41,916 nt of DNA. It comes from an uncultured Ruminococcus sp. Lineage in GTDB: Bacteria; Bacillota; Clostridia; Oscillospirales; Acutalibacteraceae. The notes beneath the pieces were generated by a model. That model was not told the DNA's origin and did no database searches. It saw only the letters and a list, made by a program, of their open reading frames with translations. Location of the stretch: NCBI GenBank assembly GCA_902767845.1, contig CACXIV010000011.1:1-41916 (forward strand). Direction: 5' to 3'. How positions within the stretch are numbered: the first letter of the stretch is position 1; the number at the start of each line of letters is the position of its first letter. Shown one piece after another: positions 1 through 41,916 of the stretch. A program made the translations under genes and the position numbers.

Positions 1-519
<519 letters not shown>

Positions 520-550
520 TCCGATCCTGTTAATACTATTTGAGCTTAAA

Positions 551-576
551 GGCTGTCCTTCGGGGCAGCCTTTTTT
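551..576 (+). terminator. Rho-independent terminator after gap
   Basis: An 8-bp stem (551-558 with 563-570, one G-T pair) closed by a TTCG tetraloop is followed by six T. It ends the gap transcript. Confidence 0.92.
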
Positions 577-609
577 GCCGCCGCGTTCCGAAACTTTGAC
601 AAAAAACTA

Positions 610-638
610 TTGTATTTTTGTTGAAATTATCGTATAAT
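610..638 (+). promoter_or_regulatory. Sigma-A type promoter for the 670 gene
   Basis: TTGTAT (610-615) and TATAAT (633-638) are separated by 17 bases. The predicted transcript start near 645 gives a leader of about 25 bases to the ATG at 670. This argues against the in-frame TTG at 643 as the start codon. A second TATAAT lies at 649-654 without a matched -35. Confidence 0.6.
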
Positions 639-669
639 TGTTTTGTATTATAATAAACGGGGTGTTCAT

Positions 670-1227
670 ATGGGGCTTTTTGACAGTATCAAAAACAAAG
701 CAGGCAACATTTCTCAGAGCTTGGGCGGTTCAAACAGGAGCATCGACGTAACCTTTGCGCGCCTGCCCGAAAGCCTTGAGGAATTCAAAGCACTGCCTCA
801 GGCGGCTTTGCGGGAGCCGTTCGATACCGCGGCGCTGACCGTGCTCGCGCTCTGCTTTTATCCCCAGGATAAGGAGCTGTGTTATCAAATGCTCGATTAT
901 CTGAGGGGACCCCGTCCGCTCAGCCCGTATGAGCGCCAGTTCATCAGGGATCGCTTTATGGATTCAGACTATGTGCCGAGGTCGTATTTTACCGGAGCGA
1001 CGCCCGGTAACGACTATCTGCCTGCCGAGCCGTACACCGTTAGGGTCAGCGAGAACCCGTATTCCTATCAGGAGCAGGGCTACGCAAAGCTTTATCTGCG
1101 GTCGGGCGGAGCGGATAATCCCAGGGCGGTCGTGTCAAGGCTTGCCAAGGACGGCAAATGGTATCTTTGGGAGCAGTATCTGCTCGCGGGTATTCGCGCG
1201 CCCGAAAGCAGCGATCCGTGGGCGTGA
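670..1227 (+). CDS. Protein of unknown function, resembles the DUF6935 group
   Basis: A 185-residue soluble protein with no signal peptide or membrane segment. The start ATG at 670 follows a weak GGGGTG ribosome site; an upstream TTG at 643 would add nine residues but lies at the predicted transcript start. The N-terminus (MGLFDSIKNKAGN) is of the kind seen in many small Clostridial proteins that act with Zn-ribbon partners. The central part is acidic and helical (RLPESLEEFKAL, LCFYPQDKELCYQMLDYLRGP), and the C-terminal part is rich in conserved-looking Gly/Trp/Tyr (SGGADNPRAVVSR, WYLWEQYLLAGIR). From memory it resembles DUF6935 proteins; no search was run. It is the first gene of a likely three-gene unit with the lipoprotein and Zn-ribbon genes downstream. 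Function unknown. Confidence 0.75.
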   Translation: MGLFDSIKNKAGNISQSLGGSNRSIDVTFARLPESLEEFKALPQAALREPFDTAALTVLALCFYPQDKELCYQMLDYLRGPRPLSPYERQFIRDRFMDSDYVPRSYFTGATPGNDYLPAEPYTVRVSENPYSYQEQGYAKLYLRSGGADNPRAVVSRLAKDGKWYLWEQYLLAGIRAPESSDPWA

Positions 1228-1256
1228 ACAATCAAATCGGAAAGGTAATGAGAAAT

Positions 1257-1799
1257 ATGAAAAGAATTTTTGCTCTGATCATCTGCGCTTGTCTGGCGTT
1301 TTCGCTCGCGGCATGCGGAGAAAACAAAAGCGGCTCGGGAGAAACGATCATCTCTAAGCTCGACAGCGGCGAGACTGGCGACTTTACGCCTGTCAAGGCG
1401 ATCAAACACGGCAGGGTGTCGGGAAATAACGCGCCCGACGGCTGGACGATCAGATCCGAAGAAGGCGGCGACTTTATCACCTATATCCAAATGACAGAGG
1501 CTTATCAGACCGATCCCGACGAGTGTCCGTTCGTCCAGATCAGCTGCGACGAAATGTCCGCGGAGGATCTGTTCAACAGCGTTTTGACGCTCAAGGACTC
1601 CAAGGGCGAGATTTACGCCACCGATTCGGTCACGATCGGCGAGAATATTTTTCTCGGGATCTTTGTTGAGGACGGCGAGAACTCGCTGTTCGGCAAGGTA
1701 GGCGATAATACAATGGTGATAAATTACAAGGGCGTCGAGATCGACGATCCGGTAGTACAGGATATAATCGGCGGCATTGAGATCGCCCCCGAAAAATAA
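1257..1799 (+). CDS. Predicted lipoprotein of unknown function
   Basis: A 180-residue protein with a Gram-positive lipoprotein signal: short basic start (MKR), a hydrophobic stretch, then lipobox LAAC with Cys20 as the lipidated residue. The mature part starts with a Ser/Gly linker (GENKSGSGE) and is otherwise a compact acidic domain with no motif I recognise. It should sit on the outer face of the membrane. The start at 1257 is preferred over ATG 1248 because the AAAGG site at 1241-1245 is too close to the latter; both preserve the signal peptide. It lies 29 bases after the upstream gene and 16 bases before the Zn-ribbon gene, so the three are probably cotranscribed. Function unknown. Confidence 0.82.
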
Positions 1800-1815
1800 A
1801 GAAAAGGAGATCATT

Positions 1816-2814
1816 ATGGGACTTTTTGAAAAGAAATACTGTGATATCTGCGGAGAAAAAATCGGTCTTTTGGGCAACAAAAAGCTCGAGGACGGGAATA
1901 TGTGCGGAAAGTGCGCGGCAAAGCTTTCTCCGTTTTTCAGGGGACGCAAAAAATCCACGCTTGATGAGATAAAGGCTCAGCTTTCCTACAGGGAGCAAAA
2001 CAGGCAGAACCTAAATTGCTTCAACGCCACACGCGTTCTCGGCAACGATACAAAGGTTTACATTGACGATTCTCAGGCGAAGTTTTTGGTCAGCAGAAAG
2101 AGCGATTACAGAACAGAGAACGCCGATATCATCGAGATCGCGCAGGTCAGCAGCGCGCGTTACGAGGTAGAGGAGCACAAGCACGAGATCTACCGCAAGG
2201 ATTCCGAGGGCAGGAACGAAAGCTACAATCCCCCGAGATATGAGTACACATATGAGATCACGATCTACATAAACGTCAATTCGCCGTATTTCAGCGAGAT
2301 CGAGTTTGAGCTTACAGACCGCAGACCCGAGAGCCGCTATACCGAGGAGTTCAGGCGTTACGAGCAGCAGGCGAACGAGATCGTAACCGTGCTCAACGGC
2401 AACGCTCCGATGGGCAACATGGGCGCGATGGGCGGCATGGCTTACGGTCAGCAGCAGGGCTACGGCCAGCCCCAACAGCCTTACGGACAGCAGGGCTTCG
2501 GTCAGCCCCAGCAGCCCTACGGACAGCAGGGCTTCGGCCAGCCCCAGCAGCCCTACGGACAGCAGGGTTACGGACAGCAGCCCCAGCAGCCATACGGACA
2601 GCAGGGTTACGGTCAGCAGCCCCAGCAGCCCTACGGACAGCAGCAGGGCTACGGACAGCAGCCTCAGCAGCAATACGGTCAGCAGCAGGGCTACGGTCAG
2701 CCTCAGCAGCAATACGGTCAGCAGCCCCAACAGGGTGGCTGGGTATGCCAAAGCTGCGGAGCCAACAACCCCGGCGGTAAATTCTGTCAGAGCTGCGGAG
2801 CGCCTAAGAATTAA
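1816..2814 (+). CDS. Zinc-ribbon protein with DUF4428-like N-terminus and GYGQQ-rich repeat tail
   Basis: A 332-residue protein. Residues 1-45 hold a four-cysteine zinc module (Cys9, Cys12, Cys30, Cys33: CDICGEKIG...CGKC), which resembles the DUF4428 family. Residues of about 55-200 form a charged domain ([36 protein letters not shown]). Residues of about 208-305 are almost pure Gly/Gln/Tyr/Pro in about eight near-tandem units such as [12 protein letters not shown]. The last 24 residues form a second zinc ribbon ([18 protein letters not shown]). The start ATG 1816 has a strong AAGGAG at 1804-1809; an upstream in-frame ATG at 1777 lies inside the previous gene. Zinc binding is likely; the repeat tail looks prion-like. 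The function is unknown. A terminator follows. Confidence 0.85.
2440..2733 (+). repeat. Coding tandem repeat (Gly-Tyr-Gly-Gln-Gln-Pro units)
   Basis: About eight imperfect units of 36-42 bases, with a core of CAGCCCTACGGACAGCAG, encode 12-14-residue units alternating YGQQG(F/Y)G and QPQQP/QQPQQP. The units are close at the DNA level, which suggests recent expansion by slippage or recombination. The array is inside the Zn-ribbon gene and stays in frame. Confidence 0.9.
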
Positions 2815-2855
2815 CGATTAACGAACATAAAAAATAAGAAGAATAAGAAAAATAA

Positions 2856-2903
2856 GAAAAAGAGAACAGTGAGTTTTATCTCTCTGTTCTCTCTTTTTCT
2901 TTT
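2856..2903. terminator. Bidirectional terminator between convergent genes
   Basis: A 13-14-bp stem (2856-2869 with 2884-2897) is A-rich on the left and T-rich on the right. It can end both the Zn-ribbon transcript on + and the rmlB transcript on -. The A-rich left flank gives the T-run for the minus strand. Confidence 0.85.
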
Positions 2904-2939
2904 AATAAGCGATTACTTGTTTTGATTCACCTAAGCGGC

Positions 2940-3992
2940 TTACGCTTTCTTATACATATTGTCGTAGTACTTCATATAGTCGCCGGAGGTGATCTTTTCC
3001 ATCCACGCTTCGTTTTCGAGGTACCACTGGATCGTTTCCGCGATACCCTGCTCAAAGGTGTACTTGGGCGCCCATCCGAGCTGTGTTGTGATCTTGGTGT
3101 TGTCGATCGCGTAGCGTCTGTCGTGACCGGGACGATCCTTTACATACTTGATAAGGCTCTCGTCCTTGCCGAGGGTCTTGATGATGAGCTTGACGATCTC
3201 GATGTTCGCCTTCTCGTTGTTGCCGCCGATGTTGTAGATCTCGCCGATAACGCCCTTGTGGAGCACGGTGTCGATCGCGTTGCAGTGATCGGATACGTGC
3301 AGCCAGTCGCGGATCTGCATGCCGTCGCCGTATACGGGGAGCTGCTTGCCGCTCTTGCAGTTGTTGATCATAAGCGGGATGAGCTTTTCGGGGAACTGGT
3401 AGGGGCCGTAGTTGTTCGAGCAGCGAGTGATGTTCACGGGCATGCCGAAGGTCTCGTGGTACGCTCTTACTACCATGTCGGCGCTTGCCTTTGAAGCCGA
3501 GTAGGGGCTGTTGGGCGAGAGGGGAGTGGTCTCCATGAACATACCTGTCTTGCCGAGAGCGCCGTAAACCTCGTCGGTGGAAACCTGCAGGTACTTTACG
3601 CCGTCCTTGTATTCGGTGGAATACTTATCGTTGGGATCGACCTTCCAGAACTTTTTGGCAACGTCGAGCAGAGTCTGAGTGCCGATAACGTTTGTGGTAA
3701 GGAAAATCTCGGGGTCGGTGATGGAGCGGTCAACGTGAGACTCCGCGGCAAAGTTTACAACGGTGTCGATGTCGTACTTCTCAAAAATCTCCGTGATAGC
3801 CTCGCGGTCGCGGATATCTGTCTTGATAAAGGTATATCTGCTGTCATTCTCAACGTCCCTGAGGTTGTCAAGGTTGCCCGCGTATGTAAGCGAGTCGATG
3901 TTGATGATGTTGTAGTCGTGATTTTTGAGCATATGGTGTACAAAGTTGGAGCCGATAAAGCCGGCGCCGCCTGTTACGAGTATGTTTTTCAT
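2940..3992 (-). CDS. rmlB: dTDP-glucose 4,6-dehydratase
   Basis: Cytosolic NAD-dependent short-chain dehydrogenase that converts dTDP-glucose to dTDP-4-keto-6-deoxyglucose. The protein has 350 residues, the usual size. The NAD-binding TGGAGFIGSN occupies residues 7-16. The catalytic Thr139-Asp140-Glu141 (STDEVYG) distinguishes RmlB from simple epimerases, and the Tyr164-xxx-Lys168 pair (PYSASK) is present. The start ATG has AAAGGGAG upstream. It is the last gene of the surface-sugar operon and follows rmlA by 15 bases. No rmlC or rmlD is present, so the 4-keto product is not committed to rhamnose here. The aminotransferase encoded at the head of the operon is the obvious consumer. Confidence 0.97.
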   Translation of the reverse strand: MKNILVTGGAGFIGSNFVHHMLKNHDYNIINIDSLTYAGNLDNLRDVENDSRYTFIKTDIRDREAITEIFEKYDIDTVVNFAAESHVDRSITDPEIFLTTNVIGTQTLLDVAKKFWKVDPNDKYSTEYKDGVKYLQVSTDEVYGALGKTGMFMETTPLSPNSPYSASKASADMVVRAYHETFGMPVNITRCSNNYGPYQFPEKLIPLMINNCKSGKQLPVYGDGMQIRDWLHVSDHCNAIDTVLHKGVIGEIYNIGGNNEKANIEIVKLIIKTLGKDESLIKYVKDRPGHDRRYAIDNTKITTQLGWAPKYTFEQGIAETIQWYLENEAWMEKITSGDYMKYYDNMYKKA

Positions 3993-4007
3993 AGTGATAA
4001 TCTCCCT

Positions 4008-4883
4008 TTATTTTTTCTTTGATTTAGCCAAATTCAAAAGATACTGACCGTAATCGGTTTTTTCAAGCTCTCTGCCGAGCTTTTCGAGCTGTTCGGAGTT
4101 GATGTAGCCCTTGCGCCACGCGATCTCCTCGATACAGCTGATATAGAGTCCCTGCATGGATTGGATTGTCTGAACGAACTCAGCAGCCTTTAGCAGACCG
4201 TCGGGCGTACCCGTGTCGAGCCATGCCATTCCTCTGCCGAGGAGCACTACGTCGAGCTCGCCGTTTTCGAGATACAGGCTGTTGACGGAGCTGATCTCGT
4301 ATTCGCCTCTTGCCGAGGGCTCGATCTCCTTGGCGTACTTAACGACCTTGTTGTCGTAGAAGTAGATACCCGGTACAGCGTAGTTTGACTTGGGTTCTTC
4401 GGGCTTTTCCTCTATCGAAATGACCTTGCCGTTGTCGTCAAACTCGACCACGCCGAACGCTCTGGGGTTGTTTACGGGATAACCGAAAACAGTCGCGCCG
4501 GAGTTTTTCTGCTTAGCCTTGAGCAGCATGTTGGGGAAGTTCTGACCGTAGAAAACATTATCGCCCAAAATCAGGCAGACATTGTCGTCGCCGATGAACT
4601 CCTCGCCGATAACGAACGCCTGGGCAAGTCCGTTGGGCTCCTTCTGAACCGCGTACTCGATCTTGATGCCGAGGCGCGAGCCGTCGCCGAGAAGGTTCTG
4701 ATACAGCGGAGTATCCTTTTCCGTGGAGATCACGAGGATCTCATTGATTTCCGCAAGCATGAGTATAGATAGCGGATAGTAGATGAGCGGCTTGTCGTAG
4801 ATCGGCAAAAGCTGCTTTGAAACGTTCTGCGTCATCGGATACAGTCTTGTACCGCTGCCGCCTGCAAGAATAATACCTTTCAT
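4008..4883 (-). CDS. rmlA: Glucose-1-phosphate thymidylyltransferase
   Basis: Makes dTDP-glucose from glucose-1-phosphate and dTTP, the first step of dTDP-deoxysugar synthesis. The protein has 291 residues, typical for RmlA. The nucleotide-binding signature GGSGTRLYP is at residues 8-16, with the conserved Lys of [11 protein letters not shown] next to it; the metal and sugar-binding LGDNVFYG lies around residues 107-113 with Asp108. C-terminal [11 protein letters not shown] is the family's conserved segment. It sits 12 bases after the second membrane glycosyltransferase and 15 bases before rmlB, so it is translated from the same operon mRNA. Confidence 0.97.
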
Positions 4884-4895
4884 ATCGTCATCTCC

Positions 4896-6356
4896 TTAAT
4901 ATAGCTTGATCGGCGCCTTGTAGAACATCCACAACGTAAGCGCGATAAAAGGAATCAACAGCACAGCGCGCACCCATAACAGCACGCGGCAGTTTTTTTC
5001 GCCGCAGGCGAGCGTTTGTTTATGCCTGCGGTCGGGGTGGTTGAACCACAGCAGAAGCGCCGCGCCAATCACCGCTATACCTGCGAAAACAGGCTGGAAG
5101 GCGATCAGCAGCTCGCTGTTGTCCTGGACGTAGGTTTCGATGCTGGTGTAAGGACCCTCGTCGCCGTCGATCACTCTGTAGCCGAACAAATACTGTACAA
5201 CAGCGTAGTTGATGGTTTTTATACGGAACAAGCTGGAACTGTATCGAACGGCGAATTTTGCGATGATACCCGCGGTCATAGCCGTTTCGATCACACCGTT
5301 GTAAAAACGCATCCGGCTGTTCAGCACGATCGTAATATACAGGAAGGGTATCAGCACAGCCATGCGGTAGAATGTGACAGGTGACAAAATCAGGTTGGCG
5401 GTATATGTCATCGTTACGGTATAGATCACAAATTCCGCAAAGTATTTGTCGCCCTTCTTTATGTTGTCATGACTGAAGTCAAGTGAGTAGCAGTAGAAAT
5501 ATATCAACACCAGAGCGATGGCAAAAAATGAGATGCCGCCGTATGCGGTGTTAATGTTCGCGGGGAACATCTGCTCGAGCATCATCTTTGACGGGCCGTC
5601 GGAAATACATTCCTTGTACATGGGCGCGCCCATAAACAGCAGCTTTTGCACAAACATTCCCGACACGCTGATAAGCGCTTTCAGAGCCGCCTTAAAGATG
5701 TTTTTTTCATACAGAAGAAGCACCGCGAGAAACGGAACCGCGAAAAACGGTTTTATGGCTATAGCAACGGCAGACCACGCCAGAAAAGTTTTTTCCTTTC
5801 CGCGCAGCAGATGATATATGCCTATTACCGACGGTGCCATCATCAGTATGTCGTTTTGTCCCGCGTAACACGTCGCCAAAAGCAGAAACGACGAGCTGGC
5901 CGACAGGAACATCGCCCATTGTGCCTTGACGGGGTCGTTTGTGAGCAGCATGGTGATTTTTTTGGTGTAGCGCAAAATCACCAGCGCCAGCACGACCGTA
6001 AACATCTTGGAGTACATAAGCATCCATGGAGATGTTGCGATCGGGATACCGCCAAAGCGCTGGATAGCCCATATCGGCAGATTCCAAACCGACCACGGCA
6101 GTACAGAGAATAATTCGCTGCCCATTTTCGCGTGCTGGATCTGGTTCACGTTTTGCGCGGTATATTCATATAAGTGCCGGATGTTGCTGTCAAGCGTGAC
6201 ATCCCACACGTTTGTAGACCAAATGGTCAGGCTTCGCATATCGACATAAGCGGAAGTCAGAATAATAAATATTGCCGTGACTGCCGCAAGCACCCATTCA
6301 AATATCAGTACCCTGTCGCTGCGGTAACTATCCAAAAAAGCTTGTTTCAGCTTCAT
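4896..6356 (-). CDS. Multi-pass membrane protein, probable GT-C type glycosyltransferase (paralogue 2)
   Basis: A 486-residue integral membrane protein with roughly ten or more hydrophobic segments. It is a close paralogue of the gene immediately upstream (6370-7830), has exactly the same length, and shares blocks such as YEYTAQNV, MGSEL..SVLPWS.WNLP, GQNDILM, AIKPFF..PFLAVL, QKLLF.GAP, FPANINTA.GGISFFAIALVLI and FYR.AV..PFLYI. The layout, with an N-terminal membrane helix, a large first outer loop and GQND after helix 4-5, recalls polyprenyl-phosphate-sugar dependent GT-C/GT87 enzymes. Such enzymes transfer sugar from a lipid carrier on the outer face of the membrane. I infer this role mainly from context: the operon also encodes a GT2 sugar-lipid synthase and a flippase-like pair. 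The acceptor is unknown. Confidence 0.72.
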   Translation of the reverse strand: MKLKQAFLDSYRSDRVLIFEWVLAAVTAIFIILTSAYVDMRSLTIWSTNVWDVTLDSNIRHLYEYTAQNVNQIQHAKMGSELFSVLPWSVWNLPIWAIQRFGGIPIATSPWMLMYSKMFTVVLALVILRYTKKITMLLTNDPVKAQWAMFLSASSSFLLLATCYAGQNDILMMAPSVIGIYHLLRGKEKTFLAWSAVAIAIKPFFAVPFLAVLLLYEKNIFKAALKALISVSGMFVQKLLFMGAPMYKECISDGPSKMMLEQMFPANINTAYGGISFFAIALVLIYFYCYSLDFSHDNIKKGDKYFAEFVIYTVTMTYTANLILSPVTFYRMAVLIPFLYITIVLNSRMRFYNGVIETAMTAGIIAKFAVRYSSSLFRIKTINYAVVQYLFGYRVIDGDEGPYTSIETYVQDNSELLIAFQPVFAGIAVIGAALLLWFNHPDRRHKQTLACGEKNCRVLLWVRAVLLIPFIALTLWMFYKAPIKLY

Positions 6357-6369
6357 AGCAGCCTCCGAA

Positions 6370-7830
6370 TCAGACGTAATACCTGCCGTTTGCCTTTGTG
6401 AAAAGATAAAGGATCAGCAGTACAAAGGGTACGATCAACAGTGTCCTTGCCCAGAGAAGCACACGGTAATGGCGGTAGCCGTAGTGTCTGAGCTTTGTTT
6501 GCCTGGCGGGGCAGTTGAGCGCCAGTATCATTACCGCGCTTACGATCGTAACGCCGGCGAACAGCGGCTGGAACGATTCCATAAGCTCTGTTTTATGCCA
6601 GAAAAACTTGTCGAGATTGGCGGCGTAACCGGCCTTTTTGGCGTTGACCTTGTAGCCGAGCACGCGCGCAACCAGAGAATTGTTGATAAAAGTGACGTTG
6701 AACATCGTTGAGCCGCGAAGGATCATCTTCATGATGAATGCGAACTGCATGGCGATATCGAACAGCGTGTTGTAAAAGCCCATTTCGGTGTTCTGAACCA
6801 TCACGATATAAAGGAAGGGGAGCATGACCGCGGCGCGGTAGAACGAGAACGGTGAGAGCGACACATAGCTTACATATGTCAGCGTGATGATATACACCGC
6901 GTAGCGTCTGGCGTTTACCGTGTCAGTGCGGTAGGCGTCCCTGTTAAAATCGCGCGAATAGGAATATATGAAAATAAGCACCAGCGCGATAGCAAAGAAG
7001 GAAATGCCTCCGAAAGCGGTGTTGATATTTGCCGGGAACATTTCCATAAGCATTTTTTCAGCCGGACCCGAGTGCATGGATTCATAGTAGCCCGGAGCTC
7101 CGCGGAAGAGCAGCTTTTGCACCAGCAGACCCGAAACGCCTATAAGAGCGTCAGCGAGGATACGGAGTATCCTCTTTTCGGTCAGGATAAGCACTGCCAA
7201 AAACGGAAGCAGGAAAAACGGCTTGATCGAGATAGCAAGAACAGACCACGCGAGAAATACGCCGTATCTGCCCCTAAGCAGTCCGTATACGCCGATGACC
7301 GACGCGCAGATCATTAATATATCGTTTTGTCCGGAGTAGCACACCGAAAGATAAAGGTACGCGGAGCTGGCGGTCAGGAACATAGCCCAAACGCTTTTTG
7401 ACTTATCGCCCGTTACCAGAAACGCGATCTTCTTTGTATATATAAGCACAACTACGGTGACCAACACCAAAAACAGCTTTGAATAAGCCAGCATGATCGA
7501 TGAGCCGCCGATTTTTGCGCCGGTAGTAGCCTGAAGTATATACAGCGGCAGGTTCCAGATCGACCACGGCAGCACGCTCATGAGCTCGGAGCCCATGTGC
7601 GCGTGGTGGACGTTCCACACGTTCTGCGCGGTGTACTCGTAAAAATTCCTGATGTTGCCTCCGTCAAAAAGAACATGCCAGAAATTTACCGACCACTGGG
7701 TAAGACTTTGCAGATCCCATGTTGACGAGGTGACAAAGACAAACGCTCCCGTCACTATGGCGAGCAGCCATTCGGCGAGAAAGACCTTGTCCGACTTGTA
7801 CCTTGTGATAAACGCGTTAACTAACTTCAT
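6370..7830 (-). CDS. Multi-pass membrane protein, probable GT-C type glycosyltransferase (paralogue 1)
   Basis: A 486-residue polytopic membrane protein, tandem duplicate of the next gene in the operon (13-base gap). It keeps the same blocks: EYTAQNV, HAHMGSELMSVLPWSIWNLP, GQNDILM, AISIKPFFLLPFLAVLIL, FPANINTAFGGISFFAIALVLI and SPFSFYRAAVMLPFLYI. A basic Lys/Arg-rich segment precedes the final hydrophobic helix. By analogy with ArnT-like and GT87 enzymes it may take a sugar from a polyprenyl-phosphate carrier and add it to a wall polymer, lipid or protein outside the cell. Conservation of the first outer loop between the two copies fits a shared donor; the diverged parts may reflect different acceptors. 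A membrane protein that assembles or exports a polymer is the main alternative. Confidence 0.72.
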   Translation of the reverse strand: MKLVNAFITRYKSDKVFLAEWLLAIVTGAFVFVTSSTWDLQSLTQWSVNFWHVLFDGGNIRNFYEYTAQNVWNVHHAHMGSELMSVLPWSIWNLPLYILQATTGAKIGGSSIMLAYSKLFLVLVTVVVLIYTKKIAFLVTGDKSKSVWAMFLTASSAYLYLSVCYSGQNDILMICASVIGVYGLLRGRYGVFLAWSVLAISIKPFFLLPFLAVLILTEKRILRILADALIGVSGLLVQKLLFRGAPGYYESMHSGPAEKMLMEMFPANINTAFGGISFFAIALVLIFIYSYSRDFNRDAYRTDTVNARRYAVYIITLTYVSYVSLSPFSFYRAAVMLPFLYIVMVQNTEMGFYNTLFDIAMQFAFIMKMILRGSTMFNVTFINNSLVARVLGYKVNAKKAGYAANLDKFFWHKTELMESFQPLFAGVTIVSAVMILALNCPARQTKLRHYGYRHYRVLLWARTLLIVPFVLLILYLFTKANGRYYV

Positions 7831-7841
7831 AAATCGTCCTC

Positions 7842-8234
7842 TTAACTAAAGATGCCTGTGACAAAATTAAAGATTTCTCCGCCCAAAGAGAATATCACTA
7901 TTCCCAAAAGGATCAGTATCATACCGATCACCTTCTTTTTGGTGAACCTCTCTTTGAGGAATATATATCCGAGCACTCCCACAAAGATGTAGCCCGCGCT
8001 CTCCAAAATAGGACCCGCGGAAACGTCTACGTATTTGTAGCAGTACATTGTGATCATCATTGAGCAGAAGAACATTCCGTAGGCGATGATAACCGGCGGA
8101 TTGAGATATTCCTTGATCCTGCTGTCGTATATCCTGTCGGCGCTTTTTTTCAGCAGTATCTGAGAGATCGACGAGATCAGCACCGAGCAAAGGAACACGC
8201 AGGAAAATATTATTACCAAATTACCGTTATTCAT
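7842..8234 (-). CDS. Four-helix SMR/EamA-type small membrane protein, likely lipid-sugar flippase subunit
   Basis: A 130-residue protein with four hydrophobic helices. It carries the SSISQILLKKSA motif after helix 1, typical of the small multidrug resistance/half-EamA fold, and GYIFLKERFTKKKVIGMILILLGIVIF at the C-terminal end, also typical. Its start overlaps the end of the next small gene by eight bases, so the two are probably translated together and form a heterodimer. In the Arn lipid A pathway ArnE and ArnF are a similar pair that flip undecaprenyl-phosphate-aminoarabinose. The adjacency to a GT2 and GT-C enzymes suggests the same job here. A drug exporter is a less likely alternative. 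Confidence 0.75.
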   Translation of the reverse strand: MNNGNLVIIFSCVFLCSVLISSISQILLKKSADRIYDSRIKEYLNPPVIIAYGMFFCSMMITMYCYKYVDVSAGPILESAGYIFVGVLGYIFLKERFTKKKVIGMILILLGIVIFSLGGEIFNFVTGIFS

Positions 8235-8589
8235 TACTCGACACCACCAATACTACGCCCGGAAATACGATCAGCGAGCCGAGGATCTTGTACCACGTGA
8301 TGGTATCTCCCAGGATCAGCGCGCCCCACAGCATTCCCCAAACAATGCAGATCGCCTTGTTGGTGAACGCGACGGTCAGCGGCATTTTTTTGAGCACCTG
8401 CTGCCACAGCAGAGCGTATATCCCCAAAAACAGAACCGCCAGTCCGGCGAACAGAAAGAAGCCTAAAGACAAGAACTCATTTTTGAAGGCGAGCTTCATG
8501 AACACGCCTACGAACGAGTAGAGCAGCAGTATGAAATGAAGCACCGCGAAGGTCTTTATATCAAATTTCTTCTTGTTTTTATTATCCAT
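8227..8589 (-). CDS. Second SMR/EamA-type small membrane protein, likely flippase partner
   Basis: A 120-residue protein with four predicted membrane helices (around residues 10-30, 35-60, 65-85 and 92-115). The segment MPLTVAFTNKAICIVWGMLWGALILGDTITWYKILGSLIVFPGVVLVV matches the C-terminal half of EamA/SMR proteins. I chose ATG 8589 (MDNKNKKKF), which overlaps the upstream GT2 gene by eight bases; longer in-frame starts lie inside that gene. Overlaps on both sides (8 bases each) indicate coupled translation of GT2, this protein and its partner. Probable half of an ArnE/ArnF-like heterodimer that flips the lipid-linked sugar. Confidence 0.75.
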   Translation of the reverse strand: MDNKNKKKFDIKTFAVLHFILLLYSFVGVFMKLAFKNEFLSLGFFLFAGLAVLFLGIYALLWQQVLKKMPLTVAFTNKAICIVWGMLWGALILGDTITWYKILGSLIVFPGVVLVVSSNE

Positions 8590-9529
8590 TATGCTTGTCC
8601 TCAATGCCCACTGTCCTCCTGATAACATACTGCGGAGAACGGTTGATACTGATGTATATTCTGCCGACATATTCGCCTATCATGCCGAGCAGCAGCATTA
8701 TCATACCGCCGATAAAGAGCATGACCGCCATGGTTGAGCTGTAGCCCAGCGGAGCGTTGGGATGAATAAAGAATTTATTGATGATAACGTAAATGCCGTA
8801 GATAAAACCGATCACCGCCGTTATGACTCCGACAAAGGTCGAGATCCTGAGCGGCTTGATCGAAAACGCGGTAAAGCCGTTTACCCAGAGCAGCAGCAGC
8901 TTGCCGAGCGTGTAGCCCGACTTTCCCTCGATGCGCTCGCGGTGGTGTACCTCTACGTTCTTGACCTTATTGGTGACTCTGAGCAGAAGTCCGCTGATGT
9001 AGGGGAAGGGGTTGGGGTAACGGAGCACCTCGTCAACGACATATCGCTTGCAGGCGAAGTAGCTCATGATCTTAAGCTTTTTGGGCTTGCCGATAAGCCA
9101 CTGAGCCATTTTGTCGTTTACCTTGCTGCCGAAATTGCGGAAGCCCGAGTGCATCTTTTCCTTGTACTTGGCGAAAACAAGGTCGCAGCTTTCGTCGAGG
9201 GCGTCGATCAGACTGAACATCTCGTTGGCGGGCGTCTGTCCGTCGTCGTCAAGTGCTACGGCGATGTCGCCGGTAACAAAAGAGAAACCGGTCATCAGCG
9301 CCGAATGTTGTCCGAAGTTGCGCGCGAGGTCGATACCCTTGATCTTGGGGTTCTTCGCGGCGAGCTTTGTTATTACGTCAAAAACTTTGTCGGGCGAGCT
9401 GTCGTTTACAAGGATGATCTCGTAGTCGTATCTGCCGTCTGCCTCGACGGTCGATACGATCTCGCTGACAACGGTGCCGACCGTATGCTCCGAGCCGTAG
9501 CACGGAATTACAAAAGATAATTTTTTCAT
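8582..9529 (-). CDS. GT2 family polyprenyl-phosphate glycosyltransferase with C-terminal membrane helices
   Basis: A 315-residue enzyme with a GT-A fold followed by two membrane helices (about residues 233-255 and 268-290), the architecture of ArnC, GtrB, YfdH and DPM1-like enzymes that load a sugar onto undecaprenyl phosphate on the inner face of the membrane. Visible motifs are VIPCYGSE near the N-terminus, Asp43 in VNDSSPD, the DDDGQ metal/catalytic cluster around 94-98, and ARNFGQHSALMTG (canonical RNFGhqaAl). The start ATG 9529 lies four bases after the preceding stop; a GTG at 9550 would overlap that gene and is less likely. The operon suggests the donor is a dTDP-4-acetamido-4,6-dideoxyhexose. 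Confidence 0.88.
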   Translation of the reverse strand: MKKLSFVIPCYGSEHTVGTVVSEIVSTVEADGRYDYEIILVNDSSPDKVFDVITKLAAKNPKIKGIDLARNFGQHSALMTGFSFVTGDIAVALDDDGQTPANEMFSLIDALDESCDLVFAKYKEKMHSGFRNFGSKVNDKMAQWLIGKPKKLKIMSYFACKRYVVDEVLRYPNPFPYISGLLLRVTNKVKNVEVHHRERIEGKSGYTLGKLLLLWVNGFTAFSIKPLRISTFVGVITAVIGFIYGIYVIINKFFIHPNAPLGYSSTMAVMLFIGGMIMLLLGMIGEYVGRIYISINRSPQYVIRRTVGIEDKHNG

Positions 9530-9533
9530 AAGG

Positions 9534-10052
9534 TTATTTACTCCACTCACTTTTAAGGATTGCCATAAATACCATGTCGTACGGGACGCCGTCGATTATG
9601 ACGTCGTCTTTGAAGGTTCCCTCGTACCTGAAGCCCGCCTTCTCGTAGCTCCTGATCGCCTGCTTGTTGTCGGCGAAAACTCTCAGGAACACGCGGTTCA
9701 TGCCGAGCTTTTCAAACGCGTAGTCAAGCGCGAGCTTTGCGGCGGCGGAGCCGATGCCCTTGCCGCGGCAGCTGTCCTCGCCGATAAAGATGCCGTATTC
9801 GCATTTTTTGTGCTCACGGTCGATATCGCGCAGATATACCGAGCCGACGTCCTGTCCGGACTCCGTGTCGACAATAATAAACTGAGCAACGTCGCCGGTC
9901 TCAACGCGGTTGTGAAGCCAGTTGAGGTGAGCCTCCTCGGTCAGCGGAGTCCTGTAGATGAAGTGCTCGTAAACCGAGGGAGTGTTTCTCCATCTGACTA
10001 TGTTGGCGGTGTCCGCCTCTGTCATTGGTCTGATCTTTACGTTGTTGTTCAT
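9534..10052 (-). CDS. GNAT-family N-acetyltransferase, probable dTDP-4-amino-sugar acetyltransferase
   Basis: A 172-residue GNAT protein. The acetyl-CoA binding motif A, CRGKGIGSAAAKLALDYAF, is clear, and the N-terminal part (IRPMTEADTANIVRWRNTPSV) with HLNWLHNR resembles the RimJ/RimL-like sugar acetyltransferases, including PseH. It is placed three bases after the aminotransferase gene and immediately before the GT2 gene. The natural inference is that it N-acetylates the 4-amino group made by WecE, the role WecD plays in enterobacterial common antigen synthesis. It is not clearly a WecD orthologue by sequence. The start ATG has AAAGGAT seven bases upstream. Confidence 0.85.
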   Translation of the reverse strand: MNNNVKIRPMTEADTANIVRWRNTPSVYEHFIYRTPLTEEAHLNWLHNRVETGDVAQFIIVDTESGQDVGSVYLRDIDREHKKCEYGIFIGEDSCRGKGIGSAAAKLALDYAFEKLGMNRVFLRVFADNKQAIRSYEKAGFRYEGTFKDDVIIDGVPYDMVFMAILKSEWSK

Positions 10053-10055
10053 ATG

Positions 10056-11186
10056 TTATCCTTTATAGAAGCTGTTTACCGTTTCAATGACGTGCTCGAT
10101 CTCCTCGTCCTTCAGTCCGTAGTACATCGGGAGCCTGAGCAGTCTGTCGCTTTCTTTGGTGGTGTATTTGTCCTCGCCGACGAACTCGCCGAATTTTTCT
10201 CCGGCAGGGGCGCTGTGGAGGGGTACATAGTGGAATACCGCACCTACGCCGTTTTCCTTAAGGTAGGAGATCAGCTTTGTCCTGACTTCAAGGTTTTCCG
10301 CCTTGAGGTAGAACATGTGCGCGTTGTGCTTGCACTCGGCAGGGATCACCGGACGGGTAACAAAGCCCTTGTTCTCGAGCTCCTCAAAGCCCTTGTAGTA
10401 TTTGTCCCATGTCGCGAGCCTGTTGTCGTTTATCGTATCGGCTTCGAGCAGCTGAGCCCAGAGGTAAGCCGCGTTCATGTCGCTGGGAAGGTAAGAGGAG
10501 CCTGCCTCTACCCATGTGTATTTATCGATCTGACCGCGCAGGAAGCGGCTTCTGTTCGTGCCCTTCTCGCGGATTATCTCGGCGAGCTCGATATTGTCCG
10601 CGTCCCTGATAAGGAGAGCGCCGCCCTCGCCCATGCTGTAGTTCTTTGTCTCGTGGAAGGAGTAGCAGCCGTAGTCGCCGATCGCTCCGAGAGCCTTGCC
10701 CTTGTACTCGGACATAACGCCCTGAGCGGCGTCCTCGCAGACCTTGAGGCCGTGTCTCGCGGCGATTTCCATGATAGTGTCCATTTCGCAGCCTACGCCG
10801 GCGTAGTGAACGGGTACGATCGCCTTTGTCTTGTCGGTGATCGCGTTCTCAATGAGCTTTTCGTCGATATTCATTGTGTCGGGACGGATGTCGACGAACT
10901 TGATCTTTGCTCCGCGCAGAACAAAAGCGTCGGCGGTGGATACAAAGGTGAACGAGGGCATGATGACCTCGTCGCCGGGCTTTATGTCCAGCAGCAGCGC
11001 CGCCATCTCAAGAGAGTGGGTGCAGGAGGTCGTAAGCAGAGCCTTTGAGGTGCCTGTTTTTTCCTCTATCCAGGCGTTGCACTTTTTGGTGAACTCACCG
11101 TCGCCGCAGATTTTTTTATTGTGTACGGCTTCCTTGATATACTCCAGTTCGGTGCCCAAAAAAGGAGGCGTGTTAAATGGGATCAT
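10056..11186 (-). CDS. wecE: dTDP-4-amino-4,6-dideoxygalactose transaminase
   Basis: PLP-dependent sugar aminotransferase (DegT/DnrJ/EryC1 family) that aminates dTDP-4-keto-6-deoxyglucose to dTDP-4-amino-4,6-dideoxygalactose (dTDP-Fuc4N) using glutamate. From memory it lines up closely with E. coli WecE/RffA: MIPFN.PP at the start, CGDG.FT, SCT.SLEMAALLLDI.PGDEVIMPS, DTMNIDE and EKGTNRS. The PLP lysine is Lys181 in FHETKNY when counted from ATG 11186. That start gives 376 residues, equal to the E. coli protein; an in-frame GTG at 11195 would add three residues and sits too close to the AGAAGGA site. It is the first gene of the operon, with a good promoter upstream. The product is converted onward by the GNAT next door. 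Confidence 0.94.
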   Translation of the reverse strand: MIPFNTPPFLGTELEYIKEAVHNKKICGDGEFTKKCNAWIEEKTGTSKALLTTSCTHSLEMAALLLDIKPGDEVIMPSFTFVSTADAFVLRGAKIKFVDIRPDTMNIDEKLIENAITDKTKAIVPVHYAGVGCEMDTIMEIAARHGLKVCEDAAQGVMSEYKGKALGAIGDYGCYSFHETKNYSMGEGGALLIRDADNIELAEIIREKGTNRSRFLRGQIDKYTWVEAGSSYLPSDMNAAYLWAQLLEADTINDNRLATWDKYYKGFEELENKGFVTRPVIPAECKHNAHMFYLKAENLEVRTKLISYLKENGVGAVFHYVPLHSAPAGEKFGEFVGEDKYTTKESDRLLRLPMYYGLKDEEIEHVIETVNSFYKG

Positions 11187-11242
11187 TACTTTCACTTTCC
11201 TTCTGAAAATTTAACATAATATTACATATTAATTCACCTAAC

Positions 11243-11271
11243 ATTATATTATAAATACTTATAAAAGTCAA
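11243..11271 (-). promoter_or_regulatory. Promoter of the wecE-rmlB operon
   Basis: On the minus strand, TTGACT (11266-11271) and TATAAT (11243-11248) are separated by exactly 17 bases. Transcription would start near 11236, about 50 bases before the wecE ATG. Confidence 0.82.
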
Positions 11272-11354
11272 TAAAAGCAAGCTTATTTAGCGCCTTTTCG
11301 ACACGATTTTCCGATTTCAACAAACGCGGGCTAAAACGCGCTCAAGCGTTGACT

Positions 11355-11531
11355 AAATTAAGCGAAAGCGACAAATGCTCATTTGTAAAAGTTATACAAA
11401 TCAAAGCCAAAAAACTCCGCCGGCGCGGAATTGAGCAAGGGTTTTTATTCGTTATTATAACCAAATTAAGCGTAGCAGATTCGTGCAATATGACGTAGAA
11501 AATTGGACAAAAGCATAAAAAACTCCGCCGG
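11355..11531. repeat. Imperfect direct duplication with 108-base period in the wecE-ptsI spacer
   Basis: AAATTAAGCG occurs at 11355 and 11463, and AAAAAACTCCGCCGG occurs at 11409 and 11517. Both pairs are offset by exactly 108 bases, while the sequence between them has diverged. Each copy ends in a GC-rich hairpin whose minus-strand flank is a T-run, so a terminator module may have been duplicated. The rest of the 11280-11580 spacer holds no gene that I can see. Confidence 0.5.
11408..11430 (-). terminator. Second, shorter minus-strand terminator-like hairpin
   Basis: Read on the minus strand, TTCCGC and GCGGAG flank a short loop and are followed by TTTTTT. It is the weaker copy of the terminator at 11517-11548 and may back it up. 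Confidence 0.5.
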
Positions 11532-11548
11532 GTCGTCCCGGCGGAGTG
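11517..11548 (-). terminator. Terminator of the fructose PTS operon
   Basis: On the minus strand an 11-bp GC-rich stem (ACTCCGCCGGG with its complement) and a short loop are followed by TTTTTT. It lies 38 bases beyond the ptsI stop. Confidence 0.92.
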
Positions 11549-11586
11549 TGATGGGAAAATAAAACAGGAGAGAAAATGAAAATGAA

Positions 11587-13287
11587 TTATACTACCGTGT
11601 CAAGGTAGTCAATGATCTCTTTCTCGGTGGTGAAGGCCATTACCTTTTCGGTCACGGCGTCAGCCTCGGCCTTTGTCCACTTGGCTATGTTCTTTCTGAC
11701 CTTGAGCACGGACGGAGCCGATACGCTGAATTCGGTCAGGCCGAACGAGATGAGCAGCGGTATCATCTGCGGATTGGCGGCAGCCTCGCCGCACATTCCT
11801 ACGGGGATACCCTTTGCTCTCGCGCAGGTGATGATGCGCCTGATCATCCTCAAAACGCTGGGCTGGAACGGAGAGTACAGATACTCAACGTCGCTGTTGC
11901 CTCTGTCGGCCGCCATTGTGTAGCCGGTCAGGTCGTTTGTGCCAATACTGAAGAAATCGGCTTCCTCCGCGAGCAGATCGGCAATAACGCCCGAAGCTGC
12001 GGTCTCTGTCATAACGCCGACCTCGATATTCTCGTTAAATTCAATTCCGGAGGCGCGGAGATCGTTTTTGGCTTCCTCAACAAGGGCTTTGCCTTCTCTG
12101 AGCTCCTCTACCGCGGTAATGAGCGGGAACATGATGCGGATATCGCCGAAGGCGCTCGCTCTGAGTATCGCCTTGATCTGCGACTTGAACATGTCGCGGT
12201 TCCTCAGACAGTAGCGGATAGCGCGGAAGCCCATAAACGGATTCTCCTCTTTTTCGAGTCCGAGATAGGGGATCTCCTTGTCGCCGCCGATGTCGAGAGT
12301 CCTTATGATGAGCGGCTTGCCCTTGAGGATCAGCGAAGCCTGCTTGTAGGCGTCAAACTGCTCGTCCTCGGAGGGGAGCGCGCTCCTGTCCATGAACAGG
12401 AACTCTGTTCTGAAAAGTCCGACGCCCTCGCCGTCGGCGTCGACAGCCTTTACGGCGTCCTTGGGGGTGCCGATGTTGCAGAACAGCTCGTACTCCGTTC
12501 CGTCCGCGTTGGCGGTGGCTTTTCCTCTGTAATTCTCAAGCTCGCGGCGCTCTCTTAAAAACGCCTCGCGCTTTGCGGTATATTCTTCGATCTGAGTCTG
12601 ATCGGGAGCGGTGATGACGCTGCCGTTGTCGCCGTCTACGATCACCTGCTCGCCGGTGGAAAGCTGAGCCACTGCGTTGGGAACGCTCAGCACGGCAGGG
12701 ATCTCAAGCGCTCTCGCCAGAATTGCGGAGTGAGAGGTCTTGCTGCCTGTTTCGGTGATGATACCTACGATATTTTCTTTCTTAATGCCTGCCGTCATCG
12801 ACGGGGTGAGCTCCCTGCATACGAGCACAGTGCCTGCCGGCGCGTCGCTTATCTTTACCTCCTCGACTCCCAAAAGGATCGAGAGGATGCCGTCGCGGAT
12901 ATCCTTTACGTCTGCGGCGCGCTGCATAGTAAGGTCGTCTCCGGTGGCGGAGAACATGTCGATGAACATTTTGCAGATCTGCTCGACAGCGGCTTCGGCG
13001 CACTGGTGAGCCTTGATAAGGTTTTCTATCTCGCCGCCCATGAACGGGTCGCGGATGATGGCGATATGTCCGAGGAGTATCTCAGCCTCCTTCTCGCCGG
13101 TTGACTGACGGATCGCGTCCGCCTGAGCCATGGTGTTGTCGCAGAATTTATCGACCGAGCCGCGGTAGCGCTCAAGCTCGGCTTCAATATCGGTAACCTC
13201 TTTAGGGGTGTATTCAAGGGTCTGTTCCTTGATGATCATAACTCTTCCGATGCCGATACCCTCGGAAGCGCCGATACCGTTTAGCAT
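11587..13287 (-). CDS. ptsI: Phosphoenolpyruvate-protein phosphotransferase, PTS enzyme I
   Basis: General PTS enzyme that takes phosphate from phosphoenolpyruvate onto a histidine and passes it to HPr in the cytosol. The protein has 566 residues, the usual size. The swivelling-domain active site is GSKTSHSAILAR, with His186 as phosphorylated residue. The PEP-binding barrel shows EGVGLFRTEFLFMDR, FRAIRYCL and GMCGEAAANP with the conserved Cys near residue 500. ATG 13287 is preferred to a GTG at 13296 because GAGGTG lies seven bases upstream of it. It is the last gene of the fru operon, 59 bases after ptsH, and ends at a strong terminator. Confidence 0.97.
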   Translation of the reverse strand: MLNGIGASEGIGIGRVMIIKEQTLEYTPKEVTDIEAELERYRGSVDKFCDNTMAQADAIRQSTGEKEAEILLGHIAIIRDPFMGGEIENLIKAHQCAEAAVEQICKMFIDMFSATGDDLTMQRAADVKDIRDGILSILLGVEEVKISDAPAGTVLVCRELTPSMTAGIKKENIVGIITETGSKTSHSAILARALEIPAVLSVPNAVAQLSTGEQVIVDGDNGSVITAPDQTQIEEYTAKREAFLRERRELENYRGKATANADGTEYELFCNIGTPKDAVKAVDADGEGVGLFRTEFLFMDRSALPSEDEQFDAYKQASLILKGKPLIIRTLDIGGDKEIPYLGLEKEENPFMGFRAIRYCLRNRDMFKSQIKAILRASAFGDIRIMFPLITAVEELREGKALVEEAKNDLRASGIEFNENIEVGVMTETAASGVIADLLAEEADFFSIGTNDLTGYTMAADRGNSDVEYLYSPFQPSVLRMIRRIITCARAKGIPVGMCGEAAANPQMIPLLISFGLTEFSVSAPSVLKVRKNIAKWTKAEADAVTEKVMAFTTEKEIIDYLDTVV

Positions 13288-13346
13288 GTTGATCACCTCA
13301 TTTTTCTTTAGGTGTTAATTAAGGATTAAGGGTATACCGGACGCGT

Positions 13347-13610
13347 TTATTCGCCCAGTCCGCTCTCGATCATCTGAACGGCCTCTGCCAGAGCCTCGTT
13401 CTCGTCGGGGCCGTCGCATACCAGCTCGATCTCGCAGCCGCACTTGATGCACGCAGCTATGATGTTGAGCAGGCTCTTCGCGTTGTAGTCGTTGCCGTTG
13501 AACTTGATCGTTACGCTTGACGAATATTTAGCCATTGCCTGAGCGAATACGGAAGCCGGACGCATGTGGAAGCCCTGAGCGTTTACGAGTGTTACTTTTT
13601 TGGATACCAT
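13347..13610 (-). CDS. ptsH: Phosphocarrier protein HPr
   Basis: An 87-residue small phosphocarrier that relays phosphate from enzyme I to the fructose permease. The active-site histidine is His15 in NAQGFHMRPAS, and the regulatory Ser46 (KS at 45-46) is retained, so control by HPr kinase/phosphorylase is possible. The stretch after Ser46 (LLNIIAACIKCG) differs from the usual IMGVMSLGI and is cysteine-rich, which is mildly unusual. ATG 13610 has AAGGAG eight bases upstream; longer in-frame openings have no support. It lies between fruA and ptsI. Confidence 0.95.
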   Translation of the reverse strand: MVSKKVTLVNAQGFHMRPASVFAQAMAKYSSSVTIKFNGNDYNAKSLLNIIAACIKCGCEIELVCDGPDENEALAEAVQMIESGLGE

Positions 13611-13650
13611 AATCAAATCTCCTTTGCGTAAAAAAATGTGTTTATTATTC

Positions 13651-13674
13651 GGGCGGACAAAGGCTTGCCCGCCC
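13651..13674 (-). promoter_or_regulatory. Intercistronic hairpin between fruA and ptsH
   Basis: GGGCGG (13651-13656) pairs with CCGCCC (13669-13674). On the coding (minus) strand no T-run follows directly, so it is more likely an mRNA processing or stability element than a terminator. It may set ptsH-ptsI levels relative to fruA. Confidence 0.45.
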
Positions 13675-13688
13675 TTTTGATTCAAATA

Positions 13689-15653
13689 TTATTTCTTGAG
13701 CGGTCTCTTGAGGATAGCGAGCATGAACATGCCGAGCACCGAGCCGATGAGAAGAGCGAGGAAGTAAAGCAGCGGATTGCCGATAGTCGGGAGTACGAAG
13801 ATACCGCCGTGAGGAGCCATGAGCGTGCAGCCGAACAGCGCCGACAGCGCGCCTGCTGCGGCCGAGCCGACAACGCAGGACGGGATGACCTGCAGCGGAT
13901 GACCGGCGGCGTAGGGGATAGCGCCCTCGGTAATGAAGCTGAGACCCATAATGAAGTTTACGGGACCGCTCTTTCTCTCTTCATCAGTCCATCTGTTTCT
14001 GAAAATAGTTGTTGACAGCGCGATAGCGATCGGGGGAACCATACCGCCGACCATAACGGCAGCCATGATCATGTATGTAGCCGTGCTGGGCGAGTTGGCG
14101 AGCAGACCGGCAGCGGTTACGTAAGCAGCCTTGTTGAACGGGCCGCCCATATCTATAGCCATCATTCCGGCGAGCAGAGCGCAGAGAGGAACTATGAGAG
14201 CCGGGTTCTTTGCCATTTCGTTAACGCCGTTTGTCATACCGGTGTTGATAAGACCCATGATCGGGTTGACGGCGCACATCATAACAGCTACAATGCCCAA
14301 GCCTGCGAGCGGATAAAGCAAAATAGGTTTAATGCCTTCAAGCGCTTGCGGTAAATGGCTGCATAGCTTTTCAAACATTTTGAGTAGCCAGCCTGCGATA
14401 AAGCCTGCGAGCAGAGCGCCCAGGAAACCTGAAACAGCCGTTTTGTCTCCTGCGGGTGCCAGGAAGGTCGAGCCGTTAGCGGCGAGGAAACCGCCGACCA
14501 TACCGACAAGCAGACCGGGACGATCCGCGATAGACCTGGCGATGAAACCCGCGAGAATAGGCAGCATCAGGGTGCTCATAGCAAAGCCGCCCATTGTCTT
14601 GAACCACGCGGCAACGGGCGTTACCGAACCGAAGATGTTATCACCGGCTTCGTTGTACGCTGTTGCGGCGTCAACGCCGGAGAACGAGTCGATCAGGAAC
14701 GCGATGGCGATAAAGATACCGCCGGCTACAACGAACGGAAGCATGTGCGATACGCCGTTCATCAGGTGCTTGTAGAGCTTTCTGCCGAAGCTCTCGTTAT
14801 CGGCGGGGCCTTCCGAGGCGCTTGCGGCCTTGTCGGAATGGAATACGGGAGCCTCGCCGTTGACTATCTTGTTGATCAGTTCCTCGGGCTTGTGGATGCC
14901 GTCGGCTACCTTTGTCGAGTAAACGGGCTTGCCGTTGAAGCGTGCGGTCTCAACGCTCTTGTCGGCGGCTATGATGATGCCGTCGCAGTTGGCGATCTCC
15001 TCAGCGGTCAGAACATTCTTCGCGCCGCCGGAGCCGTTTGTCTCTACCTTGATCGTGATACCCATGGCTTCGCCTGCCTTGGCAAGAGCCTCGGCTGCCA
15101 TGTAGGTGTGGGCGATACCGGTCGGGCAGGCTGTTACCGCCAGAACGCGGTAGCCTTCCTTCTTGGCCTCGGCAGGAGCCGCGGCTTCGTCCGGGAATTG
15201 CTTTGTTTCCTGATCGTCGATGATCTTTAGGAACTCGTCGGGGGTTTTCGCAGCCTTGAGCTTAGCGGTGAAGTCCTCGTGCATGAGCATTTGCATCAGT
15301 CTTGCGAGCACTTCAAGGTGAACGTCGCCGTCGGTCGTCGCGGCGATCATAAAGATAAGCTTGCAGGGCTGTCCGTCGGGCGAATCGTAGTCAACACCGC
15401 CCGGAACGGTGATCGCTGAGAGAGCCGGAGCCTTTACGGCTTCGCTCTTGGCGTGGGGTATCGCTACCTCCATGCCGATAGCGGTAGTACCCATTTGCTC
15501 GCGGGCAAGGATGCCTTCCTTGTACGCCGCGGCGTCAGAGAGATTACCGCTTGACTCGTGTAGATCCACGAGCTTGTCGATAGCTTCGCCCTTGTCCTTT
15601 ACCGAGACGCCAAGAGCGATGCTTTGCTTTTTAAGCAGGTCGGTTATGCGCAT
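13689..15653 (-). CDS. fruA: PTS fructose transporter, fused EIIA-EIIB-EIIC
   Basis: Membrane permease that imports fructose and delivers fructose-1-phosphate. The 654 residues carry, in order, EIIA (about 1-150, phosphorylated His67 in AIPHAKSEAV), a linker rich in Ala/Glu, EIIB (about 167-265, active Cys176 in TACPTGIAHTYMAAEAL) and EIIC (about 290-654, many membrane helices with GGIFIAIAF, GGFLAANGSTFLAP and AAPHGGIFV-like segments). The A-B-C order is common in Firmicutes FruA. The start ATG has a near-perfect AAGGAGG. It follows fruK by 106 bases and precedes ptsH by 78. Confidence 0.96.
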   Translation of the reverse strand: MRITDLLKKQSIALGVSVKDKGEAIDKLVDLHESSGNLSDAAAYKEGILAREQMGTTAIGMEVAIPHAKSEAVKAPALSAITVPGGVDYDSPDGQPCKLIFMIAATTDGDVHLEVLARLMQMLMHEDFTAKLKAAKTPDEFLKIIDDQETKQFPDEAAAPAEAKKEGYRVLAVTACPTGIAHTYMAAEALAKAGEAMGITIKVETNGSGGAKNVLTAEEIANCDGIIIAADKSVETARFNGKPVYSTKVADGIHKPEELINKIVNGEAPVFHSDKAASASEGPADNESFGRKLYKHLMNGVSHMLPFVVAGGIFIAIAFLIDSFSGVDAATAYNEAGDNIFGSVTPVAAWFKTMGGFAMSTLMLPILAGFIARSIADRPGLLVGMVGGFLAANGSTFLAPAGDKTAVSGFLGALLAGFIAGWLLKMFEKLCSHLPQALEGIKPILLYPLAGLGIVAVMMCAVNPIMGLINTGMTNGVNEMAKNPALIVPLCALLAGMMAIDMGGPFNKAAYVTAAGLLANSPSTATYMIMAAVMVGGMVPPIAIALSTTIFRNRWTDEERKSGPVNFIMGLSFITEGAIPYAAGHPLQVIPSCVVGSAAAGALSALFGCTLMAPHGGIFVLPTIGNPLLYFLALLIGSVLGMFMLAILKRPLKK

Positions 15654-15759
15654 AATTTTCCTCCTTGTTTTTGAATTTTTAATATTTTAATCGGGCTTGC
15701 GGCGAACCGGACGCGTTGTTGCAATACTCTGTGGCGCGTTCCGCTCCGCTTTTGCATGA

Positions 15760-16680
15760 TCAGGATTCAAACTGTTCCTCAAATTTTTTAAGCAGCTCGT
15801 CGATCTTTTCTCTTGTGGCGAGTCCGCTCAAAAACGCGGTGGCGTTGCCGCAGACGCTTCCGAGCTTTAAGGCGTAGGGATAGCTCTGCGTTTTTTCGTA
15901 GCCCGCTACAAAGCCGGCTACCATCGAGTCGCCCGAGCCTACCGTATTGATCACCTTTTCCTTTAGAACGCCTGCCTTGTATTTGCCGCCGTTCTCGTCT
16001 ATCAGCATGGCGCCCTCGCCGCCGAGCGAGATCAGCACGTTGCGCGCGCCCAGCTTTTGGAGCTCCTTGGCGTACTTTTCGATATCGTCCTCGGTCTTGA
16101 CCTCGGCGTCGAATATCTCGGAAAGCTCCTGGCGGTTAGGCTTGATCAAAAACGGCTTGTACTTTAGCGAGTTCACGAGCAGCTTTTTGGTGGCGTCAAC
16201 AACGATATTGACCTTTTTGCGGCTGATGCGTTCGAGCATCCTTTCGTAAACGTCGTCGGGCATGGTGTTGGGTATGCTTCCGGCGAGGATAAGGGTGTCT
16301 CCGCTTGAGATACGGTCGATCTTCTGCAGCAGCCTTTCGAGCTCGGAATCGTCGATATGAGGTCCCTGGCAGTTGATCTCGGTCTCTTCGCCTGCCTTGA
16401 TCTTGATGTTTATTCTTGAGATACCGTGTTTAAGCTTAATAAAATCCGTAATAATGCGGTCGTTGCGGATTCCCTTTTCAATGGCTTCACCGGTGAAGCC
16501 CGCCACAAATCCGTAAGCGGTGCTGTCGAGTCCGAGCTCGGCCAGAACGCAGGAGACGTTTATCCCCTTGCCGCCGAAGTAATACTCCTCGCTTGTGGTG
16601 CGGTTGGTGATGCCGCTGGTGAGCTTGTCGAGCCTGACGACATAGTCGATCGAGGGGTTGAGAGTAACTGTGTAAATCAA
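15760..16680 (-). CDS. fruK: 1-phosphofructokinase
   Basis: PfkB-family cytosolic kinase that converts fructose-1-phosphate to fructose-1,6-bisphosphate. The 306 residues match the family. FGGKGINVS around residues 35-43 is the substrate-binding signature, KPNRQEL is at 180-186, and GSGDSMVAGF holds the catalytic base Asp251. Translation starts at TTG 16680: AAGGAGG lies seven bases upstream, and no other start fits MIYTVTLNPSIDY, the family's usual beginning. The start overlaps the fruR stop by four bases, so expression is coupled to the repressor gene. Confidence 0.95.
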   Translation of the reverse strand: MIYTVTLNPSIDYVVRLDKLTSGITNRTTSEEYYFGGKGINVSCVLAELGLDSTAYGFVAGFTGEAIEKGIRNDRIITDFIKLKHGISRINIKIKAGEETEINCQGPHIDDSELERLLQKIDRISSGDTLILAGSIPNTMPDDVYERMLERISRKKVNIVVDATKKLLVNSLKYKPFLIKPNRQELSEIFDAEVKTEDDIEKYAKELQKLGARNVLISLGGEGAMLIDENGGKYKAGVLKEKVINTVGSGDSMVAGFVAGYEKTQSYPYALKLGSVCGNATAFLSGLATREKIDELLKKFEEQFES

Positions 16681-17429
16681 TGCATGACCTCCTTTATTAC
16701 TGTTTCATTATTAAATGTGTTGTCGGGCACCGCGTCGGTGATGATGCAGCACTGCCTGAGCGGAGAAAAAGATACGGGAAAGACGCGCTTGAACTTGGTG
16801 TGATCAGCCATGACGAACGCCATGTAGCTTTTGTTGATAGCCGCCTCTTTCATTTTTGCCTCGTCGATGTCGGGGGTGGTGAAGCCTGCCTCCACGTCGA
16901 TCCCGTTGGTGCCGATAAAAGCCTTTGAGAAGTTGAGATTTTTAAGGCTCGAAATACCCTCGGCGCCGACGATCGCCTCCGTAGCCGGCTTGACCTTTCC
17001 GCCCACGATATAGGCGTTTAGCCCGCGCTTGATAAGCTTGCGCGCGTGGACTATGCCGTTTGTGACATATACCGCCCTGCTGGTCTCGGGGATATAGTCG
17101 ATCAGGCGCGAGGTGGTCGTTCCGGCGTCGATGTAGACAAAATCCGTATCGTTGATCAAAGTCGCGCAGTATCTGGCAATTTCGGTCTTTTCTTCCTGCA
17201 TCAAGGTTTCCTTGGTGGATGTACTTGCCTCAATAAAGCCGAGCGTCTGCTTGATAGACGTAGCTCCGCCGAAAACCTTTTTTAGCTTTCCGAGCTGATC
17301 CAAAGCGGTGAGGTCGCGCCTTATTGTGGATTCGGAGGTGTCAAGAAGCTGTGAAAGTTCCGATACCGTGACTGCGTGCTTTTCATTGATTATGCTTAAG
17401 ATTGAATGATATCTTTCTTGCGTGAGCAA
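16677..17429 (-). CDS. fruR: DeoR-family transcriptional regulator of the fructose operon
   Basis: A 250-residue DeoR-family regulator. The N-terminal winged helix (residues 1-57) contains TVSELSQLLDTSESTIRRDLTALDQLGKLKKVFGGA, a typical DeoR signature. The C-terminal sugar-phosphate sensor shows YIDAGTTTSRLIDYI, VTNGIVHARKLIKRG and ADHTKF. Members next to fruK-fruA repress the operon and respond to fructose-1-phosphate. The start is TTG 17429 with GAGGTG about eight bases upstream. It is the first gene of the operon, so it is autoregulated if it binds its own promoter. No clear operator repeat was found. Confidence 0.92.
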   Translation of the reverse strand: MLTQERYHSILSIINEKHAVTVSELSQLLDTSESTIRRDLTALDQLGKLKKVFGGATSIKQTLGFIEASTSTKETLMQEEKTEIARYCATLINDTDFVYIDAGTTTSRLIDYIPETSRAVYVTNGIVHARKLIKRGLNAYIVGGKVKPATEAIVGAEGISSLKNLNFSKAFIGTNGIDVEAGFTTPDIDEAKMKEAAINKSYMAFVMADHTKFKRVFPVSFSPLRQCCIITDAVPDNTFNNETVIKEVMH

Positions 17430-17450
17430 TTTTGGTCACCTCTTGCTTTT

Positions 17451-17478
17451 ATTATACCACCAAAATGAGCAAAGTCAA
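17451..17478 (-). promoter_or_regulatory. Promoter of the fru-pts operon
   Basis: On the minus strand, TTGACT (17473-17478) and TATAAT (17451-17456) are separated by 16 bases, just upstream of the fruR ribosome site. Confidence 0.8.
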
Positions 17479-17544
17479 GCGCTGATAATGTAAAATAATC
17501 AAAAATTTTATAAAATTGTTTAGATATCTTATACAAATTGCGAA

Positions 17545-17573
17545 TTTACATTTTGTCATGATTTTGCTACAAT
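17545..17573 (+). promoter_or_regulatory. Promoter of the YbeY-like gene
   Basis: TTTACA (17545-17550), 17-base spacer, TACAAT (17568-17573). Transcription near 17580 gives a 70-base AT-rich leader. The rest of the divergent spacer 17430-17652 shows no other gene. Confidence 0.55.
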
Positions 17574-17652
17574 ATATATGCAGGAACTAAATGCGCCTTT
17601 TTTGAGTATTTTTTTATTTGTTTTTAATATTTATTTAAAGGAGGTTTTAGTT

Positions 17653-18123
17653 ATGTCTGACAAAACCAAGGTGGTCATTACCGATGACCAAAAATCGGTA
17701 AAGGTGCCTAAGGGGATAAGGATGATTGTCAGGCGGAGCTGCTTGGCAGCGCTGCAAATGGAGAATATTGGCGGCCCGTGCATAATTAAAGTTACCTTTA
17801 CGGATAACGCGAGAATCAGAGAACTAAAACAAAGGTACGAAGGCAAAAACATCGAAGCGGGGGCTATGTGGCTGCCGGAACCCGAGGACGGAGTATTCGG
17901 AACAATTGTTATCTCTATGGAGAAGGCACTGGAGCTTGCGAAGTTTTATGATTGTTCACTGCAAAAAGAGGTTTGTTACCTTACAGTTCACGAGGCGTTA
18001 CATTTGATCGAGCACAAAAAACAAAGCAAGCAAAACAAGGTAAAAATGCAGGAAAAAAAGGAAACTGTTATGTATCAGCTGGGGTTACCGCTTACCTCGG
18101 GATACGCAATCGGCAATACTTAA
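17653..18123 (+). CDS. Divergent YbeY-like protein lacking the canonical metal site
   Basis: A 156-residue protein with the overall order of the rRNA-maturation endoribonuclease YbeY: a VTFTDNARIRELKQRYEGKN segment (residues 47-66), GTIVISMEKALELAKFYDCSLQKEVCYLTVHEALHL (83-118) and a C-terminal QEKKETVMYQLGL. Three key features differ. The Arg in NREYRGKD is Glu here, the TDVLSFP block is replaced by EAGAMWLPEPED, and the HGxLHLxGYDH zinc motif reads HEALHLIEH, so the third His comes two residues early (His113, His117, His121). The start ATG 17653 has AAAGGAGG. It may bind metal differently, or be a paralogue without nuclease activity. A true YbeY should exist elsewhere in the genome. Confidence 0.72.
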   Translation: MSDKTKVVITDDQKSVKVPKGIRMIVRRSCLAALQMENIGGPCIIKVTFTDNARIRELKQRYEGKNIEAGAMWLPEPEDGVFGTIVISMEKALELAKFYDCSLQKEVCYLTVHEALHLIEHKKQSKQNKVKMQEKKETVMYQLGLPLTSGYAIGNT

Positions 18124-18140
18124 GCAAATACCTGAGCAAG

Positions 18141-18176
18141 AACCGTTCCGCTTATCGCGGGACGGTTTTTTGCGCT
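18141..18176 (+). terminator. Terminator after the YbeY-like gene
   Basis: AACCGTTCCGC pairs with GCGGGACGGTT (one T-G pair) around a five-base loop and is followed by a T-run. Confidence 0.88.
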
Positions 18177-18240
18177 TTTTACTGACCTTTGATGAACATA
18201 AATTGCAAAATCGTTCTTTTTATACAGCATAATAGTTAAA

Positions 18241-18267
18241 AAGATTACACGATTATTGTGTAATCTT
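18241..18267. promoter_or_regulatory. Perfect dyad upstream of the peptide-transporter promoter
   Basis: AGATTACAC (18242-18250) and GTGTAATCT (18258-18266) form a perfect 9-bp inverted repeat with a 7-base centre, extendable by one pair at each end. It lies just upstream of the -35, and a T-run does not follow, so an operator for an unidentified regulator is more likely than a terminator. Confidence 0.5.
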
Positions 18268-18272
18268 ATGTA

Positions 18273-18301
18273 TTGTATTTATTATAGTGTTGTGGTAAAA
18301 T
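18273..18301 (+). promoter_or_regulatory. Promoter of the peptide ABC transporter operon
   Basis: TTGTAT (18273-18278), 17-base spacer, TAAAAT (18296-18301). Transcription near 18308 leaves a leader of about 110 bases before the first ATG. Confidence 0.55.
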
Positions 18302-18417
18302 TGATATATTGGGTATGCCCTGATGAATATTTGGCGGTTTTTGTCAATAAATTGCCAATAAATTGTCCGGAATACCAAAATGAATAATCCAAATTCAGGA
18401 TAAGGGTAGGATGAGTA

Positions 18418-19347
18418 ATGAATTCAAAAATGACGTTTTACATTTTAAAGCGCATTTTCCTCGCCATCTTTACCGTATGGGTCGTAATCACCGTTACGTT
18501 CTTTGTAATGCACGCGGTGCCGGGCGGTCCGTTCGTGGGCGAGAAGGCCACCACTCCCGCGGTTCAGGCGGCGATGGAGGCAAAGTACGGCTTGGACAAG
18601 CCGGTAATGGAACAATACTTTACATATTTAAAGGATATTGTTACCAAGTTTGACTTCGGCCCCTCTCTAAAGCAAAGGGGAAGAATGGTAATCGACATCA
18701 TCTTCGACGGCATGAAGACCTCGATGGTGCTCGGTCTGATCGCGGCGGGAATATCCGCGCTGTTCGGCATTTTGCTCGGAGCCGTGGCGGCTCTGCGGCG
18801 AAACAAGCTGATAGACCGAATAATAATGGTAATAACAACGGCGTTCGTATCCATGCCGTCGTTTATAATGGGATCGCTGCTGCTGGCGCTTTTCGCCATA
18901 GAACTGCAGATACTCCCGGCGAACGGCTCTACTCCGGCAGGACTTATCCTTCCGATCGTGACGCTCGCGCTGTACCCGATGGCGTACATAACCCGTCTTA
19001 CGCGCTCGTCTATGCTCGACGTGCTCGGTCAGGACTATATCCGCACCGCTAAGGCAAAGGGCGTTTCCGGCAGGGACATCATCTTCGGCCACGCGCTCAA
19101 AAACTCGCTGATCCCCGTAATCACATATCTGGGACCCATGCTCGCTTACATCGTTACCGGCTCGCTCGTAGTCGAGCAGATCTTCGCCGTGCCCGGAATC
19201 GGACGCGCGTTCGTAAGCAGCATCACCAACCGCGACTATCCTATGATCATGGGCACAACGATCATTCTTGCCGCGCTTATCGTAATCATGAACCTTGTGA
19301 CGGACATCCTTTATAAGCTGGTTGATCCGCGCATAACGCTTGAGTAA
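18418..19347 (+). CDS. dppB: Peptide ABC transporter permease, OppB/DppB type
   Basis: A 309-residue inner-membrane permease of the oligopeptide/dipeptide/nickel importer family. The N-terminal helix (YILKRIFLAIFTVWVVITVTFFVMHAVPGGPF) is the family hallmark, and the EAA loop that contacts the ATPases is DYIRTAKAKGVSGRDIIFGHALKNSLIPVIT. ATG 18418 is chosen, with AGGAT-like site upstream. First gene of a five-gene operon (two permeases, two ATPases, one binding protein). Substrate assignment as peptide follows family and the Dpp/Opp C-terminal motifs of the ATPases; nickel or other substrates are not excluded. Confidence 0.93.
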   Translation: MNSKMTFYILKRIFLAIFTVWVVITVTFFVMHAVPGGPFVGEKATTPAVQAAMEAKYGLDKPVMEQYFTYLKDIVTKFDFGPSLKQRGRMVIDIIFDGMKTSMVLGLIAAGISALFGILLGAVAALRRNKLIDRIIMVITTAFVSMPSFIMGSLLLALFAIELQILPANGSTPAGLILPIVTLALYPMAYITRLTRSSMLDVLGQDYIRTAKAKGVSGRDIIFGHALKNSLIPVITYLGPMLAYIVTGSLVVEQIFAVPGIGRAFVSSITNRDYPMIMGTTIILAALIVIMNLVTDILYKLVDPRITLE

Positions 19348-19359
19348 GGGGGGATCGGG

Positions 19360-20418
19360 ATGGCAAAGAAAAAGTTTAGCTTTCATGTTGATCTTGACTC
19401 CTTTATCCCCGCTTCGGACAAGGACAAGGAATATATGGTTCAAATGCGCCCGTCCACGACCTTCTTCAGGGACGGCGTAAAGCGGCTTTACAGGAACAAG
19501 GTCGCTTTTGTCAGCTTTATAGTTATCATACTTATTACGCTTTCAAGTATAGTGATTCCGTTTTTCTGGCCGTATTCTTACGAGACTCAGCTCGGCGTAC
19601 AGCCCGGAAAGGCGGTAGACGCTTCCTATAATAATCTGGCTCCGTTCGAGTACGGCGCCACCGAGCAGAAGCTGATCGAGCAGGGCGAGAGCGTGTTCCC
19701 GCATGTGTTCGGAACCGACGCCGCCGGCAGAGATTACTTTATCCGCGTCATATACGGAACAAGGGTATCTCTCGCCGTAGGCTTCTTCGCCAGCGTGATC
19801 GTGCTTTTGATCGGTACGCTCGTAGGCTCGATCTCGGGCTACTTCGGCGGCAAGGTCGACCTGATAATAATGCGTATAGTCGACGTTATCTATTCGCTGC
19901 CCGATATGCTGATGGTCATTCTTTTGTCAACGGTGCTCAAGCTTACGCTGACGCCGGTGATCGAGGGCACCTTCCTCGAGGCTATCGGCGCGAACATCAT
20001 CAGCCTGTTCATCGTATTTGCCCTGCTTTACTGGGTAAGTATGTCAAGACTTATCAGAGGTCAGATCCTCTCCCTCAGGGAGCAGGAGTATGTGCTTTCG
20101 GCTCAGGCGACCGGCGCCAAGGGCAAGTGGATCATCAAAAAGCATTTGATCCCCAACTGCATCAGCGTCGTTATCATCTCGGCGGCGTTGCAGATCCCCT
20201 CGGCAATCTTCACCGAAAGCTATCTGTCCTTCCTCGGACTGGGCGTAAACGCGCCCATGCCCTCGCTCGGTTCGCTCGCGTCTGACGCGCTCAACGGACT
20301 TTCGAGCTATCCGTACAGACTTGTAATCCCGGCTCTCGTTATCTCGCTTATCGTACTGAGCCTCAACCTCTTCGGCGACGGACTGCGCGACGCGTTCGAT
20401 CCGAAGCTGAACGCATAA
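19360..20418 (+). CDS. dppC: Peptide ABC transporter permease, OppC/DppC type
   Basis: A 352-residue permease partner of the gene 12 bases upstream. The N-terminal cytosolic segment of about 45 residues precedes the first helix (KVAFVSFIVIILITLSSIVIPFF), then a large outer loop with FGTDAAGRDYFIRVIYGTRVSLAVGF, a signature of the DppC family. The EAA loop is REQEYVLSAQATGAKGKWIIKKHLIPNC. It ends with LNLFGDGLRDAFDPKL, also characteristic. It forms the heterodimeric channel with DppB. Confidence 0.94.
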   Translation: MAKKKFSFHVDLDSFIPASDKDKEYMVQMRPSTTFFRDGVKRLYRNKVAFVSFIVIILITLSSIVIPFFWPYSYETQLGVQPGKAVDASYNNLAPFEYGATEQKLIEQGESVFPHVFGTDAAGRDYFIRVIYGTRVSLAVGFFASVIVLLIGTLVGSISGYFGGKVDLIIMRIVDVIYSLPDMLMVILLSTVLKLTLTPVIEGTFLEAIGANIISLFIVFALLYWVSMSRLIRGQILSLREQEYVLSAQATGAKGKWIIKKHLIPNCISVVIISAALQIPSAIFTESYLSFLGLGVNAPMPSLGSLASDALNGLSSYPYRLVIPALVISLIVLSLNLFGDGLRDAFDPKLNA

Positions 20419-20430
20419 GGAGGTACGGAC

Positions 20431-21450
20431 ATGGCATTGCTTGAAGTAAAAAATCTAAAGACCTCGTTCTTTACGGACGCCGGTGAGGTCAAGGCGGTAA
20501 ACGACGTTTCGTTTACGCTCGACAGGGGAAAGGTACTCGGTATCGTCGGCGAGTCCGGCTCGGGTAAATCCGTGACCGCGTATTCGATCATGCAGATCCT
20601 CGCGGGAACGGGCAAGATCGTCGGAGGCTCGGTTAAGCTCGACGGTCAGGAGCTTGTCGGAGCCGGCGAAAAGGTCATGAAAAACGTCCGCGGAAACAAG
20701 ATCTCGATCATCTTCCAGGATCCTATGACCTCGCTCAACCCCACATATACTATCGGAAAACAGCTTATGGAGGCTATCCTCCTTCACACCGACCGCAACC
20801 GCAAGCAGGCTTATGAGCGCGCTGTTGAAATGCTCAGGCTCGTAAACGTAAACGAGCCCGAAAGGCGAATGAAGCAGTACCCTTATGAGTTTTCGGGCGG
20901 TATGCGCCAGCGCGTAATGATCGCCATGGCGCTTGCCTGCGAGCCGGATATACTGATCGCCGACGAGCCCACAACGGCGCTCGACGTAACGATCCAGGCG
21001 CAGATACTCGAGCTGATGGGCTCCCTCCAGGAGGAGCTCGGAATGGCTATCATCATGATCACCCACGACCTCGGCGTCGTGGCGCAGATATGCGACGAGG
21101 TGATCGTAATGTACGCCGGCTCCATCTGTGAGCAGGGAACGGCAGACGAGATATTCTACAATCCCTGCCACGAGTACACAAAGGGTCTTATGCGCTCTAT
21201 CCCGACCGCGGACACGGCGGGAACAAAGCTGCAGCCCATCACGGGCACGCCGATCGACCTGCTCAACATGCCCAAGGGCTGTCCGTTCGCTCCGCGCTGC
21301 GACAACGCTATGAAGATCTGCATAAAGCACCGCGCAGAGCGCATGGTCATCAACGACGAACACGCCGCGTCCTGCTGGATGAACGTCAAAAAGGGCGTTG
21401 AAAGCGGCGAAATCGAAATAGAATCGGAAGGCGGTGAGGACAATGGCTGA
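20431..21450 (+). CDS. dppD: Peptide ABC transporter ATP-binding protein, OppD/DppD type
   Basis: A 339-residue cytosolic ATPase. Walker A GESGSGKS ends at residue 47, the Q-loop is [10 protein letters not shown], the signature FSGGMRQR is at 154-161, Walker B is [12 protein letters not shown] (around 174-185) and the switch His follows in MITHDLGVV. The C-terminal extension [15 protein letters not shown] carries the four-cysteine motif of oligopeptide ATPases, which may bind an Fe-S cluster. It ends inside the start of the next gene by eight bases, so translation is coupled. Confidence 0.95.
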
Positions 21451-22426
21451 GGAAAAGGCTCTTATTGAGGTAAAAGACCTTAAAGAATACTTCTACATCA
21501 GCACGGGACTGTTCAAGTCCAAGCCGCTCAAGGCGGTAGACGGAGTTTCGTTTTCCATCAAAAAGGGAGAGACCCTCGGTCTCGTAGGCGAGTCCGGCTG
21601 CGGCAAGACCACGGTCGGAAGAACCCTTCTGCACCTCTACAAGCCCACCGGCGGAGAGATCATTTATGACGGAAAGCCCGTCAAAACAAGGAGCGACATC
21701 AAGGAGTTCCGCAAAAAGGCGACCATGGTTTTCCAGGATCCCTATTCCTCGCTCAACCCCAGAATGACGGTCTCCGACATCATCGGCGAGCCGCTCGACG
21801 TACATAAGCTCTGCAAAAACAAGCAGGAGCGCATGGAGAGGATCCTCGAGCTCATGAGCTACGTCGGACTGAACAGCGAGCACGCCGCGAGATACGCGCA
21901 CGAGTTTTCGGGCGGTCAGCGCCAGCGTATCGGAATCGCGAGGTCGCTCGCGGTCAACCCCGACTTTATCGTCTGCGACGAGCCTGTATCGGCGCTCGAT
22001 GTTTCGATCCAGGCGCAGGTAATAAACATGTTCGACGAGCTTCAGGAAAAGCTCGGACTCACCTATCTGTTCATCGCCCACGACCTTTTGGTCGTAAGGC
22101 ATATCTCGGACAGGATCGCCGTAATGTACCTCGGCAAAATGGTAGAGCTCGCTCCGGCGGGCGAGATCTACGAGCGTCCGCTCCACCCGTACTCAAAGTC
22201 GCTTTTGTCGGCGGTGCCCGTGCCCGATCCCAAGGTCGCCAGGGCGAACAAGAGGATCGTGCTCTCGGGAGATATCCCGAGTCCGCTTAACGCGCCGAGC
22301 GGATGTCCGTTCAGAACGCGCTGCAAGTACGCGACCGACAAGTGCGCCGAGACCATGCCCGAGTTCAAGGAGGTTTCAAAGGGACACTTTGTAGCCTGCC
22401 ACAGAACAGAGGAGATAAACGATTAG
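21443..22426 (+). CDS. dppF: Peptide ABC transporter ATP-binding protein, OppF/DppF type
   Basis: A 327-residue ATPase, partner of DppD. Walker A GESGCGKT at 49-56, Q-loop [15 protein letters not shown], signature FSGGQRQR at 155-162, Walker [14 protein letters not shown], and C-terminal [15 protein letters not shown] with the family's cysteines. ATG 21443 has GGCGGTGAGG upstream; an in-frame GTG nine bases earlier is less likely. Together the two ATPases drive uptake through DppB-DppC. Confidence 0.95.
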
Positions 22427-22448
22427 TGCGGCGTATAAAATGCATCCA

Positions 22449-22464
22449 TACGGCTGTTATGCCG
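22449..22464 (+). promoter_or_regulatory. Small intercistronic hairpin before the binding-protein gene
   Basis: ACGGC and GCCGT flank a six-base loop in the 77-base spacer. No T-run follows, so it is not a terminator. Such hairpins often protect the downstream binding-protein mRNA; that role is inferred. Confidence 0.35.
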
Positions 22465-22503
22465 TGAAAATATTATTATTCTAAGAAAGGAAATGAAACA
22501 AAA

Positions 22504-24342
22504 ATGAAAATGAAAAAGGTTATTGCACTCATGCTTGCGGCTGTTTTCGTATTCAGCCTTGCCGCTTGTAACGGCGGCGGAGGCGGTGAAAGCTCACAGT
22601 CACAGAGCAGCGAGCCGACCGAGATCAACGTATGTATCGCCAGCGAGCCCGACACGATCGACCCCGCGCTCAACTCCGCTGTTGACGGCGCTACACTTCT
22701 CGCGCACCTGTTCTCAGGTCTTGCGAAGTGGGAGCAGGACGAGAACGGCAAGCTCCAGATCGTTGCCGATGCGGCAAAAGAGCTGGTCGAGGGCGTTCCC
22801 AATCAGGACGGAACCATTACCTACACCTACACCCTCCGCGACGGCCTCAAGTGGTCTGACGGCAAGGATGTAACAGCCAAGGACTATGAGTTCTCATGGA
22901 AGCGCGCCGCTTCCACAGCTCTCGCGGCCGACTACGGCTACATGTTCGAGGTAGTTGACGGCTATGATAAGATCTGGGAGACAAACGACAAGGAAGAGTA
23001 TGTAAATCCCGACGCCGAGCTCAACGTTAAGGCGGTTGACGACAAGACCCTCGAGGTAACACTCGCCAATTCCGTAGCTTACTGGAACGAGCTCCTCGCG
23101 TTCCCGGCTTACTTCCCCGTAAGAGAGGACGTAGTTTCCAACGAGGCATGGGCAACAGATCCCTCAACATATGTTTGCAACGGTCCCTACAAGCTCGCTT
23201 CATGGGAGCACAACAGCCTTATCACTCTTGAGAAGAACGCTGATTATCCCGACGCCGACTCCATCAAGATGGACAAGATCAACTTCTATCTCTCCGACGA
23301 CGCCAACAACATGCTCACAAACTTCAAGAACGGCACATGGGCTCTTATTGATGACGTTCCCACAAACGAGATCGCTAACCTCAAGAAGGATTATCCCGAC
23401 GAGTTCTTCGACGTAGGACAGATCGGTACATATTATGTATGCTGGAACATCAACGAGAAGATCCTCCCCGAGGATTCCAAGCTCGAAGGCGCAGAGGCTG
23501 AGACAGCTAAGGCTGAGATCCGCAACGCCGTAGCCCTCCTCCTCGACCGTAACTACATCGTTGATCAGATCGCTCAGGGCGGCGAGATCCCCGCTTCCTC
23601 ATTCGTAGCTATGGGTCTTACCGACGCCGACGGTTCTGAGTTCTACAAGAACACAGGCGTAAGCAAGGACTTCGACGGTTACTTCAACACCTCCGCCGAC
23701 GCTCTCGACGCTAACTTCGCTTCCGCGGTTGAGACTCTCAAGAAATACTACAACTACGACGAGTCAACAAAGAAGTTCACAAACTTCCCCAGCATGACAT
23801 ACCTCTACAACACAAACGAGAACCACAAGGCTATCGGCGAGTACATCCAGAGCGCTCTCGCCAATGTCGGTATCACTCTTAACCTTGAGAACCAGGAGTG
23901 GGCTACATTCCTTAACACACGTAAGCAGGGCGATTACTCTATTGCCCGTAACGGCTGGCTTGCGGACTACAACGATCCCATCAGCTTCCTCGACATGTGG
24001 ACAACAGCTTCCGGTAACAACGACGTTCAGTTCGGCAAGGGCGACAACGCCAACGTAGCTATTTACAACCTTGACCTCACCGACCTCGGCTTTGAGACAA
24101 AGGTTGAGAACGGCACATGGGCTGAGACCTATGACGTTCTTATCTCAACTATCAAGAGCTGCACAGATAACGACAAGCGCTATAAGCTCATGCACAAGGC
24201 TGAGGATATGCTCATGGGCACAGGCTGCATCTGCCCGATCTACTTCTACACAGATACATATATGCTCAGCAAGAACGTAAAGGGCTTCTTCTCCAACCCG
24301 CTCGGCTACAAGTACTTCATGTACTGCACAGTTGAGGGATAA
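22504..24342 (+). CDS. dppA: Peptide-binding lipoprotein of the ABC importer (SBP family 5)
   Basis: A 612-residue extracellular solute-binding lipoprotein that captures peptides for the DppBCDF channel. The signal peptide ends in lipobox LAAC with Cys22, followed by a Gly/Ser linker. Family-5 landmarks are ASEPDTIDPALNSAVDGATLLAHLFSGLAKW, YTYTLRDGLKWSDGKDVTAKDYEFSWKR and RNGWLADYNDPISFLDMW. The total length is normal for the OppA/DppA class. Codon choice is visibly more biased than in the permease genes (many AAC, GAC, CTC), which suggests strong expression. It is the last gene of the operon and a terminator follows 37 bases after the stop. Confidence 0.95.
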   Translation: MKMKKVIALMLAAVFVFSLAACNGGGGGESSQSQSSEPTEINVCIASEPDTIDPALNSAVDGATLLAHLFSGLAKWEQDENGKLQIVADAAKELVEGVPNQDGTITYTYTLRDGLKWSDGKDVTAKDYEFSWKRAASTALAADYGYMFEVVDGYDKIWETNDKEEYVNPDAELNVKAVDDKTLEVTLANSVAYWNELLAFPAYFPVREDVVSNEAWATDPSTYVCNGPYKLASWEHNSLITLEKNADYPDADSIKMDKINFYLSDDANNMLTNFKNGTWALIDDVPTNEIANLKKDYPDEFFDVGQIGTYYVCWNINEKILPEDSKLEGAEAETAKAEIRNAVALLLDRNYIVDQIAQGGEIPASSFVAMGLTDADGSEFYKNTGVSKDFDGYFNTSADALDANFASAVETLKKYYNYDESTKKFTNFPSMTYLYNTNENHKAIGEYIQSALANVGITLNLENQEWATFLNTRKQGDYSIARNGWLADYNDPISFLDMWTTASGNNDVQFGKGDNANVAIYNLDLTDLGFETKVENGTWAETYDVLISTIKSCTDNDKRYKLMHKAEDMLMGTGCICPIYFYTDTYMLSKNVKGFFSNPLGYKYFMYCTVEG

Positions 24343-24379
24343 GTCTTTTACAAAGGCACGGCAGAATATATCCGTTCGA

Positions 24380-24407
24380 GCCGCCGACCCCCGGGTCGGC
24401 GGCTTTT
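24380..24407 (+). terminator. Terminator of the peptide transporter operon
   Basis: GCCGCCGA and TCGGCGGC pair around a GC-rich loop and are followed by TTTT. The stem is very strong, the T-run short. Confidence 0.85.
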
Positions 24408-24481
24408 GCGTTTGTCGTGAGCTTTACCGGCCGGTGACGGCGCTTTTCGGCGGCGATCTCGCTTCGGAATGTTTAAAAATG

Positions 24482-24510
24482 TTGATATTCCCGAAGCTTT
24501 GTGATATATT
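24482..24510 (+). promoter_or_regulatory. Promoter of the BMP-like gene
   Basis: TTGATA (24482-24487), 17-base spacer, TATATT (24505-24510). The leader before the ATG at 24545 would be about 28 bases and contains AAAGGAAG. Confidence 0.65.
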
Positions 24511-24544
24511 AGTTTTGTAAAGAACAGGCAAAGGAAGTGGCTTT

Positions 24545-26530
24545 ATGGAAGAACAACTGTATTACAAGGACGCCCTCAAGCTCGCGCAGAAGGACTACCG
24601 CGCGTGCATTTCAAAGGGTATTTCGCCATGCCTTCCCGTGCTTGACGACTTTGTGTCGGCAAGCAACGTCGCGAACGCCGTAGATCTCGGAGTCGTCCAG
24701 ATCCCGGCGGATATGATAGTGGGCACAAAGACAAGGGGAAGGATGAACGCCTTTAGCACGAGCTTTATGCCGCTGCTCGAGGACGGCACCGAGTTTGCCG
24801 ACAAGTGGAAGCGCCTATGCAACGCGCACCTTACCGAGGGTATACGCGATCCGATCAAGGCTTACGAATACATGAACCGCTACTACGTGGAGGAGGGCAA
24901 CAAGCGCGTAAGCGTGCTTAAATTCTTTGACGCGCTCACTATTCCCGGCCACGTTATCCGCATAATGCCGGAGGGCAGCGGCGAGGAGGTCGAGCTCTAC
25001 AACGAGTTCGTTGACTTCTACAAATACAGCAAGGTGAACTTTATCGAGTTCAGCAAAAAGGGAAGCTACCTTGAGCTTCAAAAGCTGCTCGGCAAGGAAG
25101 CCGGCGAGGATTGGTCGGACGACGACCGCAGCGAGTTCACCGGAACCTACTACTACTTCAAAAAGGCTTACATCGCGAGCGGCGGCGACAAGCTGCAGTC
25201 CACCGTGGGCGACGCCATGCTCAGCTATATCAAGGTCTACGGCTATCCGGAGCTTTCCAACACCGATACCGCCGACATCAAAAAGAACCTCAGCAAGATG
25301 TGGGAGGAGGTCAAGCTCCAGGAGGCCGACGAGCCGATCGAGCTCAGCGCCGAACCCGGCGAGGAGGTAAAGCAGAGCGTTATCTCAAAAATGCTCTCCG
25401 TTACCGTTCCGGCTCCCAAGCGCATGAAGGTAGCCTTTGTCCACGACGGCTCTCCCGAAAAATCAGGCTGGATCCACGATCACGAGAAGGGCAGGAACTA
25501 CGTTCAGCGCGTTTTCGAGGATAAGATCGAGACGATCGCCTACAACAACGCCATGAACAGCGCCCTTGACAACAATCCTCAGGAGGTTATCCAGCAGGCG
25601 ATAGACGAAGGGGCTAAGATCGTTTTCACGACCTCGCCGAGGCTCACTCAGGCAAGCCTCAGGGCGGCGATCGACAATCCCGATATAATCATAATGAACT
25701 GCTCGCTCAACAAATCGCACCGCTATATCCGCTCCTACTACACCAGAATGTACGAGGCTAAGTTTATCCTCGGAGCCCTTGCCGGCTCGCTGACCGAAAG
25801 CGGAAACCTCGGTTACGTCTGCGACTACCCGATCTACGGTCAGATCGCGGGTATAAACGCGTTCGCGCTCGGCGCTCAAATGGCTAATCCGCGCGCCAAG
25901 GTGTATCTTGAGTGGTCGTCTATCCTCGGAGCCAAGGAGGCAGCCAAAAAGCTCGCCGAAAGAAGGATCCACTACATCTCTTCTCAGGATACCGCGAGGT
26001 TCCGCGATGACGACCGCGAGAGCTTCGGACTGTCTTACGTCAGGGACGATCAGCGCGAGCTGCTCGCCAATCCCGTTTGGAAGTGGGGAGTTTATTACGA
26101 GGAGATCCTTCGCAGGGTGTTCAACAAGACCATGCAGGCGGAGTATGAAAAAAGCAACAAGGCTCTCAACTACTACTGGGGAATGTCGGCAGGCGTAGTC
26201 GATATCGGCTATTCGCTGACGCTCGGACGCGCGTCAAGACGATTCGCGGAGTTTTTGCAGGAGAGCATCACGCGCAACGTCTGCACTCCGTTCTTGACCC
26301 CGATCTACACCCAGAGCGGCGATGTTATCGGAAAGGGACAAAAATCCCTGAGCCTCGATCAGATCATCAGCATGGACTACCTTGTAGAGAACGTAGTCGG
26401 CAGTATCCCTCAGTATGACGAGCTCAGCCCCATGGGCAAGGCTACGGTCGATACCGCCGGAGTCGAGAGCGCTCAGAGCACTGCCGTCCCGGCTGATGAC
26501 GAGGACAGGAAAGACGGTGAGAAAAAATGA
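24545..26530 (+). CDS. Cytosolic BMP/PnrA-like binding protein fused to an N-terminal ParB-like segment
   Basis: A 661-residue protein with no signal peptide or membrane helix. Residues of about 1-130 contain DLGVVQIPADMIVGTKTRGRMNAF and YYVEEGNKRVSVLKFF, which has the look of the ParB/sulfiredoxin-like fold (canonical GNxRxxAL). Residues of about 131-290 are a charged helical linker. From about 294 (MKVAFVHDGSPEKSGWIHDHEKGRNYVQ) to 630 it resembles the basic membrane protein/PnrA periplasmic-binding domain that binds nucleosides, including IVFTTSPRLTQASLRAAIDNPDI and FILGALAGSLTESGNLGYVCDYPI. Since it lacks an export signal, a cytosolic nucleoside or other ligand sensor is more likely than a transport receptor. 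It overlaps the phosphoesterase gene by four bases. Related fusions occur in Clostridia to my knowledge, function unsettled. Confidence 0.78.
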   Translation: MEEQLYYKDALKLAQKDYRACISKGISPCLPVLDDFVSASNVANAVDLGVVQIPADMIVGTKTRGRMNAFSTSFMPLLEDGTEFADKWKRLCNAHLTEGIRDPIKAYEYMNRYYVEEGNKRVSVLKFFDALTIPGHVIRIMPEGSGEEVELYNEFVDFYKYSKVNFIEFSKKGSYLELQKLLGKEAGEDWSDDDRSEFTGTYYYFKKAYIASGGDKLQSTVGDAMLSYIKVYGYPELSNTDTADIKKNLSKMWEEVKLQEADEPIELSAEPGEEVKQSVISKMLSVTVPAPKRMKVAFVHDGSPEKSGWIHDHEKGRNYVQRVFEDKIETIAYNNAMNSALDNNPQEVIQQAIDEGAKIVFTTSPRLTQASLRAAIDNPDIIIMNCSLNKSHRYIRSYYTRMYEAKFILGALAGSLTESGNLGYVCDYPIYGQIAGINAFALGAQMANPRAKVYLEWSSILGAKEAAKKLAERRIHYISSQDTARFRDDDRESFGLSYVRDDQRELLANPVWKWGVYYEEILRRVFNKTMQAEYEKSNKALNYYWGMSAGVVDIGYSLTLGRASRRFAEFLQESITRNVCTPFLTPIYTQSGDVIGKGQKSLSLDQIISMDYLVENVVGSIPQYDELSPMGKATVDTAGVESAQSTAVPADDEDRKDGEKK

Positions 26531-27120
26531 GAATCCTCGCTGTTTCCGACGTTGAGTCAAAATACCTTTATGATTACTACACACCCGGCAAGCTCGACAA
26601 CCTTGATTTGATCATAGCGTGCGGAGATCTGTCCGAGGAGTATCTGGAATTTCTGGTTACTCTCGCGGACGTTCCGCTGCTGTATGTCCACGGCAACCAC
26701 GACGATCATTTCAAGCGCGAGCCCGAGGGCTGCGTCTGTATCGACGATAAATTTTATGAGTACAATGGAGTCCGGTTCGTGGGTCTCGGCGGCTGTTACC
26801 GCTACAAGGAAGGCAAGTACATGTACACCGAGCGCAAGATGAAGCTCAGGGTGCAGAAGCTCTGGCTAAAGATACGCAGGCACCACGGCTTTGACGTGCT
26901 CGTCACCCACGCTCCGGCATGGCATCTGAACGACTTTGACAACCTGACCCACAGGGGGTTCAACTGCTTCAATACCCTGCTCGACAAGTTCAAGCCAAAG
27001 CTTTTCTTCCACGGACACGTACATACCAATTACGGCGCGCGTATTCCTCGCAAATGCGAGCATAACGGCACCGTAGTGATAAACGCCACCGATCATTACA
27101 TTCTGGAGATCGACATTTAG
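26527..27120 (+). CDS. Calcineurin-like metallophosphoesterase
   Basis: A 197-residue cytosolic hydrolase of the calcineurin-like fold. Conserved metal motifs are visible: Asp8 (SDVE), GD at 33-34, GNHDD at 56-60, His128 (THAP) and GHVH at 163-166. The first motif, normally D-x-H, reads D-V-E with Glu10 in place of His; this may be a subfamily trait. The start codon overlaps the stop of the BMP-like gene (ATGA), so the two are coupled. The substrate is unknown; cyclic nucleotides or phosphodiesters are typical of the family. Confidence 0.87.
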   Translation: MRILAVSDVESKYLYDYYTPGKLDNLDLIIACGDLSEEYLEFLVTLADVPLLYVHGNHDDHFKREPEGCVCIDDKFYEYNGVRFVGLGGCYRYKEGKYMYTERKMKLRVQKLWLKIRRHHGFDVLVTHAPAWHLNDFDNLTHRGFNCFNTLLDKFKPKLFFHGHVHTNYGARIPRKCEHNGTVVINATDHYILEIDI

Positions 27121-27136
27121 GATTTTTGAAACAAAC

Positions 27137-27910
27137 ATGAAAATCACAGCATTGACCGAAAACACATCAAAGGCCGGTCTGCCCTTTGAGCACGGACTGA
27201 GCCTGTATATCAGGACTGACACCCTCGATATCCTTTTCGACTCGGGTCAGACAGAGCTTTTCGCCCAAAACGCCGAAGCGCTCGGTATCGACCTCGGCAA
27301 GATCGACATAGCGGTGCTGTCCCACGGTCACTATGACCACGGCGGAGGGCTCGGGCGTTTTCTCGAGCTCAACGGAGCCGCTCCCGTGTACCTCAGCAAA
27401 TACGCCTTCGAGCCGCATTACAGGGGAGAGGAAAAGTACATCGGGCTCGATCCCGACCTAAAAAACAGCCGAAGGCTGATTTTTACCGACGGCGTGACCG
27501 AGATCGCCGAGGGACTGACGCTGTACTCCTGCAACGACAGAGAAAAGCTGCTTGACCTCGGCTCCTTCGGGCTGAATACGGAGAGGGACGGAGCGCTGAT
27601 CCCCGACGACTTCCGCCATGAGCACTACCTCATGATAGAGGAAAACGGCAAACGCGTGCTTATCAGCGGCTGCTCGCACAAGGGGATCGTCAATATTGTC
27701 GACTGGTTCAGACCCGACGTGCTCGTCGGAGGCTTCCACCTGTCAAAGCTCGAGCCGGGAGAGAAGCTCAGATCCGTCGCCGAAAAGCTCGATTCCTACG
27801 GCACGTTTTACTATACCTGCCACTGCACGGGCGAAAGGCAGTACGGGTTTATGAAGCGGTACATGAGCCGTCTTGAGTACATTTCGGCAGGGGAAAGCAT
27901 TACGGTGTGA
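27137..27910 (+). CDS. Metallo-beta-lactamase-fold hydrolase
   Basis: A 257-residue MBL-fold protein. The metal motif HGHYDHGGG (His63, His65, Asp67, His68) is clear, and the later ligands appear in SGCSHKGIVNIV and near the C-terminal CHCTGERQYGFM. The general form, with DILFDSGQTELFAQNAEALGIDL before the metal motif, matches the group annotated as dihydropterin/DHPS-like MBL proteins. It follows the phosphoesterase by 16 bases. The three genes may form a small operon acting on a nucleotide-like compound, but the substrate is unknown. No strong terminator follows. Confidence 0.85.
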   Translation: MKITALTENTSKAGLPFEHGLSLYIRTDTLDILFDSGQTELFAQNAEALGIDLGKIDIAVLSHGHYDHGGGLGRFLELNGAAPVYLSKYAFEPHYRGEEKYIGLDPDLKNSRRLIFTDGVTEIAEGLTLYSCNDREKLLDLGSFGLNTERDGALIPDDFRHEHYLMIEENGKRVLISGCSHKGIVNIVDWFRPDVLVGGFHLSKLEPGEKLRSVAEKLDSYGTFYYTCHCTGERQYGFMKRYMSRLEYISAGESITV

Positions 27911-27965
27911 ATCTTTATGAACGCTTTAGCACTTTAGTGTAATATAAAAACATTCAGAAAAAGTA

Positions 27966-27994
27966 TTGACAAATCCGATTTTTCGGTATAGAAT
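27966..27994 (+). promoter_or_regulatory. Promoter of the T-box leader and trpB
   Basis: TTGACA (27966-27971), 17-base spacer, TAGAAT (27989-27994). Transcription starts near 28001, directly before the leader's first stem. Confidence 0.88.
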
Positions 27995-28000
27995 ATTGTA

Positions 28001-28304
28001 AATGAAAACCGATGAGGAAGAGTGAGTAGGCGCTGCCTCTTCTCTTAAAGAGAGTCGCGGACGGTGAGATCGCGGCAGAGAACACAGGGCTGAATGGACT
28101 TCCGAGGGCGAGCAGAAATGCGGACGGTAAACGGTGAGCGCTGCGATCCGTGAGCGTTGGCAGAGTATGTGAGACGGAACTGGACTTTCCGTGATCAAAG
28201 GTCAGCGTATGTCAGTACGCGTTAAGAGGACGATTTATCGTCAAGCAGGGTGGCACCGCAGGATATTATCCTGTCCCGGCAGTTTTGTCGGGACAGGTTT
28301 TTTG
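28001..28304 (+). promoter_or_regulatory. T-box riboswitch leader, tryptophan type
   Basis: This leader senses uncharged tRNA and controls transcription of trpB. The conserved T-box core AGGGTGGCACCGC is at 28247-28259, and its TGGC (28251-28254) pairs with a tRNA 3' end NCCA, where N is G. Upstream, AGAGAGTCGCGGACGGTGAG is the stem I AG-bulge/loop region. In TGAATGGACTTCCGAG the likely specifier is TGG at 28095-28097, the tryptophan codon. A G discriminator base fits tRNA-Trp. The terminator stem (28270-28278 with 28289-28297) and six T follow, and the antiterminator competes with it. Calling it Trp rests on specifier placement by eye. Confidence 0.92.
28270..28303 (+). terminator. Regulatory terminator of the T-box leader
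   Basis: A nine-bp stem (CCTGTCCCG with CGGGACAGG), a ten-base loop and TTTTTT. It forms when tRNA-Trp is charged and stops transcription before trpB. Confidence 0.9.
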
Positions 28305-28409
28305 TTTTAAAATAACATGGGGGAATATTGATGTTGTTAACAAAACGATGGCGCTGATAATATCAACAGCAAACCGAAACAAATCTTAAATCAAAAAGGA
28401 GAAATCATT

Positions 28410-29792
28410 ATGTCAGAAAACAAAATCCCTTATAAAATTTATCTATCCGAAAACGAGATCCCTTCACAGTGGTATAACCTCAGAGCGGACATGAAAAACA
28501 AGCCCGCTCCGCTGCTCAACCCCGGAACGGGTCAGCCCATGACCGCGGAGGAGCTCTCGGGAGTATTCTGCGAGGAGCTTGTTCAGCAGGAGCTCGACGA
28601 CACAACTCCGTTCATCGACATCCCGCAGGAGATCCGGGATTTCTACAAGATGTACCGTCCGGCTCCGCTTGTTCGCGCCTACTGTCTTGAAAAGGCGCTC
28701 GGCACTCCGGCGAAGATCTACTACAAGTTCGAGGGCAACAACACCAGCGGCAGCCACAAGCTCAACTCCGCTATCGCTCAGGCGTATTACGCCAAAAAGC
28801 AGGGCTTAAAGGGCGTTACCACAGAGACCGGAGCAGGTCAGTGGGGCACGGCGCTCTCTATGGCGTGCGCTTATCTCGGACTTGACTGCAAGGTTTACAT
28901 GGTCAAGGTAAGCTACGAGCAAAAGCCCTTCAGACGCGAGGTAATGCGCACCTACGGCGCGGAGGTAACTCCCTCTCCGTCAAACACTACCGAAATCGGC
29001 AGAAAGATCCTTGCCGAGCATCCCGGCACAACGGGCAGCCTCGGCTGCGCGATCTCCGAGGCGGTAGAGGTTGCCGTAACAAACCCCGGATACCGCTACG
29101 TGCTCGGCTCTGTTCTTAACCAGGTGCTCCTCCACCAGAGCGTTATCGGTCTTGAGGCAAAGGCTGCGCTTGATAAATACAACGTAACTCCCAATATCAT
29201 CATCGGCTGCGCCGGCGGCGGATCAAACCTTGGCGGACTTATCGCTCCCTTCATGGGCGAAAAGCTCAGAGGCGAAAAGGATTACCGCATTATCGCCGTT
29301 GAGCCTGCGTCATGTCCGAGCTTCACGCGCGGCAAGTTCGCTTACGACTTCTGCGACACGGGCATGATCTGTCCGCTCGCCAAGATGTACACCCTCGGTT
29401 CGGGCTTCATCCCCTCCGCGAACCACGCCGGCGGACTCCGCTTCCACGGAATGTCCACAACCCTCAGCCAGCTTTATCACGACGGCTATATGGAGGCTAC
29501 CTCCGTTGAACAGACCTCGGTATTCGAGGCTGCCGAGCAGTTCGCAAGAGTCGAGGGCATCCTTCCCGCTCCCGAAAGCTCGCACGCTATCCGCGTCGCT
29601 ATCGACGAGGCTCTCAAGTGCAAGGAGACAGGCGAGGAAAAGACTATCCTCTTCGGACTCACCGGCACGGGCTACTTCGACATGGTCGCCTACGAGAAGT
29701 TCAACGACGGCGAGATGTCCGACTACATCCCCACCGACGAAGACCTCGCCGCGAGCATCAACACTCTCCCCAAGGTTCCCGGTCAGGAGTAA
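28410..29792 (+). CDS. trpB: Tryptophan synthase beta chain, TrpB2-like, stand-alone
   Basis: PLP enzyme that joins indole and serine to make tryptophan. The 460 residues exceed the about 400 of classical TrpB and match the TrpB2 class, with the long N-terminal extension (IPYKIYLSENEIPSQWYNLRADM). The PLP lysine is Lys117 in GSHKLNSA, the catalytic Glu139 in TETGAGQWG, and the phosphate-binding loop is CAGGGSNLGG. There is no trpA or other trp gene nearby; the gene stands alone behind a Trp T-box. This suits indole salvage rather than full biosynthesis. The start ATG has AAAAAGGAG. Confidence 0.94.
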   Translation: MSENKIPYKIYLSENEIPSQWYNLRADMKNKPAPLLNPGTGQPMTAEELSGVFCEELVQQELDDTTPFIDIPQEIRDFYKMYRPAPLVRAYCLEKALGTPAKIYYKFEGNNTSGSHKLNSAIAQAYYAKKQGLKGVTTETGAGQWGTALSMACAYLGLDCKVYMVKVSYEQKPFRREVMRTYGAEVTPSPSNTTEIGRKILAEHPGTTGSLGCAISEAVEVAVTNPGYRYVLGSVLNQVLLHQSVIGLEAKAALDKYNVTPNIIIGCAGGGSNLGGLIAPFMGEKLRGEKDYRIIAVEPASCPSFTRGKFAYDFCDTGMICPLAKMYTLGSGFIPSANHAGGLRFHGMSTTLSQLYHDGYMEATSVEQTSVFEAAEQFARVEGILPAPESSHAIRVAIDEALKCKETGEEKTILFGLTGTGYFDMVAYEKFNDGEMSDYIPTDEDLAASINTLPKVPGQE

Positions 29793-29815
29793 TACAAATA
29801 AACTGTCAGCTATCG

Positions 29816-29850
29816 GAGCTGCCGGCGCTATGCGTCGGCGGCTCTTTTTC
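29816..29850 (+). terminator. Terminator after trpB
   Basis: GAGCTGCCG (29816-29824) pairs with CGGCGGCTC (29836-29844) with one T-G pair and is followed by TTTTT. Confidence 0.88.
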
Positions 29851-29879
29851 TTGACTATATCCTCCTAAAATGCTATAAT
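29851..29879 (+). promoter_or_regulatory. Promoter of the asparagine synthetase-like gene
   Basis: TTGACT (29851-29856) and TATAAT (29874-29879) with a 17-base spacer. The -35 abuts the trpB terminator. Confidence 0.85.
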
Positions 29880-29910
29880 TTTGACATAATTCGACATTGG
29901 GGGTAAGATT

Positions 29911-31440
29911 ATGTCAAAAGCAGAGATCAAATACTACAGCGGATATATCCGCAATTATAAAAAGCTTTGCTCGGAGCTCGGAACAGACCCCGGGCTTAGC
30001 CGCGCCGAGCGCGAGAACGCGATCCTTTTGAAGGCGTATGAGAAGTGGGGCATGGATATGATGGCTCACCTGTACGGCGCGTTCGCCTTCGCGATTTGGG
30101 ACGACGAAAAGCAAAAGCTTTACTGCGTAAGGGATCAGGTCGGTCAAAAGCAGATGTTCTACGCCGTGATCGGCGGAGAATTTGTCTGCTCGGGCGACAT
30201 CGACGAGATCGCGTCAAATCCGAAATTTGAAAAAAAGCTCAACACGGAAATGCTCCAGCAGTACCTTTTCTACGGCTATCCGATCGGCGAACAGACCTTT
30301 TATCAGGGTATCAGCAAGCTTTTGCCCGGTCACTATGCCGAGTTCGACGGCAAAGAGGTAAATACCGTCCGATACTTCAAGCTTGAATTTGAGCCCGACC
30401 GCTCAAAGACAGAGGACGAGTGGGCTATGGAGATCGAAAAGGTCGTTACCGAGATACTCGGCGAGGAGCGCGGCGACAGCGAATGTCCCTACAAGGAATC
30501 GTTCCTTTCGGGCGGTGTGGATTCGTCGTATCTGTTCGCGGCGAGCGACGCGGTACAGGCAAACACCGTCGGCTACGGAGAGCAGGGCTTTGACGAGTCG
30601 GGGCTCGCGCGCCAAACAGCGGAGCTGCTTAACAAAAAATTCGCCGTAAAGATAATCACTCCCGAGGAGTATTTCGAGCGCATCCCCACAGTGATCGACA
30701 AAATGGGACAGCCTCTCGGCGACGCGTCCGCGGTGGCGTTCTCGATCGGCTGCAAGGCGGTCAAGGAGCATGCCGACATCGTCTATTCGGGCGAGGGCAT
30801 CGACGAGTTTTTCGGCGGCTACAACGCCCACAAGCGCGATATCCCCAAGGAATGGACATACCTTACCTGCTCGCACATCATGTCCGAGGACTATGTTAAG
30901 TCGCTTATGCTCGGCTATGACGAGAGCGTCAGGGCGGTAAAGCCCGTAGAGCAGCTCTGGAGCGAGGTGCAGGGACAGGAGCCGCTCAATCAAAAGCTGA
31001 CCGTAGATATTTCGCTCTGGCTCGAGGGAGATATCTACCTAAACACCGACCGCACCAGCACAGCCTGCGGTATCGAGCTCCACACCCCGTTCAGCGATCT
31101 GAGGCTCTTTGACGTGGCGCGCAGGATACCGCCCGAGTATAAGTTCGCCCACGATCAGAACAAGTATGTTTTCCGCAAGGCGGCAAGCTATGTCCTTCCC
31201 GACGAGGTCGCCTTCCGCAAAAAGGTCGGCTTCCCCGTACCGGTCAGAAAATGGTTGTCGGACGAGCGCTTCAACAAGCCGATATCCGAAAAGCTCTTCG
31301 GCGAGACCTCTGAAAAATTCTTTGACAGGGACGTGCTCAAAAAGCTTTGGAACGATTACCTCGGCGGCGAGGAACAGCTCTGGGGCAGGGTATACGCGAT
31401 CTACGCATTCCTGCTTTGGTACGATTTAAAATTCTGTTAA
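29911..31440 (+). CDS. Asparagine synthetase-like protein with truncated glutaminase domain
   Basis: A 509-residue protein of the AsnB family. The C-terminal ATP-pyrophosphatase domain is intact in its core: SGGVDSS at residues 200-206, GYGEQGFDESGLARQ, YSGEGIDEFFGGY and the conserved HTPFSDLRLFDVA. The N-terminal glutaminase (Ntn) part starts late, at YYSGYIRNYKKLCSELG, and lacks the first strands and the nucleophile Cys that should follow the start Met. The later glutaminase residues (YEKWG...LYGAFAFAIWDD, VRDQVGQK) remain. Nothing upstream of 29911 encodes the missing part: a promoter sits there. So it probably uses free ammonia, or serves in another amidation. The Ala-Trp-Asp segment, and homology overall, leave no doubt about the fold. 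Confidence 0.88.
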   Translation: MSKAEIKYYSGYIRNYKKLCSELGTDPGLSRAERENAILLKAYEKWGMDMMAHLYGAFAFAIWDDEKQKLYCVRDQVGQKQMFYAVIGGEFVCSGDIDEIASNPKFEKKLNTEMLQQYLFYGYPIGEQTFYQGISKLLPGHYAEFDGKEVNTVRYFKLEFEPDRSKTEDEWAMEIEKVVTEILGEERGDSECPYKESFLSGGVDSSYLFAASDAVQANTVGYGEQGFDESGLARQTAELLNKKFAVKIITPEEYFERIPTVIDKMGQPLGDASAVAFSIGCKAVKEHADIVYSGEGIDEFFGGYNAHKRDIPKEWTYLTCSHIMSEDYVKSLMLGYDESVRAVKPVEQLWSEVQGQEPLNQKLTVDISLWLEGDIYLNTDRTSTACGIELHTPFSDLRLFDVARRIPPEYKFAHDQNKYVFRKAASYVLPDEVAFRKKVGFPVPVRKWLSDERFNKPISEKLFGETSEKFFDRDVLKKLWNDYLGGEEQLWGRVYAIYAFLLWYDLKFC

Positions 31441-31462
31441 AGAAAAATAAAGCAAATTAAAA

Positions 31463-31497
31463 GGCTCCCTCGACACTTGTTTCGGGGGAGTCGTTTT
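31463..31497 (+). terminator. Terminator after the asparagine synthetase-like gene
   Basis: GGCTCCC pairs with GGGGAGTC, with one G-T pair, around a loop of about 14 bases and is followed by a short T-run. Confidence 0.75.
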
Positions 31498-31526
31498 CTA
31501 TCTTGCAGAGTTTTCCTTATCATTCG

Positions 31527-31740
31527 TAGGGGCGAGCGACACACGTTTCATTCACCGCCCGCGGTTTGGTCAAGACCAAACCCTACAAATGAGATTGCAG
31601 TGGCGGGGCTTGCCCCCGCCTCAAAGCAAACTTTGTGCGTAAATCACAAACTTCGTGCATAGGCGACCGCAAGGGTCGCCACTACAACGTTAAGAAAAAC
31701 GTGGAGATGAAAAAGCGGGTCGGTCAAAACCGACCCCTAC
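31527..31740. repeat. Cluster of REP-like palindromes in a 312-base intergenic region
   Basis: Four perfect or near-perfect hairpins lie in 180 bases: 31563-31582 (GGTTTGGT/ACCAAACC), 31602-31620 (GGCGGGG/CCCCGCC), 31662-31680 (GGCGACC/GGTCGCC) and 31717-31736 (GGGTCGGT/ACCGACCC). Three are followed by CTAC; a GTAGGGGCGA half unit begins the cluster. CAAACTT(T/C)GTGC is repeated at 31628 and 31647. No coding frame is credible here. It looks like a pile-up of dispersed palindromic units of a bacterial REP type. The last hairpin also gives a terminator for the minus-strand gene beside it. Confidence 0.7.
31711..31736 (-). terminator. Probable terminator of the PHP-phosphatase gene
   Basis: On the minus strand the 8-bp stem GGGTCGGT/ACCGACCC is followed by GCTTTTT. 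It lies 17 bases past the stop and is part of the palindrome cluster. Confidence 0.65.
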
Positions 31741-31752
31741 GAAAAATTGTTT

Positions 31753-32535
31753 TTACACTTTTCTGAATTTTAAATTTGAATATTCCGTAAGCGGCAGTTC
31801 CATCGCGTTGAGGTTGAGCGCGCATTGAAAAAACGCGTCGTCGTCAAGCAGCGCCTCGGGCGTGTGGGCGTCATAGCCGATAACTACGCTGTTGCCGATC
31901 TCCGAAGCCAGCTTCCAGAACTCGGGCTTGGGATAGCCCTTATTGTTTTTTACGCCGAGAAGATTGTACTCGAGCGGAATATGCAGCTCCTTGGCGCAAA
32001 CACATAGCTCGGCCATTTTGTCGCGGTAATATCCGGGATCGCCCTTGTAGTACAGAATATCGGGGTGGGCTATGTAGGTGAAAGCTCCCCTGCGCAGTCC
32101 CTCGCACACCTGCTCGACATACCTGTCCAAAAGGCTCTCGTCAAGATTCGGACGCGGCGCATAAAACGAGTCCTTGTCAAACTCGTTGCCGACAAAATGC
32201 TGCCCCATGATCATGTAGTCAAGCTTGTACGGCTTCATGAACTCCATGAACCGGTCGTAGGTTTTGGGATAGTATTCCGCCTCGATTCCGAGCAGGATCT
32301 CGATATCCTTTTCGTATTCCTTTTTCAGATCCCTCACGCTGTTAACATATCCGTCAAATTCCCCGGGGCGCATCCTGAAATAGCTGTAGTATTCCGTGCC
32401 CGGAAAGAACTGCGGACAGTGGTCGGAAAATCCCAGCGCCTTGAAGCCTGCTTTGATCGCCGCTTCAACATATTCCCTGTCCTCGCCCTGAGCGTGATTG
32501 CAGCGCTTGGTGTGGGTGTGAAGATTGTATTTCAT
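31753..32535 (-). CDS. PHP-family phosphatase, histidinol-phosphatase (HisK/HisJ) type
   Basis: A 260-residue PHP-domain hydrolase. Metal ligands appear as HTHTKRCNHA at the N-terminus (His6, His8), SDHCPQ, GIEAEYYP, QHFVG, AHPDI and the C-terminal YDAHTPE. FVGNEFDKDSFYAPRPNL and the overall length match histidinol-phosphatase of the PHP type, which acts in histidine synthesis. No other his gene is present, so a general phosphatase is also possible. The gene stands alone with its own promoter and faces the pfl operon across a 247-base divergent spacer. Confidence 0.82.
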   Translation of the reverse strand: MKYNLHTHTKRCNHAQGEDREYVEAAIKAGFKALGFSDHCPQFFPGTEYYSYFRMRPGEFDGYVNSVRDLKKEYEKDIEILLGIEAEYYPKTYDRFMEFMKPYKLDYMIMGQHFVGNEFDKDSFYAPRPNLDESLLDRYVEQVCEGLRRGAFTYIAHPDILYYKGDPGYYRDKMAELCVCAKELHIPLEYNLLGVKNNKGYPKPEFWKLASEIGNSVVIGYDAHTPEALLDDDAFFQCALNLNAMELPLTEYSNLKFRKV

Positions 32536-32579
32536 GTTTATTTCCTTATCAGAATAATAATGTTTTTTTGTCTGATAAT

Positions 32580-32608
32580 AGTATATAACAAAATAACGGG
32601 ATTTTCAA
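32580..32608 (-). promoter_or_regulatory. Promoter of the PHP-phosphatase gene
   Basis: On the minus strand TTGAAA (32603-32608), 17-base spacer, TATACT (32580-32585). Confidence 0.75.
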
Positions 32609-32684
32609 TAACCGCGGACTTATTTTTGTAACAAAATACGCTGTATTTTCTTATAAAAAATTATAAAATTACAATTTTGCAAAC

Positions 32685-32731
32685 ACACAATATATTGTGT
32701 TATAAACTATTGACACAACCATAACTTGTGT
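32685..32731. promoter_or_regulatory. Two related ACACAA dyads over the pfl promoter (putative operators)
   Basis: ACACAATATATTGTGT (32685-32700) is a perfect 16-base palindrome ten bases before the -35. ACACAA (32713-32718) and TTGTGT (32726-32731) form a second dyad with the same arms and a seven-base centre, overlapping the -35 and spacer. The shared arms suggest one regulator binding twice. They are not the canonical Rex (TTGTGA..TCACAA) or FNR (TTGAT..ATCAA) order, so the regulator is unknown. Confidence 0.6.
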
Positions 32732-32739
32732 GATATAGT
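32710..32739 (+). promoter_or_regulatory. Promoter of pflA-pflB
   Basis: TTGACA (32710-32715) and TATAGT (32734-32739) are 18 bases apart. The ACACAA dyad covers the spacer, so binding there should block RNA polymerase. Confidence 0.75.
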
Positions 32740-32782
32740 TTTGAGGTACGATTGATAACCGTTTCTTGATCCGAGGTGTTTT

Positions 32783-33508
32783 ATGATAAAAGGCAGGATC
32801 CATTCGACCGAGAGCTTCGGCTCGGTGGACGGTCCGGGAGTAAGGTTTTTGATATTTACGCAGGGCTGCGGCATGCGCTGCAAATTCTGCCACAACGCCG
32901 ATACGTGGAACAGGGAATCGGGTACGCTGATGACGGCGGACGAGCTTATTGCCCAAGCGCTCAGGTACAGATCATACTGGGGTGACAAGGGCGGGATCAC
33001 CGTGAGCGGAGGCGAGCCGCTGCTGCAGATCGACTTTTTGACCGAGCTTTTTACGCTGGCAAAGGAGAACGGGATAAACACCTGCGTCGACACCGCGGGT
33101 CAGCCGTTTTCAAGGCGCGAGCCGTTTTTCGGAAAGTTCAGGCAGCTGTGCGGCCTGACCGACCTGTTCATCTGCGACATAAAGCACATCGACCCCGGTC
33201 TGCACAAAGAGCTGACGGGAGTTAAAAACGACAATATCCTTGATATGCTCAGATTCCTGTCGGATATCGGCAAGCCGGTATGGATACGCCAGGTGCTGGT
33301 AAAGGGCTTTACCGACGACGACAAGTATTTGAGAAAAACAAGGGAATTTATAGACGAATTAAAAAACGTCGAGAGGGTAGAGGTATTGCCCTACCACACG
33401 ATGGGCGCTTACAAGTGGAAGGAGCTCGGTATGGAGTATCCGCTTGAGGGCGTCGAGCCTCCGGACGCGGACAGAATAAAAGCAGCCGGCGACATACTTG
33501 TAAAATAG
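32783..33508 (+). CDS. pflA: Pyruvate formate-lyase activating enzyme (radical SAM)
   Basis: A 241-residue radical SAM enzyme that installs the glycyl radical on pyruvate formate-lyase, using a [4Fe-4S] cluster and S-adenosylmethionine. The cluster motif C-x3-C-x2-C is Cys29, Cys33, Cys36 in [11 protein letters not shown], and the N-terminal [22 protein letters not shown] is the PflA signature. SGGEPLLQ follows. It is encoded before pflB by 38 bases, the reverse of the pflB-pflA order familiar from E. coli. The start ATG is preceded by GAGGTG. Confidence 0.95.
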
Positions 33509-33546
33509 ATAAAATTCAGGCAGCGATTTTAAAGAGGAGAATTGAT

Positions 33547-35790
33547 ATGGAAGCTTGGAGAGGTTTTACGGGAAGGAAATGGAAAGAGGACGTTAACGTC
33601 CGCGAGTTTATTCAGAACAACTACACGCCCTACGACGGCGACGAGAGCTTTCTCGCCGAGCCCACAGAGGCTACAAGGTTCCTCTGGGACAAGGTTCAGG
33701 CGCTTCAAAAGGAAGAGAGAAAAAGAGGCGGCGTTTTGGAATGTGAGACCGAGGTGGTTTCCTCGCTCACCTCATACGGCCCCGGATATATCGACGAGGA
33801 GCACAAGGAGCTCGAAAAGATCGTCGGACTCCAGACCGACAAGCCGCTCAAGCGCGCCTTCATGCCATACGGAGGAATCAAAATGGCGGCTCAGGCGGCT
33901 TCCACCTACGGCTACAACGTCAACGAGAACCTTGTAAAGATATTCACCGATTACCACAAGACCCACAATCAGGCGGTGTTCGACGTATACACCCCCGAGA
34001 TGAAAAAAGTTCGCCACAACCACATCATCACCGGTCTGCCCGATACATACGGCAGGGGCAGGATCGTGGGCGACTACAGGCGCGTCGCGCTTTACGGACT
34101 CGATTTCCTTATCAAAAAGAAGGAAAAGGATCTCCGCTACTGCGGCGACAGAAACATGAGCGAGGAGCATATCAGGCTCAGAGAGGAGATCGCCGAGCAG
34201 ATCCGCGCCCTCCACGGCATGAAGAAAATGGCGGAGATATACGGCTATGATATCTCGCGTCCTGCGGAGACCGCCAAAGAGGCTGTCCAGTGGCTTTACT
34301 TCGGCTACCTCGCCGCTATCAAGACTCAGAACGGCGCGGCTATGAGCGTTGGCAGGATCTCGACCTTCCTCGATATCTACATCAAGCGCGACCTCGACGA
34401 GGGCATACTCACCGAGAGCGAGGCTCAGGAGCTTATCGACCACCTCGTGCTCAAGTTCCGCCTTGTAAAATTCGCGCGTATCCCGTCCTATAACGAGCTT
34501 TTCTCCGGCGATCCCGTTTGGGTAACGCTCGAGATGGCAGGAGTCGGTATGGACGGCAGACACATGGTCACCAAAAACGACTTCCGCTTTCTCCACACGC
34601 TTGAAAACATGGGTCCCGCGCCCGAGCCCAACCTAACGGTGCTCTGGTCGTCAAGACTCCCCGAAAACTTCAAAAAGTACGCCGCTAAGATCTCCGTCGA
34701 CACCTCGTCTATCCAGTATGAGAACGACTGCGTTATGCGCCCTGTCTGGGGCGACGACTACAGCATCTGCTGCTGTGTTTCAGCCACTCAGACCGGCAAG
34801 GAGATCCAGTTCTTCGGCGCGAGAGCCAACCTCGCCAAGTGCCTCAACTACGCTATCAACGGCGGCGTTGACTTAAAGACAAGGGAGCAGGTAGGCCCCG
34901 AGATCAGACCTATCACAAGCGAGTACCTCGATTACGACGAGGTCATGCACAAGTTCAATATCATGTTTAGCTGGCTTGTTGAGCTGTATGTGAATACGCT
35001 CAACCTGATCCACTATATGCACGATAAATACTACTACGAGGCAGCCGAGATGGCGCTGATCGACACCTACACCCGCCGCACCTTCGCTACGGGTATCGCG
35101 GGCTTCTCCCACGTTGTCGACTCGCTCTCAGCTATCAAGTACGCCAAGGTAAAGACTATCCGCGACGAGGACGGCTTTGTCGTGGATTATGAGGTGGAGG
35201 GAGATTATCCGCACTACGGTAACGACGACGAGCGCGCCGATCAGATCGCTATCTGGCTCTTAAAGGCGTTTATGAAGAAGGTCAGGGAGCACCATACCTA
35301 CCGCAACTCCGAGCCCACGACCTCGATCCTCACGATCACCTCAAACGTAGTTTACGGCAAGGCGACCGGCGCTACGCCCGACGGCAGAAAGGCGTTCACT
35401 CCCTTTGCGCCCGGAGCTAATCCGGCTTACGGCGCCGAGAAAAACGGACTTCTCGCCTCGCTCAATTCAGTCGCGAAGCTTCCGTACGAGTACGCCCTCG
35501 ACGGTATTTCAAATACCCAGACGATCAGCCCCGACGCTCTCGGCCATAACGATCCCGAGAGGATAGACAACCTCTGGCACATCCTCGACGGCTACTTTGA
35601 CAAGGGCGCTCACCACCTGAACGTCAATGTGTTCGGCGTTGAAAAGCTCAGGGATTGCATGGAGCATCCCGAAAAGCCCGAGTACGCGAACTTTACGATC
35701 CGTGTTTCGGGTTACGCGGTCAAGTTTATCGACCTCACGCGCGAGCAGCAGCTTGACGTTATCGCCAGAACCGAGCACAAGGTACTTTAA
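33547..35790 (+). CDS. pflB: Pyruvate formate-lyase (formate C-acetyltransferase)
   Basis: Glycyl-radical enzyme that splits pyruvate with CoA into acetyl-CoA and formate in anaerobic fermentation. The 747 residues match the family. The catalytic cysteine pair lies in [10 protein letters not shown] (Cys408-Cys410, three in a row), and the glycyl-radical Gly722 is in [17 protein letters not shown] and the [23 protein letters not shown] region are also characteristic. The start has AAAGAGGAG. A terminator follows at 35797, and codon use suggests high expression. Confidence 0.97.
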
Positions 35791-35796
35791 AAATTC

Positions 35797-35824
35797 GGGC
35801 AGGCTCCGCGGGGTCTGCCCTTTT
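35797..35824 (+). terminator. Terminator after pflB
   Basis: GGGCAG and CTGCCC pair around a GC-rich loop (35797-35820) and are followed by TTTT. Confidence 0.8.
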
Positions 35825-35839
35825 GCACAGGAGAAAGAT

Positions 35840-36220
35840 ATGAAAAAACTGTTGGCAGCGGCTGTCGCCGCCCTTACGCTGATCTTCGGCGGCTGCGCCG
35901 AGCCGTCCGGCTATCAGCAGATAACTCAGGAGGAAGCCGCCGAGATAATGGAGAACGAGAGCGGATACATCATCCTTGACGTCAGGACCGAACAGGAGTA
36001 TAACGGAGGGCATATCCCCGGCGCGATCTGTGTTCCGAACGAGAGCATCTCCGACGCGCCTCCAGAACAGCTGCCCGATAAAAACAGGCTCATACTCGTG
36101 TATTGCCGCAGCGGCAGGCGAAGCAAGCAGGCGGCTCAAAAGCTCGCCGATATGGGCTATACGGATGTCAGGGAGTTCGGAGGAATAAACACCTGGCAGG
36201 GGGAGACGACCGCACAATGA
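35840..36220 (+). CDS. Rhodanese-domain lipoprotein
   Basis: A 126-residue protein with a lipoprotein signal (MKKLLAAAVAALTLIFGGC, lipid Cys19) followed by a single rhodanese domain. Catalytic Cys89 is in YCRSGRRS, which gives the six-residue active-site loop, and DVRTEQEYNGGHIPGAI is the CH2A-like motif. It should act outside the membrane in sulfur transfer or redox handling. ATG 35840 is preferred because AGGAGAAAG is just upstream. The stop overlaps the next start by four bases. Confidence 0.9.
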   Translation: MKKLLAAAVAALTLIFGGCAEPSGYQQITQEEAAEIMENESGYIILDVRTEQEYNGGHIPGAICVPNESISDAPPEQLPDKNRLILVYCRSGRRSKQAAQKLADMGYTDVREFGGINTWQGETTAQ

Positions 36221-36600
36221 ACAGACATGAGCTTGAAGGCTTTATTTTTGAGGCGTACGGCGTCAAGCCCGACTATCCGTGGGAGAAAACACCCGACGGC
36301 GAGGTGTTCCGCCATCAGTCAAACAATAAGTGGTTCGCGCTGGTAATGGACGTAAAAAGATCCTCTCTCGGGCTGAGCGGCGAGGGTGTTGTCAGCGTGC
36401 TGAACCTCAAGTGTGATCCGGTGCTTATCGGCACCGTCAGGCAGGAGAAGGGGATACTCCCGGCGTACCACATGAACAAGGAGCACTGGATCTCCGTGCT
36501 GCTTGACGGCTCCGCCGATGACGAAAGGATAAAATCGCTTGTCGACCTCAGCTTTGAGCTTACCTACGTTAAGGTCGGGAAAAAGAAAAACAAGGGATAA
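36217..36600 (+). CDS. YjbR/MmcQ-family protein
   Basis: A 127-residue protein of the YjbR/CyaY-like (MmcQ) fold. Typical motifs are NRHELEGFIFEAYGVKPDYPW at the start, VFRHQSNNKWFALVM, and the conserved C-terminal KEHWISVLLDGSADDERIKSLVDLSFELT. The family is annotated as DNA-binding-like, but the function is not established. The start overlaps the rhodanese stop (ATGA), so the two genes are coupled; GGGAGAC lies upstream. Confidence 0.88.
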   Translation: MNRHELEGFIFEAYGVKPDYPWEKTPDGEVFRHQSNNKWFALVMDVKRSSLGLSGEGVVSVLNLKCDPVLIGTVRQEKGILPAYHMNKEHWISVLLDGSADDERIKSLVDLSFELTYVKVGKKKNKG

Positions 36601-36616
36601 CGTCGGCATAATAATA

Positions 36617-36645
36617 TTGACAAACCCGGTTTTATTTGATATAAT
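36617..36645 (+). promoter_or_regulatory. Strong consensus promoter upstream of the structured RNA/tRNA-Leu
   Basis: TTGACA (36617-36622), exactly 17 bases, TATAAT (36640-36645), both perfect matches. Transcription starts near 36652, well before the tRNA at 36934. Confidence 0.9.
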
Positions 36646-36651
36646 AACGCT

Positions 36652-36912
36652 TGTGGATAAAGCGAAACGCTCCGCCTCGGCAACTCTCAGCCGTGTAAAA
36701 ATATGAGAGAATACGCAGGTATGGCGGAATTGGTCGTGTTGCGAGCGCTGCCGGCGGCAGATAAAGCGAGCAAAAACGAGGTTTGAAATAAGGAGTACAA
36801 GGAAGTGCTTTAGCACGACGCGGTACGACTGTATTTCAAGCGGGACACACCGCGCATGGTTCAGGTTACACCACGTCGGTGAACTTGCAAATCCGATTTA
36901 ATATCCTGAAAA
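36652..36912 (+). ncRNA. Candidate structured noncoding RNA with two tRNA-Leu-like fragments
   Basis: About 260 nt between a perfect promoter and tRNA-Leu with no protein frame. Hand folding gives an H-type pseudoknot (36678-36681 with 36690-36693; 36684-36689 with 36704-36709), a closing helix (CAGG 36716-36719 with CCTG 36905-36908), and inside it four hairpins: 36734-36779 (CTGCC/GGCAG core), 36783-36839 (eight-bp arms TTGAAATA/TATTTCAA with nested GTAC/GTAC and GTGC/GCAC), 36840-36853 and 36859-36884. GCAGGTATGGCGGAATTGGT (36715-36734) looks exactly like the 5' end of a tRNA-Leu, and CGCGCATGGTTCAGGT (36851-36866) like its anticodon arm, but the 3' half of that stem is mismatched. It may be a degenerate, interrupted tRNA-Leu, or a new RNA class. 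Pairings were found by eye. Confidence 0.55.
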
Positions 36913-36933
36913 ACTTTTTACAATTTCATATTT

Positions 36934-37020
36934 GCACCCGTGGCGGAACTGGCAGACGCGTATGGTTCAGGTCCATATTTTCGAAAGGAAGTGCAGGTTC
37001 AATTCCTGTCGGGTGCACCA
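36934..37020 (+). tRNA. tRNA-Leu (anticodon CAG)
   Basis: Eighty-seven bases with encoded CCA. The acceptor stem GCACCCG pairs with CGGGTGC; the D arm is GCG...CGC with GGCAGA; the anticodon loop TTCAGGT closed by TATGG/CCATA holds CAG at 36968-36970; a long variable arm (TTTTCGAAAGGAA) is class II as in Leu; the T arm is GCAGGTTCAATTCCTGT. It decodes CTG codons. Confidence 0.96.
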
Positions 37021-37030
37021 AGCGAAGATG

Positions 37031-37072
37031 ATCCGAACCATTCTCCGGCTGGAGAATGGTTCGGATTTATTC
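37031..37072 (+). terminator. Terminator after tRNA-Leu
   Basis: A perfect 16-bp stem (37031-37046 with 37051-37066) with a four-base loop, followed by a T-rich tail TTATTCTT. Confidence 0.85.
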
Positions 37073-37101
37073 TTACACTAGCTTTATTCTAATTCCATCA
37101 G

Positions 37102-37129
37102 TTGACATTTGTCTTTATAATGCTACTAT
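37102..37129 (+). promoter_or_regulatory. Promoter of the retron-type effector remnant
   Basis: TTGACA (37102-37107), 16-base spacer, TACTAT (37124-37129). It follows the tRNA terminator directly. Confidence 0.6.
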
Positions 37130-37170
37130 ATGATTGTAATTGCGTGGAATAGAGATTTGTTGGTGAGATT

Positions 37171-37817
37171 ATGGAGTTGCTATTCTCTGAAATATACTAT
37201 AGTGTTTTTTCAAAAATAAAAAACGGAAACGTGGATTTGTTTTTGTGCGGCGGAGCAAGTACTAAGAAGAAAAAGTCCTATAGAGATATGTTTAATGAAG
37301 AATTAAAAAAATATAACCGTATTTCAGAATTATACCCGGAAGATCTATTCCTTGAGATTTTGAACAGAAAAAATATGATTTGCTAACTCTTGAAAAGTTT
37401 TTAGCTGATAACAGTGACTTTATTTTAATCGTTTGCGAAAGCCCCGGTTCATTTACTGAACTAGGTGCATTTGTAAATAATAATGCAACTGTAGATAAAG
37501 TTATCATACTTTTACAAACTAAATATAAAAATGCAAAGAGTTTTATTCGGCAAGGTCCTGTTCAATATATTTATTCAAAAAACAAAGAACGTGTCATATA
37601 TTATAATTCGGATATTTCAGATGCGATTTCGAGAATTAAAAAACTTGTTTTACCTCGAGCTAGAATATCCTCTTTTGTTTCATTCAAAGATTTAGATACA
37701 ATAACAGGTCAGTACAATTTTATTCTGTTGCTGTTGTATTTTTATAATACATTACCAATCAAAATTTTGAACGAAAATATCAAGAGTCTTTATTTTGAGA
37801 AGGGGTATTGTCGTTAA
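37171..37817 (+). pseudogene. Frameshifted and truncated homologue of the retron-Eco1 (Ec86) effector
   Basis: Two frames form one protein. The first (37171-37386) reads LFLCGGASTKKKKSYRDMF...YPEDLFLEILNR and stops; the second (to 37817) continues LLTLEKFLADNSDFILIVCESPGSFTELGAF...KSFIRQGPVQYI. Inserting one A in the run of six A at 37368-37373 joins them seamlessly (NRKKYDLLTLEK), giving about 215 residues. From memory this matches the nucleoside deoxyribosyltransferase-like effector of retron Eco1 (FLCGG, YPEDLF, SLENILAEAVD, ESPGSFTELGAFSNN, RSFINYGPV), which has about 307 residues, so the C-terminal third is also missing. No reverse transcriptase is nearby. The region is strikingly AT-rich against its neighbours, which suggests transfer. 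A -1 slip at the A-run could restore the frame, so it may not be dead. Confidence 0.75.
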
Positions 37818-37855
37818 GGACAGTCAAGTATAATCGAGAGTAGCATAACGTATTT

Positions 37856-37881
37856 GAGCCGAGGTTTTCTCGGCTCTTTTT
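37856..37881 (+). terminator. Terminator after the effector remnant
   Basis: A perfect 8-bp stem GAGCCGAG/CTCGGCTC (37856-37863 with 37869-37876) and TTTTT. Confidence 0.9.
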
Positions 37882-37883
37882 AA

Positions 37884-37920
37884 AAAAGGAGACCGACTCA
37901 AACCGAATCGGTCTCCTTTT
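37884..37920. terminator. Bidirectional terminator between convergent genes
   Basis: AAAGGAGACCGA and TCGGTCTCCTTT pair around an 11-base loop, with A- and T-runs on both sides. It serves the minus-strand small-protein gene whose stop lies five bases away, and backs up the plus-strand terminator. Confidence 0.88.
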
Positions 37921-37924
37921 GCGT

Positions 37925-38098
37925 TTACAGCTGAACGTCCTCTGTTGCTTCCGTCTTTGAGAACGGGCAGCCCTCCGGAGCCTCCGGAAGCTCCTCGCCG
38001 TTGATCGCCGCGGCGATCAGGTCGCGGTGCAGATAAAGTATCGTAAGTCCCGCGCCCAAAACCAGTCCGCCGACAAATCCGATTATAGCCTTGTTCAT
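37925..38098 (-). CDS. Small membrane protein, 57 residues, unknown function
   Basis: One membrane helix (MNKAIIGFVGGLVLGAGLTILYL, residues 1-23) with Gly-zipper character, then a short amphipathic, acidic tail (EELPEAPEGCPFSKTEATEDVQL). The start ATG 38098 has an excellent GGAGGTGATT ribosome site eight bases upstream, which is the best evidence that it is real. It is the last gene of the minus-strand unit, 32 bases after the epimerase-LicD fusion. No function can be assigned; it may be an accessory of the glycopolymer machinery. Confidence 0.75.
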   Translation of the reverse strand: MNKAIIGFVGGLVLGAGLTILYLHRDLIAAAINGEELPEAPEGCPFSKTEATEDVQL

Positions 38099-38130
38099 GG
38101 AATCACCTCCGAAAAATATGTATTTATCCG

Positions 38131-39974
38131 TCACAGACGGTCGTATTTTCCTATATCGCAGAGCTTGATCTCGTGACATCCGAGCCTTGTGCTCAGCGGA
38201 GCAAGCTCCATGTAATCGCCGTACAAAAACCTCAGGTACTCGTCGTACCTTTCGGGCACGGGCAGCGGCACGCCCTCAAAGTCAAGGCGTATCTCGTTTT
38301 GCAGAAGCTCGATCGGGAAGCTTCCGTTGTACACGTTCCTGCCCATTCCGTCGTAGAGGAATTTGGCGTTTTTCTTATGCTTAAAAAAGCTGATTGTATG
38401 GTTCATCAGCCAAAGGCTGAACCTCAGCGGAAATACCCTTATGCAGAAGTTTGTGACCGCGGTCTGGAACCTGCTGCCGTTTTTAGTTTTGCGCTTGTTC
38501 CACTTGTTGAGCACCAGCGCGCGCGTGAACACGGTCATCGCGAGGTGGAGCTTTTGACCGAGCGCGGAGTTGGCGGTCTTGTCGTGGCAAAAGATGTCGA
38601 GCGCTATACCTATATTGATCGAGCTGTGGGATTTGGCGAGCTCGGTGGCGAAAACGGTGTTGTCTACCCTCAGCTTGGCGAACTCGTAAAAGTTGTTTTT
38701 ATCGGTCTTGTTGGAGTGGAAGGACAAAAACGCGGGAAGCTCCTTTGGGGCGATCTCGCAGAATTTATCGTAATCCTCCCTGAGCATCATGATGTCCGAG
38801 TCGTCGTCCCACGGGATAAAGCCCTTGTGCCTTATCGCGCCGAGCAGCGTGCCTCCGCCCAAAAAGTAGCGGATGCCGTGCTTGCGGCAGATCCTGTCGA
38901 CCTCCGTGAGCGCCGCGAGCTGTATCTTCTGAATGGCGTCGAGCCGCCCGTCGTGGGTGTTCGGAAGGCTCGCTCCGGCGGCGTTTTCCATATAGCTCAT
39001 TACACAGAGCTCAAGCGCCGTTTCAAGCCTGAGTGCGGGCACGCAGCCGTTGTTCTCGATCTTGCTGCCGAGTATGGCGCAGGCGTTCAGCTCGCCTTTT
39101 TCGCCGAGGGTTATCCTTGCGGTCTCGGGGTAGATATCGTGCAGCACTGCGGCGAGCATGCCGGTGGAAACGGTGGAGCCGATCCCCGTGACATTGTAGA
39201 CCTCGTCGCTTTTCAGCGCCGTAAGGGAGTATATTATCGCCCTGAAAACATCGGAGATATATACAAAGGAATACTTCCTGTCCGAGTTGAAGAGCGTGTA
39301 TTCTCTGCCGTTCGCCACAGCCTCGAACAGCCCGTCAAACGGAGTTTTCAGTCCTGCGCGGGCGCCGAGCACAATGCCGGTCCTCAGCGTGGTGAGCTCA
39401 AAGCCGCCGGACTTTTTCTCGCAGTTGAGGTATGCCTCGACCGCGCGGAGAAGCTGACCCTCAAAGCAGCTCTCGGAGGTGTTGTCAATAGACGCGTACT
39501 CGTTTTCGGCGTATACCCTGCCGTGCTTAGCGGCGCCGTAGATCCTGCTGTCGCTCAGCGCGGTAAGCCTTGCCGAGCTCATTTTGGCGATCCTGCAAAG
39601 CTCTCTGACCGCGGCAAGCTCGGTTTTGAGCTCGTCGCCGAAGCTTTTTACCGCCTCGCCGCACATGCCGGTGTAAATAACGTGATCGGCTTTTTTTATT
39701 TCCGATAAAGAATCATATTCGACAAAATCAAAGTCGTCCCTGAGCACCAGCCCGGCAAAATCCTCCCTGATCCTGCTGTTGTCCGTATCGGAAAAAATAA
39801 CCCTTATGTTCAGTCCGCGGGTTTCGTTCTGATACAAAAGGGCATAGCAAAGACAGCGGGCAATAGAATGTCCGCTGATCAGTATTGTTTTATTTTTGAG
39901 CTTTTGAAGCTCGTCTTTTTCGACCTGCGGCAGCGCCGCCCAGTCCGCTTCAAATTCGTTAAGTTTAGATTTGA

Positions 39975-39978
<4 letters not shown>
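38131..39978 (-). CDS. Fusion of degenerate SDR epimerase domain with LicD-family transferase
   Basis: A 615-residue two-domain protein. Residues of about 25-330 resemble an NAD-dependent epimerase/dehydratase: NKTILISGHSIARCL in place of the GxxGxxG loop, SDSRIYGA, FVYISDVFRAI and YNVTGIGSTVS. At the position of the usual YxxxK the sequence reads CFEGQLLRAVEAYL, so both catalytic residues appear changed (alignment by eye). Residues of about 345-610 are LicD-like: FLGGGTLLGAIRHKGFIPWDDDSDIMM (374-398) is the signature of this nucleotidyltransferase-fold family, known for adding phosphocholine to teichoic acid and lipopolysaccharide. The start overlaps the tagH-like stop by four bases, so it belongs to the glycopolymer export unit and probably decorates the polymer. 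Confidence 0.85.
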
Positions 39979-40724
<746 letters not shown>

Positions 40725-40739
40725 CTATAGCGCCTCCTA

Positions 40740-41579
40740 TCAGAGTACATCGGGGAGCTTCTTTCTGAGCCTGTTGTAGTTGTAGATACCGAGGATAAAT
40801 ACAACGACAAACTCAGCCAAAAAGATCACAAACTCGGTTTTGTACTCAAAGAACCACCTGTTGTAGAGGAAGCAGTTGCGGTAGCCGTTCGCGAAGAAGT
40901 TGATCGGGTTGACAAGCATGGCGTATTTCAAAAATCCGGTAAAGCCGTAGGAGTCGTACATTATGCCCGACAGCCAGAATATTCCCGACATGACCGAAAC
41001 GATAAGGCTCTCAAAGTCCTTGCTGAACGCCGCCATCGGCGCGGTCGACCATGATAACGCCAAAAAGAACATGAACATCAGCGGACAGTACAGGAAGAAC
41101 TGCAGGTCGTAAACGCTGAAAGCCGGCATGCCGTTTGAAACGCGGTGGAAAATAACATAGCCGTACATGATTATCGCCAAAAACAAATGAACGTAAAGCC
41201 TCGAAAGCCCCGTGTATGTAAGAATGGTCGAAACCGGGAACTTTACCTTGGTGATGAACTGCCTGTTTGTTCTCAGCGTTTTTGAGCCCTGAACAATGCT
41301 GTCCTGAATAAAGAACCAGGGGATAATGCCGATAAACATAAAGGTGAAGAAGTCGATCGTGAACGGATCGTGGCTGCCCAGATTTACGCCTACGTCCCTG
41401 AGCTTTTTGATTCCCACCGAGAACGCGAACCAGTAAACAAATACCGTGAACGCCGGCTTGACAACCGCCCAAAACGGACCGATAACAGCGCCCTTGTAGG
41501 TCTTGATAAGCTCATTTTTTGACAGCAGCATGATCTGCTTGCCAAAGCCCTTGTGTTCGTTGAGAATTGATGTGAACAA
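40740..41579 (-). CDS. tagG: Wall-glycopolymer ABC exporter permease, TagG/Wzm type
   Basis: A 279-residue ABC-2 membrane protein with six hydrophobic segments. Conserved features are LLSKNELIKTYKGAVIGPFWAVVKPA in the N-terminal amphipathic entrance, GIIPWFFIQDSIVQGS, the FLALSWSTAPMAAFSKDFE loop and the NPINFFANGYRNCFLYNRWF end. With the TagH-like ATPase it exports a lipid-linked polymer. The start TTG 41579 fits the family N-terminus; ATG 41531 is an alternative but has no good ribosome site. First gene of a four-gene minus-strand unit. Confidence 0.9.
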   Translation of the reverse strand: MFTSILNEHKGFGKQIMLLSKNELIKTYKGAVIGPFWAVVKPAFTVFVYWFAFSVGIKKLRDVGVNLGSHDPFTIDFFTFMFIGIIPWFFIQDSIVQGSKTLRTNRQFITKVKFPVSTILTYTGLSRLYVHLFLAIIMYGYVIFHRVSNGMPAFSVYDLQFFLYCPLMFMFFLALSWSTAPMAAFSKDFESLIVSVMSGIFWLSGIMYDSYGFTGFLKYAMLVNPINFFANGYRNCFLYNRWFFEYKTEFVIFLAEFVVVFILGIYNYNRLRKKLPDVL

Positions 41580-41668
41580 AATAACACCGTCCTGTCTGTT
41601 TCATAGATGATTTCAATAGAAAAAACGTGATTTACACTCAAATCCATACTATTCCAGTCTATACCTAT

Positions 41669-41696
41669 AGTATATAACAATTTTTGGATTTGTCAA
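41669..41696 (-). promoter_or_regulatory. Promoter of the tagG-tagH-licD unit
   Basis: On the minus strand TTGACA (41691-41696), 16-base spacer, TATACT (41669-41674). The leader is about 80 bases. Confidence 0.8.
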
Positions 41697-41752
41697 TGAG
41701 TCGTATTGCCGATTATATCAAGAATAAAGCCGCTAAAATTGTGAAAAAATGG

Positions 41753-41780
41753 TTGACAACAAAAGTTTTTATGATATAAT
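41753..41780 (+). promoter_or_regulatory. Promoter of rpsF
   Basis: TTGACA (41753-41758) and TATAAT (41775-41780), both perfect, 16 bases apart. Transcription starts near 41787. Confidence 0.88.
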
Positions 41781-41790
41781 GTATCTGTTG

Positions 41791-41830
41791 CATTATGCGA
41801 CAAATCCTTGCGGAGCGATCCGCCATAATG
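41791..41830 (+). promoter_or_regulatory. rpsF leader hairpin, possible S6:S18 autoregulatory operator
   Basis: CATTATG (41791-41797) pairs with CATAATG (41824-41830), and GCGGA (41810-41814) with TCCGC (41819-41823); a 12-base bulge sits on the 5' side. The form, a lower helix, a 5' bulge and an upper hairpin before the ribosome site of rpsF, recalls the S6:S18 binding element of bacterial rpsF leaders. Identification is by form only. Confidence 0.45.
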
Positions 41831-41851
41831 TCCAGAAGGAGGTGCAAAGTG

Positions 41852-41916
41852 ATGGCAGTAACAGCAAATTACGAGACCGTAATGATTATCTCAATGAAGC
41901 AGGGCGAAGAGGGCAT
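41852..41916 (+). CDS. rpsF: Ribosomal protein bS6, N-terminal start (3' end outside window)
   Basis: The first 21 codons encode MAVTANYETVMIISMKQGEEG, which fits the N-terminus of bS6 (YETV.II). A strong GAAGGAGGTG at 41835-41844 lies seven bases before ATG 41852; an in-frame GTG at 41849 is also possible. In other bacteria rpsF is followed by ssb and rpsR. The divergent leader and promoter support the call, but it rests on a short piece. Confidence 0.82.
   Translation, partial: MAVTANYETVMIISMKQGEEG

Follow-up and report, generated by a model that had tools for sequence, protein, structure and literature searches.

tRNA-dependent lysogeny is known from actinobacteriophages, which use tyrosine integrases for it (Guerrero-Bustamante & Hatfull, 2024; PMC10865867). 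The portions of that article considered here also cite one Lactobacillus johnsonii prophage with features of this lifestyle, and its Discussion calls a wider spread plausible and in need of study. In the sections drawn on from the Islander paper (PMC4383910), genomic islands in tRNA genes are described as restoring the gene that they split and using tyrosine integrases. Serine-recombinase IMEs, as described in the part of PMC5704250 used here, either have low target specificity, as in Tn4451, or disrupt dispensable genes.

Here, we analyze a locus in a 41,916-nt stretch of DNA from an uncultured Ruminococcus sp. (the window), in which the original prediction had placed a possible new structured RNA of about 260 nt between a promoter and a tRNA-Leu gene. 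We consider it highly probable that this locus is instead the attL scar of an integrative element targeting tRNA-Leu, in which a large serine recombinase (LSR) cuts the resident gene at the anticodon loop and the element brings a replacement tRNA.

Layout of the locus

The following features were assigned in the window.

36617–36645, + strand: sigma-70 consensus promoter, TTGACA-17-TATAAT, 12/12 matches, with TG before the −10 box
36653–36709, + strand: H-type pseudoknot leader RNA, 75.8 bits with covariance model R1 (the window sequence is part of the model alignment), with covariation
36653–36657 with 36671–36675, + strand: leader stem P1, with inner pairs 36662–36663/36669–36670
36678–36681 with 36690–36693, + strand: leader stem P2
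36684–36688 with 36705–36709, + strand: leader pseudoknot stem S2
36694–36704, + strand: A-rich crossing loop of the leader
36715–36733, + strand: 5′-terminal piece of the resident, split tRNA-Leu (acceptor strand GCAGGTA and start of the D-arm), from reading the sequence; adjoins the anticodon arm in relatives without the insert
36734–36850, + strand: 117-nt dispersed repeat in the D-loop of the split half, from empty sites in relatives; ends uncertain by a few nt
36851–36866, + strand: remaining part of this half, comprising the 5′ strand of the anticodon stem and the 7-nt loop TTCAGGT, with the attL junction immediately 3′; same junction in 70 unique halves of relatives
36867–36889, + strand: attP-like half-site of a large serine recombinase, TACACCACGTCGGTGAACTTGCA; motif NRCRYYACNTCNGTG in relatives
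36934–37020, + strand: replacement tRNA, a complete tRNA-Leu(CAG) with acceptor GCACCCG (ARAGORN; Rfam tRNA, 50.7 bits)
37030–37067, + strand: terminator-like hairpin of the tRNA unit (17-pair stem, 8 G-C pairs, T-rich tail), a consensus match only

Most of the sequence features named in the original prediction were borne out. The −35 and −10 boxes are perfect and 17 bases apart; a scan of the window found no + strand terminator between the promoter and tRNA-Leu(CAG); and, as read from the sequence, a tRNA-Leu 5′ end at 36715–36733 is followed, 117 nt later, by an anticodon-arm copy that resumes at 36851. The pseudoknot is also present, at 36653–36709, and is backed by covariation. The idea of one large RNA did not survive. 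The minimum-energy fold of 36652–36915 was modestly better than those of shuffled sequences (z = −2.14; 5/200 shuffles as good) and homologues carry the leader, the split half, and the insert separately, and for these two reasons we read the 260 nt as three stacked, separable parts rather than a single RNA. The suggestion of a new structured RNA holds for the first 57–60 nt, a conserved pseudoknot leader without an Rfam match.

The whole 260 nt could also have been a known large RNA such as raiA (RF03072), which would fit in length and location. We give this reading almost no weight, as raiA had no match at the gathering threshold or up to E 10, and the Rfam search proposed with the original prediction, run on the + strand from 36580 to 37060, returned nothing besides the tRNA up to E 10; the only other Rfam match in this interval was a sub-threshold antisense match over the tRNA. 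A raiA search of the window's genome gave no match, and likewise none in any of 14 control genomes. The window contains one tRNA by ARAGORN and Rfam, tRNA-Leu(CAG) at 36934–37020. Because the acceptor strand of the half is GCAGGTA and that of the complete tRNA is GCACCCG, the two derive from two genes. We also considered a group I intron in the anticodon loop and rejected it, as Rfam gave no match and an intron would not account for the second 5′ half.

Homologues separate the leader, the split half, and a dispersed repeat

We searched 59 genomes, among them that of the window, for homologues; 34 had matches, which fell into pieces corresponding to query positions 1–134, 134–252, and 252–313. 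In several relatives, pieces 1 and 3 are adjacent and the middle piece (134–252) is missing. We read these loci as a leader, a tRNA-Leu 5′ half that is tRNA-like through the anticodon loop and then departs from tRNA sequence, and a 117-nt insert in the D-loop.

The 117-nt insert is a dispersed repeat, with 15 matches in one genome (G033), nine in another (G015), and one in the window's genome, and it matches no named family in Rfam. By eye, its long stem changes in step between copies (for example, GTGCAAAATA/TATTTTGTAC and GTCTAAAATA/TATTTTAGAC), and this stem is probably the hairpin with three nested stems that the original prediction had described. Copies often begin at GTAG directly after an upstream frame, and in many cases they appear to provide the TAG stop codon for the preceding gene (copies at window 36734–36850 and in L022, L027, and L274–L299). 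At about 1450–1770 of L024 (G057), a tRNA-Ser locus has a similar arrangement, in which a duplicated leader and 5′ part containing a relative of the 117-nt repeat precede the intact tRNA-Ser.

Split halves share a junction at the anticodon loop

Among relatives, we collected 70 unique, uninterrupted split halves, which share the junction and represent 14 distinct sequences of the anticodon 5′ stem. The loop was a required part of the pattern used to find them, and the set does not include the half in the window, which the repeat interrupts. The motif NRCRYYACNTCNGTG, with up to two mismatches, follows 57 of these halves and other sequences follow 13. A strict 22-nt pattern for the half-site found only 2/295 order genomes, compared to 22 by the leader model, and was too strict. 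A tRNA-Leu 5′ end lies within 260 nt of the split half in 63/70 cases, at 47–208 nt, and the spacing is 120–125 nt in 37 of those 63. The other seven have no tRNA-Leu within 260 nt, and in three of them (L090, L165, and L225) more than 1 kb of further sequence is present. In several loci, including L048, L112, L035, and the window, the acceptor strand of the half mismatches the downstream tRNA.

In L248 (411–1545; G120), what comes after the leader and split half is not a tRNA but a reductase-like frame interrupted by an in-frame stop; a tRNA-Leu(UAG) appears only about 0.9 kb later. In L259 and L263, a different sequence interrupts the T-arm of tRNA-Leu (GTTCAAGTCC, then GTGAACCCTTTTTAAGGG...) and a tRNA-Leu 5′ end again follows, possibly marking another element that uses the T-arm of the same gene.

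Integrative islands carry the displaced 3′ half

Three relatives allowed both ends of an island to be followed. In G017 (L003), promoter, leader, and tRNA-Leu are unsplit. In G012 (L004), the promoter region, leader, and 5′ half are as in G017, and beyond these lie a half-site, another pseudoknot, and a complete tRNA-Leu that differs from the resident one. The 5′ half in G012 lies near 39.69 kb, and the 51-nt resident 3′ half lies on the same contig and strand about 22 kb away (G012:C3:17118–17168, 100% identity). The paired halves are spaced about 37 kb apart in G002 and about 22 kb apart in G060; a displaced tRNA fragment at the far end is also characteristic of tycheposons. When rejoined, the G012 halves equal the unsplit G017 tRNA-Leu at 87/87 positions and the G002 halves match it at 82/87; the position-wise value for G060 (50/87) is not meaningful because the length differs by one. 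ARAGORN called the rejoined halves of G012, G002, and G060 as tRNA-Leu(cag), and in each of the three island sequences it called one complete tRNA-Leu, the replacement, and neither half. A second resident-type tRNA-Leu 3′ half, inverted and without a half-site, lies about 3 kb from attR in G012 (C3:20447–20496, + strand) and G060 (C19:11569–11618, + strand).

In all three islands, attL (...TTCAGGT) and attR (...CATCAGGT) share the 6 nt TCAGGT. At the far end, the half-site before the 3′ half is an inverted repeat of the one at attL, at 19/26 positions in G012 and 20/26 in G002, and 0/10,000 shuffles, performed on G012 alone, reached the G012 value. An imperfect inverted repeat around a core is the defining feature of LSR attP sites, and the ends in G012 and G002 have it. 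G012 encodes a 551-residue LSR (Resolvase PF00239, Recombinase PF07508, and Zn-ribbon PF13408) on the opposite strand and pointing at the replacement tRNA, with a MobA/VirD2-like relaxase (PF03432) behind it. The relaxase scan covered G012 and G002 and was positive in both. In G002, the recombinase frame of an R. bromii YE282-type element (L325:16805–18448) holds one in-frame stop, and this copy may be inactive for that reason. The LSR of G060 was recognized by 99% identity, and, by eye, ABC-transporter-like frames lie between the ends in G012 and G060. Tyrosine integrases occurred in all 18 genomes searched for them; among the places listed, none was in the island stretches of G012, G002, or G060.

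These islands bear on a quite different view of the locus, in which the split half and the attP-like sequence would be no recombination scar but an attenuator or decoy that mimics a tRNA and controls the one downstream. The conserved motif after the loop in many families and the recurrent arrays of leader, half, leader, half, and tRNA would suit such a device; the acceptor mismatches in L048, L112, L035, and the window do not, nor do the displaced 3′ half and islands, the adjacent LSR, and the inverted half-sites. We dropped this reading because the displaced 3′ half was found; it is largely refuted, and we consider it very improbable. The proposal of a tRNA-derived regulatory RNA is unsupported. 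The suggestion of a tRNA-Leu gene broken by an insert proved correct twice over: relatives point to a first break by the element at the anticodon loop and a second by the 117-nt repeat.

LSR genes often accompany split halves, and the end unit moves between genomes

We searched for LSR relatives with tblastn (E ≤ 1e-4; some only 27–32% identical) and found one within 1.5 kb of tRNA-Leu in 30/192 CAG/UAG loci, on the opposite strand and oriented toward the tRNA in 29 of these 30. Where at least 900 nt of sequence continued beyond the tRNA, an LSR was present in 17/30 loci with a split half versus 7/92 without (Fisher 6.6e-8); 70/192 loci were too short and were left out. Reassigning L253, L254, and L048, whose halves the pattern had missed, gave 20/33 versus 4/89. 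Because the loci were gathered by searches for these parts, the frequencies do not represent genomes in general. No LSR was found in 13/30 split-half loci with enough sequence.

The end unit, which runs from the anticodon loop to the pseudoknot (128–130 bp, non-coding), is nearly identical in distant genomes. Units in L257 (G660), L259 (G493), and L265 (G569) are 99.2%, 99.2%, and 97.7% identical, respectively, to that in L260 (G786), and their genomes belong to computed families f55, f43, f43, and f76. The rpoB DNA of G786, G493, and G569 is 68.7–74.6% identical (rpoB was found in 6/9 genomes tried and not in G660, G521, or G592). By eye, the flanks of near-identical end units have no common sequence in alignment, and L257 and L262 have a common downstream flank and different end units. 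Sequence comparison shows the end unit to be one that spreads laterally. In G786, a 6S RNA gene lies near the element end (L260:96–278, − strand; Rfam, 98.2 bits).

Could a gene-less unit of half-site, hairpin, pseudoknot, and tRNA move alone, or spread by homologous recombination between tRNA genes? Units that are nearly identical inside and differ in their neighbors, together with the 13/30 split halves without a nearby LSR, are what such a process would leave. Against it, the halves keep their own anticodon stem up to the loop (14 stems), a result that exchange over a 38-nt half would rarely give, and islands had both ends in all three cases followed. We dropped the gene-less mini-element because the displaced 3′ half was found, and we regard it as improbable.

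A phage origin was rejected, as the end unit had no match in phage records. An exact-pattern scan of viral contigs gave six stretches: one real leader (L247) beside a host-type tRNA-Leu, two 25-bit matches without a tRNA (L242 and L246), and three with no model match. The half-site pattern had one chance match in viral contigs (L250). On plasmids, matches to the end unit begin no earlier than query position 142 and are essentially matches to the tRNA.

A model for integration and for the window

At the level of genomic sequence, the relatives show a split at the anticodon loop, a displaced 3′ half, islands of 22–37 kb with an LSR and a relaxase, inverted half-sites, and a replacement tRNA. In the integration model that we favor, the LSR would recombine attP with the resident tRNA-Leu gene at its anticodon loop, cutting the gene in two. 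The element would bring a complete tRNA-Leu without a recognizable promoter, positioned about 50–210 nt inside its left end, and after integration transcription from the host tRNA promoter would continue across the dead 5′ half to reach the replacement. One stroke would then both destroy the resident tRNA-Leu and place its replacement behind the resident promoter. A strict −35/−10 pair was found in 0/63 of the linkers that separate a split half from the following tRNA, and a relaxed promoter-like pair in 9/63 linkers versus 54/63 of the 260-nt stretches upstream. The host promoter probably drives the replacement tRNA, and the host presumably needs that tRNA. Weighing against the model are the nine linkers with a relaxed pair, the 13/30 split-half loci without an LSR, the 7/70 halves without a nearby tRNA-Leu, the second, inverted 3′ halves in G012 and G060, and the in-frame stop in the R. 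bromii recombinase.

In the window itself, tblastn up to E 10 found no LSR (chance matches only), and no tRNA-Leu 3′ half is present except that of the complete tRNA; attR was found neither in the window nor in its genome (assembly 87% complete). Given these negative results, we infer the window's element from the relatives. The window locus would be an attL scar, with attL and the replacement tRNA left behind and the element gone or elsewhere; the window probably once held such an element and lost it. An LSR and a relaxase between attL and attR, which mark a mobilizable element, are present in G012; in the window, only the attL-like scar and the tRNA were found. In the window, the pseudoknot precedes the dead half and the replacement tRNA has no pseudoknot of its own.

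Beyond the terminator-like hairpin, two overlapping frames without a Pfam match (37171–37817) may be a single gene whose frame is broken. A further, small frame at 37925 lies between the tRNA and a LicD-family gene identified by Pfam (38131–39978, − strand). In G002, by eye, a LicD-like frame lies upstream of tRNA-Leu instead, and this different placement suggests a rearrangement at the window.

A covarying pseudoknot leader next to tRNA-Leu

For the leader, we built covariance model R1 from 21 sequences, including the window's, with only P1 and P2 paired. It matched 75/150 genus genomes, 22/295 order genomes, and 23/391 class genomes, with the window's genome counted in each; these searches used stricter filters, and some weak matches were lost. 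A pattern scan of named genomes gave at least 119 stretches, mostly from Clostridia with scattered titles from other phyla, and the matches listed included Ruminococcus bromii YE282 and R. flavefaciens SAb67 and ND2009. The leader had no match in Rfam 15.

We determined the nearest tRNA for 86 loci (80 of the at least 119 genome loci and all six viral ones), which contained 85 matches to the model (E ≤ 0.01). Within 400 nt, tRNA-Leu CAG/UAG was the nearest tRNA in 66/85, at up to 120 nt in 52 of those, and a different tRNA was nearest in 0/85. Five of the other 19 matches, at 21–25 bits and without a tRNA (L242, L246, L150, L195, and L123), look like chance; the remaining 14, mostly before split halves, are either close to the end of a locus or more than 400 nt upstream of a tRNA. 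In the class search, tRNA-Leu followed the leader in 18/19 new loci. In L196, L206, and L239, the pseudoknot comes after a complete tRNA-Leu-like gene, right behind CCA in L196 and L239.

Stem S2, which is unpaired in the model, joins the P2 loop to sequence beyond the A-rich TGTAAAAAT. Its pairs vary widely, including CTCTC/GAGAG, TCCTC/GAGGA, CTCCG/CGGAG, GTCTGA/TCAGAC, and many more. We scored covariation in 77 representatives below 85% similarity, a cut at which relatedness partly remains, and dealt the 3′ parts among sequences as the shuffle. The mean best score for S2 was 14.16 compared to 9.49 for shuffled sequences (SD 0.305), a value reached in 0/300 shuffles, and P1 scored 12.56 compared to 11.38 (SD 0.25; 0/200 shuffles). 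A few representatives have an S2 of just 3–4 pairs. P2 seldom varies (of 179 sequences, 159 were parsed and 148 of these have CGG/CCG), with two-sided changes seen by eye as CAG/CTG in G120 and CGCC/GGCG in L094 and L115. The original prediction had looked to conservation in relatives and to covariation of its helices; the leader is conserved and its stems P1 and S2 covary. The sequences thus show a covarying pseudoknot next to tRNA-Leu that we take to act as a leader RNA.

This leader does not depend on the split halves. In 69 representatives with no split half upstream, as judged by the search pattern, S2 scored 14.07 compared to 9.56 (SD 0.31; 0/500 shuffles), and because the signal is the same, the leader seems to be kept for a purpose of its own. 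The pseudoknot occurred without any split half in 144/187 unique leaders and is for that reason not tied to integration. Among loci with both a split half and a recombinase, a pseudoknot lies between the half and the replacement tRNA in 13/17.

Since the leader persists where split halves are missing, its function should relate to the tRNA itself. We tentatively propose that the pseudoknot is a portable 5′ leader that fixes the folding and RNase P processing of a tRNA lying behind foreign RNA. Mobile elements might carry it so that a promoterless replacement tRNA works once integration captures the host promoter, and such capture would make the host dependent on the element. With the same tentativeness, such pseudoknots may form a class of structured leader RNAs that serve a single tRNA (Leu CAG/UAG), as a device for cis-acting control or maturation.

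Somewhat more doubtful, and almost as likely as the portable leader, is a ligand- or protein-sensing, riboswitch-like RNA that sets tRNA-Leu supply independently of mobile elements; this possibility competes with the leader reading only and not with that of a split gene. The loops are conserved (CTCGG ... CCGTGTAAAAAT) while S2 varies, as in riboswitches, and both the exclusive pairing with tRNA-Leu CAG/UAG (66/85 matches, with no other tRNA) and the covariation of S2 in the 69 representatives without a split half would fit a sensor. Terminator-like hairpins upstream of the pseudoknot (23/42 linkers, compared to 11.5 expected from mononucleotide shuffles) might serve it too, but their position is upstream of the pseudoknot, 3/42 linkers follow a complete tRNA, and the excess is too weak to build on. 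Nor is an expression platform evident, as the window has no + strand terminator between leader and tRNA.

Comparison with known systems

The preQ1, SAM-II, and SAM-V riboswitches are small H-type pseudoknots with a short stem, a second stem formed by the loop, and an A-rich crossing loop. The leader resembles them in all three respects and, unlike them, has no Rfam match and precedes a tRNA rather than a protein gene. Among the matches listed in open-licence PMC literature, nothing concerned this leader or LSR elements in tRNA-Leu. If our interpretation is correct, it adds an RNA family without an Rfam 15 match that accompanies tRNA-Leu in 75/150 sampled genomes of one genus, and carries tRNA-dependent integration beyond actinophages, to mobilizable elements with serine recombinases in gut Clostridia. 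The leader and split half would together provide a simple marker for element ends, and the loci a natural test of tRNA expression and maturation behind foreign RNA.

As far as the consulted parts of PMC5704250 describe them, Tn4451-type IMEs likewise have a single serine recombinase, very short direct repeats, a Firmicutes host range, and mobilizability, and the elements described here differ in that a tRNA gene is split and replaced. Like the islands in the sections considered from the Islander work (PMC4383910), they have a displaced tRNA fragment that marks the far end; unlike those islands, they supply a complete second tRNA.

The closest system is tRNA-dependent lysogeny, and the relatives' islands show its testable features, as given in the portions used of PMC10865867, except for the tyrosine integrase and the phage. 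As in tRNA-dependent integration, the core common to attL and attR is very short (TCAGGT, 6 nt) and a functional tRNA is rebuilt at neither junction. In the strict sense of a temperate phage with a tyrosine integrase, these are not cases of tRNA-dependent lysogeny, as LSR domains and a relaxase are found instead. Where the lysogeny described in that source involves a tyrosine integrase and a phage, the elements here have an LSR, a relaxase, and a cut at the anticodon loop. Unlike in the actinophages as portrayed there, the replacement tRNA lies directly behind attL without a recognizable promoter, the host promoter would read into it, and a pseudoknot leader often accompanies it.
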